From NCBI GenBank assembly GCA_020846975.1, contig JADLCX010000054.1, positions 62,001 to 126,000 on the forward strand: a stretch of DNA of 64,000 nt, in the 5' to 3' direction. Numbering within the stretch: the first letter of the stretch is position 1; each line of letters opens with the position of its first letter. The notes beneath the pieces were generated by a model that worked only from the letters and a program-made list of their open reading frames with translations, did not search any database and was not told the origin of the DNA. This document shows positions 1 through 64,000 of the stretch, one piece after another. Both the position numbers and the translations under genes were made by a program. The stretch is from Phycisphaerales bacterium. GTDB lineage: Bacteria; Planctomycetota; Phycisphaerae; Phycisphaerales; UBA1924.

Positions 1-150
1 CCTTTTTGGGGATTCTTTGATTGTTTGGCGACTAAAATCCGTACTTTTGGAACTCCGCCAACGTTTCGTGCGTCTACTCTACATCCTGTTCCAACCTCCG
101 GCCTGCAAGTCACGCCGCTCAGAACCCTCGCCCCAGGAGGCAAGCATCCC

Positions 151-2082
151 ATGCACCCCGCACGCCTGATGCTCTTCGGCGCCCTGATCCTCGTCGCGTG
201 CGCCACGATCGCTCGCGCCGACTTCCAACCCCGCAAGCCCGCCGCCCCCTCGCCCAACGAGGCCTTCGAGAAGTACCTCCGAACCGAACTCGACACCGTC
301 CGCGCGCGCGCGGCCGAAACGGCCGACCTCAACGACCTCGGCCCCTCGATCGATCGCCTCTTCGACCTGGCCATCGCGCACGCCATCCCCGCGGCCGACC
401 CCGCCCTGCTCGGCGACATCAACATCCTGCGCCGCATCATCCGCCACCTCGGCGCGCTCAAGCCCGAACAGGCCGGACCCGTCAAGCAACTGCTCATCAC
501 GAACCCCGAGCTCGCCCGGCGCGTCGTCTGCGCCATCGGCCCCGATGACCACATCGCCGGCGCGTACCGCGTGCTCGCGCTCCTCAACGAGCGTTTTCCG
601 GATCGTCTCCGCGACACCCCGCCATCCTCCGGCAAGCCTCGTCCCGGCGAGGGCTTCGCCCAGCCCCTCGCCGCCGCGTTCTGCATCGTCTACGACGGCG
701 AGCCCGGCCGCGCCAGCAACGGAGAGCCCGATACACGCCAGCCCGCGTTCGACGCCGACCGCATCGCCGCGCTCTTCGATTACTTCTCCGCCAACGCCGC
801 CAAAATGCAGTTCGGAGCCGGCGCCGCGCCCGAACTGCTCGCCTACATCGTCAGCACGCCCTGCTCCATCGAAGAACTCAACTGGGCCCTCAAGAACTAC
901 GCCGGCAACCGCATGGTCGGGAAACTCTACGGAACGATCGTCTACGACACCGGCGCGTTCAAGTACAACCGCCCCAAGAAGATCAGCAAGGAACCGGGCG
1001 GCTACACGCTCATGAACATCAAGAAGGTCGGCGGCGTCTGCGCCGAACAGGCCTACTTCGCCGCCAACGTCGGCCGCGCCATCGGCGTCCCCGCCGTCAT
1101 CGACTCCGCCCGCGGCTCCGATGTCGGCCACGCCTGGGTCGGCTACCTCAAACTCGTCGGCTCCAACCGCTACGACTGGGACTTCGACGAGGGTCGCTAC
1201 AAGGAATACCAGTCGATCCGCGGCAACACCACCGACCCGCAGTCCGGCAAGCCCGTCCCCGACGGCTTCGTCGCCCTCACCGCCGGCTACGCGGCGATCC
1301 CCACCGTCAAGCGCGAGGGCGCGATCGCCCTCTTCGACGCCGCCGACCGTATCGCCGCCGTCGAGCTCGCCAAGACCCCCTTTCCACCTTCGCTCCCGGA
1401 TTCCGCACCAAAGCCCGCGACCGAGCCGCGAGCCGTCGGCATCGCCACCCAACTCGACCTCATCGAGAAGGGCCTCACTTCCTGCCACGTCTCCCGCCGC
1501 GGGTGGGACATGGTCAACCGCCTGGCCGCCGCCGAGAAACTCGGCGCCGAGCAACTCGAAAAGTGGTTCACCCACACCATCGATCTCTGCGGCAGCGAAT
1601 ACCCCGATTTCTGCCTCTCCGCGCTCTCCCCCATGATCCGCTCCCTCACGCCCCCGGAAGCACAGGACAAGCAGTGGGAGTGGCTCCACGGCAAGTTCAA
1701 CCGCCGCAAGGACCTCGCCGCGGCCGTGCGCTTCGAGCAGGGCCAGATGTGGGAGAACAACGGCAACAACGCCAAGGCCTGGGAGATGTACAACGACGTC
1801 ATCCACCGCTACGCCAACGACGGCCAGATCATCGTCGAGGCCCTCCGCGTCGCCGAACGCCTTCTCGACAAGCAGGGCAAGTCCGACCAGGTGCTCAACA
1901 CCTACCAGGTCGCCTTCGGACGCATCTCCAAACCCGAAAAGATGTCCAACGAGTTCGCCGCCGGAAGCACCTACGTCGCCGTCGGCCAGCGCTACGCCGC
2001 GCTCCTCGAAACCGCGGGCAGAGCCTCCGAGGCCAAGCGCATCCGAGACCAGGTCGCCCAGGTCATCGGCAAGGAGAAGTAG
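151..2082 (+). CDS. Secreted transglutaminase-like protein
   Basis: A 643-residue protein of the transglutaminase-like (papain-fold) type. The start at 151 is chosen because AGGAGG lies at 135-140 and because it opens directly into a signal peptide (MHPARLMLFGALILVACA, then ARA before the mature part). A plausible catalytic triad is visible: Cys297 in GGVCAEQA, His327 in VGHAWVG and Asp342 in YDWD, in the usual Cys-His-Asp order and spacing. The last ~130 residues are helical and TPR-like. It probably acts in the periplasm or on the surface as a protease-like or cross-linking enzyme. The substrate is unknown. The next gene downstream is an unrelated dockerin protein. Confidence 0.75.
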   Translation: MHPARLMLFGALILVACATIARADFQPRKPAAPSPNEAFEKYLRTELDTVRARAAETADLNDLGPSIDRLFDLAIAHAIPAADPALLGDINILRRIIRHLGALKPEQAGPVKQLLITNPELARRVVCAIGPDDHIAGAYRVLALLNERFPDRLRDTPPSSGKPRPGEGFAQPLAAAFCIVYDGEPGRASNGEPDTRQPAFDADRIAALFDYFSANAAKMQFGAGAAPELLAYIVSTPCSIEELNWALKNYAGNRMVGKLYGTIVYDTGAFKYNRPKKISKEPGGYTLMNIKKVGGVCAEQAYFAANVGRAIGVPAVIDSARGSDVGHAWVGYLKLVGSNRYDWDFDEGRYKEYQSIRGNTTDPQSGKPVPDGFVALTAGYAAIPTVKREGAIALFDAADRIAAVELAKTPFPPSLPDSAPKPATEPRAVGIATQLDLIEKGLTSCHVSRRGWDMVNRLAAAEKLGAEQLEKWFTHTIDLCGSEYPDFCLSALSPMIRSLTPPEAQDKQWEWLHGKFNRRKDLAAAVRFEQGQMWENNGNNAKAWEMYNDVIHRYANDGQIIVEALRVAERLLDKQGKSDQVLNTYQVAFGRISKPEKMSNEFAAGSTYVAVGQRYAALLETAGRASEAKRIRDQVAQVIGKEK

Positions 2083-2184
2083 CAGGAGCGCGCTGCCGCC
2101 CGTAAGCCCGCCCTCCCGACCCATCCGTCCCATCCTCCCCATCTTTTCAATGGCCCCGCACCCCCGCTGAGGTAGATTCCTCCC

Positions 2185-3276
2185 ATGCGTTCCACACTCG
2201 CCATCCTCGCCGCGCTCTCCGCCGCCCCGCCCGCTTTCGCGGCCGATGCCTTCAACTTCTCTCTCAACACCGCCACCAGCGCGGTGTCGTACAACATCTC
2301 CGCCTCCGCCCCGTTCGCCGGTGACATGACCGGCAACACCGCGGCCACGCCCCCCACGCGCCTCAAGCACGGCACGTTCCGCTTCGGGTTCCCTCCCGGC
2401 GTCAACTGCTCGGGCTGGACCCCCACCACCAACGAGGCCATCGTCGTCTCGGGGTCCGTCACCGCCTCGGGAGCAAGCAGCAACATACGGCCCACAGGCA
2501 CGTTCCAGCTCGCGCTCGATACCGCCGCCAACACCGCCACGCTCCAGGGCCTTTCCCTCAACCTGCTCGGCACATCCACCGCCACCATCGCCGCCTCGCT
2601 CAGCAACTTCCGCTACGAAAACTTCTGCGCTGTCGATCCCGCCTGCGAACTTCCCTTCCTCATCCCGCTCACGCTCCCGCTCGGCAACGCCACCGTCTCC
2701 GCCCTGTCCGTTCAGCAGAGCCCCGGCGCCGCCGCGGGCACGATCACACCGGTCGCCGGCAGCCCCAACTCCTGGAACTTCGCGTTCCCCGCCGTCGAGG
2801 TCACGACCAACGTCACCGCCACCTTCTCCGGCTCGCCCCTTCCCGTCGCGCCCCAGACCCTCGCCACCCCCTTCACCGGCACGATCGTCATCAACGGCAA
2901 CACCGCCACCATCACCAGCACCCTCGACCTCAACCTGACGCCCGACCCCGTCACCACGCCCACGCCCCTGGCGCCCCTGCCCTTCACCATCCCCGCCGGC
3001 CAGCAGTTGTGCGCCGGCCTCAACCTCATCCTCTCGATGACCATCAACTCATCGACCTTCACCAACACCAGCACCGCCAACCTCGTCGCCGACGGCACGC
3101 GCATCGCCTGCCGCTGCGACTGGAACAACTCCGGCTCCGTCACCATTCAGGACGTCTTCGACTTCCTCACCAGTTACTTCGGCGCATCCGCCGACTTCAA
3201 CGCCGACACCTCCACCACCGTCCAGGACATCTTCGACTTCCTCACCTGCTTCTTCGCACGCCCGCTCGGGTGCTGA
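2185..3276 (+). CDS. Secreted protein with C-terminal GC-type dockerin module
   Basis: A 363-residue protein with a signal peptide ending at about residue 19 (FAA), a beta-rich Ser/Thr/Asn-rich body of no recognised family, and a C-terminal module of two dockerin-like repeats. Each repeat has an Asp/Asn-rich loop (CDWNNSGS, ADFNADTS) followed by a helix, IQDVFDFLTSYF and VQDIFDFLTCFF, ending in GC. The repeats resemble the calcium-binding F-hand pairs of dockerins. In this organism the module is presumably a surface-attachment or sorting tag, because it recurs on six other products in the window. GAGGT about 10 bases upstream supports the start. Function of the body is unknown. Confidence 0.8.
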   Translation: MRSTLAILAALSAAPPAFAADAFNFSLNTATSAVSYNISASAPFAGDMTGNTAATPPTRLKHGTFRFGFPPGVNCSGWTPTTNEAIVVSGSVTASGASSNIRPTGTFQLALDTAANTATLQGLSLNLLGTSTATIAASLSNFRYENFCAVDPACELPFLIPLTLPLGNATVSALSVQQSPGAAAGTITPVAGSPNSWNFAFPAVEVTTNVTATFSGSPLPVAPQTLATPFTGTIVINGNTATITSTLDLNLTPDPVTTPTPLAPLPFTIPAGQQLCAGLNLILSMTINSSTFTNTSTANLVADGTRIACRCDWNNSGSVTIQDVFDFLTSYFGASADFNADTSTTVQDIFDFLTCFFARPLGC

Positions 3277-3294
3277 TCCGCACGCCCCGTCTCT

Positions 3295-3319
3295 GGGTAC
3301 CCCGCGTCTCCGACGCGGG
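3295..3319 (+). repeat. REP-like element, GGGTACC family, copy 1
   Basis: GGGTACC (3295-3301) runs into a perfect 8-bp hairpin, CCCGCGTC-TCC-GACGCGGG (3301-3319), just after the dockerin gene. The same head and hairpin layout is seen at 13143-13167 and 23651-23675 (both minus strand), and more loosely at 11035. Confidence 0.6.
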
Positions 3320-3467
3320 ATTGCGATGCCCCCGCCCTCACCCCGCCGCTCTGTCACGCCTGCGCCCGCTTTCCGCTTCCGTCTCCCGACGTGTCACGCC
3401 AGTTTTTCCTTGACGCGGCGGCGCTCCGGCGTCAGACTGTGAAGGTCGTGTTCCAGGAACTTTCACC

Positions 3468-4020
3468 ATGCCCATCTCTTCCGGTACGTTCGACGTCAAG
3501 CCCGCTCTACCCGACCCCCCCCTCTAACGACCCGTTCGGCTTCGCGGTGCCGATCGCGCCGATGAGCGCGTGGGTCGTCGCGATCCAGGCCGGAGGCCTG
3601 ACCTCGACCGACACGGGCTCGGGCGATGTGGCCTGGAAGCCGTACCAGATCACCGATTCCACGCGCGTCGCCCTCGACCGGCCCGCCGCGCTGGCGGGAA
3701 CCACCCTGCGGCTGCGGATGCGGTACTCGGAGAGTGAGACCGCCGATCCCGAGTCGCCGCTGAGGGTCCGGGTGTTCGGGCGCGTGGCCGAGGAGGAGCC
3801 GTGGGCTCCGTTGTGCAACGCGGTCGGCGATCGCTCGGTCGAGATTCGATGGAACCTCGCCGACGATGTCTACGACGGCGACGAGAGCCGCTACACCACG
3901 CCCGACAACCACGCCCACTCGTGGGACTGCGATGGGAACCGTTACTTCCTCGTCCTCGTCGAGGTCGCGCTCGACACGGCGCACGCCGAGGATGCGGAAC
4001 TTCAGGCCAAGATCGTGTGA
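3468..4020 (+). CDS. Hypothetical protein interrupted by a probable frameshift
   Basis: The best start is ATG at 3468, with AGGAA eight bases upstream. That frame reads MPISSGTFDVKPALPDPP and then stops at TAA 3525-3527, directly after a run of eight C (3515-3522). The frame one base over continues open without interruption to the TGA at 4018-4020 (SNDPFGFAVPIAP... to ...ELQAKIV). Removing one C would join the two into a protein of about 183 residues. No signal peptide or known domain is recognised. The body is beta-rich and ends in a conserved-looking segment with HSWDCDGNRY. Either the sequence has a homopolymer error, the gene is broken, or the shift is programmed. If it is not shifted, translation could begin at ATG 3562. 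Confidence 0.55.
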
Positions 4021-4092
4021 ACCGATGCGCCCGGCGCTCTGTCGCGCGAGATCACCGCGCGAAGGGGCGCCCGGCGCAGGGAGGATTGTCCC

Positions 4093-4806
4093 ATGCTTGC
4101 AAGCCGAGTCGTGATGGCGGGTCTGATCGTCAGCGCGGCGCTGAGCCTGTCGATGGCCGCGCCCTCGTACGCCGCGATCACGTACACCGCTCAGGAGCGG
4201 TACGTGGAGATCTTCGCGTTCGTCAACAACAACGCGCAGGGTTCGAGCGAGCGCAGCTTCAACTTCAACCCATTCAATCGCAGCACATCGTTCAACTTCA
4301 CCGAGAGCGCCGGCAGCGCGTTCGCGTCTCAGAACTCCAGCTTGCTGCCGGATCGCATCACGATGGGCAGTTTCACGCGGGTCACGCAGACCACTGTAAT
4401 CGGTCTTGATGAAGGGCGGGCAACGTCCTTCCTCTCTGTCACATTCTCACTTGACTCTGCAAGTGGATTCCTTGTGCAGCAGTCACGTACGCCAAGTGGT
4501 GACTCGAATCCTTACAACTACGCATCGGCGCGCCTAACTGGTCCCGGTGGGGTGGTTTTTGATTGGCTTCATACACCGCGGCAACCCATCACGTGGCCGG
4601 ATGGCGACTACTCTGGAACGCTACAGCCCGGACAGCACACGTTGAGGGTTGAGGTGTTTGCAGATCGGTCTTCATTGGGGGGTAGGCTTCCGGGCACCAA
4701 CTCCATGTCAGCATCGTTCGTGTTGATCATTCCGTCGCCGTCTCTCGGGCCGGCGTTCTGCTTGGCCATCGCGCTGGGTTCCCTTCGGCGTCGTCGGGCA
4801 GGCTGA
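4093..4806 (+). CDS. Secreted protein with PEP-CTERM-like tail
   Basis: A 237-residue protein with a clear signal peptide (hydrophobic to about residue 24, SYA-A). The C-terminal tail has the layout of PEP-CTERM sorting signals: a Pro-Ser motif (IPSPSLGP), a short hydrophobic helix, then RRRRAG at the end. In that system (established for EpsH/exosortase organisms) the tail is cut by exosortase. No exosortase is in this window. GGAGG at about 4079 supports the start. The middle of the gene (about 4380-4700) is visibly less GC-rich than its neighbours. Function unknown. Confidence 0.7.
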   Translation: MLASRVVMAGLIVSAALSLSMAAPSYAAITYTAQERYVEIFAFVNNNAQGSSERSFNFNPFNRSTSFNFTESAGSAFASQNSSLLPDRITMGSFTRVTQTTVIGLDEGRATSFLSVTFSLDSASGFLVQQSRTPSGDSNPYNYASARLTGPGGVVFDWLHTPRQPITWPDGDYSGTLQPGQHTLRVEVFADRSSLGGRLPGTNSMSASFVLIIPSPSLGPAFCLAIALGSLRRRRAG

Positions 4807-4854
4807 ACTGCCGGCCGGTGCGAAGATCGTGCCCTTCAGACGGAGGCATCGCCA

Positions 4855-6873
4855 ATGATGACACCTCGACGTGCCTGGCAGTTGCTCGTCAACGGCGGGC
4901 CCCGCTTCTACTTCGAGGGCGGTGGCGCCTCTGGCGGCAGTTCACTCCTCAGCCACCCGCTCTGGCGGATGACCGGCGTCCGGTTTCTGGTTACGCTCGA
5001 CGCCGAGCTGGACCTTTCGACGCTGGTCGATGCCGAAGGTGCTGCACAGATGTTCATCGAACGCGTGCAGGACTTCAAGGCCGCTTTCCTCGCCGCGCAG
5101 CCCGCCGGCACGCCCTTTCCGGGGTATGGCGTGCGCATGGCGGGCATCGGCGGGGCGTACGCCTACCGCGACCCCGACGGGTTCATCCCCGTCGCCTCGC
5201 ACCACCGGCTCGACACGCTGGCGCAGTTTGTGAGCGCGTTCAGCTTCACCGACCCGAGGTTCCCGCAGGATGGCATCGTGACCACATCCGGGTTCTCACC
5301 CAGTCTGACGCGGTTCAGGCTCGGCTCGGGAGTCGCCGCCGCCCGGGCGGAGGGAGGGCTGGTCAACAACACCGTGCGGTTCCGCGGGGACACCATCACA
5401 ACCGTTCTGCAAAACGCAACGGCTCGTGTGACCGCCTGGAGCGACGGGATCGTGACGATTGACGGCAACCTGCCGACCGTTCCCACCGACGGCGATGCCT
5501 GCACGTTCATCTCGGGAGAGCCGCGATCGTTCCGCTTCGAGAACGCGCGCGCCAACCTTGCCCAATGGTCCGACACGTTCTTTGAGACCATCGACGTAAA
5601 CTGGCCGGTTGGTATTTCAAGCCCAGAGCTGGTCATGTGCACGACGGAGAACATCAACAACCCGGCAGCATCGTGGTTCTTCGACGTTGACGCGATCAAT
5701 CCGTATCGTGCTCTCGACACCACGGACCCGAGCCTGCTCACCGACGCGCTCAGTCTGAACCAGTGGATCGACGAGTACGGCTTCGATCTTGATGGGAACG
5801 AGATCGACCTCGACAATCCTCCAGAAGGAGTGTCTTGGTCTTCTCCTGCTGCCCAGGACTATCGCAGCCTCTGCTGGGGCGCATTCGTGATCGGCCTGGC
5901 CTGGACATGGCAGCTCTCGTTCGTCGATCGCATGAAGCGGACTTGGCCCGGCGCGATGTTCAACCAGTACCTTCTTCGCACGGGCACGCCCGCGTCTCCC
6001 CACCGAACCCAACCGGGCGAGCTGTTCCACCACGGCGATCCGTGGCCGCCCGATGTCGGACACTCGCACGATGCGTACTACTCCATCTTCCCGCGCACCG
6101 GGCGAGAAGGAGCCACTCGCGTCGTCAACAAGGTCGAGGCGGCGGTCGACGAGACCAAGTTTCAGGTGACGACCGACTCGGGCTTCGCCAGCGGCTCGGG
6201 GTGGGGCGACGATGGCCGCGATCACATCCGGTTCGCCACCAACACACTGACTACGGCGCTCCAGAACCAGCCCGCGATCATTGCCGATTGGAATCCAACG
6301 ACCAGAGGCCTCATCGTCACGGCGCTTCCCGTCACACCGGCGCCGCTCGACGGGTTCCTCGGGTACATCGAGCGGCCCATCTTCAGCCAATGGCAATCCG
6401 GCATCGGCTGGGACCTCTGGCCTGCCTTCGCGGCGATCTACAACCACACGGGTGATCTCGACGAGCGGTACCGTCGGACCTGCGTCTCATGGGTGACCGA
6501 AGCGGGCCAGCGCATGGCCGCGGCGTGGCCGAACCACAACATCATCCCCTCGATCGCGAGATACCCAGAATCTGAAGGGCCGCAGGAACTCAGCGACGAG
6601 ATGATGTACCCCGACGGGCCGCTCTCGACCGCTCCGGGCGGACAGAGCCGCGATGACTGGACCACGATGATTTCGAACATGACAGACAGCGGGATCATCC
6701 ACCTCCACATCTTCGAGCCCGTGCAAACAAGCACCCTTGTCCTCGACTGCTGGGTCGAGATCCTCTCCGGCGTGCAACGCCACTTCCAGAACAACACCTC
6801 TCGCCTCGAACTCCTCGCGCCGCACCGGCGCAACCGCCATCTCCGCCGCAACCGGCGCCTCTGGAGACACTGA
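4855..6873 (+). CDS. Large hypothetical protein, no signal peptide
   Basis: A 672-residue product starting at ATGATG with GGAGG eight bases upstream. It has no signal peptide or membrane segment, so it is probably cytoplasmic or released another way. No family is recognised. It is rich in Trp, Asp and aromatic residues. Two separate segments share the pattern of Val/Thr-rich strands followed by a short 'valid transition' motif (about 180-205 and 440-480), suggesting internal duplication. The last ~20 residues (Arg/His/Asn-rich, RRNRHLRRNRRLWRH) look unlike a normal protein end. The +1 frame there reads a Gly/Ala/Thr-rich sequence that stays open past 6900, so a frameshift near 6800 is possible. 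The gene sits with the broken gene at 3468, which also lacks a signal peptide. Confidence 0.6.
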   Translation: MMTPRRAWQLLVNGGPRFYFEGGGASGGSSLLSHPLWRMTGVRFLVTLDAELDLSTLVDAEGAAQMFIERVQDFKAAFLAAQPAGTPFPGYGVRMAGIGGAYAYRDPDGFIPVASHHRLDTLAQFVSAFSFTDPRFPQDGIVTTSGFSPSLTRFRLGSGVAAARAEGGLVNNTVRFRGDTITTVLQNATARVTAWSDGIVTIDGNLPTVPTDGDACTFISGEPRSFRFENARANLAQWSDTFFETIDVNWPVGISSPELVMCTTENINNPAASWFFDVDAINPYRALDTTDPSLLTDALSLNQWIDEYGFDLDGNEIDLDNPPEGVSWSSPAAQDYRSLCWGAFVIGLAWTWQLSFVDRMKRTWPGAMFNQYLLRTGTPASPHRTQPGELFHHGDPWPPDVGHSHDAYYSIFPRTGREGATRVVNKVEAAVDETKFQVTTDSGFASGSGWGDDGRDHIRFATNTLTTALQNQPAIIADWNPTTRGLIVTALPVTPAPLDGFLGYIERPIFSQWQSGIGWDLWPAFAAIYNHTGDLDERYRRTCVSWVTEAGQRMAAAWPNHNIIPSIARYPESEGPQELSDEMMYPDGPLSTAPGGQSRDDWTTMISNMTDSGIIHLHIFEPVQTSTLVLDCWVEILSGVQRHFQNNTSRLELLAPHRRNRHLRRNRRLWRH

Positions 6874-6980
6874 GGCATGGGTATCCACGCTCTCCGAGCC
6901 GGGTAGCCCTGCCCCTCTACCATCCCGCGGGAGAGAGGGCCCCGCCACGACGCGGCCACACACAACCCGAGGAGCCCGCC

Positions 6981-8768
6981 ATGTTCCGCACATCCGCGCC
7001 TATCGCGTTCGGTGTCTCGTGCGCGGCCGTGCTCGCCGCCCCGGCAAGCCCCGCCCACGCCCAAGCTAACTCGCCCGTCCGCGTCGTCGCCCTCACCGGC
7101 ACCCCCGTCTTCGGCCTCGCGCCCCCGGCCACCTACACCGCGCTCAACCGCCCCGTCGTCGGCGGCAACGGGCGCATCTGGTTCACGGGCCAGTACAACA
7201 GCGGCGCGTTCGCGTTCATCGCCTCCAGCGACCCCGACGTCCCGCCCACCCAACTCTTCCGCCGCAGCACCGACCCCGTCCTCGAACTCGGCGGCGCGCC
7301 CGTCATCTGGCAGGGCACGTTCGACAAGCTCGCCGCGGGCAACAACGCCGTCGCCTTTGCTGGCGATTACGGCGGCGGCGCGGCCGGCAACGGCCTCGGT
7401 GTTTGGCAGACCGCCTCCAACAACCTCCTGCTTGCGGGCACCACCGCGATGGGCGCAGGCGCGCCGGGCACAACCGCCCGCTTCATCGTGTTCGAGTCCA
7501 CCGCGCTCGCCGGCGGCAACAGGCTCGCCGTCCGCGCCCGCACCGACGGCGCGGCCGCGACCGACACCGGCCTCTGGGTCGCCTTCGGCAGCGCGGGCTC
7601 CGCCCTCACGCTCTCTGTTCTCGAGGGCGACCTGCCGCCCGACGTCCCCGCCGATGTGCAGTACGACGACCTGAACTCCGCCCTCTTCGACCCCGTCATC
7701 AACCCCTCGGGCACGCTCGCGTTCCTCGCGCCCCTCCGCGGCGCGAGCGTTTCCGCCTCCAACAACCGAGCCGTCATCGCCGGCCCGCCCGGGGCCGAGC
7801 GCGTAGTCGCTCGCACAGGGTCTCAAGCCCCCGGCTACGACGCGGGCGTTGTCTTCGCCACACTCGCCGCGCCGTGGATCAACGAATACAACGATGTCGT
7901 CTTCACCGGGCGCGTCACCGGCGGCTCGCCCCCGATCGGTCCCAACAACGACGAGGCCCTCTGGATCGTCCGATGGCCCTCCACCACGCCCGAGGGCATC
8001 ATCTTCGAGGGCGATCCGGCCCCCGTCATCGGCGGAACCATTCTTCTTCACGAGCGCACGACTGGCACCGCCACTTTCCGGCACACGCTCGTCACCTCCG
8101 ACGGCCGCGTCGGCTTCGTCAGCGGCCTGCTCGGCACAGGCATCAACAACGACAACGACTCGGTCTTCTACACCGCCAAGCGCACCCCCGCCCCCGGCAT
8201 CGGCTGGACCTTCACCCTCGTCGCGCGCGAAGGTCAGGATGCTCCCGGCCTCACCGCCGGCGCCGATCGCTACGGCCAGTTCGACCAGTTGTGGCTCAAC
8301 GGCCGCAACGACCTCGCCTTCCGCTCCAACGTCAACAACTTCAGTTCCCGGGCGGCCCTCTTTGCGGGGCGGGTCGGCGGCATCCGCCTCCTCGCCGTCG
8401 CCAACGGCACCATCAATATCGGCAACGCGATCTCCCCCGATCTCCGCACCATCCCCGCGTTCTACAACCAGTACACCCCGAACTCCAGTTCCGGCGGCGG
8501 CGGCCGCGGCGATGGCCTCCCCACCTGCCTCTCCGATGATGGCAACATCGTCTTCCGCGTCACGATCAACGGCGGCGCAGCCATCCTCGAACACCGCATC
8601 CACCGCCGCGGCGACTTCAATGGCAGCGGCGACAACAGCCCGCAGGACATCTTCGATTTCCTGGAGGAGTACTTCGAGCCCGATCCGCAGGCCGACTTCA
8701 ACAACTCCGGCGATGTCGCCGTTCAGGACATCTTCGACTTCCTCCAGTCCTACTTCAACAACGAGTAG
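6981..8768 (+). CDS. Secreted choice-of-anchor protein with GC-type dockerin
   Basis: A 595-residue protein with a signal peptide (AHA-Q near residue 28). The body is built of repeats that alternate phrases such as RVVALTGTPVFGL, RVVARTGSQAPGYDAG and LVAREGQDAPGL with stretches like NPSGTLAFLAPLRG. This pattern of roughly 60-100 residue blade-like units is common in planctomycete surface proteins, and I believe it matches the DUF7453 type. The C-terminus is the two-repeat dockerin-like module (GDFNGSGD...QDIFDFLEEYF; ADFNNSGD...QDIFDFLQSYF). GAGGAG at 6967-6972 supports the start. Function unknown; probably extracellular. Confidence 0.75.
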   Translation: MFRTSAPIAFGVSCAAVLAAPASPAHAQANSPVRVVALTGTPVFGLAPPATYTALNRPVVGGNGRIWFTGQYNSGAFAFIASSDPDVPPTQLFRRSTDPVLELGGAPVIWQGTFDKLAAGNNAVAFAGDYGGGAAGNGLGVWQTASNNLLLAGTTAMGAGAPGTTARFIVFESTALAGGNRLAVRARTDGAAATDTGLWVAFGSAGSALTLSVLEGDLPPDVPADVQYDDLNSALFDPVINPSGTLAFLAPLRGASVSASNNRAVIAGPPGAERVVARTGSQAPGYDAGVVFATLAAPWINEYNDVVFTGRVTGGSPPIGPNNDEALWIVRWPSTTPEGIIFEGDPAPVIGGTILLHERTTGTATFRHTLVTSDGRVGFVSGLLGTGINNDNDSVFYTAKRTPAPGIGWTFTLVAREGQDAPGLTAGADRYGQFDQLWLNGRNDLAFRSNVNNFSSRAALFAGRVGGIRLLAVANGTINIGNAISPDLRTIPAFYNQYTPNSSSGGGGRGDGLPTCLSDDGNIVFRVTINGGAAILEHRIHRRGDFNGSGDNSPQDIFDFLEEYFEPDPQADFNNSGDVAVQDIFDFLQSYFNNE

Positions 8769-8972
8769 CCCGCCCGTTCCGCCCTCCCGTCGCTTCCCGG
8801 ACCCTCATCGTCCCGCCTATCCCGCCTGTTCCATCCTCGCGGCGCGATTCTCGTTCGGTATCCGAGAGGTTCATGCCCCGATTTCCGATGCAGTTGCGCC
8901 TTCAGGTCATCCCCGCGCGCCGTACGTTCGTACATGATGTGTCTCGATCCGGTCCCGGCTCTCTCTACTCCC

Positions 8973-11015
8973 ATGACGCGAACGCCTTTCACATCAACCC
9001 TCCTCGCGCTGGTGCTCTCGAGCGGCCTGGCCGTCTCCGCCGCCCACGCGCTCGACCAGAACGCCGCGCCGGCCAAGTCCGCCACGGACGCCTCCGCCGC
9101 GCGCCTGATCGTCCCGACGCACGCCGGACCGCGCGCCTTCCTTGTGGATGCGCCCGATGCGCCCTCCAGCCCCGCATCGCGCGACGATTCCGCCGAACCC
9201 GATGAACACGGCAAGCCCCGCGGCCAGACCACCGGCTTCCGGCTCACCGCGCGCGTCATCATCCGCGCAAAAGACCCCAAGGCCGTCGCCGCCGCGCTCG
9301 GCCCCAAGCCCGCCGTCAAACTCATGCCCGCCGCGCCGGCCGGCGCCCCGACGACCGGCGAACTGCGTGAGTTCCACTACGCCGATGCGCCCACGATCCG
9401 CGCTGCCATCGCGCTGGCCGACACCCTCGCCAGGTCTCCCGGCATCGACCTCGCCTATCTCGACATCGAATGGCCGAAAACCCTGCGCAACAACATTCCC
9501 ACCGATCCCTTCCTCGTCTCGCAGTGGCACCTGATCAACACCGCCACCCCCGCCGCCGACACCAACGCCGATGCCGCGTGGAAGAGCGGCTTCACCGGCG
9601 CGGGCGTGACCGTCGGCATCCTCGAGGGCGGCTGGGACTCGACCCACGAAGACCTCGCGCCGAACTTTGACGCGGCCGCCAGCCAGTCCAGCGCCAACTT
9701 CAGCGACCACGGCACCTCCACCGCCGGCCTCGTCGCCGCCGCGGCCAACAACGCCCACGGCGGCGCGGGCGTCGCCTGGGGCGCGCACATCTCCAAGCAG
9801 TTCTACGGCACCGCCTCCGAGATCAGCGCCGCCTTCGGGTTCGCCAACGACATCAACGACATCAAGTCCAACTCCTGGGGGCCTTTCGACAACGGCCGCA
9901 TCGCCGCGATCGATCCGCTCGAACTCGCCGCCATCCAGGACGCCGCCACCGCCGGCCGCGACGGCAAGGGCGTCATCATCGTCTGGGCCGGCGGCAACGG
10001 CGGCCAGAACAACAACGACCGCGTCGATTACGACCCGTACGCCTCAAACCGCTACGCCATCGCCGTCGGCTCGATCGACGCCGCCGACCGCAAGGCCCTG
10101 TATTCCGAGCCGGGCTCGGCGCTCATGGTCGTCACCACCTCCGACTACGACATCAACGCCTCCAACGACGTCGGCATCTTCACCACCTCCAGTTTCAACG
10201 GCTACACCACCAACTTCGGCGGAACATCCGCCGCGGCCCCGATCGCCGCCGGAATCTGCGCCCTGGTCCTCGATGCAAACCCGGAACTGACCCGGCGCGA
10301 TGTCCAGCACGTGCTCATCCGCTCGGCCCGCCGCTGCAACCCCGCCGACCCTTCCTGGCGATTCAACGGCGCGGGAACGGGCCAGCTCCGCATGCACAGC
10401 GACCTCTTCGGCTTCGGCGCGCTCGACGCCGGCGCGGCCACGACCCTCGCGCAGTCCTGGGTCAACCGCCCCGTCGAAGCGTCCTTCGTCTCCGATACCA
10501 TCAGCCCCGCGCTGAGCATCCCCGACAACAACACCACCGGCATCACCACCAGCATCGTCGCCGCCAGCCCGCTCATCGTCGAGCGAGCCCAGGTCACGCT
10601 CACGCTCCCGCACCCCTCGATCGGCAACCTCCGAATCCGCCTGATCTCGCCCAGCGGCACCGAGGCCCTCCTCGCCGCGCCGAGATTCGATTCCACCGTC
10701 GGCGGCTACAACAACTTCACCTTCACCGCCGTCAAGTTCTGGGATGAACGCGCCGCCGGCTCGTGGACCCTCCGCATCGCCGACGAGACCGCCGGCAACA
10801 CCGGCACGCTCACCGGTTGGCAACTCAAACTCCACGGATATGTCCCAACCTGCCCCTGCGACTGGGACCTCTCGGGTGGCGCACCCACACTCCAGGATCT
10901 CTTCGACTTCCTGACCTCGTTCTTTGCGGGCCGCGGCGACTTCAACGCCGACACCACGACCTCCGTCCAAGACCTGTTCGACTTCCTCGACTGCTGGTTC
11001 GGCGGCTGCGCCTGA
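8973..11015 (+). CDS. Subtilisin-like (S8) protease with P domain and dockerin
   Basis: Starting at ATG 8973 gives a 680-residue preproenzyme with a signal peptide (AHA-L near residue 27). An S8 peptidase domain follows with His246 in HGTSTAG, an oxyanion-hole region WAGGNGG, and Ser419 in GGTSAAAP. The position that is the catalytic Asp in other S8 enzymes is Glu218 (VGILEGGWDSTH), with Asp222 four residues on. After it come a proprotein-convertase P domain (about 500-625; VTLTLPHPSIGNLRIRL, GSWTLRIADE) and the C-terminal dockerin-like pair. The enzyme is presumably exported and surface-attached. An ATG 13 codons upstream (8934) is in frame but would precede the signal peptide with an unlikely extension. 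Confidence 0.85.
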   Translation: MTRTPFTSTLLALVLSSGLAVSAAHALDQNAAPAKSATDASAARLIVPTHAGPRAFLVDAPDAPSSPASRDDSAEPDEHGKPRGQTTGFRLTARVIIRAKDPKAVAAALGPKPAVKLMPAAPAGAPTTGELREFHYADAPTIRAAIALADTLARSPGIDLAYLDIEWPKTLRNNIPTDPFLVSQWHLINTATPAADTNADAAWKSGFTGAGVTVGILEGGWDSTHEDLAPNFDAAASQSSANFSDHGTSTAGLVAAAANNAHGGAGVAWGAHISKQFYGTASEISAAFGFANDINDIKSNSWGPFDNGRIAAIDPLELAAIQDAATAGRDGKGVIIVWAGGNGGQNNNDRVDYDPYASNRYAIAVGSIDAADRKALYSEPGSALMVVTTSDYDINASNDVGIFTTSSFNGYTTNFGGTSAAAPIAAGICALVLDANPELTRRDVQHVLIRSARRCNPADPSWRFNGAGTGQLRMHSDLFGFGALDAGAATTLAQSWVNRPVEASFVSDTISPALSIPDNNTTGITTSIVAASPLIVERAQVTLTLPHPSIGNLRIRLISPSGTEALLAAPRFDSTVGGYNNFTFTAVKFWDERAAGSWTLRIADETAGNTGTLTGWQLKLHGYVPTCPCDWDLSGGAPTLQDLFDFLTSFFAGRGDFNADTTTSVQDLFDFLDCWFGGCA

Positions 11016-11034
11016 TCCCCCGCAACCGCCCATC

Positions 11035-11071
11035 GGGTACCACCGCTCGCCGCGCAGCCGCGCCGTGGTGA
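11035..11071 (+). repeat. REP-like element, GGGTACC family, divergent copy
   Basis: GGGTACC at 11035-11041 is followed by an imperfect hairpin (ACCAC ... GTGGT) between the convergent protease and nusG genes. The head matches the other copies, but the stem differs in sequence and length, so membership is uncertain. Confidence 0.35.
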
Positions 11072-11094
11072 CGGCCCCCCCGCCCCCAACGCAC

Positions 11095-11148
11095 AAGCAG
11101 CCCCGCACGTCCTCAAACGCACGCGGCTGCTTTCTGCTTTCTATTGGC
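11095..11148 (+). terminator. Probable terminator after the dockerin protease
   Basis: AAGCAGCC (11095-11102) pairs with GGCTGCTT (11125-11132), followed by the pyrimidine-rich TCTGCTTTCTATT. It lies 80 bases after the protease stop, on the plus strand. A 13-base direct repeat of GGCTGCTTTCTGC (11125 and 11147) overlaps it. Confidence 0.5.
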
Positions 11149-11172
11149 TGCTTTCTGCCTACCGCTTGCCGC

Positions 11173-11829
11173 TCACGTCCCATCCGCCTTGCCGAGCTGC
11201 CATTCCTCCAGCTCGATCGGCGCCTGGCGCCCGAAGATCGTGACCAGCACACGCACGAGACCCTTCTCGGGCAGCAGTTCGTCCACCGTGCCCTCGTAGC
11301 CCTGGAACGGGCCTTCCTTGATCGTGACGTGCTCGCCCTTGGCGAACACGAGCTTGATCATCGGCTCGTCCTCGGGCTTGCGGCTGTCGAGGTGCAGCTT
11401 CTCGATCTCGTGCTCCTTCATCGGCGTCGGCCGCCCGGCCGTGCCCACGAAGTCGCCCACTCCCGTCGTCTCCTTGATCAGGAAGAACACGTCCTGTGGG
11501 ATCCGCCCGTCGGGCTCCAGCCGCATCTCGACGAACACGTACCCGGGGTACATCTTCGTCTCGACGACCTTCTGCTTGCCCCCCTTGATCGTCTTGGTCT
11601 TCTCGGTCGGCACGAGGATGCGCCCGACCAGGTGCGTCATGTTCTCGATCTGAACCTTCCGCAGGAGCGTCTCGCGGACGATCGATTCCTTGTTGCTCGC
11701 CACGCGCAGCGTGAACCAGTCCATCCCCTCGCGACGGAGCGGTTCGTCCGGCCCGAGCAGGCCGCCCTTCTCGGTGCTGACGACCTTGACCTCCTGCTGC
11801 TCTTCCGTGTGCGTGTCTTCGTGTGCCAT
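11173..11829 (-). CDS. nusG: Transcription termination/antitermination protein NusG
   Basis: A 218-residue NusG. The NGN domain is seen in DWFTLRVASNKE, then MYPGYVFVEM (the conserved PGYVFV signature), and VGDFVG. The C-terminal KOW domain is seen in KGEHVTIKEGPFQGYEGTV. NusG binds RNA polymerase and links it to Rho or to the ribosome. It is somewhat longer than E. coli NusG (181), with an acidic N-terminal extension and an insert (EKTKTIKGGKQKVVETK) before the PGYVFV strand. Start is ATG at 11829. It lies downstream of secE, as in most bacteria, but the usual next genes (rplK, rplA) do not follow; a plus-strand gene converges instead. Confidence 0.95.
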   Translation of the reverse strand: MAHEDTHTEEQQEVKVVSTEKGGLLGPDEPLRREGMDWFTLRVASNKESIVRETLLRKVQIENMTHLVGRILVPTEKTKTIKGGKQKVVETKMYPGYVFVEMRLEPDGRIPQDVFFLIKETTGVGDFVGTAGRPTPMKEHEIEKLHLDSRKPEDEPMIKLVFAKGEHVTIKEGPFQGYEGTVDELLPEKGLVRVLVTIFGRQAPIELEEWQLGKADGT

Positions 11830-11885
11830 AATGCCGCCTTTGCCCCGCCTCTCCTGACCCCTCACCCCCGCCAACTCCCCGCTGC

Positions 11886-12572
11886 TCACTGCAACACACC
11901 GATCCCGCGGAAGAGGTACTGGAACACCACGTCGGCCAGCAGCAGCGCGCCCGAGAGCAGGAACGAGGCCATGACCACCACGATCGTCGAGGTCGTGATG
12001 TCCTTGCGCGTCGACCACGCGACCTTCTTCATCTCCATGTCGGTCGAGATCAGGAAGTCCGCCGTCTTCGGCTTCACGCCGCAGAAGTAGTACGCGATCA
12101 CCGCCCCCAGCACCAGCGAGATCGCCGCCGCGCCGCCTTGCAGGTAGATCGCCTGCACCATCGGCAGCCCGCGAACGCTGTTCCGCACGCGCCCCGAGAA
12201 TCCCGCCGCGGTCTCGATCGACGTCGCGTTCTCCGGCCTCGCATCCGGCTCGGCGGGCTCGAACTTCCCGATATTCATCGTCGAAGAGGCCTGGTCGTAC
12301 CCCGTCACCGCCGCGGTGCCCAGCGTCTTGGGCTGGCCCGCGCCGCCATCGACGGCCTTCACCAGCGTCACGCGATCACCCACCGCCGGCGTCGTGCCCG
12401 CCACGTTGCCCAGTTCCGAGACCCACGAGCGCGTCGGGAACTTGGTCGAGAGCACGTTCATCTGGGCCATCAGCCAGCCCGCCGTGGCGAACGCCATGAT
12501 CGCGATCGCCGCCGCGGTCAACACCCGCACCCAGTACCCCTGACCCGGTTTATACAGACCAAGCGATGCCAT
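11886..12572 (-). CDS. secE: Protein translocase subunit SecE (extended)
   Basis: A 228-residue SecE, much longer than the one-helix type. The conserved core is at the C-terminus: DFLISTDMEMKKVAWSTRKDITTSTIVV followed by the membrane helix. Two further hydrophobic segments precede it (about 17-38 and 135-160), separated by a ~95-residue periplasmic-looking insert. SecE stabilises the SecY channel. Start at 12572 is chosen because GAGGA lies eight bases upstream. An in-frame start 16 codons earlier would run toward the tRNA gene. secE-nusG order is conserved. Confidence 0.9.
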   Translation of the reverse strand: MASLGLYKPGQGYWVRVLTAAAIAIMAFATAGWLMAQMNVLSTKFPTRSWVSELGNVAGTTPAVGDRVTLVKAVDGGAGQPKTLGTAAVTGYDQASSTMNIGKFEPAEPDARPENATSIETAAGFSGRVRNSVRGLPMVQAIYLQGGAAAISLVLGAVIAYYFCGVKPKTADFLISTDMEMKKVAWSTRKDITTSTIVVVMASFLLSGALLLADVVFQYLFRGIGVLQ

Positions 12573-12648
12573 GCGATCGTCCTCGATAGACCGGGCCAAC
12601 GCCCGGTCGGAAACTGACACGGTCCTCGATCAACCGTCCGTCGAGCAA

Positions 12649-12721
12649 CACGCCGGGAGGGACTTGAACCCGCAACCTGCGGATTTGGAATCCGCTGCTC
12701 TACCAGTTGAGCTACCGGCGT
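12649..12721 (-). tRNA. tRNA-Trp (anticodon CCA)
   Basis: Read on the minus strand, a 73-base cloverleaf: acceptor ACGCCGG pairs with CCGGCGT, then TA, a D arm starting GCTC, anticodon stem CGGATT-CCA-AATCCG, and T loop TTCAAGT. The discriminator is G, as in many tRNA-Trp genes, and CCA is not encoded. It sits between rpmG and secE, a position typical of this gene cluster. Confidence 0.95.
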
Positions 12722-12825
12722 AGTAAAAGGCCGAGGGGTTAGGGCCGAGGATCGAGCCAGAAGGTGATCGAACCTCGTCACGCTTCAGACTCGGCACTCG
12801 GCCCCGGGCTCTCGGCCCTGTTCCA

Positions 12826-13011
12826 TCACTTCCTCTTCACCTTGTGCAGCGTGTGCTTGCGCAGGCGGGGGCTGTACTTCTTGAAGCCCTCCTTGATCCG
12901 CTCCGCGACGCCGCCCTTGACGGCAATCTCGGTGCGGTAGTTCAGGTCGCCCGTCTCGCTGCACTGCAGCCAGACGTACTCGCGGGCGGCGGCTTTACCT
13001 TTCTTGGCCAT
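12826..13011 (-). CDS. rpmG: 50S ribosomal protein L33
   Basis: A 61-residue L33 with the family signatures LNYRTE and the C-terminal KYSPRLRKHTLHK. Of the four zinc-binding cysteines of the C+ form only one remains (LQCSETG), and the second CxxC position reads Ser (KYSPR), so this is a C-minus form that should not need zinc. A good ribosome-binding site (GAGGTGG, six bases before ATG) supports the start. It lies between tuf and tRNA-Trp in the tuf-secE-nusG cluster. Confidence 0.97.
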   Translation of the reverse strand: MAKKGKAAAREYVWLQCSETGDLNYRTEIAVKGGVAERIKEGFKKYSPRLRKHTLHKVKRK

Positions 13012-13035
13012 GTTGATCCACCTCTTTCAGGAAAG

Positions 13036-13064
13036 CGGCCCACCGGCTGTGTACCGGTGGGCCG
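13036..13064 (-). terminator. Hairpin between tuf and rpmG
   Basis: An 11-bp perfect inverted repeat, CGGCCCACCGG and CCGGTGGGCCG, with a 7-base loop. On the minus strand it lies after tuf and before rpmG. It is followed only by CTTTC, so it may act as a weak terminator or attenuator rather than a full stop. Confidence 0.45.
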
Positions 13065-13142
13065 TTTGGGGGGTCGTCTTTGCCGGCGCCGTTGTCTGAG
13101 GATCACGGCTCGCCGGAGGAAACTTGCTGAGAACCAGGGGCG

Positions 13143-13167
13143 CCCGCCTCGGCGAGGCGGGGTACCC
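13143..13167 (-). repeat. REP-like element, GGGTACC family, copy 2
   Basis: On the minus strand GGGTACC runs into the hairpin CCCGCCTC-GCC-GAGGCGGG. It ends seven bases before the stop codon side of tuf. Same head, stem length (8 bp) and loop length (3) as the copies at 3295 and 23651, with compensating stem changes. Confidence 0.6.
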
Positions 13168-13173
13168 GAACAA

Positions 13174-14376
13174 TCAGGCGATGATCTCGGTCACGGTGCC
13201 CGAACCGATGGTGCGCCCGCCCTCGCGGACGGCGAAGCGGAGGCCCGCCTCCATCGCTACCGGCTTGTCGCCCAGATCAACCTCGATCTGCACGTTGTCG
13301 CCCGGCATGCACATCTCCGCCCCGCCCAGCAGCTTCACGCTGCCGGTCACGTCGGTCGTGCGGAAGTAGAACTGCGGCCGGTAGTTGCTGAAGAACGGCG
13401 TGTGGCGGCCGCCTTCTTCCTTGGTCAGGACGTAGACCTGGCCCTTGAACTTGGTGTGCGGCTTGATCGAGTTCGGCTTGCAGATAACCTGCCCGCGCTC
13501 GATGTCGTTCTTCTCGATGCCGCGGAGCAGCACACCCACGTTGTCGCCCGCCATGCCGCTGTCGAGGGTCTTCTGGAACATCTCGACGCCGGTGATGGTC
13601 GAGGTCTTGTTCTCCTTGGCCAGACCCACGATCTCGCACGCATCGCCGACCTTCACCACGCCGCGCTCGATACGGCCGGTGGCCACCGTGCCGCGGCCCT
13701 TGATCGAGAACACGTCCTCGACGCTCATCAGGAACGGCTTGTCGGTCTCTCGGGTCGGCTCGGGGATGAACGTGTCGATCGCCTCGAACAGGTCGTCGAT
13801 CGGCTTGCAGATCTTGTCGTCCTTCGGGTTCTCGAGCGCGGCCTTCGACTGGCCGCGGATGATCGGGGTCTTGTCGCCCGGGAAGCCGTACTTCTTCAGG
13901 AGGTCGCGGATCTCGACCTCGACCAGCTCGAGCAGCTCGGGATCGTCAACCAGGTCGACCTTGTTGAGGAAGACGACGATGTGGGGCACGCCGACCTGAC
14001 GCGCCAGCAGCACGTGCTCGCGGGTCTGCGGCATGGGGCCGTCCGCGGCCGACACCACCAGGATCGCGCCGTCCATCTGCGCGGCGCCGGTGATCATGTT
14101 CTTCACGAAGTCGGCGTGGCCGGGGCAGTCCACGTGCGCGTAGTGGCGGTTCGGGGTCTCGTACTCGGTGTGCGACGAGGCGATCGTCACCGTCTTGTTC
14201 GCGTCGCGCACCGTACCACCCTTGGTGATCTCGGCGTACGACTTGATCTCGCCGCCGAAGCGCGCGGCCGAGCGGGCCGAGAGCGCGGCCGTCAGGGTCG
14301 ACTTGCCGTGGTCGATGTGACCGATGGTGCCGACGTTCACGTGTGGTTTCTTACGCTCGAATACGCCCTTGGCCAT
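13174..14376 (-). CDS. tuf: Elongation factor Tu
   Basis: A 400-residue EF-Tu, the GTPase that brings aminoacyl-tRNA to the ribosome. Domains I-III are complete: G1 GHIDHGKST (19-27), G3 DCPGH (83-87), G4 NKVD (138-141), the domain II segment [23 protein letters not shown], and [21 protein letters not shown] in domain III. Start is ATG 14376 with AGGAGG upstream. Switch I is unusual: the near-invariant RGITIN (before TSHVEY) reads KTVTIA (before SSHTEY), keeping only the Mg-binding Thr64. GKTT is GKST, and the G5 region is GQSKAAL. tRNA-Thr lies upstream, as in many bacteria. Confidence 0.97.
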
Positions 14377-14855
14377 CGCTACCGAACCTCCTGAGCGCCC
14401 GCCGGTTCCCCGACCCCAGAGCCTTTTGAGGCTCGCCATGACGCTCGAAACGTGGACAAACTGGATGTTCCCGAACCAGCCCGACCGCACACGAGCGGCC
14501 AAGCTCCCAAACGAACGAAACGCACTTTCAGGCGACCGGCCACTCGGGACCGGTCCGATCCGGGGCCTCCATTGTTGGCGGTAAGGGAGGTTGGATCAAG
14601 GGACCGACGAGACCGGGACCCAATGGTCCCTTCAGCCGAAAACCCCGCAATTGGGGGCTAAAATCCGAACACGGCCTCCTGCCGCGGCTGGCGATTCACC
14701 CCGAAAGCCGTGAGATCAGAGTCCGCCAGCCTGCTGCGCACCATGCGGGCGCACAACCGAGTCCATCTCAGCACTCGGGCTGGCCACCTTAACCATGGCC
14801 GCCGAACCGTGGCCGCGGAATCCGTGGCCGCGGAATCCGTGGCCGCGAGGAGCAA
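14377..14855. other. Long tuf leader / spacer between tRNA-Thr and tuf
   Basis: No gene is seen in these 479 bases. It holds a small hairpin GGGACC-CAAT-GGTCCC (14615-14630) and a tandem repeat next to the tRNA-Thr 3' end. tuf may be cotranscribed with tRNA-Thr through this leader. Confidence 0.4.
14793..14850. repeat. 15-bp tandem repeat downstream of tRNA-Thr
   Basis: The unit CCGTGGCCGCGGAAT occurs twice exactly (14807-14821, 14822-14836), flanked by partial copies on both sides (14793-14806 and 14837-14850). It starts six bases after the tRNA-Thr 3' end as read on the minus strand. Confidence 0.75.
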
Positions 14856-14927
14856 AGCCGCTAAAGGGATTTGAACCCTTGACCTCACCCTTACCAAGGG
14901 TGCGCTCTACCGCTGAGCTATAGCGGC
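14856..14927 (-). tRNA. tRNA-Thr (anticodon GGT)
   Basis: Minus-strand cloverleaf: acceptor GCCGCTA pairs with TAGCGGC, D arm GCTCAGCGGTAGAGC, anticodon loop CTTGGTAAG (reads ACC/ACU), T arm with GGTTCAAATCC. The discriminator is U and CCA is not encoded. tRNA-Thr directly upstream of tuf is a conserved bacterial arrangement. Confidence 0.95.
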
Positions 14928-15151
14928 GGTACAGAAACAGGGCGGGATGGTAGGACGCGCGAGTGTAGTGGGACCAACGATCGGGTGAGACGGTCTGTCT
15001 ACCATTCTGTGGCAGCGATCCGTCGAGCGATTTGCGTGCAGTTTCCTAGCGGCGGTTCGGTGCCAGCTGTCCTTCGCAGAATGTCGAGCGCGCGGAAAGA
15101 GCGTCTCCCAGCCGACCACGAGCGCTAGAGCGTCTGATCGATAACAGCAAC

Positions 15152-16006
15152 TCAGAACTTCGGCATCACAACGCCCACGGAGTCGGGGCGGTTGTAAATG
15201 GAGATGCGCGAGAGTATCCAGTTCGGGGACTCGGCGTGGTGGTCCCACGTGAACCAGAGTCCGAGGAATCCATTGAATGGGTCGCCTTTGGCATCCGCTG
15301 CACGAACGCCGGTCACAATCTCGAATGCGGTGAGTTCATATTGCTCGGGCTGATTGATCCGAGGGTAGCGGCCCTGGCGATCCATGATTCCTGAGACAGG
15401 GAGTGTGAAATCAGCGGGAAGAACGACACCCTTGCGCCAACGGGGGCGGATGTACACGTGCTTCGTGGCAAGAGGCGATCCTCGAAGTGTTCGGAGCGAC
15501 AACTCCCATACGTCGTCGTGGTTGCACTCGCAATTGGGATCGAGCGCGGCCATGCCGTTGGCGTTCCAGTATTCAACAATTGCTTCGCGAACTCCAGTTT
15601 CGTACGCGACCAGTGTGTAGGCGTACTGTTCGATCAGTTCGGTCGCGTGTTCAATGGCGAAACCAGAGGCGGACTCGTAGGTTTCGATAGCGGAACGCAG
15701 GGCCACCACCATCTTGGACGCCGCGGACAAAACATCGTCCGCCGGGAGGACATCGAAATCGCACTCCGAGGGTGCCTCTGACATGCACAACTCGACGAAT
15801 GCGCGGTAACTCTCCTCACCCGCACTAGTCTGTGGAGCGTTCTCGATAACGCTCTGCGACTGACGAGCGTCTGCGGGCGGCTGGCGAACGACCATCAGGC
15901 CGGTACCCGCGCTCGATGCCCTGCCTGAGGGAAGTGCCCAGAGCCCGGCAACCAACGCTATGGTCGTGAAGGACAGCGCCAGTGATTGACGTCTCGTGGT
16001 CGCCAA
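15152..16006 (-). CDS. Secreted hypothetical protein in a lower-GC stretch
   Basis: A 284-residue protein with an N-terminal signal sequence (hydrophobic core about 9-25). No family is recognised. Visible features are a paired-Cys region (ELCMSEAPSECDFDVLP; DPNCECNHDD) that could form disulphides, a helical middle and a Trp-rich end (GLWFTWDHHAESPNW). Base composition is noticeably less GC-rich than the window average, as in the next two genes, hinting at separate ancestry. Intergenic sequence 14928-15151 before it holds nothing I can recognise. Confidence 0.6.
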   Translation of the reverse strand: MATTRRQSLALSFTTIALVAGLWALPSGRASSAGTGLMVVRQPPADARQSQSVIENAPQTSAGEESYRAFVELCMSEAPSECDFDVLPADDVLSAASKMVVALRSAIETYESASGFAIEHATELIEQYAYTLVAYETGVREAIVEYWNANGMAALDPNCECNHDDVWELSLRTLRGSPLATKHVYIRPRWRKGVVLPADFTLPVSGIMDRQGRYPRINQPEQYELTAFEIVTGVRAADAKGDPFNGFLGLWFTWDHHAESPNWILSRISIYNRPDSVGVVMPKF

Positions 16007-16255
16007 ACTCTGTCCCTTCGTTGCTGCGGCTGGTTGGAGTGGGATTATCCCTAATCCCGGTTTCCCGGCCTGGAAACGTTGCTCGGATGAACGCTCGACA
16101 CGGCCATGGGGTCGATCAGGAGAGCCTCCCGAAACTGTGACGCTACTGGGTTATTCGGCGTCTGTCAAGAGTTCACATCACTGCGATGCAAAAAAACTTA
16201 AACAGCCTTGGCGTCTACGTGCGGTTGTCTGCGAACAACGAGTGAACTGCAAGCG

Positions 16256-16507
16256 TTATCGGGGTGTCTTGCACCAAGCTCTGACCGTCGTGGGACAGAA
16301 GCGCGTGTAGCCACGTGCGCAGCTGCAAATGGTTGGGGGACAACACATTGTGTCGTCGGTCTTCACGCCATCGCAGGTGCGTATCTCGCACACGCAACGT
16401 TGGTCGCCGGCACCGACAGGTGAACCCACACCAATTGCGAACAAAAGTGCCCAGACGTGTAACACAGTCGTAGGGAGTCTGGATGCAGGAGTTACGGGCG
16501 TATCCAT
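16256..16507 (-). CDS. Small cysteine-rich secreted peptide
   Basis: An 83-residue product starting at ATG 16507. A basic-polar N-terminus and a hydrophobic core (VLHVWALLFAIGVGSPVGA) form a good signal peptide, cleaved before about GDQ. The mature part of about 47 residues holds nine Cys (RCVCEIRTC, TMCCPPTICSCA, RFCPTT, AWC). No known family is recognised. It could be a disulphide-stabilised extracellular peptide or a metal binder. The signal-peptide plus Cys-rich layout is the main reason for believing it. The flanking spacers (16007-16255, 16508-16636) hold nothing recognised. Confidence 0.5.
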   Translation of the reverse strand: MDTPVTPASRLPTTVLHVWALLFAIGVGSPVGAGDQRCVCEIRTCDGVKTDDTMCCPPTICSCARGYTRFCPTTVRAWCKTPR

Positions 16508-16636
16508 GCTGCGTTTTACCTCCACACACGCGCGCCGGCCTTCGGTCTCCAAGTGGCTCTTCGCCCTGACGTGATACATCGAGCGTCAACTTCAGGATGC
16601 AGTGCTCTCGCACTTGCCGCCGAATCGATAGGCCCG

Positions 16637-17929
16637 CTATTGCGCATTGTTGTGCGGAGGAGCGGGCTTTCCAAGAATTGAGACGATACCGTCAGCGGCA
16701 TTGCGACCAGAGAATCGATCGACGATCAGATAGCCAATCTCGTCAGGGCGTTCGCCGTCCGCATCATACATGTAGCGTATGAATCGTGAACCCGATTCAG
16801 ATTGACTGGGAATTCCGAACTGAGGATCGGGAGGTGTGCTGATCAGCACGAGGTAATCCTGACTCTGCTCCTCCGAGATAATCGGGATGTTCTGCGGTAT
16901 CCCTCTATAGACGATCACCGGAAGTTGAAGGTTTGGCCGCACCATCTGGCGTGGAACGCGGACCTCGACTTTGGCGCGTGCGCTGAGACCGCCGGCATCC
17001 GTCACCGTGTAAGAAAACGACTCTTTGCCGTGAAACTTGACCGCTGGTTTGTACCGGATGACTCCTCGCGACGAATCGAGCTCGCACACACCACCCGAAT
17101 CTGGTTTGCCGACGCTGTCTAGCGTAAGACCCTCGCCGTCAGGATCACGAGTTGATGGGAGCACAGGAATCTCAATTGGCTGGTCAATGTCGGGCTCGCA
17201 GTACCAGGCGATGTTGTCGGCTGATGGCGCACTGTTCTCCGAACCAATGACTACCAATGTAAGCGCAACCGTCACGCTCTTGCCTGCCTCGTCAGCGAGC
17301 TTGATCAGGAATTGATCCTCCTTCTTGGTCGGTGTAGGGTTAGCGGTGTAGATCACGAGACGGCCTTCTTCAGCGATCTTGAGCTTGCCGTTCGAGGTCG
17401 CAGTGCTCACCGGAAACTGTGAGGGATTCGGACTTTTCTCGACTACACCAACGATTCTGACATGCTCCCCTTCAGCGAACTCATCCGACGCGATTCTTCG
17501 CTCCTGGCTCGAGCCGACGCTACGTTTGACCGGACCCCGAGCGGCAAGCGATACTGGATGATCCGTACCGCTGGCAGACGGCCCTGCCGATCCGCCCGTC
17601 GATGTGCTACTGCGGCCAACATACTGCACGACCAAGTAGCCGAGCCCCGTCAAAGCGAGGGCAACAACGATCCAGAAGGCGATGCGCACAATCCAGTCGG
17701 TGCTTCGCTTTGTTCGACTCTCGACATCCAGCTCGTCGGATTGTGAATGTCTGCTGAAAATCGGCACGCCAAAGATGCGCAGCCCATTCGAGGACCGCTT
17801 ACTCTTGCCCTTTTCCTTTGTGCTACTCGATGACGAAGACCTGCCGGCCAGTTCGCCGCGGACACCAGCGTCCATACTCTCTTGGTTATCAGGAACTTTG
17901 TCGTGGACTGGCTTCTGCGGAGTGCTCAT
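16637..17929 (-). CDS. Membrane-anchored protein with Ig/cadherin-like repeats
   Basis: A 430-residue protein. A Ser/Lys-rich cytoplasmic N-terminus of about 75 residues precedes one membrane helix (IVRIAFWIVVALALTGLGYLVV). The rest should be periplasmic: a Ser/Thr linker, then beta-strand repeats of cadherin-like type, with DPDGEGLTLDSVGKP and FHGKESFSYTVTDAGGLSARAKVEV matching the tandem Ig-like fold often seen in surface proteins. Start at 17929 (MSTPQKPV) is preferred to an ATG 16 codons upstream. Composition is lower in GC than the neighbours. It lies downstream of hisS on the same strand with a ~70-base gap. Function unknown. Confidence 0.6.
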   Translation of the reverse strand: MSTPQKPVHDKVPDNQESMDAGVRGELAGRSSSSSSTKEKGKSKRSSNGLRIFGVPIFSRHSQSDELDVESRTKRSTDWIVRIAFWIVVALALTGLGYLVVQYVGRSSTSTGGSAGPSASGTDHPVSLAARGPVKRSVGSSQERRIASDEFAEGEHVRIVGVVEKSPNPSQFPVSTATSNGKLKIAEEGRLVIYTANPTPTKKEDQFLIKLADEAGKSVTVALTLVVIGSENSAPSADNIAWYCEPDIDQPIEIPVLPSTRDPDGEGLTLDSVGKPDSGGVCELDSSRGVIRYKPAVKFHGKESFSYTVTDAGGLSARAKVEVRVPRQMVRPNLQLPVIVYRGIPQNIPIISEEQSQDYLVLISTPPDPQFGIPSQSESGSRFIRYMYDADGERPDEIGYLIVDRFSGRNAADGIVSILGKPAPPHNNAQ

Positions 17930-17999
17930 GCGTTGAACCTTGCCGAGATTGGGTATCGGATGCGACGGCAACATCATACACTCGACAGTCTGCGCATGA

Positions 18000-19289
18000 T
18001 CACTTCTCTGATCGCAACAACTCTGCCACGTGAGCGAGTTCGATCTTCACCTGCGTGTTCTCATCCAGGTCCTTGATCTGCCCCGCCGTCCCCGACTCGA
18101 TGATCAGCGCGAACCTCGCCCGGGCCTTGGTCGCATCGCCCAGCAGCTTGCCGATGTTCTTGCTCGACTTGTACGACCGCCGCGCGTGCAGCCCCTCGCG
18201 CCGGAGACCCGCGAGCGTGGGAACGACGGCCGCATCCGCCTCGGGCGTGCCGTTGGAGATCACGAACACATCCGGCCGCAGCCCCAGCCTGCCCGCGATC
18301 TCGTCATCGCTCGGCATCAGCCCCTTGTCCTGCAAGACCAGCGAGAGCACGACATCGCCCATGCCGAAGCCGACCGCCGGTGTCGGCGGCCCGCCAAACA
18401 TCTCGATCAGCTTGTCGTACCGCCCGCCGCCGGCGATGGCCCGCTCCGCGCTGCTGGCCTCGTGAACCTCGAAGACCATGCCGGTGTAGTAGGCGAGGCC
18501 ACGGACGATCCCAAAGTCCCAAGCCACCCAGTCTCCGATCCCCGCGGAGTTCAGGTCGTCCCGGAGACGCTTGTAGCTTGGCGCGACATCGACGTACGCC
18601 GCGAGGGCGCCGTCGTATCGCTTGACGTCCAGGCCGATCGCGGTCGCGATCTTGGCAAACTCAGGAGCATCAATCTTCGCGCGTCGATCAAGGAGCGACA
18701 GAGCCTCGCCGACGCGCTCGGCTTTCACTCCCGACTGCTCGAGTATCCCCGCTACGACTCCGCGATCGTTCACCCGAACGCGCACATCCGTCGATCGAAG
18801 CCCGAGTGCCTGGAACATCCCTATGCAGCATGCCAGAACCTCGACATCCGCCGCCGCCGAATCATCCCCGATGATGTCACAGTTCCACTGACAAAACTCA
18901 CGCAGCCGCCCCCGCTGCGGCCGCTCGGCCCGAAAGCAGTTCTGCATCCAGAACCACTTGGTCGGCTTCGGCAGGCTCCCCGCCTTGCTCGCGTACATCC
19001 GCGCGAGGGTCGGCGTGAACTCCGGCCGCAGCGCGAACTTCTTCTCGCCCCCGAACCGCTCGAAACTGAACAACTCGCTGACGATCCCCTCGCCGCTCTT
19101 GACCGTGTACAGGTCGAGGTGCTCGAACGTCGGCCCGTCGATCTCATCGAACCCGTGGCTGATGCTCGTCCGCCGCCACGCATCCTGGATGTAGCGCAGG
19201 CGGTTCAGTTCCGCGGGATAAAAGTCCCGCGTGCCCGTCGGCGCCTGGAAAACGTGGTCTTGCCTGGAACTCGGGGGAGGGCTGGCCAT
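18000..19289 (-). CDS. hisS: Histidine--tRNA ligase
   Basis: A 429-residue class II synthetase that charges tRNA-His. Motif 1 region GTRDFYP, motif 2 with NCFRAERPQRGRLREFCQW, the histidine-specific RGLAYYTGMVFEV, and motif 3 GGGRYDKLIEMFGG with FGMGD are all visible. The C-terminal anticodon-binding domain holds ARRSYKSSKNIGKLLGDA. The histidine A motif has Ala where E. coli has Asp (RGLDYY), the variant I recall from organellar and some bacterial enzymes. Length is normal. Confidence 0.95.
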   Translation of the reverse strand: MASPPPSSRQDHVFQAPTGTRDFYPAELNRLRYIQDAWRRTSISHGFDEIDGPTFEHLDLYTVKSGEGIVSELFSFERFGGEKKFALRPEFTPTLARMYASKAGSLPKPTKWFWMQNCFRAERPQRGRLREFCQWNCDIIGDDSAAADVEVLACCIGMFQALGLRSTDVRVRVNDRGVVAGILEQSGVKAERVGEALSLLDRRAKIDAPEFAKIATAIGLDVKRYDGALAAYVDVAPSYKRLRDDLNSAGIGDWVAWDFGIVRGLAYYTGMVFEVHEASSAERAIAGGGRYDKLIEMFGGPPTPAVGFGMGDVVLSLVLQDKGLMPSDDEIAGRLGLRPDVFVISNGTPEADAAVVPTLAGLRREGLHARRSYKSSKNIGKLLGDATKARARFALIIESGTAGQIKDLDENTQVKIELAHVAELLRSEK

Positions 19290-19385
19290 GTGGCCAGAGC
19301 GTATTCGCGCAGCGCGCGATCGCGCGCCATCCGCGGCATCGCCTCGTTCACCTCACCGGCCCGCGCCGAGGCGCGGCGTGCTTGA

Positions 19386-19547
19386 TCAGCGTGAAGCGTT
19401 CGCCACCGCCGCGTTGCTCGGCTGCGCGGCGATCGTCGCCGCCGGCTCGAACGGACGCGCGGCCGCCACCATCGCGGTCAAGACCGCGACGCACGCCAGA
19501 CCCATCAACAGCTTGCCGGGAATCGACTGACGGTTCAGGAAAGACAT
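19386..19547 (-). CDS. Possible small membrane protein
   Basis: A 53-codon frame starting MSFLNRQSIPGKLLMG, with one hydrophobic helix (LLMGLACVAVLTAMVAAA) and an Ala/Pro-rich end. It lies 96 bases upstream of hisS on the same strand. Third positions are G/C-rich, as in real genes here. No family is recognised and the ribosome-binding site is weak, so this is a tentative call. Confidence 0.4.
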   Translation of the reverse strand: MSFLNRQSIPGKLLMGLACVAVLTAMVAAARPFEPAATIAAQPSNAAVANASR

Positions 19548-19727
19548 CGGGTGCAGCCCTCGAATGTCTCTCTCCACCTGAACGGCCCAAAGTTTACCCC
19601 ATTACGGGGTGCCGTGCCAGCAACCAAGCCCAACAATCCATGCTGGATGGCTCAACCCCGAACAGCCCCCAAAGTCCGTCTCCCCTGTTCAGGGAGAACC
19701 CATCCCTCCTGTCCACAAATGTTCATA

Positions 19728-19760
19728 TTTTGATTGTGCGATCAAAAACCGTGTTATACT
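19728..19760 (+). promoter_or_regulatory. Promoter-like site with palindromic operator
   Basis: TTTTGAT-TGTGCG-ATCAAAA is a 7-bp inverted repeat. It overlaps TTGATT (19730-19735) as a possible -35, with TATACT (19755-19760) as a -10, 19 bases apart (slightly long). This would drive transcription rightwards toward the gene at 20193 with a leader of about 430 bases. The palindrome could be a repressor site. Confidence 0.35.
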
Positions 19761-20161
19761 CTGTTCCCGTGAATCGCACCCCAACCGAAAACCGCGCGGC
19801 AAGATGTGACGAACCGTCTTGGTTCAGATCGGAGAATCCGCACAATCGCACACACGACGCCCGAATCGGACCGATGGAACGCGATCTCGGCCCGCCGGGT
19901 TCTCGACGCGGCCGCGTGACGGAGTGCGCACACCCAGTTCCGGGGTCGCAAGATAGCCCATGTTCACAGCGCGAGCAGCCAAACCTTACTCAGGGCGCGA
20001 ATCGGCGAACATCGCCGCGAGAACGCAATTCATGGGCAGGTGTGCGGTTCATCGGTTATATTTTTCCCGCTCCTCGGTCGGCCCGTTTCTCGGCCGAGCG
20101 AGCGATGCAAGTGTCAAAGAGGTGTGTACCTTGTAGGCATGTCCGTTTCACTCTTGAGGAT

Positions 20162-20185
20162 CCACGCGCACAGCGTGGAGGAGGT
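20162..20185 (+). promoter_or_regulatory. Hairpin overlapping a strong ribosome-binding site
   Basis: CCACGC (20162-20167) can pair with GCGTGG (20173-20178). The last two bases of the stem are the first two of the ribosome-binding site GGAGGAGG (20177-20184), eight bases before the ATG at 20193. The hairpin could modulate translation. Confidence 0.45.
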
Positions 20186-20192
20186 GCTTTGT

Positions 20193-22523
20193 ATGGTCGT
20201 TTGTCGTCGTTTCATCAACTGTCTTGGTCTGGCTGCGATCGCCGGGCTCGGCGTGAGCGCCTCGGCGCTGGCCGATGATGTCAAGGTCGCAAACCCCGCG
20301 CGGGCGACGGCCGGGCAGCGCGTCACCATCACCGCCGGAACCCCGGTCGTGAACCGCGGCCCCGGCACGCTGCTGTACTCGGCCATGGGCGCGACGCCCC
20401 TGGTCGGCAACGTGCGCTTCAACCCCGGCCTCGGCGGCCCCGGCGGCGCGGGCGGCACCATCAACGACATTTCCGTTGACGATGTCCCGGTGCTGAACGC
20501 CATGACGCAGCCCCAGCTCGAGATCCACAGCGTGAGCGTCGGCGTTCGCCACGCCGCCGCGGATCCCTCGTGCGATGTGCGGCTCATCGCGTACCCCCTC
20601 CTCGGCGACGGCTCGACGATCGAGCTGCTCAACGGCGCGTGCGATGTTCCCGGCGCGGTGGTCCTGGGCACCCAGGCCAAGCCCGTCGGCGGAGCCGCGT
20701 TCACGACCGCCGTCATGACCTACACCCCCGCCACACCGGTGACGCTGAATCTCAACAACGACCTGTTCCCAGGCTTCGGCGCGGTGGGCATCGGCCTGCA
20801 GTTCGATGGCCCGAACGGCCCGAACGACGGCCACGGCTGGCTCTGCCGCTTCCCCGATGCGGGCTTCGCCAACGCCCAGCAGTTGTTCTGGGTCCTGGAC
20901 CTGGTCGATCAGGCCGCGCCGGATGACGAGGGCGCGTTCCAGTTCGGCGACCCGACCGTGGATGCCCCGCCGGCCACGTTCCAGATCCAACTCACCGGCA
21001 CGATCGTCGGCACGGGCGCGCCCACCGGCGCGTGCTGCGACACCGTGACCGGCGACTGCGCCCTCTTCTCGCAGATCGCCTGCGAGGCCTTCGTTGATAC
21101 GACCTACCAGGGCGACGGCACGACCTGCACGCCCAACGTGACCTGCGGCGTCCAGGGCGCCTGCTGCTTCGGCGATGGCACCTGCGCGCTGCTGCTCGCG
21201 GCCACCTGCACCGCCGACGCGACCAACGTCTACGGCGGCGACACCACCGTCTGCACCACCGCCAACATCTGCCCGGCCGTCGGCTCGTGCTGCACCGGCA
21301 GTTGCTGCGAGATCCGCACCGACGCGGGCTGCGCCGGCGCCTGGACCTCCGGCGGCTCCTGCGCCAGCAACCCCTGCGGCCTGCCCCCCAACGACACGTG
21401 CGCCGGCGCGACCGCTGTCTCCGTCGGCGCCAACCCCGGCGGCTCGTGCAACGCGACCACCGACTTCAGCATCACGCCCGAAACCCAGTGCCCCACCGGC
21501 GCCGCGGGCTCCGGCGGCTCCAGCGATGTCTGGCACACCTTCGTTGCGCCCAACACCGCCCAGTACATCATCGACACCTGCAACGCGATCGGCTACGACA
21601 CCGTGCTGGCGATCTATGACGCCGCCTGCGGCACCATCGACGCCAACACCATCCCGCTGGCGTGCAACGACGACCAGCCCGCGCCGGCCTGCGGCGTGCA
21701 ACCCTTCGCCTCGCAGCTCACCGTCAGCCTGAACCAGGGCCAGTCCTACCTCATCCGCGTCGCGGGCTTCAGCACCACCGGCGGCCCGACCGGCAGCTAC
21801 ATCCTCACCATCGCCGAGAACGCCACGGGCGCCTGCTGCGTCCCCGGCTCCGCTTCCTGCTTCACCGACACCTCGGCCAACTGCACCTCGCCCGGCGTCG
21901 GCGGCACCTTCCTCGGCGCCAACGTCTCCTGCACCCCCGAGCCCTGCCCCGGCGCCTGCTGCGCTCCGGACGGCACCTGCTCGATCGCTACCGCGGCCGC
22001 CTGCACCAACGGCAGCCTCTTCCAGGGCGTGAACACGCTCTGCGCCCAGGTCTCCTGCTCGATCATCGCCACGGGCGCCTGCTGCAACGGCAGCACTTGC
22101 ACCAGCACCACGCAGGTCTTCTGCCAGGGCAACGGCGGCACCTACCAGGGTGACTCGACTTCCTGCACGCCCAGCCCCTGCGCTCCGGCCACCGGCGCGT
22201 GCTGCTGCGGCTCGTCCTGCCAGATCACCACCGTCGCGGCCTGCTCCGGCGCCAACCGCGTCTTCCAGGGCGGCGGATCGGTCTGCACGCCCTTCAGCCT
22301 CACCGTCCCCTGCTGCCGCGGTAACTACAACAAGTCGGCCCCCGGCCCGGGCGCGCCCGGCGGCGTCTCGGTCCAGGACATCTTCGACTTCCTGACCGGC
22401 TACTTCTCGACCGACCCCTGCGCCAACACCAACGACAGCGCGGCCGGCCCCGGCGCCCCCAACGGCGTCTCGGTCCAGGACATCTTCGACTTCCTCGCCG
22501 CCTACTTCGGCGGGTGCATCTGA
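20193..22523 (+). CDS. Large secreted Cys-repeat protein with GC-type dockerin
   Basis: A 776-residue protein with a signal peptide (ALA-D near residue 28), a beta-rich N-terminal domain, then multiple Cys-rich repeats of about 40 residues. These begin with GACC or similar (TGACCDTVTGDC, QGACCFGDGTC, TGACCVPGSASC, PGACCAPDGTC, TGACCNGSTC, TGACCCGSSC) and end with a Cys after QGxxTxC. Between the second and third groups is a pre-peptidase-like beta-sandwich domain (DVWHTFVAP, YDTVLAIYDAAC, SYLIRVAGFS). The C-terminus is a dockerin-like pair with long loops (VQDIFDFLTGYF, VQDIFDFLAAYF). A strong ribosome-binding site fixes the start. Function unknown; a large extracellular adhesion or matrix protein is likely. 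Confidence 0.8.
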   Translation: MVVCRRFINCLGLAAIAGLGVSASALADDVKVANPARATAGQRVTITAGTPVVNRGPGTLLYSAMGATPLVGNVRFNPGLGGPGGAGGTINDISVDDVPVLNAMTQPQLEIHSVSVGVRHAAADPSCDVRLIAYPLLGDGSTIELLNGACDVPGAVVLGTQAKPVGGAAFTTAVMTYTPATPVTLNLNNDLFPGFGAVGIGLQFDGPNGPNDGHGWLCRFPDAGFANAQQLFWVLDLVDQAAPDDEGAFQFGDPTVDAPPATFQIQLTGTIVGTGAPTGACCDTVTGDCALFSQIACEAFVDTTYQGDGTTCTPNVTCGVQGACCFGDGTCALLLAATCTADATNVYGGDTTVCTTANICPAVGSCCTGSCCEIRTDAGCAGAWTSGGSCASNPCGLPPNDTCAGATAVSVGANPGGSCNATTDFSITPETQCPTGAAGSGGSSDVWHTFVAPNTAQYIIDTCNAIGYDTVLAIYDAACGTIDANTIPLACNDDQPAPACGVQPFASQLTVSLNQGQSYLIRVAGFSTTGGPTGSYILTIAENATGACCVPGSASCFTDTSANCTSPGVGGTFLGANVSCTPEPCPGACCAPDGTCSIATAAACTNGSLFQGVNTLCAQVSCSIIATGACCNGSTCTSTTQVFCQGNGGTYQGDSTSCTPSPCAPATGACCCGSSCQITTVAACSGANRVFQGGGSVCTPFSLTVPCCRGNYNKSAPGPGAPGGVSVQDIFDFLTGYFSTDPCANTNDSAAGPGAPNGVSVQDIFDFLAAYFGGCI

Positions 22524-22592
22524 TTGAACTCTCGGCGCGGCCGGGCCTGAAAGGGTCCGACCGCTCGCCCGAGACGGTTTGAGACTCTACCG

Positions 22593-22632
22593 AGAGGCCC
22601 GCGTCGTTTGCGACGCGGGCCTCTTACTTTTT
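22593..22632 (+). terminator. Rho-independent terminator
   Basis: A perfect 14-bp stem, AGAGGCCCGCGTCG and CGACGCGGGCCTCT, with a 4-base loop, followed by TACTTTTT. It follows the 776-residue gene on the plus strand and lies just beyond the 3' end of the convergent pseudopilin gene. Confidence 0.85.
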
Positions 22633-22650
22633 GGTTGCGTACCACGCGAA

Positions 22651-23613
22651 TCAGTCGACCCAGAGCCGGAATCCGCCCGCGCCCGCCTCGCCGCGCTCGG
22701 CGATCGGGCGGAGGAAAGCGTTGACCCCGCGATCGAACGCGCCCGGCCGGGCGTCGCCGTCGAGTTCGTCGGACTCGCTGACGAACAGGTTGTCGAACGC
22801 CGCGTGCGACCTCGCGCCAACGTACCGCGTGTACGTCACGTCGTCGGGCGACGGCTTGTGCTCAAACCTCACCGACCCGTCGTTGCGGGCGATGCAGCCC
22901 TCCCATGTTTCGCGCCGACCGTGGATGAGCAGCGTGTTCGACCCGCGGCCGAGCGGACCATCGACCAGGGCCCATCGCCCGTCGGCCGGGTGCGGGGCGC
23001 GGTCGTCGGGCGCGTAACGCGGCCCGCGATTGCCGAGCACCGCCTCGGTCGTGCTCGCGTTGTCGCGCCAGAGCTTGAGGCGGTTTCCGCAGGGGATGAT
23101 GTGCGCGTAGGACTGGTTGCCGGGCGCGCCGGCCGGCAGTCCGCCGAGCGCGGGGTCGATGGGTGTGCCGCGGAATCGCGGGTCCCAGAGCGCGTTGGCG
23201 GGGTCAACGGCCGCGGCGGGGCTCTGGAAGGCGTAGTCCGCTATCGACTCAACCTGGGCGGTGTTGGCCTCGGCGGGCGAGACGCACACCTCGGTTGAGA
23301 TGGTGCCGTTCCAGATCAGGATCGAGAGGATGTTGCCGGTGGTGTCTTTGGCCGCGCCCTGGGCGGCGACGGTGGAGCCGGGGTCGATCGCGCTGGGCAG
23401 GGGGTAACTGCCCCGGTTGTTCTGCGACCACATGATCATCGATTGCACGATGCCGCGGAGGTGATTGGAGTCCTTGAACGGCCGCCTTTGACCACATCCG
23501 CAGGCGCCTCCGAGGGCCGGCAGGATCATGCCGACGATGAGGGCGCAGACGACGATCGAGGCGATGAGTTCGACGAGCGTGAACGCGTGGGCCGGAGGAT
23601 GGGAGCGGTTCAT
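22651..23613 (-). CDS. Prepilin-type (DUF1559-like) pseudopilin
   Basis: A 320-residue protein with a type IV pilin-like N-terminus: a short polar leader (MNRSHPPAHA), then FTLVELIASIVVCALIVGMILPAL, with Glu at position 5 of the mature part as in substrates of prepilin peptidase. The residue before the cut is Ala rather than the usual Gly. The globular part has the features of planctomycete major-pilin-like proteins (LRGIVQSMIMWSQNNRGSYP, LLIHGRRETWEGCIARNDGSVRF). Such proteins are abundant in Planctomycetota, and their role (type II secretion-like fibres or surface) is unclear. Start at ATG 23613. Confidence 0.85.
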   Translation of the reverse strand: MNRSHPPAHAFTLVELIASIVVCALIVGMILPALGGACGCGQRRPFKDSNHLRGIVQSMIMWSQNNRGSYPLPSAIDPGSTVAAQGAAKDTTGNILSILIWNGTISTEVCVSPAEANTAQVESIADYAFQSPAAAVDPANALWDPRFRGTPIDPALGGLPAGAPGNQSYAHIIPCGNRLKLWRDNASTTEAVLGNRGPRYAPDDRAPHPADGRWALVDGPLGRGSNTLLIHGRRETWEGCIARNDGSVRFEHKPSPDDVTYTRYVGARSHAAFDNLFVSESDELDGDARPGAFDRGVNAFLRPIAERGEAGAGGFRLWVD

Positions 23614-24118
23614 GGGTGTGCTCCGGGAATGGGGTTGGACCGCCGACGAACTCGCGTCGGAGACGCGAGGTACCCGAGGCCACGCCGCCACCCGCGCGGC
23701 GGCGGCACGCGGGAAGGAGTGCGTTGGCGCGCCGCCGCCGCGTTTGTGGGTGTGAGCGATCGGCCGCCCGTTCCGTGCGCGCGGCCGATCACCGTTGGCG
23801 CGGGAGGGGGAGGAGTGGAGACTCCCGCGCTACGCGGCAACGCCCTGCCGACGGGGAGGCGGGTTCGCCGCGTATCACGGCCGCGCGGCGACAACAGTCC
23901 CGATGTCGGGGGGCGTCGATCGAGATGTGGGTGTGCGAGGGACCGGCAGCCGGAAGGGCTCGGCGTTGGCGGCCGTTGCGAGCCGCCGAACAAGAACGTG
24001 AAGCGGGTATGAAGCGCCGAGCGGGATCAGGTTGCGTGCCGAACGCACGCCATGGTCCGGCGTGTGAAGGCCGGACATGGAGTGGTACGCCTCCGCCAAG
24101 CGAACGGTTGCAGCAGCC
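23614..24118. other. 505-base spacer without a gene
   Basis: GC-rich spacer between the pseudopilin and kbl. It contains a GGGTACC-family repeat (23651-23675) and an imperfect hairpin (24054-24075, GTCCGGC ... GCCGGAC) after kbl that has no T tract. Confidence 0.5.
23651..23675 (-). repeat. REP-like element, GGGTACC family, copy 3
   Basis: On the minus strand GGGTACC is followed by CTCGCGTC-TCC-GACGCGAG. Compared with the copy at 3295 it has a compensated base-pair change (C-G to T-A) with the loop unchanged. It lies 38 bases upstream of the pseudopilin start. Confidence 0.6.
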
Positions 24119-25333
24119 TTACAGCTTCTTGAGTGCCGCGACAAGTTGGTCGATGTGGCTCTTCTCGTGCGCCGCGGAGATCTGCACCCGCAGGCGGGCG
24201 TGGCCCTCGGGCACGACCGGGTACCCGAAACCGATGACGAACACGCCGAGTTCGAGCAGGCGCTTGCTCATGGCGATGGCCCTGGCGGTGTCGTGGACGA
24301 TGATCGGGCAGATGGCGGTCGGCGATTCGAGCACCTCGAAACCGGCGGAGCGGATCTGCGTGCGGGCGTAGGCGGAGTTGTCGCGCAGTTTCTGAACCCG
24401 CTGCGGCTCGCGCACGAGGATCTCGATGGCCTTGTTCGCCGAGCATGCCACCGAAACGGGCAGCGCGTTGGAGAAGAGCGTGGGCCGCCCGCGCTGGACG
24501 AGCAGGTCGATGGCCCGCTTCGGGCCGGCGACGAACCCGCCCGCCGCGCCGCCGAGGGCCTTGCCGAGCGTGCCCGTGAACAGATCGACCTTGCCGAGGA
24601 GGTCGAAGTGCTCGTGCGTGCCGCGGCCGGTTCGGCCCATGACGCCGTGGCCGTGCGAGTCATCCACGACGAGGATCGCGTTGAACCGATCGCACAGCGC
24701 GCGGATGGCGGCGAGGTCGGCGATGTCGCCTTCCATGCTGAACACGCCGTCGGTAACGACCCAGACCTGGCCGCCGCCGGTGAGGGCCGCGGCCTCTTCG
24801 AGCCGGGCCTCCAGCGAGTTGGGGCCTGTGAGCGCGTTGTGCTTGTAGACGGACTTGTTGAGGCCCTTCTTGATGACGGTCGCCAGGCGGATGGCGTCGA
24901 TGATCGAGGCGTGGTTGAGTTCGTCGGAGATGACGACATCGCCGGGCTCGCAGAGCGTGGGGAAGACGGCCTCGTTGGCGTTCCAGCAACTGACGAAGGT
25001 GTAGCCGGACTCCGTGCCCATGTACCGCGCGATCGACTGTTCGAGGACCTCGTGCGGGCCGAAACTGCCGCAGATGAAGCGGACGCTGGCGGTGCCCGCG
25101 CCGAAGTCGCGGAGGCCCCTGAGCCCGGCCTCGACGACCTCGGGGTGGTTGGCCAGGCCGAGGTAGTTGTTGGAGCAGAAGCAGGCGCACTCGCCGTAGC
25201 CGCGGACGTTGACGGTCGCGTCCATCGGGCCGTCGATGGTGCGGAGGTGCTTGTACTGCCCGCCCGAGTGGAGCTGGGCGAGGACGGCATCGGTGCGGAG
25301 ATCGAAGGGGAGCGCGGCGGTCGTGGTGGGCAT
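24119..25333 (-). CDS. kbl: Glycine C-acetyltransferase / alpha-oxoamine synthase
   Basis: A 404-residue PLP enzyme of the alpha-oxoamine synthase family, closest by eye to 2-amino-3-ketobutyrate CoA ligase, which makes glycine and acetyl-CoA from threonine-derived 2-amino-3-ketobutyrate. Motifs: NNYLGLANHPEV, GTASVRFICGS, DELNHASIIDAIR, VVDDSHGHGVMG, the PLP lysine in FTGTLGKALGGA, and PVVPEGHARLRVQISAAH. BioF-like enzymes (8-amino-7-oxononanoate synthase) are the main alternative; the GSFGPHEVLEQ and SHGHGVMG motifs favour Kbl. No tdh gene is adjacent. It is divergent from dapA with a 66-base spacer. Confidence 0.85.
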   Translation of the reverse strand: MPTTTAALPFDLRTDAVLAQLHSGGQYKHLRTIDGPMDATVNVRGYGECACFCSNNYLGLANHPEVVEAGLRGLRDFGAGTASVRFICGSFGPHEVLEQSIARYMGTESGYTFVSCWNANEAVFPTLCEPGDVVISDELNHASIIDAIRLATVIKKGLNKSVYKHNALTGPNSLEARLEEAAALTGGGQVWVVTDGVFSMEGDIADLAAIRALCDRFNAILVVDDSHGHGVMGRTGRGTHEHFDLLGKVDLFTGTLGKALGGAAGGFVAGPKRAIDLLVQRGRPTLFSNALPVSVACSANKAIEILVREPQRVQKLRDNSAYARTQIRSAGFEVLESPTAICPIIVHDTARAIAMSKRLLELGVFVIGFGYPVVPEGHARLRVQISAAHEKSHIDQLVAALKKL

Positions 25334-25399
25334 GGCGGATTGTAAGCGGAGTCCTCGCGCATACCATCCCGCGGGGCGTGGGGTTGGAGATGCCACGGA

Positions 25400-26293
25400 A
25401 TGAGCGCGGATCCTCGCTTCAAGGGGGCCTTCACGGCCATCACCACACCGTTCACCGCCGACGGGGCGAGGATCGACTTCGCGCGGCTGGACAAACAGCT
25501 CGATGCGCAGGCGGCCGGGGGCGTCGCGGGGGTGGTGATCTGCGGCACGACGGGCGAATCGCCGACGATCGAGGAGCGCGAGTACCACGAACTGGTCGAG
25601 CGCGGCGTGGCCGCGGCCAGGTCCCGCGGGCTGATGGCGATTGTCGGGACGGGCTCGAACTCGACAGCGCACGCGGTGGCGATGCAGAAGTTCGCCGCGA
25701 AGGCCGGCGCGGACGCCGCGCTCTCGGTGAATCCTTACTACAACAAGCCGACGCAGGAGGGATTGATCGCGCACTTCCGGGCCGTCGCCGACTCGGCGGG
25801 CCTGTCGATCATGCTGTACAACATCCCCGGCCGCACGGGCGTGGCGCTGACGATCGAGACGCTGGAGAAACTGGCGACACACCCGAACATCCGCGCGGTG
25901 AAGGACGCGACGGGCGGGGTGGAACTGGCGGGCGAGACCAGCCTGCGCTGCCCCGGACTGGCGGTGCTCTCGGGCGATGACCCGCTCACACTGCCGATGA
26001 TGGCGGTCGGCGCGGTGGGCGTGGTGTCGGTGGCGAGCAACGTCGCGCCCGCGCTCGTATCGAAGATGTGCCGGGCCGCGTCGGAAGGCCGCCATGCCGA
26101 CGCGCTGGTCGAGCACCGCAGGCTGCTGCCGGTGGTGAAGGCCCTGTTCGCGGAGACCAATCCGATCCCGGTCAAGGCGGCGATGAAGCTGCTCGGGTTC
26201 GACACCGGCGCGGTGCGCCTGCCGATGACCCCCGCGACCGAGGCGACGGTGGCGAGGCTGAGGTCCGCGCTGGGCGCGGCCGAGCTGCTGTGA
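25400..26293 (+). CDS. dapA: 4-hydroxy-tetrahydrodipicolinate synthase
   Basis: A 297-residue TIM-barrel aldolase that condenses pyruvate with aspartate semialdehyde, the first committed step to diaminopimelate and lysine. The family signatures are present: GTTGESPT for the pyruvate-binding Thr-Thr, SVNPYYNKPTQEG, the catalytic Tyr in LYNIPGRTG, and the Schiff-base Lys in AVKDATGG. Length is typical. It is divergent from kbl and about 110 bases ahead of folC on the same strand. Confidence 0.95.
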   Translation: MSADPRFKGAFTAITTPFTADGARIDFARLDKQLDAQAAGGVAGVVICGTTGESPTIEEREYHELVERGVAAARSRGLMAIVGTGSNSTAHAVAMQKFAAKAGADAALSVNPYYNKPTQEGLIAHFRAVADSAGLSIMLYNIPGRTGVALTIETLEKLATHPNIRAVKDATGGVELAGETSLRCPGLAVLSGDDPLTLPMMAVGAVGVVSVASNVAPALVSKMCRAASEGRHADALVEHRRLLPVVKALFAETNPIPVKAAMKLLGFDTGAVRLPMTPATEATVARLRSALGAAELL

Positions 26294-26400
26294 GCGAGAT
26301 CAAGCCCGCGAGGAATGTCAAGACTCCCTTTTTGGGGGATCCGGCGCGGGACGGCCGCGCGCCGATCCGCCGGACGCCCCTGGGCCTACGCTGATCGCCC

Positions 26401-27846
26401 GTGAGCAGGACCGCGCCCGCCAACACCGGCAAAGCACGCAAGGCGGTGGAGGTGCGCGCTTCGGGCGGCGGTGGAAAGCGGGGCCCGCGCCTGGACGACA
26501 TGGCGGGCGCGACCGGCTGGCTGCTCAACCGCGTGGATGTCGAGCGGATGAACCCGACGCGCATCGACGCGGACACGCTCAAGCTCGGACGCATGCACGC
26601 GCTGGCGGACCTGCTGGATAACCCCCACCGCGCGGTGCGGACGGTGCACGTGGCGGGGACCAAGGGCAAGGGGAGCACGTGCGAGATGACCGCCGCGAGC
26701 CTGGAGGCGTGCGGCTACACGGTGGGCGTCTACACCTCCCCGCACCTGATCGATGTCCGCGAGCGGATCCGCATCAACCGGCGGGCGATCGGCGAGGCGG
26801 CGTTCGTGCAGGCGGTGCAGCGAGTGGCCGACGCCGCGGCGAACCTGCCGGAGAAGGATGGCGAGCCGACGTTCTTCGAGCTGCTGACCGCGGCCGCGTT
26901 CGTGTACTTCGCCGAGCAGGCGGTGGATGTCGCGGTGATCGAGACGGGGCTGGGCGGGAGGCTGGACTCGACCAACATCGTCGCGCCCGAGGTGACGGCG
27001 ATCACGAGCATCTCGCTGGACCACACGCAGATCCTAGGCGATACGGTCGAGAAGATCGCGAGGGAGAAGGCGGGGATCTTCAAGGCGGGCGTGCCGGCGG
27101 TGAGCGCGCCGCAGGCCGAGGGCGTGGCCGCGGCGCTGCGGGAATCCGCCGGAGAGATCGGCGCGCCGTTCGGGCTTGTGGGCCAGGAGCTCGACATCAC
27201 GTGGCGCTTCGACGCCAAGAGCAACATCGGCCCGCACCACCGCATCTCGCTCAGTTCGCCCCGCAACGAGTTCGAGCACCTGCTGGTGCCCCTGCGCGGC
27301 GAGCACCAGGCGCACAACTGCGCGGTGGCTCTGGCGATCCTGGACAAGATGTGCGAGCGCGGGTTCAAGACGCCCGCGGCGAAGGTGACGCGCGGCCTGA
27401 ACACGGTGCAGATGCCGGGGCGGCTGGAGAAGGTGTGGGACCAGCCGCGGATCGTGGCCGACGGGGCGCACAACGCCGAGAGCGTGCGCTGCCTGTTCAA
27501 GGCCCTGAGCGCCCACACGACCTACGACTCGCTGGTGGTGGTCTTCGGGTGCGCCGCCGACAAGGACATCGCCGGGATGCTGCACGAGGTCGGGCACTCG
27601 GCCGACAAGGTGATCTTCACCCAGACGCGGGGCAACGCCCGCGCCTGCGACCCGGCCGACCTGCAGCGGCGGCTGGGCGATGAGCAGCGCATGAGCCAGA
27701 CGGCGCCGGACATCGGCGAGGCGATCCGGCTGGCGGCCCGGGCCGTCGGGCGCGACGACCTGATCCTCGTCACGGGTTCGTTGCACCTGGTCGGCGACGC
27801 GAAGAAGCACCTGGCCGAACTCGCGGCGAGGAAGTCCGGGGTCTAA
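26401..27846 (+). CDS. folC: Folylpolyglutamate synthase / dihydrofolate synthase
   Basis: A 481-residue Mur-ligase-family enzyme that adds glutamate to folates. The ATP-binding loop VAGTKGKGST, SPHLIDVRERIRIN, the magnesium-binding ETGLGGRLDSTN, SLDHTQILG, LRGEHQAHNCAVAL and the C-terminal DGAHNAES are all present. The GTG at 26401 adds about 33 Gly/Arg/Lys-rich residues before the conserved core; an alternative start is ATG 26500. Whether it also has dihydrofolate synthase activity cannot be seen. An MTHFS gene at 40.7 kb acts on the same folate pool. Confidence 0.93.
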   Translation: MSRTAPANTGKARKAVEVRASGGGGKRGPRLDDMAGATGWLLNRVDVERMNPTRIDADTLKLGRMHALADLLDNPHRAVRTVHVAGTKGKGSTCEMTAASLEACGYTVGVYTSPHLIDVRERIRINRRAIGEAAFVQAVQRVADAAANLPEKDGEPTFFELLTAAAFVYFAEQAVDVAVIETGLGGRLDSTNIVAPEVTAITSISLDHTQILGDTVEKIAREKAGIFKAGVPAVSAPQAEGVAAALRESAGEIGAPFGLVGQELDITWRFDAKSNIGPHHRISLSSPRNEFEHLLVPLRGEHQAHNCAVALAILDKMCERGFKTPAAKVTRGLNTVQMPGRLEKVWDQPRIVADGAHNAESVRCLFKALSAHTTYDSLVVVFGCAADKDIAGMLHEVGHSADKVIFTQTRGNARACDPADLQRRLGDEQRMSQTAPDIGEAIRLAARAVGRDDLILVTGSLHLVGDAKKHLAELAARKSGV

Positions 27847-28051
27847 ACGCCCCCGCCCGGTCGCGCATCTGTCGCGGGTCGGTCAGAGGAGCTCGGAGCA
27901 AGCAGAGCGAGCGGAGATCCGCGGACCTCGTGCTGGTTTCCCGGCGGGTTCGTCGGCGCCCTCGTGAGTCCTCTGCGCTCTTTGCTCACTCCGGGTTCCT
28001 CTTGATTGACTGTCCGATCACGAGAGACCGTTCAGGTCCCGCCGCTCGCGC

Positions 28052-28639
28052 TCACTTCACCCACAGGCTCATCTGCACATCGTCGCCGTACCGACCGGGC
28101 CCGTAGCGGAACTCACGCTCGCGGATGCACCCATCCACGAACCCGAGTTTGCGGTACAGGGCCCGCGCGGGGTGGTTCTCGGCAAACACGCCCAGATCGA
28201 TGCGCTCGATGAACTCGTGGGCGCGGGCCCACTCGATCAGCGTTCGCACAAGGTGCTCGCCGACGCCGCGGCCGCGCCAGTCGGCGTGAACGCCGATGCC
28301 GAAGTGCCCGTGATGCCGGAGCCGCTCGAACCTGGCGGTGGTGAACCCCAGCCCGCCGATGATCGTCCCGCCCCCACCGTCCGACGGCTCACCATCCGCC
28401 GCGGGCACAACGGCGACGATCGCCAGCCCGCCGGGACTCTCGAGCCGTTCACGCACCCATTCCCGCATCTTCTCGATGTTCCACTCCCGCTCCTCGACGG
28501 TGCGGACATTGAACTCGCCGGTCTCGGCGACGTTGCGGTCGAGCGCGACCACCGACGCGGCATCTTCGATCTCCGTCGAGCGGATCAGCACCGGAGTCCC
28601 GCCTCGCATCTGCACTTGTCGCGGTTCGATACGGGCCAT
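28052..28639 (-). CDS. GNAT-family N-acetyltransferase
   Basis: A 195-residue GNAT enzyme. The acetyl-CoA binding motif A is GIGVHADWRGRGVGEHLVRTLIEWA, followed by ERIDLGVFAENHPARALYRKLGFV, typical of RimJ/RimL- or PhnO-like groups. The substrate cannot be predicted. Start at ATG 28639 (MARIEPRQ) is preferred over one five codons upstream. The gene lies 33 bases after the DinB-like gene on the same strand, so the two may be cotranscribed. The spacer 27847-28051 on its 3' side holds nothing recognised. Confidence 0.88.
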   Translation of the reverse strand: MARIEPRQVQMRGGTPVLIRSTEIEDAASVVALDRNVAETGEFNVRTVEEREWNIEKMREWVRERLESPGGLAIVAVVPAADGEPSDGGGGTIIGGLGFTTARFERLRHHGHFGIGVHADWRGRGVGEHLVRTLIEWARAHEFIERIDLGVFAENHPARALYRKLGFVDGCIREREFRYGPGRYGDDVQMSLWVK

Positions 28640-28672
28640 GCGGGAGAGGAACAACGGGGGTGGGAGGCAGGG

Positions 28673-29188
28673 TCACACCTTGTCGCGGTGGAACGCGATG
28701 TAGTCCGTCACCGCGGGCTTGGCGCCCGCCGCGGCGACCAGGCCCGCGATCTGGCCGCGGTGGTAGGTCGAGTGGTTGACCACGTGGATCAGGATGTCGT
28801 CCAGACGCGATTCGTACTGCACGCCCTCGGTGCTCTGGTAGAACACCGGCGCTTCGAGTTTCGGGCCATCGAGGCGTTCGAGCCGGGTGATGTAGTTCCG
28901 CCACAGGCCGTCCATCTGCCGCGCTTCGATCTCGAGCTGATCCAGCGGCCAGATCGGGAAGAGGCCGTCGGGCGGGAAGCCGGTGAGATCGTGCGCGATG
29001 CGGTGCAGCCAGACCCGCCGCGCGGCCTGGATATGACCGAACACGCCGAGCGCCCGCTCGAAGGGCGCGGCCAGCGCGGCCAGGCCGAGGTCCTCGACGC
29101 TGCGCTTGGCGCTGCGGAGCGAGGCCAGCACCAACTCGGTGCAGCGGTACTCGTAATCGAAGAGTCTGGCGAAAGCGGGTTGGGCCAT
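28673..29188 (-). CDS. DinB-family (YfiT-like) protein
   Basis: A 171-residue four-helix-bundle protein of the DinB/YfiT type. A metal-binding His triad is plausible: His in GVFGHIQAARRVW, and His residues in HVVNHSTYHRGQ, the family's best-known motif. Known members are metal-dependent, and some are thiol transferases (bacillithiol, mycothiol). The actual substrate here is unknown. The start ATG 29188 is preceded by a 7-base tandem repeat that reads as a pyrimidine tract on the coding strand, so there is no Shine-Dalgarno sequence. Confidence 0.85.
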   Translation of the reverse strand: MAQPAFARLFDYEYRCTELVLASLRSAKRSVEDLGLAALAAPFERALGVFGHIQAARRVWLHRIAHDLTGFPPDGLFPIWPLDQLEIEARQMDGLWRNYITRLERLDGPKLEAPVFYQSTEGVQYESRLDDILIHVVNHSTYHRGQIAGLVAAAGAKPAVTDYIAFHRDKV

Positions 29189-29224
29189 GGGGAAGTGGAA
29201 AGTGGGAAGTGGGAAGTGGGAAGT
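29189..29224. repeat. Heptamer tandem repeat in the dinB leader
   Basis: Five direct copies of GGGAAGT (the second from the left is GGAAAGT), 29190-29224, directly in front of the DinB start codon. Tandem 7-mers can change copy number by slippage, so this is a candidate variable leader. Confidence 0.75.
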
Positions 29225-29285
29225 CAGGAATGATATCTTGACATCTCGGCGAACAGCCCTGTTTGCAGTCACGCGCCCTCCGCCC

Positions 29286-30050
29286 TCACCTCCCCCCCAT
29301 CGCCCCCTTCATCTCCCGCACCGCCCGGCGCAGGCCGATGAACACCGCCCGCGACACGATCGCGTGCCCGATGTGCAGTTCGCTCACGCCCGGCAGCCCC
29401 GCGACCGGCCCGACGTTGGCGTAGTTCAGCGCGTGGCCCGCGTTGAACCGCATCCCCTCATCCATGATCGCCTCGCCCGCATCCGCCACGCGCGCGAACT
29501 GGTCCTGCAGATCCTGCCTTCGGAAATCGCCGCCGCCCCGCAGGAACGCCGCCGCGTAGGGACCGGTGTGCACCTCGCACACATCAAACCCGGCCTCGGC
29601 ACACGCCTTGATCTGCCGCTCGTCGGCATCGATGAACGCCGACACGATCAGGCCCGCCGCGCGAAGCCGGGTCGCGACGCTCTTCATCCGAGGCAACTGC
29701 CCCGCGACATCCAGCCCGCCCTCGGTCGTGACCTCCATCCGCCCCTCGGGTACCAGCATCGCCGTGTGCGGCCGGAGTTTCGCGGCGATCTCGACCATCT
29801 CATCGGTCGCGGCCATCTCGAGGTTGAGCTTGACGCGGACCATCCGCCGGAGCAGTTCGACATCGCGGTCGCCGATGTGGCGACGATCCTCTCGCAGGTG
29901 CACGGTGATCCCGTCGGCCCCGCCGAGCTCGGCCTCGTGCGCAGCGCGAACCGGATCCGGTTCAGTGCCCGCCAACTCCGGATCAAGCCCGCGGTACCGT
30001 GCCTGACGAACAGACGCAACGTGATCGATGTTGACACCTAACTGAGGCAT
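29286..30050 (-). CDS. pdxJ: Pyridoxine 5'-phosphate synthase
   Basis: A 254-residue PdxJ, which condenses 1-deoxyxylulose 5-phosphate with 3-amino-2-oxopropyl phosphate in the DXP-dependent vitamin B6 pathway. Signatures: LGVNIDHVASVRQAR at the N-terminus, DGITVHLREDRRHI, KLNLEMAATDEM, ALVPE-type strand (AMLVPEGRMEVTTEGG), VSAFIDAD, EVHTGPYA, and FNAGHALNY and ELHIGHAIVSRAVFIG at the end. Length is typical. It is divergent from the glycosyltransferase gene. Confidence 0.96.
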   Translation of the reverse strand: MPQLGVNIDHVASVRQARYRGLDPELAGTEPDPVRAAHEAELGGADGITVHLREDRRHIGDRDVELLRRMVRVKLNLEMAATDEMVEIAAKLRPHTAMLVPEGRMEVTTEGGLDVAGQLPRMKSVATRLRAAGLIVSAFIDADERQIKACAEAGFDVCEVHTGPYAAAFLRGGGDFRRQDLQDQFARVADAGEAIMDEGMRFNAGHALNYANVGPVAGLPGVSELHIGHAIVSRAVFIGLRRAVREMKGAMGGR

Positions 30051-30133
30051 GGGCAAGGGTATGGCGGGCTTGGGATTTCGGATCGCTGATCGGCAGGACG
30101 CACCCGGCATGTGCGGCTATCTTGCCGTGCCCT

Positions 30134-31408
30134 ATGCGCGTTGCACTCCTGACCATCGGCACCGCCGGCGACATCCACCCGTTCATCGGGGTCGGCTTGG
30201 CCCTCCAGCGCCGCGGCCATGAAGTCGTGCTCGTCACCAACCCGCACTTCCAGGAGCGCATCGCCCGTGTCGGCCTCGGGTTCTGGCCGCTGGGAACCGC
30301 GGACGAGCACAAAGCGCTGGTCTCCAGCCCGAGCCTGATCCACCGTTCGCAGGGGCCGATGTTCGTGCTGCACAACCTCATGATCCCCGCGATCGAGCCG
30401 AGCGTGCGGGCGCTTGAGCACCTGCGGATGGCGTTCAAGCCGGATGCGGTGCTCGCCCACCATATCGTGCTGGCCGCGCCGCACACCTGCGAGCGGCTCC
30501 GCATCCCCTGCGCCACCGCCGTGCTCGCGCCGCTCTTCTGGCTCAGCCGTCACGAGCCGATCGTCTACCCCAACATCCGCATCGAGAACCTGCCTCGGTG
30601 GGCCGATCGCGCCGCGCGGCGGGTCATGCGCCCGGCCGCGCGAGTCATGATCGATCGGCCCGTCTCGCGCGCCAAGAAGGCCATCGGCCTGCCCCCGGCG
30701 CGAAACCTCGTGTACACCGAGGCCCGAGGCCAGAATCCCGACCGCCCGGTGCTCGCCCTCTGGTCGCGCCAGTTCCGGCCGGCCATGCCCGATGACCCCG
30801 AACGCGGCCGCATCTGCGGCTTCGGTTGGTTCGATCGGGGCGCGACCACGCACAAGCCCGATGAAGCCGAACTCGACCGGTTCATCGCTGAGGGCGAGCC
30901 CCCGCTGGTCTTCACGCTCGGGACAAGCGTCGTCCACCACGGACAGGACTTTTTCGATCTCGCCGCGAAAGCGGCCGCGAGGCTCGGCAGGCGGGCGCTG
31001 CTCCTGACCGGCTCACGCGAGTCCGCGATCCGAAACTGGCCCGCGGGTGTGCGGGCCGTTCCCTACGCCGCATTCTCGCGCGTGCTGCCGGCTGGGTGCT
31101 GCACGATCCACCACGGCGGGATCGGCACCACCGCGCAGGCGATGCGGGCCGGCAGGCCCGCCGTCATCATCCCCTTCGCCAACGACGAGTTCGACAACGC
31201 CGCGCGTGCCCGGCGACTGGGCGTCTCGGTCACGCTCCCCCGCCGACGCCTGAAACTCAGGACGCTGTGCGAAGCGATCGACCGTGCCGCCACAGATGCG
31301 GCCATGAGAGGCACCGCCGCCGTGCTCGGGCAGAAGCTGATCGCCGAAGACGGCGCGGCCGTCGCCGCCGAGGAACTCGAACGGCTGGCCCGAGGACGCG
31401 ATCGGTAG
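30134..31408 (+). CDS. Glycosyltransferase (UGT/GT1-like)
   Basis: A 424-residue GT-B enzyme. The N-terminal domain begins RVALLTIGTAGDIHPFIGVGLALQRRGHEV, the donor domain contains FTLGTSVVHHG, and the nucleotide-sugar motif is TIHHGGIGTTAQAMRAGRPAVIIPFANDEFDNA, as in the UGT/MGT and rhamnosyltransferase group. It probably glycosylates a lipid or small molecule. Donor and acceptor cannot be predicted. Start ATG 30134 is chosen because it begins the Rossmann strand; no good ribosome-binding site is seen. Confidence 0.9.
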   Translation: MRVALLTIGTAGDIHPFIGVGLALQRRGHEVVLVTNPHFQERIARVGLGFWPLGTADEHKALVSSPSLIHRSQGPMFVLHNLMIPAIEPSVRALEHLRMAFKPDAVLAHHIVLAAPHTCERLRIPCATAVLAPLFWLSRHEPIVYPNIRIENLPRWADRAARRVMRPAARVMIDRPVSRAKKAIGLPPARNLVYTEARGQNPDRPVLALWSRQFRPAMPDDPERGRICGFGWFDRGATTHKPDEAELDRFIAEGEPPLVFTLGTSVVHHGQDFFDLAAKAAARLGRRALLLTGSRESAIRNWPAGVRAVPYAAFSRVLPAGCCTIHHGGIGTTAQAMRAGRPAVIIPFANDEFDNAARARRLGVSVTLPRRRLKLRTLCEAIDRAATDAAMRGTAAVLGQKLIAEDGAAVAAEELERLARGRDR

Positions 31409-31514
31409 ACAGACGGGTTCTCGGACAGCGCGTGGCCGCCAACCCCGCGGACTCCGACGAAACCCACGCGCCCCGAGCCGGTACAAGACCGCACTCGCCC
31501 TGCTCGTGCCGTTC

Positions 31515-32057
31515 ATGATCCGCACCTGTGCCATTATCCTCGCTCTGGTCATCAACAGCCTCGCCGGGCTCTCGTTCTTCCTTTGCCCATCCGAGTGCTG
31601 CGTGTCGGCCGCCGGCGGGGGCGCGTGCTGCGTCGCGTCGCCCGACACCGGCTGCGAGTCCTCGTGCGGCTGCTGCGGCGAGACCGAAGCCGACCCCGGA
31701 TCGTGCTGCGGCGGCGATCGCGAGCCCGCGAACCGGCCGCCCGCGACCGTCTGCTGCCGGACGCTGTGGCCGATGCCGGCCGATGGGCAGACGCCGACCC
31801 AACCCTGCTCGCCCGAAGACTGCCCGCTCGGCTGCTGCATCATCGTGCAAACCGGGCCGATGCTCCGGACAATCGAGACCGGCACGTCGCTGGTCAAGCG
31901 TGCCTCCGCCGACCCCGGCCCCGTGACGGCCAACACCGTGTTGATGTCCGTCGAGCCGGAACCTCTAACGCGAGCGATCACCGCCGCGACCCGCAGCGGC
32001 CTGCCGGAGAGTTCGGCGCGGCAAAGACGCGCGAGGCTCTGCATCCGCACCATCTGA
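31515..32057 (+). CDS. Cysteine-rich secreted protein
   Basis: A 180-residue protein: signal sequence MIRTCAIILALVINSLAGLSFFL, then a Cys-dense part with many CC pairs (SECC, GACC, CGCC, GSCC, TVCC, LGCC; 18 or more Cys in residues 22-115), then a Cys-poor C-terminus. No family is recognised. It is followed 120 bases later by an even more Cys-rich small protein on the same strand, suggesting a joint role. Metal binding or disulphide cross-linking is an inference. Start 31515 is preferred to ATG 31506. Confidence 0.55.
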   Translation: MIRTCAIILALVINSLAGLSFFLCPSECCVSAAGGGACCVASPDTGCESSCGCCGETEADPGSCCGGDREPANRPPATVCCRTLWPMPADGQTPTQPCSPEDCPLGCCIIVQTGPMLRTIETGTSLVKRASADPGPVTANTVLMSVEPEPLTRAITAATRSGLPESSARQRRARLCIRTI

Positions 32058-32177
32058 AGAGCCGCCCACCCAGGCCCGGTCTCGGTGTTCGAGCGCCGGG
32101 TGGCCGTGCGCGCGGGGGTATGTGCCCCGTGCGTTGAACCCCGATGTCAAGTTCAACCGCTTTTCAGGAGAATACTC

Positions 32178-32423
32178 ATGTTCGCGATTTTGACTGCTGT
32201 GGTCGTCTCGGTTTCGAGCCTCGGCTCGGCCAATCCTCCGTGCTGCCCCGAGTGCTGCCCGGACCGCGCCTGTTGCTGCTGCGCCGATCAGGGTTGCGTG
32301 TGCGAGGACTGCGGCGCGCAGTGCTGCGCCGACGGCTGCTGTGAGGATGGGTGCTGCGGCGGGCAGGCCTGCTGCGCCGATCAGGCCCGCGACCCGGGCA
32401 TGATCACCCTCCTCGGCAACTGA
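32178..32423 (+). CDS. Very cysteine-rich small secreted protein
   Basis: An 81-residue product with 19 Cys. A short signal peptide (MFAILTAVVVSVSSLGSA) is followed by CC-rich repeats separated by two to five residues, including PECC, ACCCC, GCVCEDC, AQCC, DGCC (twice) and QACC, alternating with acidic residues, and a short Cys-free end. CAGGAG seven bases upstream gives a convincing start. The Cys density recalls metallothioneins, but the arrangement is not one I know, and the signal peptide would put it outside the cytoplasm. Confidence 0.65.
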   Translation: MFAILTAVVVSVSSLGSANPPCCPECCPDRACCCCADQGCVCEDCGAQCCADGCCEDGCCGGQACCADQARDPGMITLLGN

Positions 32424-32492
32424 ACGCCGAGGATCGGTTGATTCGCAACCCCCACGCGCCGGGTGGTCACACCGATCGCCCGGCGCCTTCGT

Positions 32493-33440
32493 TCAGGCCG
32501 GGTTCTCGGGCTTCTCGCCGTTGAGCACCCGCCAGATGTCGCGCACCACCCACGACATGTTCCGGTGCGCCGTCGCGGTGGCCGCGCCGATGTGCGGCGT
32601 CAGTCTCGCGTTGGCGAGCCCCAGCAACGGGTAGTCCACGCCGAACGGCTCCGGCTCGTGCACATCGACCAGCGCGGTCGCCCGCAGGTTGCTCCGCAGG
32701 AACGCGCCGAGCGATGCCGGATCGACCACGAACCCGCGCGAGGTGTTGATGAACACCACCTCCGGCTTGCACCGCGCCAGCGCGCGCCCGTCGATCAGCT
32801 CCCGGTTGGTCCCGCGCCCGTCCACGTGGATCGTCAGCACATCCGCCGCGCCCAGAACCTCCTCGAACCTCGCCGGTGCCGCGCCGGACCTTCGCTCGGC
32901 CGGGATCTCGATCAGGTCGTTGTAGATGACCCGCATCTCCATGGCCGCGCCCACCCTCGCCACCGCCGAGCCCACGCGCCCGAACCCGATGATCCCCAGC
33001 GTCAGGTCGCACAACTGCCGCGGCGCGATCAGGTTCTTCCGCACCGTCGTCCACTCGCGCTGCTCGGCGGCGCGATCCAGGTACACCCGCGGCCGCAGGG
33101 CGTCGAGCATGAACGCCGTCACCAGTTCCACGACCGCCCGCGTGTTGGCCCCCGGGGTCGAGACGACGGCCACGCCGCGCCCGCGGCACGCCTCGACATC
33201 GACGTTGTCGAGCCCGACGCCCGCGCGCCCGATGACCCGCAGTCTCGGCGCCCGCGCCAGCAGCGCATCGTTCACGACCGTGTACGTCCTGATCGCCAGC
33301 CCGTCGGCCCGCGAGAGCAGTCCGCCGAACCGCGCCGCATCATCCGATGCGCACTCGACGAGTTCGACGCGCTCGGCCAGCCACGCCGCGGCTTCGCGGT
33401 CGAGCGGTTCGGTCTGGATCACCAGCGGTCGGGCAGGCAC
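32493..33440 (-). CDS. D-2-hydroxyacid dehydrogenase (SerA-like)
   Basis: A 315-residue NAD-dependent dehydrogenase of the D-isomer-specific family. The Rossmann fold motif is LGIIGFGRVGSAVA. Catalytic positions are the Arg after NTS (INTSRG), Glu in DVHEPEPF and His in LTPHIGAAT. GRAGVGLDNVDVEACRGRGV and NTRAVVELV are typical of 3-phosphoglycerate dehydrogenase. No C-terminal ACT domain is present, so it is the short type. The serine pathway is likely but not certain; other 2-hydroxyacids are possible. Confidence 0.88.
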   Translation of the reverse strand: MPARPLVIQTEPLDREAAAWLAERVELVECASDDAARFGGLLSRADGLAIRTYTVVNDALLARAPRLRVIGRAGVGLDNVDVEACRGRGVAVVSTPGANTRAVVELVTAFMLDALRPRVYLDRAAEQREWTTVRKNLIAPRQLCDLTLGIIGFGRVGSAVARVGAAMEMRVIYNDLIEIPAERRSGAAPARFEEVLGAADVLTIHVDGRGTNRELIDGRALARCKPEVVFINTSRGFVVDPASLGAFLRSNLRATALVDVHEPEPFGVDYPLLGLANARLTPHIGAATATAHRNMSWVVRDIWRVLNGEKPENPA

Positions 33441-33501
33441 CGTGTCTCATCACCCCGACACCCCTCACGCCCCCCCCCCACCCCCCAACCCGACACCCCG
33501 A

Positions 33502-33879
33502 TCATGCCCCGGCATCATCGCCGTCGCCGCCGAACTCGGCCGGCTCGATGATCGCCGTCATCGGGCCGCGGCAGTCGGCCACCAGTTTGTCGCGCCCGAA
33601 GGCCGTCACCTGATCGACCTTCAGCTCCGCGAGTTCCTTGTGCGTGGTCAGGCAGACGACCCGTCCATCCTTGTCGATGGTCTTGGCCATCAGCTCGGCC
33701 TTCTGCTTGCCGTGCGAGAACAGGTCCTGCAGCATGCGGATCACGTACTCGAACGTGTGGTCGTCGTCGTTCAGCAGCACGACGTTCCACGGCGGCAACT
33801 GCTTGGATTCGCGCTCCACCAGCGTCGCGGTGGCGGTGGAAGCGGAGGTGAACGGCTCGGGAGGCGGGGTGTTCGGCAT
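33502..33879 (-). CDS. clpS: ATP-dependent Clp protease adaptor ClpS
   Basis: A 125-residue ClpS, the adaptor that delivers N-degron substrates to ClpA. The conserved core is PPWNVVLLNDDDHTFEYVIRML with the NDD substrate-pocket motif, and LTTHKELAE follows. The N-terminal ~25 residues are Thr/Ser/Pro-rich and disordered, as usual. No clpA is adjacent. It is divergent from the DUF4870 gene. Confidence 0.95.
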   Translation of the reverse strand: MPNTPPPEPFTSASTATATLVERESKQLPPWNVVLLNDDDHTFEYVIRMLQDLFSHGKQKAELMAKTIDKDGRVVCLTTHKELAELKVDQVTAFGRDKLVADCRGPMTAIIEPAEFGGDGDDAGA

Positions 33880-33992
33880 GGCTCTGGGTGATCATATGCC
33901 CCCACGCCCCGGCCGTTGCCAGCCGGATCGAAACCGCCCCGGACCGCTCCCCAACAATCTCCCCGGGGCCGCTGCGCCCCGTGGAGTCCGCC

Positions 33993-34433
33993 GTGATCGA
34001 TCCCCCCAACCCCCTCCCGCCCGGACCGCCCTTCCCCGCGGCCGACCCGTTCGCCCCGACCGGCCCCCGCGGCCGGCACGTTGACGCCGCGGCGACCGCG
34101 AGCGACCGGACCTACTCGGTGTTCATGCACCTGATGCTGCCGATCGCCACGTTCACGGTGCTGCCCATCGTTCTCGGACCGCTGGTCATGTGGCTCATCC
34201 GCAAGAGCGAGTCGCCGTTCATCAACGACCACGGCAAGGAGGCTCTCAACTTCAACATCTCGGTGCTGATCTACATCATCCTGAGCGCGCTGCTGGTCCC
34301 CCTCTGCGGCATCGGCTTCTTTGCCATGGGCGCGGTCTGGGTGCTGGCCTTTGTCTTCTCGATCATCGCGGCGATCTCCGCCAACCACGCGGAGTTCTAC
34401 CGGTACCCGGCTTGCATCCGGATCATCGGGTGA
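33993..34433 (+). CDS. DUF4870 membrane protein
   Basis: A 146-residue protein with a Pro-rich N-terminus and a Tic20/DUF4870-like membrane domain: SVFMHLMLPIATF, GPLVMWLIRKSESPFINDHGKEALNFNISVLIY, and a C-terminal pair of hydrophobic helices. Function is unknown. Start is uncertain: GTG 33993 is chosen. An open frame reaches back to ATG 33888, but this would place the start nine bases from the divergent clpS start. It is followed 28 bases later by lptB. Confidence 0.8.
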   Translation: MIDPPNPLPPGPPFPAADPFAPTGPRGRHVDAAATASDRTYSVFMHLMLPIATFTVLPIVLGPLVMWLIRKSESPFINDHGKEALNFNISVLIYIILSALLVPLCGIGFFAMGAVWVLAFVFSIIAAISANHAEFYRYPACIRIIG

Positions 34434-34461
34434 ATCCGTTCGCCGGCCCCTACCATCCGCC

Positions 34462-35295
34462 GTGCCGCTGCTCCAGGCCGTCAATCTCCGCAAGTCGTAC
34501 GCGGGCCGCACCGTCGTGAACGGCGTCTCGTTCCATGTCGAGCGCGCCGAGATCGTCGGGCTGCTCGGGCGCAACGGGGCGGGCAAGACCACCAGTTTCC
34601 GCATGACCATCGGGATGATCGAGCCCGACTGGGGCGGAGGGGGGAGCGGGTCCGATGGCGGCGGCAAGGTGTACTTCGACGACAAGGAAGTCACGACACT
34701 GCCCATGTACAAGCGGGCGCGGCTGGGCATGGGGTACCTCTCGCAGGAACCCAGCGTCTTCCAGCGCATGACCTGCGAGCAGAACCTGCTGGCGATCCTC
34801 GAGACGCTCCCGCTCAAGCGGCACGAGCGGCTGGCGCGGGCCGCGGAACTGCTCGAACAGTTCAACCTGACCCACAAGGCCCGCCACCAGGCCCGCACCT
34901 GCTCGGGCGGGGAGCGGCGCAAACTCGAGATCGCCCGCGCCCTGGTCACCGACCCGAAACTGATCCTGCTCGACGAGCCGTTCAGCGGGGTCGACCCGAT
35001 CGCGGTCGAGGACCTGCAGAGGGAAATCCGCGACCTGACCAAGCGCGGCATCGCCTGCCTGGTGACCGACCACAACGTGCAGCAGACCCTGCGCGTGTGC
35101 GACCGGGCGTACATCATCGACGAGGGCAGGAAGTTCGCCGAGGGCACGCCGCGCGAACTCATCAACAACGACCTGGTCAAGCGCGTGTACCTCGGCTCGC
35201 TGTTCCGGGGCGACGAGTTCGACGACCACCACGCCTCGGTCAACGGCGCGGCCGCCAAAGCCCACGCCGAACCGCCCGCCCGGGAGCGGGCGTGA
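34462..35295 (+). CDS. lptB: LPS export ABC transporter ATP-binding protein LptB
   Basis: A 277-residue ABC ATPase that powers lipopolysaccharide transport from the inner membrane (LptB2FGC). Walker A GLLGRNGAGKTT, Q loop YLSQEPSVFQRM, ABC signature CSGGERRKLEIARAL, Walker B LILLDEPFSGVDPIAV (the GVDPIAV ending is typical of LptB), H loop TDHNV. A Gly/Ser-rich insert (WGGGGSGSDGGG) lies after the A-loop region. GTG at 34462 is the likely start. The stop codon overlaps the next start (GTGA). Confidence 0.92.
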   Translation: MPLLQAVNLRKSYAGRTVVNGVSFHVERAEIVGLLGRNGAGKTTSFRMTIGMIEPDWGGGGSGSDGGGKVYFDDKEVTTLPMYKRARLGMGYLSQEPSVFQRMTCEQNLLAILETLPLKRHERLARAAELLEQFNLTHKARHQARTCSGGERRKLEIARALVTDPKLILLDEPFSGVDPIAVEDLQREIRDLTKRGIACLVTDHNVQQTLRVCDRAYIIDEGRKFAEGTPRELINNDLVKRVYLGSLFRGDEFDDHHASVNGAAAKAHAEPPARERA

Positions 35296-35840
35296 ACGGC
35301 GGGACGAGCGCCGACCGTTCCATCCTGCCCGCCCACGCCCGCTGTCCGCGCTGCCGCTACAGCCTCGCCGGGCTGGAAGGGCCGGGCAACTGCCCCGAGT
35401 GCGGGCGTGCGTTCAGCGTGGAAGATGCGCTCAACCCGCCCAACCCGCGCACGGCCGACACCGTGTTCATCGCCTTCGGACTCGTGGTCGCGGCGGGCGC
35501 GCCGATCACGACCTGCCTCTGGCTCACGCCAGGCTCGGTCTGGACGTGGATCGTCGCGGTCGCGGCCGTTGTCGCGGGATTGCTGGCCGCGCCGCGCCTG
35601 GTGCGCCGCCGGCGCGGCCCGCTCAACAAGTGCCCGACGTGCGGGTACTCGTGGGAAGGCCTGCCCGAGACCGGCGCGTGCCCGGAGTGCGGGCAGTCCT
35701 TTGAAACGCTGCACATCGGGAAGGCCGCGAGCTTCAAGAGTGCTGAGCCGAAGCCACCACATCACGCAGACGCCGATCGCACGCTGGACGAGCCGCCTCA
35801 TCAAGCGGGCACTTCGCCAGACGCTCGCGAAGCACCGTGA
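35292..35840 (+). CDS. Double zinc-ribbon membrane protein
   Basis: A 182-residue protein starting at GTG 35292, which overlaps the lptB stop by four bases (GTGA), so the two are translationally linked. It has an N-terminal zinc ribbon (CPRCRYSL...CPECG), two membrane helices (residues about 55-100), then a second zinc ribbon (CPTCGYSW...CPECGQ). The same GxCPECG design is common in Planctomycetota. The last ~35 residues overlap the convergent nucleotidyltransferase gene by 107 bases and look like a random tail, so the true end may be uncertain. Confidence 0.75.
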   Translation: MNGGTSADRSILPAHARCPRCRYSLAGLEGPGNCPECGRAFSVEDALNPPNPRTADTVFIAFGLVVAAGAPITTCLWLTPGSVWTWIVAVAAVVAGLLAAPRLVRRRRGPLNKCPTCGYSWEGLPETGACPECGQSFETLHIGKAASFKSAEPKPPHHADADRTLDEPPHQAGTSPDAREAP

Positions 35841-36273
35841 CATCGGCCATGTTGTGTCGGATCAAGGCCTGGACAAAGGCCAGATCCTTCCCCCGGCCGG
35901 CGGCAAGCTTGGCCGCAGCGAGATCATGAACCTCCAGACAAAGACCCGTGGTGCCGTTGGTGTTGGCATTGCGAACCGCAACCAGGCGCTCCTTCCAACC
36001 TTCGGGGAGAATCGACGTCTCTTCCCCCACGCCATGGGCAAAATAGCCGAATGTGCGATGGAACGGCGATTCCTCGCCGATTGAGCCGTCGATCAGCTCC
36101 GCATCCGCCTCGGATCGTGTTGCAAAGACATCCGCCTCGATCGACGAAGTCAGCTCGGCGGGCGCATCTGGAAACTGGCCGAGGATCGCTTGCGAGCCCA
36201 CAACAATGAACGTGTCCGCCCCGGTGATCCCCGCCGCGGCTCGGAGAATGTGTTCAAGCTGCGGCCTGGTCAT
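35734..36273 (-). CDS. Nucleotidyltransferase-like (DUF6036) protein, possible toxin
   Basis: A 179-residue protein with a nucleotidyltransferase-type motif near the N-terminus: GADTFIVVGSQAILGQFPDAPAELTSSIEADVF, with the GS and paired acidic residues of the NTP-transfer site (S-x-E-x-D). KDLAFVQALIRH and ERLAKCP follow. I recall this pattern from DUF6036/AbiEii-like proteins found in two-gene stress modules. Its start overlaps the end of the gene at 36254 by 20 bases, suggesting a cotranscribed pair. Convergent with and overlapping the zinc-ribbon gene. Confidence 0.75.
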   Translation of the reverse strand: MTRPQLEHILRAAAGITGADTFIVVGSQAILGQFPDAPAELTSSIEADVFATRSEADAELIDGSIGEESPFHRTFGYFAHGVGEETSILPEGWKERLVAVRNANTNGTTGLCLEVHDLAAAKLAAGRGKDLAFVQALIRHNMADVTVLRERLAKCPLDEAARPACDRRLRDVVASAQHS

Positions 36274-36616
36274 CTTTCATCCGTTGCTTGATGGCCCAAA
36301 CTTCGCGATACGGCACAACGCCCGGGAATGGTGAGTTCTGTCGCAGTCTCTTCCCTTCCTCGGTCTCGGCCAACAGCACGGCTCGCACTGCCTCGACACC
36401 TTGATCCAGTATCAAGGCCCACTCCGCATAACATCTCAGCAGTCCGCGAGCATCGCGGTTGCGTTCACTCCACCGTCCCAGGTTCTCCCTCGCCGCCCGC
36501 ATCACCTCGTTTGGACGCAGCGACAGTTCCTCCGCAACCCGGCGGCCAAGCTCAAGGCTTACACGATCCTGATACTCATGTCCCACGGACAATGGTACGT
36601 CGCACGCGCGGTCCAT
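36254..36616 (-). CDS. Possible antitoxin partner of the DUF6036 protein
   Basis: A 120-residue mostly helical protein (RRVAEELSLRPNEVMRAARENLGRW, then GVEAVRAVLL, LRQNSPFPGVVP). It ends inside the start of the nucleotidyltransferase gene (20-base overlap), the layout of toxin-antitoxin pairs. The start is not certain: ATG 36616 is used, and GTG 36586 is an alternative. The gene is divergent from the lipoprotein gene with only 32 bases between starts. The antitoxin role is an inference from context. Confidence 0.6.
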   Translation of the reverse strand: MDRACDVPLSVGHEYQDRVSLELGRRVAEELSLRPNEVMRAARENLGRWSERNRDARGLLRCYAEWALILDQGVEAVRAVLLAETEEGKRLRQNSPFPGVVPYREVWAIKQRMKDDQAAA

Positions 36617-36648
36617 ATGCAATCCCCGCGCTCGGATACTCTTCTCCC

Positions 36649-37158
36649 ATGTCCCGCCCCGCCACGCTCGCGCTTTTCGCCTTTGCGCTCGCCCTCTCCG
36701 CCTGCACCCAGCGCACGCTCGTCATCACCACCGAGCCGCCGGGCGCGCTGGTGTGGCTGAACGATGTCGAGGTCGGCACAACGCCGGTCGAGACCGATTT
36801 CACCTACTACGGCGGCTACGACGTGCGCATCCGGCGGCCGGGCTACGAGCCGGTGCAGACCAAGCGCGTGATCCAGGCCCCGTGGTACGAACTGCCCGTG
36901 GTCGATCTCGCCGCGGAGATGTGGCCGGTGGGTCAGGATGGCGAACGCGGCCTGCACAACCGCGTGGAGTGGACCTTCACGCTCACCCGCGCGCTGGAGC
37001 GCGGCCCCGACCCGGCCGCGGCCGAGCAGGAGATCATCGGGCGCGCCGGCGAACTCCGAAGCCGGCTCAAGGGCCCGGACTGGGCGCCCCCCAACCCGGA
37101 GATGCCCGTGGGCGGCGACCGGCCCGCGGACCCCCAGCGGCCCGAGACCAAGCCCTGA
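36649..37158 (+). CDS. PEGA-domain lipoprotein
   Basis: A 169-residue lipoprotein. The signal sequence ends in the lipobox LALSACTQ (Cys20 or so). A PEGA domain follows directly (TLVITTEPPGALVWLNDVEVGTTPVETDFTYYGGYDVRIRRPGYEP), a surface-exposed beta module. The rest is charged, ending in a Pro-rich tail. It is probably attached to the periplasmic side of a membrane. Function unknown. Confidence 0.85.
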   Translation: MSRPATLALFAFALALSACTQRTLVITTEPPGALVWLNDVEVGTTPVETDFTYYGGYDVRIRRPGYEPVQTKRVIQAPWYELPVVDLAAEMWPVGQDGERGLHNRVEWTFTLTRALERGPDPAAAEQEIIGRAGELRSRLKGPDWAPPNPEMPVGGDRPADPQRPETKP

Positions 37159-37245
37159 CCCCGGCCCACCGATACCTGATCGCCGCCACCACAAGCCGGC
37201 CTTTGTCGGCCGGGCGCGGGAGAACCTGGACCTCGACGTATCGGA

Positions 37246-37569
37246 ATGAGGCCGCTGCGTTGCCGGACGACCTCCGCGACCGCGCGGCCGGTGAGAAATC
37301 GAGCACGCCGAGCGGGGCGTGGCGGGTTGGGGGATCGGGTTGCCGTCGCCCCGGATGACCAGACCTCGACCGGCCGCGAGCTCCTGGGCTGGGACATCGC
37401 CCCGCTGTGCTGCTGCGACCTTGGCTACAGCGGCACGACCACGGCGCAGGACGTATTCGACTTTCTGGCGATGTTCTTCGGGTCCGCGGCCGACTTCAAC
37501 AACGACGGCGCAACAACGGCACAGGACATCTTCGATTTCCTGACGTGCTGGTTCGGGGGGTGCGTGTGA
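37246..37569 (+). pseudogene. Orphan dockerin module, probably a gene remnant
   Basis: A 107-codon frame whose last ~55 residues are a full GC-type dockerin pair (CDLGYSGTTTAQDVFDFLAMFF; ADFNNDGATTAQDIFDFLTCWFGGC). The N-terminal half is Arg-rich, has no signal peptide and looks like out-of-frame sequence. As every other copy in the window is at the end of a secreted protein, this is best read as the surviving 3' end of a decayed gene. It lies 18 bases before rarA. Confidence 0.55.
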
Positions 37570-37587
37570 ATCACCTACGCTTGACGC

Positions 37588-39087
37588 ATGGCCGATCTGT
37601 GGGCTCAGCGCCGGCTTGATGCCTTGAAGACCGTCGAGCCATTGGCGGTGCGGATGAGGCCGCGCACGCTGGATGAGGTGGCGGGGCAGAAGCACATCCT
37701 CGGTCCGGGCAAGCTGCTGCGGCGGATGCTTGTCGCGGACCGGTTCGCGAGCATCATCTTCCACGGGCCCCCGGGCACGGGCAAGACGACGCTGGCGGAG
37801 GTGATCGCGCTGCACACCAACCGGCACTTCGAGCGAGAGAACGCGGCGGGGGTTGGCGTGGCCCGCATCCGCGAGATCATCGACAACGCGAAGGAGCGGC
37901 TGGCGACGAGCGGGCGAAGGACGGTGCTGTTCCTGGACGAGATTCACCGCTTCACCAAGGCGCAGCAGGATGTGCTGCTGAACGATGTGGAGCGCGGGGT
38001 GGTGACGCTGATCGGCGCGACCACCGAGAACCCGCTGTTCGCGGTGAACAGCGCGCTGGTGAGCCGGTCCACGCTGTTCCGGCTGGAGCCGGTGAGCGTA
38101 GAGGATGTGGTGGAGGTGCTGCGGCGGGCGATCGCGGACCCGGGGCGCGGGTTCGGCACGATCGACCTGCGCGTCGAGGATGAGGCCCTGAAACTGTGGG
38201 CGGTGAAGTGCGATGGGGATGTGCGGCGGGCGCTCATGGCCCTGGAAGTGGCGGTGCTCAGTTCCGAACAACCCTCCGAAGGAGGGCCGCATGGGCCTGC
38301 TGTTCGAGCTGATCTTCGAAGGGCTGCTGGCGATCCTGGACATGATCGGCATCCACCAACTGGGCAAGCGGCGGGAGGAACTGAGGGAACGGCGGCACGA
38401 CCGGCGGCGATCGTGATCACCCGTGCCGATGCCGAGGAATCCATCCAGCAGAAGGCCGCGGTGTACGCGGACGATGAGCACTACGACTCGGCCAGCGCGC
38501 TGATCAAGAGCGTGCGCGGGAGCGACCCGGACGCGGCGGTGTACTGGATCGCGCGGATGCTGGATGCGGGCGAGGACCCGCGGTTCATCGCGCGGCGGCT
38601 GGCGATCCTGGCGAGCGAGGACATCGGGAACGCCGACCCGCGGGCGATCATGGTGGCCGCGGCGGCGTGGGAGCTGTGCGAGAGGTTGGGACTGCCGGAG
38701 GGGCGGATCACACTGAGCCAGTGCGCGATCTACCTCGCGCTCGCGCCCAAGAGCAACGCGAGCTACATGGCGATCGAGGCGGCGGGGCAGGATGTGAAGG
38801 AAGGGCGGACGGTGCCCGTGCCGGTGCACATCAAGGATGGGAATGTGCGGAAGGCGGGGACCTTGAGCGCGGGCGAGACACCCAGCGCGACGGGCGCGGG
38901 TTATGCCTACGCGCACACCGAGGGCGTGCGCACGAGCCCCGGCGGTGTGGGCATGGTCGGCACACAGGAATACCTCGGCGTCGCGAAGCGGTACTACCTC
39001 CCCACCGAGTTCGGGAGCGAGAAGCTGCTGAAGGATCGGCTGGAGGAGATTCGGCGGCTGCGGGGGCAGGATGGCCCGGCGCGTTGA
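37588..39087 (+). CDS. rarA: Replication-associated recombination protein RarA/MgsA
   Basis: A 499-residue AAA+ ATPase acting at stalled replication forks. Signatures: MRPRTLDEVAGQKHILG, Walker A HGPPGTGKTTLAEV, Walker B VLFLDEIHRF, sensor 1 LIGATTENP, arginine finger region SALVSRSTLF, and the C-terminal RGSDPDAAVYWIARMLDAGEDPRFIARRLAILASEDIGNADP. Usual length is about 440-450. Here about 40 extra residues, low in hydrophobics (EQPSEGG...ARPAA), lie between VAVLSS and IVITRADAEESIQQKA. That segment contains a second reading frame with better coding properties (38291-38416). Confidence 0.93.
   Translation: MADLWAQRRLDALKTVEPLAVRMRPRTLDEVAGQKHILGPGKLLRRMLVADRFASIIFHGPPGTGKTTLAEVIALHTNRHFERENAAGVGVARIREIIDNAKERLATSGRRTVLFLDEIHRFTKAQQDVLLNDVERGVVTLIGATTENPLFAVNSALVSRSTLFRLEPVSVEDVVEVLRRAIADPGRGFGTIDLRVEDEALKLWAVKCDGDVRRALMALEVAVLSSEQPSEGGPHGPAVRADLRRAAGDPGHDRHPPTGQAAGGTEGTAARPAAIVITRADAEESIQQKAAVYADDEHYDSASALIKSVRGSDPDAAVYWIARMLDAGEDPRFIARRLAILASEDIGNADPRAIMVAAAAWELCERLGLPEGRITLSQCAIYLALAPKSNASYMAIEAAGQDVKEGRTVPVPVHIKDGNVRKAGTLSAGETPSATGAGYAYAHTEGVRTSPGGVGMVGTQEYLGVAKRYYLPTEFGSEKLLKDRLEEIRRLRGQDGPAR
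38272..38286 (+). promoter_or_regulatory. Hairpin with buried ribosome-binding site inside rarA
   Basis: CCCTCC-GAA-GGAGGG forms a 6-bp stem with a 3-base loop. The right arm is a near-ideal Shine-Dalgarno sequence (GGAGG at 38281-38285), five bases before ATG 38291. Folding would hide the site, so it may control the nested ORF. Confidence 0.55.
38291..38416 (+). CDS. Nested ORF in rarA: small hydrophobic/basic peptide
   Basis: 41 codons in the +1 frame relative to rarA, ATG 38291 to TGA 38414-38416. The peptide starts MGLLFELIFEGLLAILDMIG (a hydrophobic helix that could enter a membrane) and ends in a strongly basic tail (GKRREELRERRHDRRRS). 36 of 41 codons end in G or C, against 14 of the 41 overlapping rarA codons; elsewhere in rarA the rarA frame is the G/C-ending one. 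A good ribosome-binding site precedes it. The ORF coincides with the segment that makes this RarA longer than usual, as if a small gene had been inserted in frame. Function unknown. Confidence 0.6.
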   Translation: MGLLFELIFEGLLAILDMIGIHQLGKRREELRERRHDRRRS

Positions 39088-39184
39088 GAGTTCGACGCTA
39101 CGGGGTTCGCACGAGCGCGCGGCCACCCGACGGATCAACGCGACGAGTTGGAACACCTGAACCCCCTTCCCCTTTCAAGATTGA

Positions 39185-40501
39185 TTATGGCACGATCTTC
39201 ACCACGCTCACGCGCCCCATGAGCAGTTCGTAGACGATCTCGATGTCGGCCGCGCCGACGCGGATGCAGCCCATCGACATTTCCTTGCCGATGCTGGCGG
39301 GATCGACGGTGCCGTGGATGCCGTAGCCGGTGACGGCCTTGCTCTTGTCGTCGAGGCCTTCGAGGCCCATCCATCGCTCGCCGATCGGGTTCTTGGGGTC
39401 ATCGGCGGCGAACTTCTCGCTGGTGCGCGGGTTGACCCAGTGCGGGTTGACGAGCTTGGAGCCTTCCTTGACGGTGAAGTTGCCGATGGGTGTGAGGCCC
39501 TGGGCCCCGAGTCCGACGGGGAAGGAGCAGATGTACATCCAGCCCGGCTCGGCGCCCTCGGGGAAGTTCATGGTGCCGATGCTGCTGGGCGCGGGCGTCG
39601 GGCCGGCGTAGATATCCATGCGGTACGCGCTCTTGCTGACAACGGCGTGGAACGGGCCGCGGATGACCTTGAGGGTCTGGCCGATCTTGAGCGCGTTGGG
39701 GTTGGCGAGCTTGTTGACGCGGGCGATGAGCGAGGGCTCGGTGACCAGGCCGAGCTTGCGGTTGATCTTGTTGAGCACATCGCCGGAGGTGACCTTGTAG
39801 GTCTCGCACAGCGGATCGCCGGCGATCGGGTTGGGGCCGAAAACGAGCGATTGGTTGAGGTCGGCGAGTTTCTTGCGGAGGTTGGCGCGGTCGGCGGCGG
39901 AGTTGATCGGGTCGAGCAGGGCGCGGTTGAGGATGTTGCGGGCTTCGAGCGTGCGCTGCTGCTGCTGGGCGCGGTCGGCCGCGGCGACGGCCATGGCGTA
40001 ACTGTTGGCGGCGATGGGGATGGAGGGTTCGGCGGGAGACGTCGGTCCGGGCGTGATGGAAGCGGGTTGAGTCGTGGGATCGACGATCGGCTGGTTGCCG
40101 GCGGGCTTGATGGGCGTGCCGGGCAGGTCGGGGAGCGGGTTGCTGGCGGGAGCCGGCGCGGGCGCGGGGTTGACCGGCTGCGGCGCGGGCTCGGTGGCGG
40201 GCTGCGACTGCGTGCGCAGCGCCATGGTGCCGAGCGGGCTGGTGTTCATCATGGCCGTGGTGGCCGGGGTGGTGTCGGGGGCGGGGTTGCCGCCTGTGGC
40301 CGCGCTCGCGGAGCTGGGTCCGAGGGTGTCGCCCGAGCCATCGCGGGCGCGCATCGCCCAGAGGGCCATGGCGACGCAGACGGCGGCGAGCATGAGGACG
40401 CCGATGATGCGCTTGCCGCGGCGGGCTCCGCCGCGAGAGCCGCGGGTGTCGGACATGCGGGAGACGGGTGAGTTTCGGATGGATTGAGAGGCAAGGGCCA
40501 T
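39185..40501 (-). CDS. LysM L,D-transpeptidase (YkuD)
   Basis: A 438-residue protein. One N-terminal membrane helix (about 31-48), a Pro/Ala/Thr-rich linker, a helical region, a LysM domain (YKVTSGDVLNKINRKLGL...NPNALKIGQTLKVI), and a C-terminal YkuD domain with the catalytic pattern YGIHGT...SMGCIRVG, including the nucleophilic Cys. The enzyme should cross-link or attach proteins to peptidoglycan, consistent with Planctomycetota having a peptidoglycan wall. Start at 40501 has GGAG seven bases upstream; a start at 40456 (MSDTRG) has none. Confidence 0.9.
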   Translation of the reverse strand: MALASQSIRNSPVSRMSDTRGSRGGARRGKRIIGVLMLAAVCVAMALWAMRARDGSGDTLGPSSASAATGGNPAPDTTPATTAMMNTSPLGTMALRTQSQPATEPAPQPVNPAPAPAPASNPLPDLPGTPIKPAGNQPIVDPTTQPASITPGPTSPAEPSIPIAANSYAMAVAAADRAQQQQRTLEARNILNRALLDPINSAADRANLRKKLADLNQSLVFGPNPIAGDPLCETYKVTSGDVLNKINRKLGLVTEPSLIARVNKLANPNALKIGQTLKVIRGPFHAVVSKSAYRMDIYAGPTPAPSSIGTMNFPEGAEPGWMYICSFPVGLGAQGLTPIGNFTVKEGSKLVNPHWVNPRTSEKFAADDPKNPIGERWMGLEGLDDKSKAVTGYGIHGTVDPASIGKEMSMGCIRVGAADIEIVYELLMGRVSVVKIVP

Positions 40502-40714
40502 GCGCGGCTCCGTCGGATCGGGGCTGTGAAACGGAAAACGACTCGGGTTGGGTCGGCGAGTGCGTGTACTCGGCGATAGTAGGATCGGTTATCTGGACCA
40601 CCCCGGTGCAGAAGCCAGCCGTAGGTTCTGTCAGTTGTCTGGACGGGGAAATCCTACCACGAATACCGTCCAAACACCCGCCGCTTATCGGTATTTTTGA
40701 TATTTGTTTGGATT

Positions 40715-40731
40715 CCCTTGCGGCGCAAGGG
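40715..40731. terminator. Short hairpin at the 3' end of the MTHFS gene
   Basis: CCCTTGC-GGC-GCAAGGG, a 7-bp stem one base after the stop codon of the cyclo-ligase gene. No T tract follows on the minus strand, so termination is only a possibility. Confidence 0.35.
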
Positions 40732-40732
40732 G

Positions 40733-41329
40733 TTATGGCTTGGGGAAAACCACGGACCGCTCGGTCACGACCAGATCAACCGCCTGATCGCGGGGGTCGG
40801 CTGGGACTTCGGGAACGACTTGGATGGTGAAGGCGGGTGCGAGGGCGACGGCGCGGCGTTGCGGGTGGGCGAGGAGGCGGTCGTAGTGGCCCCCGCCGCG
40901 GCCGAGGCGCCGGCCTTGGGCGTCGAAGGCGAGGCCGGGGACGATGATGAGGTCGAGTTCAGCGACGGGGACATCCGGGAGCCCGGATCGCGGGTTTGGC
41001 GGCGGGCGCGAGGCGGGATCGAAATCGCGGTCGAGGTCGGCGGTGCGGGCGCAGGTCATGAGCGCGGCGGGGTTGGCCCAATCGACGCGCGGGAAGGCGA
41101 CGACCTTGCGGGCCGCGAGGGCGGAGCGCGCGAGGGGCGTGATGTCGACTTCACCGGCCGCGAGCATGGGCTGATAGAAGAGGATGGAACGCGCGTTGAG
41201 GAACTGGGAAAGCGTGGAGATGGTGTTGGCGATGGCCGCGGACCACTCGCGGCGCTGGTCGGGGGAGGCGGCGCGGAGGGCGTCGCGGATGTGGGCGCGG
41301 AGGGCGGGTTTGGCAAGGGCGGGCGACAC
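40733..41329 (-). CDS. 5-formyltetrahydrofolate cyclo-ligase
   Basis: A 198-residue MTHFS-family enzyme, which converts 5-formyl-THF to 5,10-methenyl-THF using ATP. Visible motifs: LRAHIRDALRA near the start, ILFYQPMLAAGEVDITPL, VAFPRVDWANPAAL, and the family's signature LIIVPGLAFDAQGRRLGRGGGHYDRLL (usually GGGYYDR). GTG at 41329 is the likely start, as the sequence further upstream is not like the family. It is divergent from the large ELWxxDGT-repeat gene. Confidence 0.9.
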   Translation of the reverse strand: MSPALAKPALRAHIRDALRAASPDQRREWSAAIANTISTLSQFLNARSILFYQPMLAAGEVDITPLARSALAARKVVAFPRVDWANPAALMTCARTADLDRDFDPASRPPPNPRSGLPDVPVAELDLIIVPGLAFDAQGRRLGRGGGHYDRLLAHPQRRAVALAPAFTIQVVPEVPADPRDQAVDLVVTERSVVFPKP

Positions 41330-41412
41330 CAAGCGGAGTTTACCGTCGAGGCGCGCAGGGGAGGACGGGCGGGGGCGTATCGAGTGGGGGCACAAGCGTG
41401 GAGGTACTGGGC

Positions 41413-44325
41413 ATGGCGAGCGTGCAAGGCGGAATGAACGCATGGTTGGCGTGCGCGGCGGGTGCAGCGATGGCGGCGGGCGCGCCGCCGACGCTCCTGA
41501 GCGACATCAACCCGACGGTGCGGAACGAGGGCTCGCTTCCGGGCAATGGCGCGCGGCCGGGGATGGCGGCGGTCAACGGTCTCGCTCTGTTCACGGCCGA
41601 CGACGGCATTCATGGGCAGGAACTGTGGGCGAGTGATGGGACGGAGGCGGGCACGCGGTTGCTGAAGGACATCAATGCGGGCCCGAGCGGCGCGACGATT
41701 CCGAGAATTACGGTCGTGCGCACGAGCGCGGGCGATGTGGCGTACTTCGATGCCCAGCACTCGGTGTTTGGGTACGAGCTGTGGCGATCGGACGGAACAC
41801 CGGAGGGAACAAGGCTGGTCGTGGATGCCGTGCCCGGAAGCTCATCGCTGAATCCGCTGGAGATCGTGCCGCTGGGCGAGGGCGTGGCGTTCTCGGGGTC
41901 TGATCCGGCGACAGGGCAGGAACTTTGGGTGAGCGATGGGACCGCGGCGGGGACGCGGGTCGTTTCGGACCTGGTGGCGGGCACAGGCGGCGCGTTTCCG
42001 CGCGGGCTGGCGTCGATCGGGGACAAGGTGGTGTTCACGGTCTATCTCAACTCGACGGGCGAAGAGCCGTGGGTGAGCGATGGGACCGCGGCGGGGACGT
42101 TCATGCTGGGCGACCTGACCCCGGGCAGTTCGTCGTCGTCGATCCAGACGATCGTCGGGCTGCCGGGGCGTGCGTTCTTCGCGGCGTATGACCAGAACGC
42201 CTCGATGTACAAACTGTGGACGACGGATGGGACGATCGCGGGGACGCGCGTGGTGCTGCAGAGCAACGGGCAGCCGGTGCCGAACGTGCTGCGGTTGTAT
42301 GGCGGGGCGGGGTTCGTGGTGTGCGAGTCGTATGAACAGGACTCGGGGATCTATCGCGTCGTGCGCAGCGACGGAACACCGGAGGGAACATCGACGGTCG
42401 CGGTGGGGACGATCACGTTCATCTTTGGGGGCGAGGAGCCGTGCGTGTGGGGCGACTCGGTGTTCCTGCCGATCGATCAGGAATCGTACGGGTATGAACC
42501 GTGGCGCATCTCGCGCACGCCGGGCACGACGATGCGGCTCGGGGATCTGGCGTCGGGATCGAGCGGCTCGTATCCGGGCTCGTTCACGGCGACGACGAGC
42601 GCGGTGTACTTTCTGACGGGGAACGGCCCGGCGCGCACGCTGTACCGGAGCAACGGCACCGCGGCGGGCACAGCGCCGGTCCAGCCGCTTCCGGCTGCGC
42701 CGTTCACCGGCGGCGCGGGATACATGCTTGGCGTCGGCGAAACGCTGTACTTCGCGGCGGATGACGGTGTGCATGGCACGGAGTTGTGGAAGACGGATGG
42801 GACAGCGCAGGGGACATCGCTGGTCAGGGACATTCGCGGGCCGCGGAGCTCGAGTTCGCCGACGACCTTCGGCGCGGCGGAGAATGCGGTGGTGTTCAGC
42901 GCGTTTCGGCCGGACATCGGGCGCGAGCTGTTCGGGACGAACCAAAGCGGCGCGGAGTTGGTGTTCGATTGCGCACCTGGGACGACCTCGGCGCAGAGCA
43001 CGGCGCCGGCCTCGAGTTCGCCATCGCCGATGGTGAAAGCGGGGACGCTGCTGTACTTCCGCGCGACGGACACGGCGCACGGGAGCGAAGTGTGGGTGAC
43101 GGATGGGACCGCGGCGGGCACGCGATTCACGCGCGACATCAATCCGGGGCCGACGGGGTCGCTGACGCCGCCATCGTCGCCGATCGTGCAGGGCATCGTG
43201 AACGCGCGCGCGGCGGAGTTGGGCGGCGCGGCGGTTTTTCCCGCGGCGACGGCGGCGGAGGGCTGGGAGATCTGGCGGAGCGATGGGACGGAACCGGGTA
43301 CCGCGCCGCTGCTTGTCGGGTCTGCGGGCACAACTTCTTCGACGCCGGGATGGATGACCAAGCTGGGGAACAAGGCTCTGTACACGGCATCGGCCACGGG
43401 GCAGGGAAACGAGCTGTGGGTGACCGAAGGAACCACGGCGACGACCGCGCTGCTGAAGGACATCGCGGCGGGCACGGGGAGCAGCACGCCGCAGAACCTG
43501 ACGGCGTGGAACGGACGGGTGTACTTCAGCGCGACGACGACGGCAACGGGGCGCGAGCTGTTCGTGAGCGACGGCACGGGGGCAGGGACGGCACTACTGG
43601 CGGACCTGCGGGCGGGCGGGTCATCGTCACCCTCGCTGCTGACGCCGAGCGATTCGTACCTGTTCTTCGTTGCCGAGACGACGGAGTTCGGGCGCGAGCT
43701 GTACCGGACCGACGGGGCGATTGAGGGGACGGTTCGGCTGACGGACATCGTGCCGGGCCCGGGCTCGCCGCACATCGCGAACCTGGTCGAGGCGGGGCCG
43801 GTGGTGTTCTTCAGCGCGAGCGACGCGTCGGGTGACCGCGAGCTCTGGATCAGCGATGGGACGGTGGAGGGCACGCGGCGCGTGCGGGACATCAACCCCG
43901 GGCCGGCGTGGGGTGATCCGAGCGGGACCGTGAGGATCGACGCGCGGCGTGTGGCGTTCAGCGCGTTCACACCCGAGGCTGGATATGAACTGTGGCAGAG
44001 CGACGGGAGCGGGGTGGGGACGCGGGCGGTGGGACAGATCGCGGCGGGTGCGCTGTCGAGCTTTCCGCACAGCCTGTTCATGGACACCGCACGGGCGCGG
44101 CTGCTCTTGAGCGCAGACGACTGGTCGCCGACGGGACGCGAGCTGTATTCGTGGACACCCGGAGCGTTCTGCGTGTGCGATGTGAACGACGATGGCGCGC
44201 GGACGGTGCAGGACCTGTTCGACTATCTGGGGATGTTCTTCGGCGGGGATGGGGATGTGACGGGCGATGAGGAGACGACGGTGGGCGATGTTTTCGAGTA
44301 TCTGGCGTGTTGGTTTGGATGCTGA
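41413..44325 (+). CDS. Giant ELWxSDGT-repeat secreted protein with dockerin
   Basis: A 970-residue protein with a signal peptide, then at least twelve repeats of about 50-65 residues with the core ELWxSDGTxxGTxLVxDI (for example ELWASDGTEAGTRLLKDI, ELWVSDGTAAGTRVVSDL, EVWVTDGTAAGTRFTRDI, ELWISDGTVEGTRRVRDI). The repeats suggest a large beta-propeller or solenoid. The C-terminus is a slightly divergent dockerin-like pair (VQDLFDYLGMFF; VGDVFEYLACWFGC). The start at ATG 41413 has GGAGGT at 41399-41404. Function is unknown; surface-exposed is likely. Confidence 0.85.
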   Translation: MASVQGGMNAWLACAAGAAMAAGAPPTLLSDINPTVRNEGSLPGNGARPGMAAVNGLALFTADDGIHGQELWASDGTEAGTRLLKDINAGPSGATIPRITVVRTSAGDVAYFDAQHSVFGYELWRSDGTPEGTRLVVDAVPGSSSLNPLEIVPLGEGVAFSGSDPATGQELWVSDGTAAGTRVVSDLVAGTGGAFPRGLASIGDKVVFTVYLNSTGEEPWVSDGTAAGTFMLGDLTPGSSSSSIQTIVGLPGRAFFAAYDQNASMYKLWTTDGTIAGTRVVLQSNGQPVPNVLRLYGGAGFVVCESYEQDSGIYRVVRSDGTPEGTSTVAVGTITFIFGGEEPCVWGDSVFLPIDQESYGYEPWRISRTPGTTMRLGDLASGSSGSYPGSFTATTSAVYFLTGNGPARTLYRSNGTAAGTAPVQPLPAAPFTGGAGYMLGVGETLYFAADDGVHGTELWKTDGTAQGTSLVRDIRGPRSSSSPTTFGAAENAVVFSAFRPDIGRELFGTNQSGAELVFDCAPGTTSAQSTAPASSSPSPMVKAGTLLYFRATDTAHGSEVWVTDGTAAGTRFTRDINPGPTGSLTPPSSPIVQGIVNARAAELGGAAVFPAATAAEGWEIWRSDGTEPGTAPLLVGSAGTTSSTPGWMTKLGNKALYTASATGQGNELWVTEGTTATTALLKDIAAGTGSSTPQNLTAWNGRVYFSATTTATGRELFVSDGTGAGTALLADLRAGGSSSPSLLTPSDSYLFFVAETTEFGRELYRTDGAIEGTVRLTDIVPGPGSPHIANLVEAGPVVFFSASDASGDRELWISDGTVEGTRRVRDINPGPAWGDPSGTVRIDARRVAFSAFTPEAGYELWQSDGSGVGTRAVGQIAAGALSSFPHSLFMDTARARLLLSADDWSPTGRELYSWTPGAFCVCDVNDDGARTVQDLFDYLGMFFGGDGDVTGDEETTVGDVFEYLACWFGC

Positions 44326-44628
44326 GCGGCGGTACGCACCGGTTCATCGCATCAACTGGATGAGCACGTTGAGCGCGGCTTGATCGTGATATGCCTCGTC
44401 ACGCTCGCGGCAACATGCGAGGGCACGAGTTCGTTTTTTTTTTGGTATTCTCGGACTTTTCCGCTTGCGGGCCGCGTATGGGCCTGTAGACTCGAAGTTG
44501 GCCGGAGAGAGCTGACCTGATGGTGTCTCTCGTCGTGTGTCGGTGCTCAATCGCGCTTTGGCTGTGAACCCAGTCTGATTCCGCCGGGTTTGCGGGCCGC
44601 GGGTTGAGGTTGGAAAGGTCGGCTCAGC
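44326..44628. other. 303-base spacer holding a terminator
   Basis: No gene. A strong terminator-like structure with ten T is at 44395-44443; the rest holds nothing recognised. Confidence 0.5.
44395..44443 (+). terminator. Rho-independent terminator with T10
   Basis: CTCGT (44395-44399) pairs with ACGAG (44425-44429), and an inner CTCGC pairs with GCGAG. TTCG and ten consecutive T (44434-44443) follow. It follows the ELWxSDGT-repeat gene by 70 bases. Confidence 0.7.
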
Positions 44629-45834
44629 ATGGTGAAGTCTGTTTTCGTGCGGCGCGGCCGGTGCGCTGGGTGTTCGTCAGGACGCCCGGTCGGGGTATCG
44701 CTCCGTGCATGCGGGATCGTCATGGCTGCTGCTGCAATCACAACTCAACCGCGTGCGGTGTGCGCGGATATCGACCCGCTGTCGGGTGTCGATCTGGTCA
44801 CGATCACGCACCCCGGCAACGCCCCGTGGACGGGGAACGGGATGCCGGGCGACCGTGCGATTGGGCGCGGGCTGGTCGATTACGAGTACCGCATCGGACG
44901 GTTCGAGGTCAATACGGCGCAGTTCGTGGAGTTCTTCAACGCGGCCTTTGACAGGCCGGCCAACGACCGCATCCCCCACCTGATCCCGCCGACGTTCTGG
45001 GGCGCGGTCTCAACGGCACCCACTGTGCCTGGGGGCCTGCGTTGGGCTGTGCCCGTGGGGCGCGAGATGCGCGCCGTCGGCAACATAGATTGGCGAATGG
45101 CGGCAATTTATTGCAATTGGCTGCACAATGGAAAGGCACTGAATCGCGAGGCCTTCCTGAGCGGGGCCTATGAGGTCAGCACTTTTGGGTACACGGGACC
45201 GAACGGGAACATCTTCACCGATCAGGCCGCGCGGTCGCCGGGGGCTCGCTACTTCATTCCGACGTGGGACGAGTGGTTGAAGGCTGCACACTGGGATCCA
45301 CACCAGAATGGACCGGATCAGCCGGGGTGGTGGCTGTACCCGCACACGAGCGACACGCCGCTGGTCTACGGGCCGCCGGGCGTCGGTCAGGCCAATGCGG
45401 GGTACATCACCGAAACGGGAGCGGAGTATCTCGTGCCTCTTGGCGCGTATCCAAATGTTCAGAGTCCGTGGGGGCTATTTGACGTTGCAGGCGCCACGGC
45501 GGAGTGGACTGAGTCGGTTGCGACGATCAGCGATGGCAGGAACTTCAGAGTTTTCGATGGTACCTGGTGGTCTTCCAGTGTTGTAAACCCAGCCCGCTCT
45601 GACGACTGGCTTGGCAATAACGGCGGAGAGGTCCCCAGTTTTTCCATCAACTACTACGGATTTCGACTCGCGGCTGCTGTTCCTTCACCATCTTCGTGGA
45701 TGGTGCTGGGTGTCGCGACCCTGGCTCTTGGCCTCAGGCGAAGGAAGGAACAGCCATGTGGAAGCAGCTCTTGTTCTTGTTGGCTGGCACATTCGGAGGC
45801 ACCAGTCTTCCAGTGCACGCACAGCCGGTCGTGA
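44629..45834 (+). CDS. SUMF1/formylglycine-generating-type protein with PEP-CTERM-like tail
   Basis: A 401-residue protein. The body is a FGE-sulfatase/SUMF1-like domain: EYRIGRFEVNTAQFVEFFNA, the conserved WRMAAIYCNWLHNG, YFIPTWDEWLKAAHWDP, PWGLFDVAGATAEWTES and YYGFRLAA. It ends like PEP-CTERM proteins (VPSPSSWMVLGVATLALGLRRRKEQ), but reads on for about 25 residues rich in Ser and Cys, overlapping the next gene's first 79 bases. The N-terminus is not a typical signal peptide unless translation starts nearer MAAAAITT. Catalytic Cys for formylglycine formation is not obvious, so it may be a structural family member. Confidence 0.8.
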   Translation: MVKSVFVRRGRCAGCSSGRPVGVSLRACGIVMAAAAITTQPRAVCADIDPLSGVDLVTITHPGNAPWTGNGMPGDRAIGRGLVDYEYRIGRFEVNTAQFVEFFNAAFDRPANDRIPHLIPPTFWGAVSTAPTVPGGLRWAVPVGREMRAVGNIDWRMAAIYCNWLHNGKALNREAFLSGAYEVSTFGYTGPNGNIFTDQAARSPGARYFIPTWDEWLKAAHWDPHQNGPDQPGWWLYPHTSDTPLVYGPPGVGQANAGYITETGAEYLVPLGAYPNVQSPWGLFDVAGATAEWTESVATISDGRNFRVFDGTWWSSSVVNPARSDDWLGNNGGEVPSFSINYYGFRLAAAVPSPSSWMVLGVATLALGLRRRKEQPCGSSSCSCWLAHSEAPVFQCTHSRS

Positions 45835-48599
45835 TTCGGCACTTGGGTTCATCGGGCACTCAGATCGGGCAGGAAGCACGCGAAGCTGAGGGTGCCGCTT
45901 TCTCTGTCGATGTCACGGGATGGTCCTCGGGCGACATGCTCCAAGTGTTCCACGAGGACGACCCCAACGACTCCACAAACAACATCGGCCTCATTACCAT
46001 CTTCGGTCAGTCCGGAATCCTCAGCGTGCTGATCGGCGGAGACAGCAACACAGCGGTGTTTCCCGACGTCACAGACTTGATCGACCCCGCCTGCCACGAT
46101 TTCGCCGGTCTGGTGTTCGACGATGCGGTTCAAGGTCGCGCGACGCAGGCGACCATCTGGGTCGCCAACGACATTACCGGGCCGGTCACCGTGGGGCGCA
46201 TCTCTCGCATCGACGCCGCTCGCAACATCGACGGCGACATCACAGCCACGGTGACATCAGAGTGGGATGAGTTTGAGTTCCTGATCGAGCGCATCGGCGC
46301 GGGTAACCGAATCGCGGGCGACATCACCGGTGTCGGCCAGTTCAGCCCGTACAAGTCGATCGATCTCATTGTCGTCGGTCCGAGCCTGACCGCCGAGGGC
46401 ATCACCGGCGACATCAAGAACGAGCTCGGCCGAATCGAGCGTATCTTCACGACCGGCAAGATCGGAACAAGCGCGACGCAGAAGTCGGCGATCCGAGCCG
46501 GGGTCGGGATCACCGAGATTCGAGCGATCTCGCTCGGCGGCACAACCGTACTCGATCGGGACATCTTCGCGGATATCCGTTCGAACCTGTCCGGCTCAAT
46601 CGACACAAGTCTTGTCAGCAGAGCGCTCAACAAGCTGCACACGGCCGGCGATTTCGTCGGCAGCATCGATGTTGACTTCATCCGCCCGCGCTTCAACCCC
46701 GGTCCTGACGGGCTTCCAGTGCCCGGTTTGGAGTGGGGCATCATCGTGGGCGGTGCGTTTACCGGCGACATCAAAGTGCGTCACTCCGTTCTGAAGGCCT
46801 CGATCGGCGCGGGCACGTTTACCGCTCCGACGACCGCCAACCCAGACACGGGGCACATTGTCGTGGACCATGCGCTCGACGGTCCCATCGTGGCGACGAA
46901 CTCGGACGGCTATATCCACTCGATCTCGGTAGGCCGAAATCCGTTCCCTGAAGGAGCACGTTCCGGCTTCGTTGGAACGCAAAGCGAACCGCAGACCAAA
47001 CCGTTCGTGCCGTGGCGAATTCCGACGACGGGGAGGCTCGTGGCGGTTCCGAACCTGCCGACCATGCCGGACGTTCCCCCGGCCCCGGACTGCCTCATCG
47101 CCGCGAACTCGATCGGATCCATTACGATTTCGGCGATGTACCGGGCGAACTTCAAGGCGTTCGTGCCCCGGATCGAGTCTCCAACAATCGGCACGCTGGT
47201 CATCGACGACATGCGAGAAGGCGTCGTGTGGTCCGGCAATCTCGAGTACGATCTTGACACCAATGGATTTCCGGAGATCGACTCCATGACCGGTCGCGCG
47301 GCCGTGCAGGATCCGACGGACCATTCCAACGACTACGCAACAATCGGAACGCTGACTCTCGGTTGCGTCGGTCCCGGTGCGGATGTGTGGTTCCAGGGCA
47401 CACCGCAGTCGAACATTGCAGAGCACCTTCTTGGTGAGTTGTACCTTCCCGCTCTCGCGGCATCCGAGCAGGTCCGCATCGGGAAGCGGCTGGGGAGCGC
47501 GAGCGGTCAGACGCCGGACACTTGCCCGTGCACCATCATCTCTCCCGAAGGTGTCGATGATTGCGTGGCCCAGACGCAGGGCGGTTGGCCCGTCGATGGA
47601 GTAACTGATGACTCGCCTCGGCACATGCGAGGCGAGGAGATGGCCGAGGTCGGCACGATCCGCATCGCCTCAGCGACCGGCTTGGCCGGGCAGGTCATCG
47701 TGCGGCAGTCGGCCGGAGAAGACACGGATGCGCAGGCGTGGTCGGGGCAGGTGATCGTCGGCGATGGAACGGGCACACCGGTGGTGCTCGCGCCGGAATC
47801 GGCCTCGCCCGATGAAGGCCCCTACTACAAGCGTGTATCGAGCGAGCTGGGCAACGGCGCGGTCGGGCTCGCGCCGTTCCACCTGTACGAGGCGGATTGT
47901 GTGCCGCGGCACGATCGCGAGGAATCGACGGCGGGGATCTTCGAGGGCGATGTGAACAACGGGTCGCCGGTGCGGGCGCGGTTCTTCGGGCCGATCAAGC
48001 TGGGCGAAGGCGAGACCTCGTGGTCGGATGTGCTGACGGTGCACTGCCGACCGTTCGGTGCGAACGAGTGCAACTGGATCGACGTGACGAACGCGTGGGT
48101 GCGGTCCGGGCCGTCATCGTCAGCGACCAGCGCGCTGGATCGGCGAACCATCACGCTCACCCGGGCCTCGACCTACCACATCGCGCCGGGGGTGTATCTG
48201 CTGCAACCGGTGTACGAGGAGGCGATCGTGAGCCGCGACCTGTCGCTGGACAAGGCCGCGGTGTGGCCGATGGTGTGCGTGGGATCGGAGGAAGTTCCTG
48301 GGTATGCCTTCATCGTCTATGGCGATTGCGACGAGGACGAGACGCCGGATCATCTGGACGGCGATCTCTCGACGTGCGAGATCGACTGTCACATCGCGGA
48401 CTTCAACCACAGCGGGATGGTGACGGTGCAGGACATCTTCGACTTCCTCGATCAGTTCTTCCGCAACTGCACGGGCGTCAACACGCCGCCGAATGTCGGG
48501 TGCTGGCGCTCGGCGGATGTCAACAACGCCGGAGGCGTGACGATCCAGGACCTGTTCGATTTCCTCGGCGCGTACTTCTCGTGGCACGACTGCGAGTGA
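45756..48599 (+). CDS. Large secreted protein with GC-type dockerin
   Basis: A 947-residue protein starting inside the 3' end of the previous gene (ATG 45756, AAGGAAGGA upstream). Signal peptide to VHA-Q (about 22). The body is beta-helix-like: many short repeats such as ITGPVTVGRISRI, NIDGDITATV, RIAGDITGVG, ITGDIKNELGRI, GAFTGDIKVRHS, typical of right-handed parallel beta-helices. A Cys-bearing region and a beta-sandwich follow, then a dockerin pair with an unusually long Cys-bearing linker (VQDIFDFLDQFF ... IQDLFDFLGAYF). The overlap with the SUMF1 gene implies coupled expression. Confidence 0.8.
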   Translation: MWKQLLFLLAGTFGGTSLPVHAQPVVIRHLGSSGTQIGQEAREAEGAAFSVDVTGWSSGDMLQVFHEDDPNDSTNNIGLITIFGQSGILSVLIGGDSNTAVFPDVTDLIDPACHDFAGLVFDDAVQGRATQATIWVANDITGPVTVGRISRIDAARNIDGDITATVTSEWDEFEFLIERIGAGNRIAGDITGVGQFSPYKSIDLIVVGPSLTAEGITGDIKNELGRIERIFTTGKIGTSATQKSAIRAGVGITEIRAISLGGTTVLDRDIFADIRSNLSGSIDTSLVSRALNKLHTAGDFVGSIDVDFIRPRFNPGPDGLPVPGLEWGIIVGGAFTGDIKVRHSVLKASIGAGTFTAPTTANPDTGHIVVDHALDGPIVATNSDGYIHSISVGRNPFPEGARSGFVGTQSEPQTKPFVPWRIPTTGRLVAVPNLPTMPDVPPAPDCLIAANSIGSITISAMYRANFKAFVPRIESPTIGTLVIDDMREGVVWSGNLEYDLDTNGFPEIDSMTGRAAVQDPTDHSNDYATIGTLTLGCVGPGADVWFQGTPQSNIAEHLLGELYLPALAASEQVRIGKRLGSASGQTPDTCPCTIISPEGVDDCVAQTQGGWPVDGVTDDSPRHMRGEEMAEVGTIRIASATGLAGQVIVRQSAGEDTDAQAWSGQVIVGDGTGTPVVLAPESASPDEGPYYKRVSSELGNGAVGLAPFHLYEADCVPRHDREESTAGIFEGDVNNGSPVRARFFGPIKLGEGETSWSDVLTVHCRPFGANECNWIDVTNAWVRSGPSSSATSALDRRTITLTRASTYHIAPGVYLLQPVYEEAIVSRDLSLDKAAVWPMVCVGSEEVPGYAFIVYGDCDEDETPDHLDGDLSTCEIDCHIADFNHSGMVTVQDIFDFLDQFFRNCTGVNTPPNVGCWRSADVNNAGGVTIQDLFDFLGAYFSWHDCE

Positions 48600-48632
48600 G
48601 GCGGGCGGTTGGAGTAGGATGAGCGCGTGCGG

Positions 48633-48669
48633 GTTCCGAACCGGCGGGATTGGCCCGCCGGTTCGGAAC
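48633..48669. terminator. Perfect 16-bp hairpin between convergent genes
   Basis: GTTCCGAACCGGCGGG and CCCGCCGGTTCGGAAC with a 5-base loop. Lies between the dockerin gene ending at 48599 and the subtilase gene ending at 48695, so it may stop transcription from both sides. No T tract is seen on either strand. Confidence 0.55.
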
Positions 48670-48693
48670 ATCGGCAAGGACGCCGATGCCACG
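48670..48693 (-). repeat. REP-like element, GTGGC family, minus-strand copy
   Basis: Read on the minus strand: head CGTGGC, then ATCGGC-GTCCTT-GCCGAT. It matches the 24-base unit at 62836 at 22 of 24 positions. It ends one base before the subtilase gene's stop codon side. Confidence 0.6.
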
Positions 48694-48694
48694 T

Positions 48695-50653
48695 TCAACC
48701 CTTGTTGCGGGCCATCTCGACGGTCTTCTTGGGGTTGATGATCAGGCGGCCTTCGTGTCCGGGGAGCGGGTCTGCGCCGCGGGTCATGAGGTCGATGAGC
48801 TGCTGGGTTGTGAGCGAGGGGTTGACGGCGAGGACTTTGGCGGCGAGGTTGGCGGCGTTGGGGGCGGCCATGCTCGTGCCGGAATACTTGCGCTTCTCGC
48901 CGCCGGGGACGTAGCTGTCGACCTCGAAGCCATTGGCGTAGAGCTTGACGTTCTTGCCGAAGGTGGTGAAGCTGGTGGGCTTGCCGGTCTGGTCGATGGC
49001 GCCGACGGTGATGAGGTTGGGGAGGTTGAGGCCGCTGGGAAGGACCTCGGAGAAGTCGTTGTCGTTGTCGGAGTTTCCGGCCGCGGCGATGAAGAGGATG
49101 TCGGGCGCACCGCGCATGGCCTCCTCGGCGGCGGCCTTGCCGATGTTGAACATCTCGCGCGCGAGCGAGGCGCGCTCGTCGGGTGTCTTGCCGACGCCCT
49201 TGGCCTCGAGGGCATCCTCGATATCCTGGCGCGAGCCGCCGAAGCTCATGTTGACGACGCGGACGCCGGCCTTCTTGAAGTAGTCGATGGTGTCGCGGGT
49301 GGCCTGGGCCTCCTTGCGCGACTGCTCGATGGTGGGCGTGAGTTTGGGGATGCTGCGGTGGTCGAAGGTGATGCGTGCGTAGAGGATGCGGGCGTAGGGG
49401 TTTCCGGCAGCGGCGATGCCGGCGACGTGGGTGCCGTGGCAGTAGCCGCCCCAGAGCCCGAGGTCTTCGATGAAGGGGGTGACGGCGTCGGGCTTGAGGC
49501 TCCGCATATGGGCGCGGAGCTTGTCGGCCTCGGGGCTCTGGATGTTGTTGTTGAGGTCGCTGAAGGCCTTGTCGTACTTGCCGGCCTCCTCGCGCGGGGT
49601 CTTGAGTTCGCTCAGGTCGGCGAGCGGGCCGGGCACGCGGTTGGACTCGAGGTCGAAGGCGATGCCGTGGTCGTCATCGACAAAGCCGTTGTTGTCGTCG
49701 TCCTTGTTGTTGCCAGGGGTCTCGGCGGGGTTGGTCCAGAGCTGATCCTTGAATAGTTTGGTATCGACGCCGGAATCCCAGATGCCGATGACGACGGGCT
49801 TGCCCTTGTCGGCCTCGGTGAGCGTGACCTGGGTCGGGGTCCAGATGTCCTTGCCGACCTCCTTGCTCTCCTTCTCGTCGATGATGCGGGAATAGACCTC
49901 GCCGACCAGCGGCAGGACGGGGATCATCTTGGCGAGGGCGAAGCGGGCGCTGACGATGCCGCGGGCGATGTCGCCGGAGATCTCGCCGTTCTGCTGCTCG
50001 ATGACCTTGTCGACCATGCCCTGCATCTGGCCGACGATCAGGTCGCCGGTGATGATCTGGGCGCGGCCCTTGGTCTGGAGCACTTCCTCACGGACCTGAT
50101 CCCACGGCAGGGCGCGGATGCGGGCGTCGAGGTCCTTGCGGAACTCGTTGTCGAACCTGGCCTGCCCGGCGAACTCGCCGTCGCTGGCCTTCTTCGCGTT
50201 GATCATCGCGGTCAGCACCTGACCGGTCATGAGTTTCTTGGATTCCTTCCGTTCGAGGAAGCGGATGGTGCTGGCGTGGCCGAGGGCGTCGTCGTCGTGG
50301 CCTTCGAGCACGGCGATCTGCATGAGCAGCGTGTGGTAGTCCTGGAGCGTGGTCGGGTCTTCGATCCTGTAGGCCTTCAGGTCGTCCTCGGCGTCGGCCT
50401 TGACCTTCGATGCGAAGGCCTTGAACTTGTCGGCATCCTGCACGAGCTCGCTGGCCTTGCCCTCGATCTTGTAGGTGTGACGCGGCAGGTCGTCGGCGGT
50501 CTTGACGACCTTGCGGGTGTCGGGCTGTGACGCGGCGGGCGCGGGGGCGGGGGGGGCGTCCTTGGGCGCTTCCTTGGTCTGGGCGAGGGTGACGGACTGG
50601 ACGGCGCCGAGCGCGAGGCCGGCGATGAGGGCGAGACGGAACGAGGCGGACAT
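48695..50653 (-). CDS. Secreted subtilisin-like (S8) serine protease
   Basis: A 652-residue S8 protease with a signal peptide (TLA-Q near 24) and a long helical N-terminal region (about 45-280) that may be a propeptide or chaperone. The full catalytic set is present: Asp293 (GIWDSGVD), His406 (CHGTHVAG), Asn527 (AAAGNSD) and Ser594 (SGTSMAAPNAAN). An insert rich in Asp/Asn (NNKDDDNNGFVDDDHG) between Asp and His looks calcium-binding. No dockerin is present, unlike the protease at 9 kb. It probably acts in the periplasm or outside. Confidence 0.92.
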   Translation of the reverse strand: MSASFRLALIAGLALGAVQSVTLAQTKEAPKDAPPAPAPAASQPDTRKVVKTADDLPRHTYKIEGKASELVQDADKFKAFASKVKADAEDDLKAYRIEDPTTLQDYHTLLMQIAVLEGHDDDALGHASTIRFLERKESKKLMTGQVLTAMINAKKASDGEFAGQARFDNEFRKDLDARIRALPWDQVREEVLQTKGRAQIITGDLIVGQMQGMVDKVIEQQNGEISGDIARGIVSARFALAKMIPVLPLVGEVYSRIIDEKESKEVGKDIWTPTQVTLTEADKGKPVVIGIWDSGVDTKLFKDQLWTNPAETPGNNKDDDNNGFVDDDHGIAFDLESNRVPGPLADLSELKTPREEAGKYDKAFSDLNNNIQSPEADKLRAHMRSLKPDAVTPFIEDLGLWGGYCHGTHVAGIAAAGNPYARILYARITFDHRSIPKLTPTIEQSRKEAQATRDTIDYFKKAGVRVVNMSFGGSRQDIEDALEAKGVGKTPDERASLAREMFNIGKAAAEEAMRGAPDILFIAAAGNSDNDNDFSEVLPSGLNLPNLITVGAIDQTGKPTSFTTFGKNVKLYANGFEVDSYVPGGEKRKYSGTSMAAPNAANLAAKVLAVNPSLTTQQLIDLMTRGADPLPGHEGRLIINPKKTVEMARNKG

Positions 50654-50745
50654 CTTCAGGGCTCCTTGAATGTGGGGTGGAGTTTAGGTTCAAGGATGCG
50701 CGAAGGCGGAGACTCCGCCGCGGGATGGGGATACGCCGGGCACGC

Positions 50746-51504
50746 TCAATCGTCGGAGAGCCTGCGGAACACGTACCAGATGCCGACCATCAGGCCGACT
50801 CCGCCGAAGCCGAGCCCGCCGATCCGACCGTAGCGGCGGCGGCCGATCCGCGGCGACGACTTCGGCGTGAAGGGCTGGTAGCCCGCGCCCTGCTCGAACT
50901 TCGCCGAGTCGAGCGTCATGAGCACTTCGGGCATGAGCGACTTGACGCGATCCACGGGCAGGTACGCGTGCACGCGTACGAAGTCGAACTTGCCGAGGAA
51001 CGATGCCGAAACGAGGTAGAGCTGGCGGCCGGTCCTGGAATTCTTCGGCAATGGACCCTGCATGAGGATCATCTTGCGATCCTTGTCGAGGATGCCCGGC
51101 GAGAGGTCGCTCCCGGTGTACTTGCCGTTGCCGTCGAGCATGCCGTTGGTTCGGGCATCCTCGATGAGCGTGAGGTCGAGGTGCGTGACGAGGTCGTTCC
51201 AGGTTGCGCGGGTGTAATCGAAGGGCGGGGTCCACGCGTCGATGACCATGTACGGCGGTGTGAGCCCCGCACCGCCGCGGGCATAGCCCGCGAGCACCGC
51301 GCCGTTCTCGGCGAGATCTTTCTGGTGCGCGGAGGCCTCGAGCGTCTTCTGCGCGATGGGCTTCCATCCGTCGGGGATGCGCATGGTGATGCCGAGTTCC
51401 TGGTGCGAGAACTCGCCGGGTTGCGCGTGCGATGGCGCAGCGCACACAAGGATGGCTAATGAGATGATCCGGCAAACGATCGACAGAATGTAACCCATGC
51501 CCAT
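50746..51504 (-). CDS. Secreted/membrane hypothetical protein
   Basis: A 252-residue protein with a signal peptide (ISLAILVCAAPSHA-Q), a globular domain that begins FSHQELGITMRIPDGWKPIAQ (reminiscent of PsbP/DcrB-like or 'lipoprotein' beta folds), and a C-terminal membrane helix (GLGFGGVGLMVGIWYVF) followed by a short charged tail. Thus it is probably anchored at the C-terminus. No function can be given. The 165-base spacer before the M1 peptidase gene holds nothing recognised. Confidence 0.7.
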   Translation of the reverse strand: MGMGYILSIVCRIISLAILVCAAPSHAQPGEFSHQELGITMRIPDGWKPIAQKTLEASAHQKDLAENGAVLAGYARGGAGLTPPYMVIDAWTPPFDYTRATWNDLVTHLDLTLIEDARTNGMLDGNGKYTGSDLSPGILDKDRKMILMQGPLPKNSRTGRQLYLVSASFLGKFDFVRVHAYLPVDRVKSLMPEVLMTLDSAKFEQGAGYQPFTPKSSPRIGRRRYGRIGGLGFGGVGLMVGIWYVFRRLSDD

Positions 51505-51669
51505 CAGTCTAACATCGACGGGTGGAGGATTGTCAAGGGAGGGAAGGGGTCAATCCAAATAAGATGCGAACGAACCTTCAATTCCCGGCGCGGCCAGCAT
51601 CGCTGGCAGTTCCACGCGATCGGGAAGCGAGGGGGTTCCGCCTTGATGCCCGCCAACCGGCCGTAGCCG

Positions 51670-53733
51670 CTACGGCCAGACGTTGTTCCGCGGCTCGACA
51701 TCCGGGAAATCGCTGTCGGGGTCGATCTCGATGCGCTTGATCCTGCGTACCTGACCAGCCGTGTTCCGCGTGTCCCACTGCGTCTGCCAGGTGTCGCCGT
51801 TGAACCAGACCGCGATCGGAAGGCGGCGGACCTCGTCGGACCCGTCGTCGTACTCGACCTTGAACACCACGGGCATGACGAGCCCGCCGCGGTTCCTGAA
51901 CGTGACCCGCGCGGCCCGCGATTCGGCGTGGCCTTCCGCGCCGCCCGGCTGCATGACGGTCGTGACGGCCTGGTCGAGCACGCCGGTCTCGTAGAACCAG
52001 CCGCGGAAGAACCAGCCGAGGTCCTCGCCGGCGACATCCTGCATGGTGCGGAAGAAGTCCCACGGGCGCGGCGACTTGAAGGCCCAGCGGCGGAGGTATT
52101 CGCGGAACGCGGCGTCGAAGCGCGCCTCGCCCAGCACGCCCTCACGCAGGAGCGTGAGCCCCGCGGCGGTCTTGGCGTATTGCAGCGTGCCGAGCTGGCC
52201 GCGCTCGACCTGGTCGGCGGGGATGTCGATCGCCTGCGGCATGGGCTTGGGGTTGTCCCGCGCCCACCGGCGCGGGTTGCCGCGGCGGGGAAGGTCGTCG
52301 GGGTAGCGTTCGAGCGTGGCGTAGTAGTTGATGAAGGTGTTGAACCCCTCGTCCATCCACGCGTGGCGCCGCTCGTCGGTGTTGATGAGCATCGGGAACC
52401 AGTTGTGGCCGATCTCGTGGGTGGTGACGCCCCACAGGCCGCGCTCGCCGCCGGGGTCACGCCCGCCGCAGAACACGATCATCGGGTATTCCATGCCGCC
52501 GACGATGCCGTTGACGTTGCTGGCGCTGGGGTAGGGATAGGCGTACCACTTCTTCCCGTAGTGTTCGAGCGATTTGCGGAGCATCTGCGTGCTGCCGCCG
52601 CCCTGTCCCTTGGCGCTCCAGATCGCGGCGGCCTCTGTCGGGTAGAACGACTGGCAGAGCGTGCCCTGGCCGCGGGCGGGGTCGCCGTCCGAGCCCTTGC
52701 CGCCGCCCGGGACGAAGCAGGCATCCCACGCGAACGCGGCGGAACTGGCCCACGCGAACGTGCGAACGTTGTCGGCGCGGAATCGCCAGGTGCTGGTCGC
52801 CCCGCCCGTCTCCCCGGCCGGTTCCCCCGCGTCGGCGCCGATCTCGTCCGCTCCGCGGATGACCACGGTCTCGCTGGTCGCGCGTGCGGAACTGAGGCGC
52901 TCCTGCTGGAGCGGGCTCAGGACTTCTTCGGGGTTGGCCAGTTCGCCCGTCGCCGCGACGATATGGCCGCGGGGCACGGTGAGGCTGACATCGTACGTGC
53001 CGTAGTTGGTGTAGAACTCGCCCTGACCGAGGTAGGGCAGCGTGTTCCACCCGTGCACATCGTCGAAGACGCAGGCGCTCGGGAACCACTGGGCGAGTTG
53101 GAAGACCGGGCCGTGCTGGGTGTCGTCGATCCCCATGCGGTCGGAGCCGTAGGCGGGGATGTCGAACGACCACGCGAACTCGATCGTGATCCGCCCGCCG
53201 CGGGGCGCGATCGGCTCGGGCAGGTCGATGCGACCGACCGTGCCGTAGTCGTGCAGCCTGAGGTCACGCCCCGCCGACCCCGCGAGCGTGACCTTGACAT
53301 CCTCAAAGCCGCCGTGGAACTGGTCGCGGTTGCCGAAGCGGCCGTTCGGCGTGCTCATCCGTGCGCCGTCGCTGTCGGTACGGAAGAGGTTCTGTTCGAG
53401 GTTGATCCAGATGAACGGGAGCGCGGCGGGCGAGTTGTTGGTGTACACCATCGTCTCGTTTGCGACGATGCGCCGGGCCGGGGCGTCGAGCGTGGCACGG
53501 ATGGTGTAGTCGGCCTGCTGCTGCCAATACGCCGGACCCGGCGCGCCCGCGGCGGTGCGGAACTCGTTGGGCGGCGGGAGGGGCGGGCCGGCGAACAGGG
53601 CGGCGGCGCGGAAAGCCGCGGCCGGGCCGCTCCCGTTCGGCTCGATCGCGCCGGACGGCGCGTTGTTCGTTGAACAGGCGGCAAGACCCGCCGGAAGCGC
53701 GAGCGCCACCACCCTGCGACAAACTCTGTGCAT
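51670..53733 (-). CDS. M1-family metallopeptidase lipoprotein
   Basis: A 687-residue peptidase. The signal sequence ends in a lipobox (LPAGLAAC, Cys20). The zinc site is complete: His439-Glu440-x-x-His443 (HEIGHNW) and Glu462 (MDEGFN), as in M1 aminopeptidases. The typical substrate-binding GxMEN loop reads GGMEYPM. The N-terminal half is the usual beta-sandwich. It should act outside the cytoplasm on peptides. It is followed on the same strand by nothing close; the histidine kinase gene lies 122 bases upstream. Confidence 0.92.
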   Translation of the reverse strand: MHRVCRRVVALALPAGLAACSTNNAPSGAIEPNGSGPAAAFRAAALFAGPPLPPPNEFRTAAGAPGPAYWQQQADYTIRATLDAPARRIVANETMVYTNNSPAALPFIWINLEQNLFRTDSDGARMSTPNGRFGNRDQFHGGFEDVKVTLAGSAGRDLRLHDYGTVGRIDLPEPIAPRGGRITIEFAWSFDIPAYGSDRMGIDDTQHGPVFQLAQWFPSACVFDDVHGWNTLPYLGQGEFYTNYGTYDVSLTVPRGHIVAATGELANPEEVLSPLQQERLSSARATSETVVIRGADEIGADAGEPAGETGGATSTWRFRADNVRTFAWASSAAFAWDACFVPGGGKGSDGDPARGQGTLCQSFYPTEAAAIWSAKGQGGGSTQMLRKSLEHYGKKWYAYPYPSASNVNGIVGGMEYPMIVFCGGRDPGGERGLWGVTTHEIGHNWFPMLINTDERRHAWMDEGFNTFINYYATLERYPDDLPRRGNPRRWARDNPKPMPQAIDIPADQVERGQLGTLQYAKTAAGLTLLREGVLGEARFDAAFREYLRRWAFKSPRPWDFFRTMQDVAGEDLGWFFRGWFYETGVLDQAVTTVMQPGGAEGHAESRAARVTFRNRGGLVMPVVFKVEYDDGSDEVRRLPIAVWFNGDTWQTQWDTRNTAGQVRRIKRIEIDPDSDFPDVEPRNNVWP

Positions 53734-53854
53734 GACCCAATCCTCGGAGCGGCTTCGGTACACCAGCCACACGCGCCGGTCGCGTTTGCGGGACGAGGAT
53801 ATCGCGCCCGGCCCCGGCCCGTTCGGTGGGCGGTGGACACGCCTCCGGGCAGCG

Positions 53855-56308
53855 TCATCCCGGCCTTGACGACTCGCCGATCCACTCCGCCGGCTCGCCC
53901 ACGGTCGGCTCCTCCCGGAGCGGAACCGCCAGTTCGCACCAGACGCCCTCGGGCTTGAACTCCAACCGCACACGGGCACGGATGTCGTGGGCGATCTCGC
54001 TGCGGATGAGCTGCACGCCGAAGCCCGTTCGCTGGGGCTCGCGCACGGGCGGCCCGCCGTGCTCCGCCCACGAGATGGCCACCTCGGGCTCGCCGGTCTC
54101 GGAGGTCCGCATTATCCACTCGACGACAATCTCGCCGTCGGGGACCGAGAGCGCGCCGTGCTTGATCGCGTTGGTCGCGAGTTCGTGGAGCGTCATGCAC
54201 AGGGGCCCCGCCGCCCGCGCGGGGATCTCGCACGGCTCGCCGCGGACGCGGATCCGGCTCGGGTCGCTGGTCAGGTGCGGGAGCAGCGTCCGGGTGATGA
54301 GCGTGCCCAGGTCGGTCTTGCGCCAGAGCGAGTTGGCCAGCAGCGCGTGGACTCGCGCCAGCGCCTTGACCCGCGAGGCGAACCGCTCGGAGAACTCCTC
54401 CAGGCTCTCGACGCTCTGGGCGGTCTGGTCGGCGATCGAGAGCACCACCGACAGGTTGTTCTTCACGCGGTGGTCGAGCTCGCGGATCATGAGTTGCCGG
54501 TGCTCTTCGGCGATCTTGCGCTCGATCGCCAGGCTCGCGAGGTACGCGCTGCGCTGCATCGTCTCGAGCTCGGCGGGCTGAGGGACGTGAGGCGTGCGGT
54601 AGTAGTTGGCGAACGTCCCCAGCACGCGCCCACGGCTGCTCAGGATCGGCACGGAGAAGCACGCCCTGAGGCCGAATCGCGACGCCAGGTCGGTGATACC
54701 GTGCCAACGGAAGTCCGTCAGGATGTCGGTCGCGACGACGGTCTCGCGGGTGTACGCGGCGGTGCCGCACGACCCGACGTGGGGGCCGATCTCGACGCCG
54801 TCGATGATCCGGCAGTACTCGTCCGGGAGGCTCGGCGCCGCGCCGTGCATGAGCCGCGTGCCCGACGCGTCGAGCAGCAGGACCGAGCACATCATGCCCG
54901 GGAACACCTTCTCGCTCTCGAGGGCGAGGTGATTCAACAGCGAGGCGAGCGGCTCACCCTTGGCCAGCAGTTCCAGAACGTGCCGCTCGGCATCGCTCCG
55001 ACGCTTGAGCCGGTTTCGCTCGGTGACGTCCCGGACAACGTGCAGCAGGCCGCCATCGGGCAGTCTCGTGGTGCTGATCTCGACCGGCACGTGGGTGCCG
55101 TTCTTCCGCCTGAGCAGTTGCTCCGCAGACGGGTGCGCGTCGATCGGCGGTTCCTCGCGATCCGCCGGGCGTCGGTCTGGCGATCCGTCGCCGAAGACGT
55201 CTTCAAGACCAAGCCCGCACAGTTCGTCGCTCGAACAGCCGAGCAGTTCCAGACCCCGGCGGTTGGCTTCCACGAACCTGCCGCCCGGGGCGCTCAGGAG
55301 AATCGCGTCCGAGGCGTGCTCGATCAGCCTCCGATACCTGGTCTCGGCCTCGAGCCGGGCCTGCGCGGCACGCTGCCGCTCCGTCACGGCCGCGCTGAGC
55401 AGCAGGCCGGTCGCCCCGAGCGTGGTCGAGAACAGCGACAGCATCGCGATGCTCACGGCCTCGGACGCGGCCTGCCGGGCGAACGGACCAAGCCCGGCCA
55501 CGGTCGCGATGACGGCCAGAAGCGAGATGACGAACGCGGTCGTGCTCGCGCCCCGCGGCCCGAACCGCAGCGCGGCCCACACCAGCGGCGGGAACAGCGC
55601 GAACGCCATCGAGTACGCGGTCGCTCCGCTCAGGGCCAGGAAGCCGAACTCGAGCTCACACACGAGCACCACCAGCGTCGTGATCAGCAGCGCCTCGCCG
55701 ACCTCGCGCTCCCGCGGCCGTCTCGGGGTCCACTCCCGCCACGACAGCACCAGCGGCGCAACCAGGATGCACCCCGAGATGTTCCCCGCCCACCACACGA
55801 GCAGGGTCTTGTGGAACATCTCCCGCGGGATATTGCCCAGCAGCAGCAACGACAAAGCGCCGACGAGCGCGCTGACGGCGGTCGCGACGAACCCGGCGAG
55901 CACGATCAGCCCCACCACATCGCGCACCCGACCGAGATCGACCCGCCCTCCCGTCCACCACCGGAGCAGGTACGCGCCTGTGACCGCCTCCAGCGTGTTG
56001 CCCGCCGCGAGACCGATCGACGTCCACGGACCCGCGGGCGACCACGCGGTCGCCAGATAGACGCCGACCGCGATGCCCGGCCACATCCGATACCCGCCCA
56101 GAAGAATCGCCGCGAGAGATACCCCGGTCGCCGGCCACACCGGCGCGGCGTTGCCCTGGACCAGCGCCAGCCGCAGGCTCAGCCTGGCAATCACGTAGTA
56201 GATCGCGACAAAGGCCGCGAGCCTCGCGGCGTATCGCGCGTGCTCGACCGCACGGCCGCGCCATGCCGTATCCGGGGAACCCCGAAGTTCGGGAGTCAGG
56301 GTGTCCAA
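53855..56308 (-). CDS. MASE1-PAS-GAF sensor histidine kinase (HisKA_2 type)
   Basis: An 817-residue membrane sensor kinase. The N-terminus has about eight membrane helices with the MASE1 look (NAAPVWPATGVSLAAILLGG). A PAS domain (about 360-470: RLIEHASDAILLSAPGGRFVEANRRGLELLG), a GAF domain (VLELLAKGEPLASLLNHLALESEKVFPG ... SCGTAAYTRETVVATDI), a HisKA_2 dimerisation domain with the phosphorylated His in ELDHRVKNNLSVVLSIADQT, and an ATPase domain (LHELATNAIKHGAL) follow. TTG 56308 is chosen as start because AGGAGG precedes it and because an earlier start would overlap comM. No response regulator is adjacent. Confidence 0.88.
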   Translation of the reverse strand: MDTLTPELRGSPDTAWRGRAVEHARYAARLAAFVAIYYVIARLSLRLALVQGNAAPVWPATGVSLAAILLGGYRMWPGIAVGVYLATAWSPAGPWTSIGLAAGNTLEAVTGAYLLRWWTGGRVDLGRVRDVVGLIVLAGFVATAVSALVGALSLLLLGNIPREMFHKTLLVWWAGNISGCILVAPLVLSWREWTPRRPREREVGEALLITTLVVLVCELEFGFLALSGATAYSMAFALFPPLVWAALRFGPRGASTTAFVISLLAVIATVAGLGPFARQAASEAVSIAMLSLFSTTLGATGLLLSAAVTERQRAAQARLEAETRYRRLIEHASDAILLSAPGGRFVEANRRGLELLGCSSDELCGLGLEDVFGDGSPDRRPADREEPPIDAHPSAEQLLRRKNGTHVPVEISTTRLPDGGLLHVVRDVTERNRLKRRSDAERHVLELLAKGEPLASLLNHLALESEKVFPGMMCSVLLLDASGTRLMHGAAPSLPDEYCRIIDGVEIGPHVGSCGTAAYTRETVVATDILTDFRWHGITDLASRFGLRACFSVPILSSRGRVLGTFANYYRTPHVPQPAELETMQRSAYLASLAIERKIAEEHRQLMIRELDHRVKNNLSVVLSIADQTAQSVESLEEFSERFASRVKALARVHALLANSLWRKTDLGTLITRTLLPHLTSDPSRIRVRGEPCEIPARAAGPLCMTLHELATNAIKHGALSVPDGEIVVEWIMRTSETGEPEVAISWAEHGGPPVREPQRTGFGVQLIRSEIAHDIRARVRLEFKPEGVWCELAVPLREEPTVGEPAEWIGESSRPG

Positions 56309-56456
56309 TCCGCCTCCTGTCCGCGATCGCTCGGACGCCGGCCTCGACACTGGACGATCAATCGTACTCGAAAGCGGTGAGCCCGGCGAACGGAGGCCGC
56401 GGGACCGGCCGGGACGCGAACAGGCACGAGGGAATGCAGGCGTCAACCGCGGAGTG

Positions 56457-58223
56457 TCACAACTTCCGGTCCAGCAGCCGGTACTGCACCGCCTCTCCAA
56501 CGTGCTCGGCGCCGACGGTGTCGGCGCCGGCCAGGTCCGCGATCGTCCGAGACACGCGGCGCACCTTGTCGTACGCCCGGGCGCTCAGCCCCATCTCGGT
56601 GATCGCCTGCCCGAGGATCGTCCGTGCGTCGTCGGTCATGGGCGCGAACTTGTCGAGTTCGCGCCCGCTCAGGCGCGAGTTCGTGGCGCCGCCCTGGCGC
56701 GCCGCCTGCCGCCGACGCGCGGCCATCACCTGCTCTCGCATCTGCCCGCTGCTCGTGCCCCGCGGCGTGCCCGCGTCGGCGCTGAGCTGCTTCCACGGCA
56801 CCGCCGGCGCCTCGACGTGAATATCGATGCGATCAACCAGCGGCCCGCTCAGCCTGGACAGGTACCGCTCCATCGCCCGCTTGCCGATCTCGTCGGCGGG
56901 CAGGTCGCCCTTCGGTGTCGGGTTCATCGCCGCCACGAGCATGAAACTCGCGGGAAAACGCACCGCGCTGTGCGACCGCGCGATCGTCACCACGTGGTCC
57001 TCCAGCGGCTGGCGCAGCGTCTCCAGCACGTCCCGGGGGAACTCCGGCAGTTCATCCATGAACAGCACGCCCCGGTGCGCCAGCGAGATCTCGCCCGGAC
57101 GCGGGATCGCCCCGCCGCCGACGATCGCCGCGCTGCTGGCGGTGTGGTGCGGCGTGCGCACCGGCCGGACCGTAATCAGCCCCGCACCCCCCGCGCCGGC
57201 CTTGCCGTCGTTCCCCGAGGGCATCATCCCCGCCGCCGAATAGATCCGCGTGATCTCGATCGCCTCGTCCGGCGAGAGCGGCGGCAGGATCCCCGGCAGG
57301 GCGCGGGCCATCATCGTCTTGCCCGTGCCCGCGGGGCCGAGCATGAGCAGGTTGTGCGCACCCGCCGCGGCCACCACGATCGCTCGCTTCACGGCCTCCT
57401 GCCCGCGGACATCCGCGAAATCCACGGGCGCGGCCCCCGCCGCGAGCAGCGATTCCACATCCGCCGGCGCGTGCGGTCGGGCTTCGAGCGTCCCGTTCAG
57501 GAAGCCGAGCACCTCGATCAGCGTCCCCGCGCCGATCGCCTCGACCCCGGGCACGACCGCCGCCTCGGCGACATTGGCGGCCGGGACCACCACGCCGCGC
57601 AGCCCCCGCGCCTTCGCCAGAGCCGCCATCGCGATTACGCCCCGCACGGGTCGCAACCGCCCATCGAGCGCAAGTTCGCCGGCGAACAGGTACTGGCGAT
57701 GATCCAGCGGTTCGATCGCCGCGGCATCGGCATCCGTGGGGGTGCCGATGTCGTCCTTGTCGTGCACACCCTCCGCGAACGGATCGAACGGCCGCGGCGC
57801 GCCTCCCCCGCTCGTTGTCCCCTTTCTCGCCCCGGTCATCGGCGGTGATGCCGATGCCACGCCGTGCCTGGCCCGCGCGCTCCGTACCGCCACCTGCACG
57901 CCCCGGCCCCCCACCACACCCAGCGTGTGCAGCAGCCCCACCGCGATCGGCAGGTCGTACAGCGGCCCCTCTTTGCGGATATCCGCCGGCGCGAGGTTGA
58001 TCAGCGTGCGTCCGCCCTGCACCGGGTAGCCGGAGTTGCCCATCGCCGCGCGCACACGCTCGATCGACTCCTTCACCGCCGTGTCGGGCAGGCCCACGGT
58101 CGTCGTCCGCGTCTTCTCCTCGCTCATCGCCCCCGGCCCGGATCCGATGTCGTAATCAACCTCGACCTCGCACGGGAGGGCATCGATGCCTTGCAGGACG
58201 TACGACTGGACTCGGGCGAGCAT
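56457..58223 (-). CDS. comM: YifB/ComM-type Mg chelatase-like AAA ATPase
   Basis: A 588-residue YifB-family AAA+ protein; ComM helps integrate DNA during natural transformation in other bacteria. It has the Lon-protease-like N-terminal domain (VGLPDTAVKESIERVRAAM, INLAPADIRKEG), Walker A MLGPAGTGKTMMARALPGILPP, Walker B VLFMDELPEFPRDVLETLRQPLEDH, and a zinc-free C-terminal domain. About 60 extra residues lie between YDLPIAVGLL and LFAGELALDG (about 108-165) compared with E. coli YifB. Two REP-like elements lie in this insert in inverted orientation. Confidence 0.9.
   Translation of the reverse strand: MLARVQSYVLQGIDALPCEVEVDYDIGSGPGAMSEEKTRTTTVGLPDTAVKESIERVRAAMGNSGYPVQGGRTLINLAPADIRKEGPLYDLPIAVGLLHTLGVVGGRGVQVAVRSARARHGVASASPPMTGARKGTTSGGGAPRPFDPFAEGVHDKDDIGTPTDADAAAIEPLDHRQYLFAGELALDGRLRPVRGVIAMAALAKARGLRGVVVPAANVAEAAVVPGVEAIGAGTLIEVLGFLNGTLEARPHAPADVESLLAAGAAPVDFADVRGQEAVKRAIVVAAAGAHNLLMLGPAGTGKTMMARALPGILPPLSPDEAIEITRIYSAAGMMPSGNDGKAGAGGAGLITVRPVRTPHHTASSAAIVGGGAIPRPGEISLAHRGVLFMDELPEFPRDVLETLRQPLEDHVVTIARSHSAVRFPASFMLVAAMNPTPKGDLPADEIGKRAMERYLSRLSGPLVDRIDIHVEAPAVPWKQLSADAGTPRGTSSGQMREQVMAARRRQAARQGGATNSRLSGRELDKFAPMTDDARTILGQAITEMGLSARAYDKVRRVSRTIADLAGADTVGAEHVGEAVQYRLLDRKL
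57720..57749 (+). repeat. REP-like element, GTGGC family, inside comM
   Basis: CGCGGC head, then ATCGGCA ... TGCCGAT with a longer 9-base loop (57720-57749). It is a divergent member. Together with 57838-57861 it makes an inverted pair about 90 bases apart inside the extra segment of comM. Confidence 0.5.
57838..57861 (-). repeat. REP-like element, GTGGC family, inside comM
   Basis: On the minus strand: CGTGGC then ATCGGC-ATCACC-GCCGAT, 22 of 24 bases as in the 62836 copy. It lies within the comM coding sequence, in the residues ARHGVASASPPMTG. Confidence 0.55.
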
Positions 58224-58289
58224 GCGCCTGAGCCTACCACAGGCGACCCTTCGAGAACAAGGCGGTTAGGATGCCCTCGGAGACTTCCC

Positions 58290-59780
58290 GTGACCACCCC
58301 TTCCCCCACCGAGGCTGTCGCCGACACCTGCCGGCTCGCCCATGAGGCGTTCCGCGACTGGAGCCAAACCCCGGCCCGCCGCGCCAAGACCCTCGACGCC
58401 GTCGCCGCGGCCCTCGATGCACGGCGCGGAGATGTTGTTTCCACGGCCGCCGAGGAAACCGCCCTCACCCCCGACGAGCTCGCCCCCGAGTTCGACCGCA
58501 TGACCGGCACGCTCCGCATGTTCGCCGCGCTGATCGGTGGGTCGGGCCTCCCGCCCGACCGGAGATCACCGTTCCGCGCCGCGATTTCACGCAAGGGCGA
58601 CCACACCCTCGGCCCCAACCACGATGTCCGCTCCATGCTCGTCCCCCTCGGCCCCGTCGCCGTCTTCGGGTCCAGCAACTTCCCGCTCGCCTACGGCGTC
58701 TGCGGCGGCGACACGGCCTCGGCGCTGGCCGCCGGGTGCTCGGTCGTCGTCAAGGAACACCCTGCGCACCCGCGCACCGGGCGGCTCATCCACGGTATCG
58801 CCCGCGCCGCCGCCACCACCGCGGGCTCGCCCGGATCGCTGCTCGGCTACATCGAGAACACCGACCCGCGCGACTTCTCCGCCGCCGAACAACTCGTCCA
58901 GCACCCCGCCATCCGCGCCGTCGGCTTCACCGGCTCGATCCCCGGCGGGCTCGCCATCGAGAGCCTCGCGAGCGAACGATCCACGCCCATCCCCGTCTTC
59001 GCCGAGATGGGCAGCAACAACGTCGTCGTCATCACGCCCGCCGCGGCCGCGGCACGCGCCGAGCAGATCGCCGACGAACTCGCCGCTTCGATCCTCCAGC
59101 GCTTCGGCCAGCAATGCACCCGCCCCGGCACGATCATCGTCGAGCCCGACGAGCACGGCACACGCCTGGTGAACCGCCTCGCCGACCGGATCAGCGCGAG
59201 CGCCGGCCGCGATATGCTCGCGCCCTGGGTCCGCGATGCCTATGCGCGCCGGCTCGCCGAGATCGAGGCGTGCCGCGGCGTCCGCCTCGCCGCGCGCGGC
59301 GGCGACATGCCCGGCCCGCGAGCCGGCTCCGCCTGCTTGTTCTGTGTTGACGACGTCCACATCGCCGGGAGCAACCTCTTCCACTCCCAGCCCACGCTCC
59401 GCGAAGAGGTCTTCGGCCCGGCCGCGATCGTGGTCCGCCTGCCCATCGACAGGCTCGGCGATCTCGGCCTTCGCCCCTCGCTCACCCATTCAATCTACTT
59501 TGAGCACCGCGAGATCGGCACCGACGCCGACGGGACGTTCGACGCGGCGGTCAACTCGGGTGTTCATACCGCCGGCCGCATCATCTTCAACGGCGTCCCC
59601 ACGGGCGTCCGCGTCGCCGAAGCCATGGTCCACGGCGGCCCGTTCCCCGCCACCAATCGCCCCGACACCACCGCCGTCGGCCCCCGCGCCATCGAACGCT
59701 GGTGCCGCCCGGTCTGCTGGCAGAACGCGCCGAAGAGCCTGCTTCCAGAGGAGCTCAAGGACACAAGCCCGAGGTACTAG
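58290..59780 (+). CDS. Aldehyde dehydrogenase (KGSA-dehydrogenase-like)
   Basis: A 496-residue aldehyde dehydrogenase, of the 2,5-dioxovalerate (alpha-ketoglutaric semialdehyde) type by its closest motifs. Catalytic Cys in FGQQCTRPG, general-base Glu in FAEMGSNN, cofactor region VVVKEHPAHPRTG, and GPVAVFGSSNFPLAYGVCGGD. Such enzymes use NADP and act in pentose or aldarate breakdown. No sugar-pathway genes are adjacent. Start at GTG 58290; the open frame extends upstream into comM antisense and is not credible there. Confidence 0.85.
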   Translation: MTTPSPTEAVADTCRLAHEAFRDWSQTPARRAKTLDAVAAALDARRGDVVSTAAEETALTPDELAPEFDRMTGTLRMFAALIGGSGLPPDRRSPFRAAISRKGDHTLGPNHDVRSMLVPLGPVAVFGSSNFPLAYGVCGGDTASALAAGCSVVVKEHPAHPRTGRLIHGIARAAATTAGSPGSLLGYIENTDPRDFSAAEQLVQHPAIRAVGFTGSIPGGLAIESLASERSTPIPVFAEMGSNNVVVITPAAAAARAEQIADELAASILQRFGQQCTRPGTIIVEPDEHGTRLVNRLADRISASAGRDMLAPWVRDAYARRLAEIEACRGVRLAARGGDMPGPRAGSACLFCVDDVHIAGSNLFHSQPTLREEVFGPAAIVVRLPIDRLGDLGLRPSLTHSIYFEHREIGTDADGTFDAAVNSGVHTAGRIIFNGVPTGVRVAEAMVHGGPFPATNRPDTTAVGPRAIERWCRPVCWQNAPKSLLPEELKDTSPRY

Positions 59781-59787
59781 CCTCGGG
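59768..59787 (+). terminator. Hairpin with the ALDH stop codon in its loop
   Basis: CCCGAGG-TACTAG-CCTCGGG, a 7-bp stem whose loop holds the TAG stop of the dehydrogenase gene. It lies between convergent genes. No T tract is present. Confidence 0.35.
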
Positions 59788-59814
59788 TCCGCGATCTCCG
59801 GCTTGAATGTCGTG

Positions 59815-60351
59815 TCAACCCCTCGTCGCCGCCGCGAACACCCCGCCCACGATGCTCTCGTCGTTCTTGTCGGCCCCCAGCCGCAGCCGCCCCACGATCT
59901 TCGCCGAACCGATCATCCGGCTCGGCTTCACTTCCAGCGCGACCAGTTCCCCGGTCTTCAGGATCATCTCCTGCGGCGCCAGCCCGCTGGCCAGCACCGC
60001 GATCAACTCGCCGAGCTGCGGGTTGTGCCCCACCAGCATCACCGACTTCCGCCCCGCCGCGTGCTCGCGCTCGATCAGTTCGATCGCCTCGCTGATCGGG
60101 TGGTCCACCTCCAGCCCGCGCTCGATCGACACCGGGCACCCCAGCGACCGCTCGATCACCCTGGCCGTCTCGATGGCCCGCGGGTACCGGCTCGCCAGGA
60201 TCGCCTCGACCCGGACTTCGGCCCCGCCCGCCGCCACCTTCGCGGCCAGAAACTCCGCCTGTGACTGCCCACGATCCGTCAGCGTCCGATCGAAATCCGA
60301 CCCCTCGTCGGCATCGACCGCCTTGCCATGTCGAACGATGTACACGCGCAT
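59815..60351 (-). CDS. sixA: Phosphohistidine phosphatase SixA-like
   Basis: A 178-residue histidine-phosphatase-family protein. It starts MRVYIVRHGKA with the RHG catalytic motif, followed by DFDRTLTDRGQSQAE, ILASRYPRAIETARVI (second Arg), and LVGHNPQL (catalytic His), the arrangement of SixA. E. coli SixA dephosphorylates ArcB or PTS proteins; the target here is not known. Start at 60351 was chosen because it begins the fold; the frame upstream is unlike the family. Confidence 0.9.
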   Translation of the reverse strand: MRVYIVRHGKAVDADEGSDFDRTLTDRGQSQAEFLAAKVAAGGAEVRVEAILASRYPRAIETARVIERSLGCPVSIERGLEVDHPISEAIELIEREHAAGRKSVMLVGHNPQLGELIAVLASGLAPQEMILKTGELVALEVKPSRMIGSAKIVGRLRLGADKNDESIVGGVFAAATRG

Positions 60352-60989
60352 CGCGAGCAGCTCCGGCCAACCTCCCCGACCCCATTCCGCCCGAAAACAC
60401 CCACACCGGCTTTGGCCTTTCGGTCGCTGCCGGCGAATCCGTGAGCACCTATTCGGAACTTTGGGCAAAATGATCCACGATAAGGAGTCGATCCCCTCAT
60501 TCCGGCTAGCCTGGTTAGGTTATCGGCTGGATGCCTGCGAACCCACCGCGCAACCGCTGAACGGCGTCTCCACACACGGACAGACCCGTCCTGGAGACCT
60601 CATGGCGCCGTGGCCACGCGAAAACACAACACAACGGGTTGGCATGCGGATCGACATCTGTCTTAGGTGTCGATCCGTTCGATCGTCGCGTCGCCGACGA
60701 CCGGGGTGTTCGTGGTGCCCCTCCTGCGGGGGTGGCGCACCACCTTGTTCTTGTCCCTCCATGTCGCAGCCATTGCGGCAGGGAAGCCAAGTGCTCTCTG
60801 TGTCGGCTGAACAGGGTATCGGGGATTCAACAATCCTGCAATTCTTGTGAGAAACACCCTGTCCAGGCGTGTGCAAATCCTTGATTCCACGAGGTTTCGA
60901 TCGCCATCACCCGAATAAGTCCCTTCTCCACGTGAGTCTTTGGAGAACTCCCCCCGCTATCGGACGTGCCGCACGCATCGGAGCCCCGC
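60352..60989. other. 638-base spacer with a hairpin
   Basis: No gene recognised. Composition is lower in GC than the flanks. It contains a 10-bp inverted repeat CGGATCGACA (60647-60656) and TGTCGATCCG (60668-60677) with an 11-base loop. A small RNA could lie here, but nothing proves it. Confidence 0.4.
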
Positions 60990-61745
60990 TCACGTCCCGC
61001 GCGTGTTCCCGAACAGTTCGATGTGAAGCCTCATGCAGTACCGCCACCCGCGCCCAACACACGCCTCGGCCACGCGCCGGGCGAACTCCGGGCGCGGCCG
61101 CGTCACACCCTCGGGCATCAGCAGCACATCTTCCGACCGCACATGAAACCCTGAGAGCAAGGCTTCGATCTCTCTGAGGTCGGCCTCGAACGCGGCCTCC
61201 CTCACCACAAACTTGACCTGCCGATCGCGCCCACGCTCCCCCTCCCTCGCACGCGCGGGATCGTGCTGATCCAACAGCGCACTCAGCACCGCCGCGTTCA
61301 GCCGGCGCGCCTCGTGACGCTCTGTCCACACCCCAAGCGGGTCGCGCACATCACCCCGCGGCGTCGAGTTCGCCAGTTTCGGGCTGATCGAGATCAGGTG
61401 ACAGGTCACGCCGCCCGGAGGGATGACCGTCCCCGCGGTCTCGATCGTGATGTGCATCCCGCACTCGGCCGCGAGGCGCGACGAGAACTCGGTCAGTTGC
61501 GGGAACATCATCGGCTCCCCGCCGGTCAGCACCGCGTGCCGCACACCGCTGGAGCGGGCGTCTCGCAGCAGGTCATCGATCGTCCTCGCATCCCCCTCCG
61601 GACTCCAGGACGCGTACGGCGTGTCGCACCACGCGCACCGCAGGTTGCACCCCGACACGCGGCAGAACCACGAGGGCACACCCGTCAGCTTTCCCTCGCC
61701 CTGGATGCTGGTAAAGGTCTCGGAAATGGGGATGGTCACCGTCAC
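60990..61745 (-). CDS. queE: 7-carboxy-7-deazaguanine synthase QueE
   Basis: A 251-residue radical-SAM enzyme in queuosine/preQ0 synthesis. FTSIQGEGKLTGVPS is the family start, and the cluster motif is CNLRCAWC (CxxxCxxC). TGGEPMMFPQ and IETAGTV follow. It ends ELFGNTRGT. Start is uncertain among GTG codons 61787, 61745 and 61739; 61745 is used, as it leaves a short leader before the ISETFTSIQGEG strand. queC is next on the same strand, about 335 bases upstream. Confidence 0.93.
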   Translation of the reverse strand: MTVTIPISETFTSIQGEGKLTGVPSWFCRVSGCNLRCAWCDTPYASWSPEGDARTIDDLLRDARSSGVRHAVLTGGEPMMFPQLTEFSSRLAAECGMHITIETAGTVIPPGGVTCHLISISPKLANSTPRGDVRDPLGVWTERHEARRLNAAVLSALLDQHDPARAREGERGRDRQVKFVVREAAFEADLREIEALLSGFHVRSEDVLLMPEGVTRPRPEFARRVAEACVGRGWRYCMRLHIELFGNTRGT

Positions 61746-61800
61746 GGCCCCATCGTAGTGGCCACTCTCCCGAACATCGCCCTGCACGGGTGTAGTTCAA

Positions 61801-61847
61801 GTTTGTGGTGGCGGGGTACCCCGCCCCCAGTTCTCGCCACCACAAAC
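61801..61847. repeat. 13-bp inverted repeat with GGGGTACCCC in the loop
   Basis: GTTTGTGGTGGCG (61801-61813) and CGCCACCACAAAC (61835-61847) are exact complements. The loop contains the head-like palindrome GGGGTACCCC, possibly a rearranged member of the GGGTACC family. It lies between queC and queE. Confidence 0.5.
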
Positions 61848-62010
61848 CTGGACCACACCCCCCTACACCTCCCGCGGCGTGCCTGCCCGCCATCGGCCAT
61901 CTCAAGAAGCAGCGCAGAATCAGTAGCCTGCCACGCCGCATCTCTCGCACGAGTCGGAGTCCGGGCCTCGCGCGACCGGACCACGGCACAGCAAGCACCT
62001 CCGAACTCAA

Positions 62011-62039
62011 GCCCGCCCCGGCCCTTCGCCGGCGCGGGC
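62011..62039 (-). terminator. GC-rich hairpin after queC
   Basis: GCCCGC-CCCGGC pairs with GCCGGC-GCGGGC with a small bulge. On the minus strand it follows queC by about 40 bases, then TTGAGTTC. A weak terminator is possible. Confidence 0.4.
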
Positions 62040-62080
62040 CTTTGAGTGCTTTGAGACCCTCGCCCGTTCTCCGCGACGAT

Positions 62081-62824
62081 TCACGCGTAGCGCGTCGTAT
62101 CCCGCACACCCGCCTCCTCAAACCCCCGCCGCCGGATCACGCACGAGTCGCACCGCCCGCACGCCAGCGCTTGCTCATCCCTCACCACCGGGTCATAGCA
62201 CGAGTGCGTGAGCGCAAAATCCACGCCCAGTTCCGCCCCGCGACGGATGATCGCCGCCTTGCTCATCCGCACCAGCGGCACGCACACCCGCAGCGCACCC
62301 CCAACCTCGCCGCGCGCCAGCGCCTCGACCCCGGCCTTGGTCCCCAGGTTCGCCGCGCGCTCGAACGCCTCGATGAACTCGGACCGACAATCCGGGTACC
62401 CCGAATAGTCCACCGCGTTCACCCCGATGTAGAGCCGCGACGCGCCGACCGTCTCCGCGAACCCCGCCGCGCACGAGAGAAACACCAGATTCCGCGCCGG
62501 CACGTACGTCACCGGCACCCCGTGCGCCATCTCCCCCGCCCCGCCAGCCCCTCCCGCGCCCCGACCCTTCGGCACCTCGATCCGCGTATCCGTTAGCGCC
62601 GACCCGCCGATCGCATCCAGCCCGACCCGCACCACCACATGCCTCTCGGACGCGACACCCAACCGCCCCGCCACCCGCCGCGCCGCCGCCAGTTCGTGCC
62701 CGTGCCGTTGTCCGTAATCAAAGCTGATGGCAAAGCAGCCTCCCGCGCCGACTTGTTCGCGCGCGATCGCGAGCGCGACAGCCGAGTCCAAACCTCCCGA
62801 GAGCAGCACGACGGCCCGAGTCAT
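62081..62824 (-). CDS. queC: 7-cyano-7-deazaguanine synthase QueC
   Basis: A 247-residue ATP-dependent enzyme that makes preQ0 from 7-carboxy-7-deazaguanine. The ATP-binding SGGLDSA motif is near the N-terminus, [11 protein letters not shown] follows, then [11 protein letters not shown], and the C-terminal zinc site is [16 protein letters not shown] (with the preceding SCYDP). A Gly/Ala-rich loop ([12 protein letters not shown]) is present at about 88-100. It is divergent from plsC. Confidence 0.95.
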
Positions 62825-62835
62825 GGGCAACAGTA

Positions 62836-62859
62836 CGTGGCATCGGCATCCCTGCCGAT
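62836..62859 (+). repeat. REP-like element, GTGGC family, copy upstream of plsC
   Basis: Head CGTGGC followed by ATCGGCA-TCCC-TGCCGAT (7-bp stem, 4-base loop). It is identical over 24 bases to the copy at 63665. It is 12 bases from the queC start and 18 bases before plsC. Confidence 0.7.
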
Positions 62860-62877
62860 CCCTCTACCATCCGCCCC

Positions 62878-63663
62878 ATGCCCGCGTGGCTCGCCGCATC
62901 CATCCTAATCTGGCTCCTCTGGGCCGCGCTCGCCAACGTTCTCGCCCGCAACCCTCGCGCCGAGCCCCTCACCGGCCTCGTGCTCATCTTCATGCGCCTC
63001 TACGCGCGCGGGTTCCATCGCCTCCGGGTCTCCGGCCGCGAGCACATCCCGCGCTCCATGCACCCCGGCTCGCTCATCGTCCTCTGCAACCACACCGCCG
63101 GCGTCGATCCCGTCCTCGTCCAGGCCGCCGTCCCCTTCGAGATCAAGTGGATGATGGGGCGCGACATGATGCCCGCGCGGCTCCAGGGCCTCTGGGAGTT
63201 CACCGGCGTCATCCCCGTCAATCGCGGCGGAGGAGGCGACACCACCGCCGCACGCATGGCCATGCGCTATCTCGAAGATGACGAAGCCGACGGCCGCGCG
63301 CGCAGCGGCCGCAACCACGGCGGCGGGGGGGTGATCGGCATCTTCCCCGAGGGCGGCATCGAGCGCCCGCCGCGCACCATCCTCCCCTTCCAGCCCGGCG
63401 TCGGCCTGCTCATCAAGCGCTCCGGCGCGCCCGTGCTGCAAGCCATCATCGACGGCACGCCCCAATCCCCCACCGCCTGGGGCAGCCTCTTCCAGCGCTC
63501 CACCCGCGCCGTCACCATCCGCTTCCTCCCCATCCGCGATTACCGCGCCCCCGAGTTCACGAAGCTCTCCGCCACCGACATCGCCGAAGACCTCCGCAAC
63601 CGCCTCATCCAAGAGACCGGATGGCCCGCGACCAACGAACGCAGCGCCGAGACGCAGCGCTGA
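62878..63663 (+). CDS. plsC: 1-acyl-sn-glycerol-3-phosphate acyltransferase (PlsC-like)
   Basis: A 261-residue acyltransferase. An N-terminal membrane helix (LAASILIWLLWAALANVLA) precedes the catalytic NHTAGVD motif (NHx4D), the GVIPVNR segment and FPEGG, all typical of PlsC. It should acylate lysophosphatidate in membrane lipid synthesis; other glycerolipids are possible. Two identical REP-like elements bracket it, one 18 bases before the start and one two bases after the stop. Confidence 0.88.
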   Translation: MPAWLAASILIWLLWAALANVLARNPRAEPLTGLVLIFMRLYARGFHRLRVSGREHIPRSMHPGSLIVLCNHTAGVDPVLVQAAVPFEIKWMMGRDMMPARLQGLWEFTGVIPVNRGGGGDTTAARMAMRYLEDDEADGRARSGRNHGGGGVIGIFPEGGIERPPRTILPFQPGVGLLIKRSGAPVLQAIIDGTPQSPTAWGSLFQRSTRAVTIRFLPIRDYRAPEFTKLSATDIAEDLRNRLIQETGWPATNERSAETQR

Positions 63664-63664
63664 C

Positions 63665-63688
63665 CGTGGCATCGGCATCCCTGCCGAT
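63665..63688 (+). repeat. REP-like element, GTGGC family, copy after plsC
   Basis: Identical 24-base copy of the 62836 element, two bases after the plsC stop and 63 bases from the RAYT gene's 3' end. Confidence 0.7.
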
Positions 63689-63690
63689 GT

Positions 63691-63723
63691 GCCTTCAGGC
63701 GGGGTCAACCCCCGCCTGAAGGC
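63691..63723. terminator. 14-bp perfect hairpin between plsC and RAYT
   Basis: GCCTTCAGGCGGGG pairs exactly with CCCCGCCTGAAGGC, with a 5-base loop. It lies directly after the REP-like copy, between the convergent plsC and transposase genes. It may be a terminator for both or part of the repeat unit. Confidence 0.6.
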
Positions 63724-63751
63724 AGCAGCACGCGCCCGTAGCACCCTCGCA

Positions 63752-64000
63752 TCAGACACCCCGACACCCCACCCACTGCCAATCCCTCAACCCCGCCTTC
63801 GCCGGATTCTCCAACACGTACCGCACCGCGTGTGCAAACTCCTCCTCATCGCGAATCAGGTGATCGTACGACTCCGGCTGCCAGAACGCGCCAGTTCTCC
63901 CAAGCAGCTTGTTCGCCTCGCTGGAAGTAAACCCCTTCCACGAGTGCAGGATCGCCGAGAGCCCAAACCCCTCGCGCGGCCGGAACACCGCATGCACGTG
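63752..64000 (-). CDS. REP-associated tyrosine transposase (RAYT), 3' part
   Basis: The last 82 codons of a minus-strand gene cut by the right edge of the window. The first complete codons read HVHAVFRP, the HUH metal-binding motif of Y1 transposases (IS200/IS605-like). LSAILHSWKGFTSSEANKLLG, WQPESYDHLIRDEEEF with the catalytic Tyr (ESYDHLIR), and AVRYVLENPAKAGL follow, matching the RAYT group. Such enzymes bind and move REP palindromes. The window's REP-like elements fit this. Confidence 0.85.
   Translation of the reverse strand, partial: HVHAVFRPREGFGLSAILHSWKGFTSSEANKLLGRTGAFWQPESYDHLIRDEEEFAHAVRYVLENPAKAGLRDWQWVGCRGV

Follow-up and report, generated by a model that had tools for sequence, protein, structure and literature searches.

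The window, i.e., the whole 64,000-nucleotide stretch of DNA analysed here, carries on its reverse strand a comM gene of 588 codons (56457-58223) encoding a YifB/ComM Mg-chelatase-like AAA+ helicase, with matches to TIGR00368 of NCBIfam (483 bits, cut-off 362) and to the Pfam families ChlI, Mg_chelatase, and Mg_chelatase_C. DLPIA and GELAL are 87 residues apart in the encoded protein, compared to 19-68 residues in 25 relatives, and the gap between matched blocks spans 77 residues, as against 11 in the Legionella pneumophila ComM of known structure. The reading frame remains open through this extra segment, which is rich in Gly, Pro, and Asp and contains two REPs in opposite orientation. Copy 1 (57837-57860, minus strand) runs in the direction of the gene, shares 22 of the 24 bases of GTGGCATCGGCATCCCTGCCGATG (2 mismatches), scores 36.9 bits, and is translated as VASASPPM (residues 122-129). 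Copy 2 (57721-57750, plus strand) runs opposite to the gene, scores 32.4 bits, and matches the gapped pattern of the family exactly; both consensus stem arms are kept, the loop is 6 nt longer than in the consensus, and the copy codes for a DIGTPTDADAA stretch, read backwards within DDIGTPTDADAAA. Bit scores derive from a covariance model built on 35 REP variants, with which the window was also scanned. The 86-nt spacer (57751-57836) is coding and devoid of the inner GGGTCAACCC hairpin present in most other pairs (7 of 12, by eye). A preliminary description of the locus had reported two facing REP-like elements about 90 bases apart in an in-frame segment of this composition, and all of this agrees with the present analysis. 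Both copies preserve the palindrome and the tag side, giving two matches to the gapped pattern within 140 nt, and the REP halves of the pair are better preserved than the spacer. In the predicted fold of the pair (-64.7 kcal/mol), the two REPs form the outer stem, and six other pairs are predicted to fold likewise.

Not all of the comM excess is derived from REPs, since REP-free relatives also display long, low-complexity loops of variable length, reaching 66-68 residues among the 25 relatives, and in some of the closest genera the loops are even longer than the 19-68-residue range. The pair makes up ~47 residues of the loop, and subtracting these 47 codons from the 87 residues leaves ~40, which is an ordinary comM loop length. 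The extra segment noted previously is present with Legionella ComM as comparator, but a derivation of the whole segment from the REP pair is rejected. The alignment comprised 25 loci chosen from the 80 found in a genome-contig scan, with at most 72 percent identity to the window comM, and the 60 relatives compared all belong to genera other than that of the host, so that they provide no empty comM site from its own genus. Scanning 55 comM loci of relatives with the covariance model revealed no REP, the best score being 19.6 bits (L039). The preliminary description had looked to related strains for presence or absence of the insert; in these other genera the loops are indeed free of REPs, but their length varies also without them.

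An AlphaFold model of ComM based on 26 sequences had a mean pLDDT of 79.8, with values below 50 at residues 115-117 and 119-162, a range that takes in the first REP together with the spacer and extends into the beginning of the second REP. The remaining model aligned with Legionella ComM (8rxd) over 475 residues (Z 32.4, rmsd 3.0). Modelling of the loop on the ComM fold, as foreseen in the preliminary description, thus predicts that the loop is probably disordered and not part of the folded Lon-like domain.

At its far end, the window holds the 3' portion of a 204-codon ORF (63752-64000, minus strand) for a Y1 transposase (RAYT); this ORF continues past the window and matches PF01797 (Y1_Tnp) with 30.8 bits (cut-off 23) at G000:C54:125815-126042. 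Six further Y1_Tnp matches are found elsewhere in the genome, and one of all seven is below the cut-off. The RAYT ORF has REPs on both sides; on the window side, a consensus REP (63666-63689, plus strand, 0 mismatches) adjoins the gene and is located 2 nt past an acyltransferase-like ORF. Another REP with 1 mismatch (62837-62860, plus strand) lies between this ORF and a queC-like one (both named by eye), and a third, with 2 mismatches, is located at 48669-48692 on the minus strand. As a separate observation, several window ORFs share a recurring coding motif (VQDIFDFL...YF, accompanied by D.N.D stretches) that resembles a dockerin-type C-terminal domain family (3115-3261, 8610-8762, 10935-11006, 22341-22514, 37403-37560, 44165-44243, and 48396-48584).

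A GTGG-tagged REP family and its inverted pairs

The 24-mer GTGGCATCGGCATCCCTGCCGATG has 60 copies in the genome at up to 3 mismatches and 0 in the reversed control, and the gapped pattern GGCATCGGCATCN{3,12}GCCGATG has 28 matches in the genome and 0 in the backwards control. Among 162 other same-family genomes, which include many of the 60 relatives, the gapped pattern is matched once each in 8 and not in the rest, and the 24-mer has one match in total in the 60 relatives. Chance similarity is rejected by the 162-genome control together with the reversed controls: the REP family is abundant in this genome and absent or nearly so in its relatives. The single match in a relative (G019:C12:30610-30633, L302) is an exact consensus REP in another genus otherwise without the family, and it may be a recent transfer or a remnant.

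The REP consists of a conserved GTGG tag at the foot of an 8-bp stem with a 4-nt loop, and the stem displays paired changes among members, e.g., from CATCGG/CCGATG to CATGGG/CCCATG. A second hairpin, whose arms vary around a constant GGGTCAACCC-like core, comes after many of the REPs (e.g., C54:126447-126586 and C63:34777-34892), and a REP pair with such second hairpins would fold as a branched hairpin with inner arms. In addition, a second GTGG-tagged family, GTGGCATCGGCTTCCAGCCGATG with the variants GTGGCACGGGCYTCCRGCCCGTG and GTGGCACGGGCCTCCGGCCCGTG, occupies 33 places, several of them in frame. Merging both families gives 102 distinct REP places, including 9 extras (8 model matches and the second comM copy). 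Excluded were a DADGDGD coding stretch (C58:349798, 29.3 bits) and model matches with E > 0.1 that were absent from every pattern list, except C41:8231 (E 5.1), which was retained as it pairs with C41:8318. Twelve inverted pairs within 200 nt were found in the genome, all in plus-then-minus order and spanning 70 to 187 nt, and the same genome-wide 200-nt tally contained no inverted pair of the opposite polarity. Four of the 12 are exactly 140 nt long, the comM pair among them; for comM, this length counts in the 6 additional loop nucleotides, and the agreement may be coincidental.

In-frame REPs in other genes of the genome

An in-frame REP was called where the frame was open and codon use to either side resembled that of coding sequence, after which the protein was named. 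By this measure, 19 of the 102 REPs, from both families, lie in frame in 13 genes, and for the remaining 83 no in-frame position within a named gene was identified (their context was scored rather than individually annotated). Roughly one copy in five is thus in frame, which seems a high share. Inverted pairs are found in frame in five genes, namely comM, kmo, gatB, truA, and an aldehyde dehydrogenase gene. The cleanest case is kmo, where a near-perfect pair of 116 nt (0 and 1 mismatch) adds 39 residues after HIPA, and the loop is shorter in the 16 relatives listed of 26 loci aligned. The gene was named by eye as kynurenine 3-monooxygenase; its NCBIfam matches are to flavin monooxygenases, none above the cut-off. 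In truA (L290:753-1760, minus strand), 44 residues stand against 1 in a solved homologue, and in gatB (L298:82-1716, minus strand) 32 against 5, both with a weak left-hand match (4.5 to 14.9 bits for the two genes). The aldehyde dehydrogenase (L296:428-2296, minus strand) has 30 residues where its solved homologue has 6; apparently, this protein also carries another extra stretch near GPQGGKAGRQQGTKEIVKCSQAG.

Single or multiple in-frame REPs were found in genes for a Polysacc_synt_2 protein, RimO, CarB, an RluA-methyltransferase fusion (linker), a Cys/Met-metabolism enzyme (C-terminal tail), a GlcD-like FAD oxidase with a 4Fe-4S domain, a GH20-like protein (two REPs), and a Wzy_C protein. In carB, 11 residues at the REP are missing from the aligned CarB chain, which we take to be that of E. 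coli. The REPs of the Polysacc_synt_2 protein and rimO are located in variable loops (16 of 29 loci listed for each), and the net gain in length at the rimO REP is almost nil. In the Cys/Met enzyme, Pfam similarity extends to residue 429 and stops immediately ahead of the REP, although some relatives' matches reach ~455. The RluA fusion, Wzy_C, GlcD-like, and GH20-like genes are the weaker cases, called from open frame, codon use, and protein naming. In the first of these (L001:383-2308, plus strand), an RluA-type pseudouridine synthase is in one open frame with a methyltransferase, the REP forming part of the linker, and a REP insertion may have joined the two genes. Not tallied were an N-terminal REP of a pilin-like ORF with uncertain start (C101) and a weaker tandem REP-like copy in the Wzy_C gene.

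Origin of the comM insert

The best explanation, to which we assign a probability of about 0.86, is that an inverted REP pair (REPIN/BIME-like) of the GTGG-tagged family entered the comM loop and is read as a disordered loop of ~47 residues. The preliminary description had likewise proposed that a REP pair became protein sequence, and the abundance of the family, the REP-free comM genes of relatives, and the in-frame REPs of other genes, where kmo, truA, the aldehyde dehydrogenase gene, and gatB are cleaner examples than comM, argue for this from sequence comparison. TnpA-REP of other bacteria reportedly mobilises REPs as single-stranded DNA. Here, the RAYT could have mobilised the pair in the same form, and the pair would have arrived as one unit in the Lon-like N-terminal domain, where the receiving loop was already long and variable. 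The gene would have stayed open because the REP consensus is stop-free in six frames and the inserted length keeps the frame, and the insert would have survived because of this open frame and the site in an already variable loop. The element would be translated in vivo, probably as a floppy loop, with a near-neutral effect on ComM.

As the comM spacer lacks inner hairpins, its two flanking REPs may have been acquired in separate events. Hence, two single REPs could have entered the loop independently in opposite orientation, leaving 86 nt of original ComM loop as the spacer, which is in line with the single in-frame REPs of other genes, the two REPs of the GH20-like gene, and the long comM loops of REP-free relatives. 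We consider this possible but not probable, as the comM pair has the polarity of all 12 pairs, with the opposite polarity absent, and a span equal to that of three other pairs. Moreover, 5 of the 12 pairs are located in genes compared to 9 of the 78 other REPs, although this difference (Fisher p 0.019) is post hoc, concerns only 12 pairs, and is not relied on. It could also be speculated that the insert was retained for a function in ComM or its mRNA, e.g., as an interaction loop or a hairpin, and the better preservation of the REP halves would fit such a role. Yet, the loop is predicted with low confidence and as disordered, it is unconserved in relatives, and the other genes carrying REPs are unrelated, making a retained function very unlikely. 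Finally, ordinary low-complexity expansion, with REP-like bases arising incidentally from Asp-Ala and Ser-Ala codons at the high G+C content of this genome, is scarcely credible: relatives without REPs do have long low-complexity loops and the DADGDGD stretch reached its 29.3 bits by chance, but as no more than 8 of the 162 relatives match the gapped pattern, each of them once, two matches within 140 nt are not expected, and both copies keep the palindrome and tag side.

Relation to known systems and reading frames

REPs and REP dimers inside genes were published in 2013 for several species with tyrosine transposases, with target genes often in DNA repair and also in tRNA modification, according to the consulted sections of PMC3733652. 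The present case shares with these GTAG/CGTC REPs the location of REPs and dimers within genes, DNA repair and tRNA-modification targets included, but differs in REP sequence, host, and target genes; comM, kmo, and gatB are unnamed in those sections. It also resembles the Rickettsia palindromic elements (RPE), which are 105-146 nt long and found in frame in many conserved genes of an intracellular alphaproteobacterium, as described in the consulted part of PMC2229807; one tested enzyme carrying an RPE was still active (PMC2229807, PMC3733652, both in excerpt). The likeness lies in the REPs here being in frame in conserved genes and absent from homologues. Like RAYT-linked REPs, the family is a multicopy palindrome with a GTAG-like tag, mostly extragenic, and flanks a Y1 transposase gene. 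Pseudomonas REPINs are RAYT-linked inverted REP doublets able to fold as one long hairpin, as the comM pair is, but they are almost all extragenic in the excerpt of PMC3116915 considered, whereas 19 of 102 REPs are in frame in genes here. Searches of open-access PMC papers brought up none that deals with REPs located in comM or kmo. Translated palindromic repeats are a known kind, if seldom described; as far as the open papers searched show, what is new here is the group of the host, the sequences of the two families, and targets of which comM and kmo are examples. The genome offers a clear case, spread over several genes, of mobile palindromes that turn into protein loops in a planctomycete, with stages that look recent (kmo) and others that look older (comM, gatB) side by side. 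The system permits tests of how well enzymes tolerate some 8 to 47 foreign residues and of whether the REP tag decides the survival of coding insertions.

With regard to the reading frames, the consensus of both REP families is stop-free in all six, and a GTAG tag in place of GTGG would create a stop in one of them. By eye, four of the five forward family-1 copies in genes read VASAS(L/P)PM and four of the five backward copies read IG.DADA-like, with the gatB pair in other frames. No family-1 in-gene copy uses the Cys/His/Trp-rich frames WHRHPCR or HRQGCRCH, and this avoidance fits selection against harmful peptides, the numbers being small. The frame that GTAG would stop is used by only one in-frame copy (C86), so the frames seen lend little support to the tag change as the cause of frame choice, which was set aside. 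A broader, rather unlikely reading is that these are coding-permissive REP families: GTGG in place of GTAG would remove the one stop, leaving inserts stop-free in six frames, and inverted pairs in particular would land and survive in the loops of conserved enzymes, as a recurrent source of new protein sequence in this lineage. GTGG is recorded as a variant of the GTAG tag, and the Verrucomicrobium O. terrae has the most intragenic GTAG repeats with a tag that is mostly GTGG, as stated in the consulted sections of PMC3733652. If the families were indeed coding-permissive, O. terrae would be a second case.

Follow-up and report, generated by a model that had tools for sequence, protein, structure and literature searches.

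A GTGGC-headed REP family with a single RAYT gene in a Phycisphaerales genome, and relatives of the RAYT in frame within host genes

The window, a 64,000-nucleotide stretch of a Phycisphaerales contig, ends in a group of genes interspersed with short palindromes. Two minus-strand genes, queE-like and queC (60990-62830), adjoin a REP element at 62837..62859 (+), which lies in the divergent intergenic region between queC and a plsC-like acyltransferase gene (62878..63663, +; PF01553). A second REP element (63666..63688, +) begins 2 nt past the plsC stop codon and is followed directly on its 3' side by a further hairpin with a 15-bp stem and the loop TCAAC (63690..63724, +). The two REPs are the same 23-mer, GTGGCATCGGCATCCCTGCCGAT, in agreement with a preliminary description of this DNA that had reported two identical copies bracketing plsC. 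The second copy is also located 3' of a RAYT gene on the minus strand, the 3' part of which is present in the window (63752..64000) as an open frame that matches Y1_Tnp, scores just under the curated cut-off for REP_Tyr_transpos, and aligns with 4er8. At lower coordinates, the stop codon of a minus-strand subtilase-like gene (48695-50653) is separated by 2 nt from a REP on the same strand (48670..48692), and a second hairpin lies directly 3' of that REP (48633..48669, -; loop CCAAT). The remaining two elements, a REP on the minus strand (57838..57860) and a degenerate, GCGGC-headed REP on the plus strand (~57719..57748), are the arms of a 142-bp inverted pair (57719-57860) with heads outward. 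Both are held by an in-frame insertion of ~66 residues in yifB (57696..57926, -; YifB residues 100-176) as compared to ComM and TIGR00368. All five related elements that had been claimed were located, at positions that were broadly right except that the plus-strand starts had been given one base early, and while those at 57720 and 57838 are real, they are a pair inside yifB and not intergenic.

The open frame in which the motifs HVH and ESYDHLIR had been noticed is also real and continues beyond the window end, the whole gene occupying G000:C54:125752-126357 (window 63752 to 64357) and encoding 201 aa. The protein scores 29.8 bits against Pfam Y1_Tnp, above the cut-off of 23. Its best NCBIfam match is the REP-associated tyrosine transposase (NF047646; 74.9 bits, curated cut-off 80), and it reaches 14 bits against the IS200 model (NF033573), for which the cut-off is 55. 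Alignment with E. coli TnpAREP (4er8) pairs HVH with HMH, WQPESYDHLIR with WQPRFWEHAIR, and YVLENP with YIYINP. The HuH motif and catalytic tyrosine are in place (H120, H122, Y180, N184), and the tyrosine motif is Y..N (Y..NP) rather than the Y..Q of IS200. The guide-reading residues W159, Q160, D165, H166, and R169 are present as well, matching W94, Q95, E/D100, H/R101, and R104 of the E. coli protein. When the model of a Phycisphaerales homologue with 62% identity (pLDDT 88) was compared with known structures, E. coli TnpAREP (4er8) matched best. Judged by motif against Table 1 of PMC6006769, the RAYT fits subclass 2.4 (group 4), with NHVH, WQ, YVLENP in place of YIxNNP (V replacing I, and E the first N), and a length of 201 aa as compared to about 194 aa. 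It is a single-copy gene, the sole match to the RAYT profile and the only full-length RAYT of this kind in the genome, and it is flanked by cognate REPs. One REP (63666) lies on its 3' side. Beyond the window, on its 5' side, where the preliminary description had asked for copies to be sought, C54:126385-126586 holds three copies repeated directly every 31 bp and a fourth in inverted orientation. A unit composed of a REP plus the second hairpin, ~63 bp in length, forms a direct repeat on both sides of the RAYT.

The genome assembly (4.2 Mb, 102 contigs) was searched for further copies. The pattern GTGGCATCGGC-N2..10-GCCGAT gave 44 exact sites as compared to 0 for a reversed-pattern control, and the wider family GTGGCAYSGGCN3-7GCCSRTG gave 62 sites as compared to 1; the number of repeats is far above chance. 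Because the loops vary, a pattern in which the loop was fixed and the A after the head was left out matched nothing in the genome. Since ~19 of the 44 copies are letter-identical, spread appears to have been recent or conversion frequent. As expected of REPs, the many dispersed copies carry a GT[AG]G tetranucleotide 0-2 nt from a GC-rich hairpin. The base before the head is C in 49 of 68 copies, and C also tends to precede the GTAG heads of relatives; inspection by eye revealed no evident covariation between the head-preceding dinucleotide and the third base of the head, so that the guide rule does not show in these bases. Inverted pairs of the REPIN or BIME type, heads outward and 116-145 bp in length, are present at C54:126447-126586, C54:154677-154816, C60:48274-48418, and C63:34777-34892, together with single and direct tandem copies.

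Directly after many REP copies stands the second hairpin, with a 15-bp stem and a loop that is mostly YCAAY. The stem sequence changes between copies while pairing is kept, in rows partly selected for pairing. Covariation in the stem was 0.80 as compared to 0.19 after shuffling, and as most rows were chosen for forming a hairpin, this is only suggestive of kept pairing. An Rfam scan returned tRNAs only. The copies may fall into separate subfamilies, distinguished by TTCCA or CTCCG loops or by the second hairpin. A TTCCA-loop element occurs as three direct copies with a 40-bp period at L036 (G000:C59) 9581-9683, within the subfamily that does not have the long second hairpin, and the sequence at L031 6894-6925, GTATGGCGGCTCTCCGAGCCGCC, resembles another REP-like hairpin family near the RAYT.

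The copies show a marked positional preference, and with the genome-wide enrichment this goes against the refutation that the preliminary description had set out. Among the 67 with enough flanking sequence, 22 begin 0-7 nt past a stop codon, head first, so that the gene reads towards the head, where 0.15 would be expected at random positions. One element has a stop codon in this position on its tail side, and seven were scored inside genes. In E. coli, ribosomes stall at REPs that lie no more than 15 nt from a stop codon (cited in PMC12306157), and by analogy the copies just past stop codons may affect translation termination or the 3' end of the mRNA. The head-first arrangement leads to a direct prediction for the translation of plsC and ~20 other genes. 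Both this placement and the second strong hairpin on many copies are what would be anticipated if the hairpins were structures selected by the host at 3' ends, as terminators, mRNA stabilizers, or translation attenuators, with the nearby RAYT a coincidence. Such an origin would not, however, account for copies within genes and in tandem arrays, and two further results argue against it. First, RAYT homologues in other phyla have the same flanks. In named genomes from many phyla, 53 homologues were found, and most of the top ones are flanked within a few hundred bases by GTGGC- or GTAGC-headed hairpins, often as one inverted pair on each side, in a range that takes in Phycisphaerales, Verrucomicrobia, Lentisphaerae, and Coatesbacteria. 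Second, copy number tracks the presence of a RAYT. Of the 29 genomes in which the RAYT match was strong (at least 195 bits), 15 had at least five repeat copies, as compared to only 9 of 363 others (P = 1.6e-13 for 392 genomes of the phylum, uncorrected for phylogeny). Host-selected 3'-end structures beside an unrelated RAYT are accordingly a very unlikely explanation.

Two genomes run counter to this link, in that the GTGGC repeat occurs 23 times in G098 and 65 times in G210 while neither has a RAYT match; either the RAYT was lost or the assembly is incomplete. Partial RAYT-like C-terminal domains were also observed in frames of 1224-1389 aa, of the same family and order, in G319 (L249), G325:C16, and G303:C33; G319 has 21 REP copies, two of them near its partial domain.

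The locus very likely belongs to a REPtron, comprising one RAYT (a TnpAREP of subclass 2.4 or group 4 by motif) and ~60-70 GTGGC-headed REPs, some arranged as REPINs of ~140 bp. The REP/RAYT identity put forward in the preliminary description is supported by the Y1_Tnp domain, the best NCBIfam match (just under its curated cut-off), the 4er8 fold of a homologue, and the shared flanks in other phyla. The spread of the REPs was probably driven by the neighboring RAYT, a nuclease for single-stranded DNA. By analogy with studied homologues, the RAYT would bind the hairpin in single-stranded DNA by way of its GTGG guide and stem-loop, would cut beside the hairpin with its HuH/Tyr site, and could thereby copy or move REPs and REPINs. 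The guide rule, GTGG to CC, is taken from PMC8266576 and would predict a CC target for this head.

Many relatives have a RAYT frame that is not closed by a stop codon at either end and that reads via in-frame REPs into a host protein. Named by profile support, the hosts are tsaC/Sua5 (L046, L051, L052), valS (L049), alaS (L149, L151, L158), purH (L170), a FabZ paralogue (10 genomes), a chorismate-binding, menF-like enzyme (L047), BREX pglX-like and other methylases (L152, L160, L166, L061, L168, L175, L243, L244), a DinG-like helicase (L167), an SNF2/NOV helicase (L057, L058), an FAD/OYE enzyme (L163), and uracil-DNA glycosylase (L067, L069). The same host family was recognized on both sides of the RAYT for tsaC, valS, alaS, purH, the FabZ paralogue, and some methylases; the remaining hosts were recognized from one side only. 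Frames of at least 350 aa were found for 31 of the 91 RAYT matches examined, although frame length alone is weak evidence of insertion in GC-rich genomes. BREX pglX-like methylase frames with an in-frame RAYT recur in different genomes (L152, L168, L243, L244), and at L057 (3001-3564) a short REP-like in-frame insertion lies within the RAYT itself, between the HuH motif and the tyrosine. That the interrupted fabZ is the essential FabZ was considered and rejected; the genomes in question also encode an intact canonical FabZ at another place, so the interrupted gene is a paralogue. No report of RAYTs inside named host genes was found in the open-access literature, and the in-frame arrangement is an unexpected variant of which no description was found there.

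The genomes concerned are mostly MAGs, and the inserted RAYTs might be decaying pseudogenes, or else products of misassembly or of fusion at the annotation level. Some cases are not clean: the alaS frame is broken in G120 and G247, and the RAYT at L048 contains a stop. Unexpectedly long proteins were removed as fusions or annotation errors by Quentin 2018 (PMC6006769). Against artefact stand host profile matches on either side of the RAYT within a single stop-free frame, and the occupation of an identical site in different genomes. The alaS insert lies between ...VRVLTMG and FSMELCGGTHV... in a single loop of the editing domain, and relatives have either the empty site, MGREGFSKELCGG, or, in one case, nothing more than a REP-like peptide, MGISSGAGVPPTQQAPFSLELCGG. 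Where a second copy of alaS, purH, valS, or tsaC was looked for, none was found, other valS matches being weak, so that the interrupted gene is the only copy found. A model of the Sua5-RAYT fusion made with AlphaFold was good in the RAYT part and unreliable in the Sua5 part, for which there were three Sua5 rows only, and it was set aside.

Conservation of the inserted RAYTs also speaks against decay. The two histidines and the tyrosine are kept in 33 of 33. Across seven fabZ-like hosts that were compared, dN/dS of the RAYT was 0.08-0.28 where estimable, and pN/pS was 0.25-0.36 where synonymous sites were saturated, while the REP-derived linkers varied freely; a dN/dS close to 1 would be expected from frame-keeping alone. 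A tree built from 65 RAYTs places the tsaC inserts in a single clade (100/97); in it, the fabZ-like hosts require two changes, alaS requires three, and all host labels together require 15. These host-label changes indicate that RAYTs entered host genes several times and were then inherited. It is very unlikely that the in-frame RAYTs are artefacts or pseudogenes.

In these relatives, host coding sequences have taken up a REP-RAYT-REP unit in frame and kept it, and the inserts would be expected to be translated and active. One possible reading, put forward tentatively and at somewhat less than even odds, is that permissive loops of essential genes offer the unit a protected niche, in which the RAYT would be translated as an internal domain, would stay catalytically active, and could not easily be lost, as most deletions would disrupt the essential gene. 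If true, the RAYT would be a nuclease gene kept in the way that inteins are, without splicing. A question for the REP field is how single-copy RAYTs persist without the movement typical of an IS, and in-frame residence in essential genes, together with purifying selection on the nuclease, would be one concrete answer. It would also mean that an additional HUH domain, filtered out by surveys as annotation error, is present in the annotated AlaS, ValS, TsaC, PurH, and FabZ-like proteins of some Planctomycetota and Verrucomicrobiota.

An ordinary IS200/IS605 insertion sequence, with the elements as its subterminal hairpins, is very unlikely. It would fit the Y1_Tnp domain and the presence of hairpins to either side of the gene, but the tyrosine motif is Y..NP, the IS200 model gives only 14 bits, one gene copy stands against ~60 dispersed hairpins, and the GTGG head and WQxxxxDHxxR segment are as in TnpAREP. 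As a REPtron, the system in the window is of a known kind. The head and stem had not been recognized in the preliminary description, but the GTGG tag is already published: the head rule is GT[AG]G, and GTGG heads are recorded for Pseudomonas and Opitutus terrae (PMC2817692, PMC3733652, PMC6006769). With the TnpAREP/RAYT subclass 2.4 (Bertels group 4), as far as the available text of PMC6006769 describes it, the system shares NH[IFV]H, WQ, and Y-I/V-x-x-NP motifs, a length of about 194-201 aa, GT[AG]G heads, a distribution over many phyla, and REP-like in-frame insertion in a RAYT, seen here at L057. That text reports in-frame REP insertions in tnpAREP and mentions them for unrelated genes; the survey set aside unexpectedly long proteins, and no description of in-frame RAYTs in essential genes was found in the part available. 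The GTAG-tagged REP super-family (PMC3733652), which includes GTAG-20 of O. terrae with GTGG, has in common with the present family a short hairpin with a GTRG tag, occurrence in Planctomycetes and Verrucomicrobia, inverted dimers, and copies after or inside genes. The family in the window differs in its own head and stem, GTGGCATCGGC, and in the second 15-bp hairpin, of varied but paired stem, after many copies in its genome. E. coli TnpAREP with its REP (4er8) and the group 3 systems (PMC8266576) share the HuH motif and tyrosine, the guide-contact residues, and the overall fold, whereas the REP here has a perfect short stem with no bulge and a GTGG guide instead of GTAG. Inteins and rickettsial palindromic elements, which serve here as analogies and no more, likewise involve in-frame insertions in genes that are probably still functional; no splicing is proposed here, and what is inserted includes an entire HUH nuclease domain.
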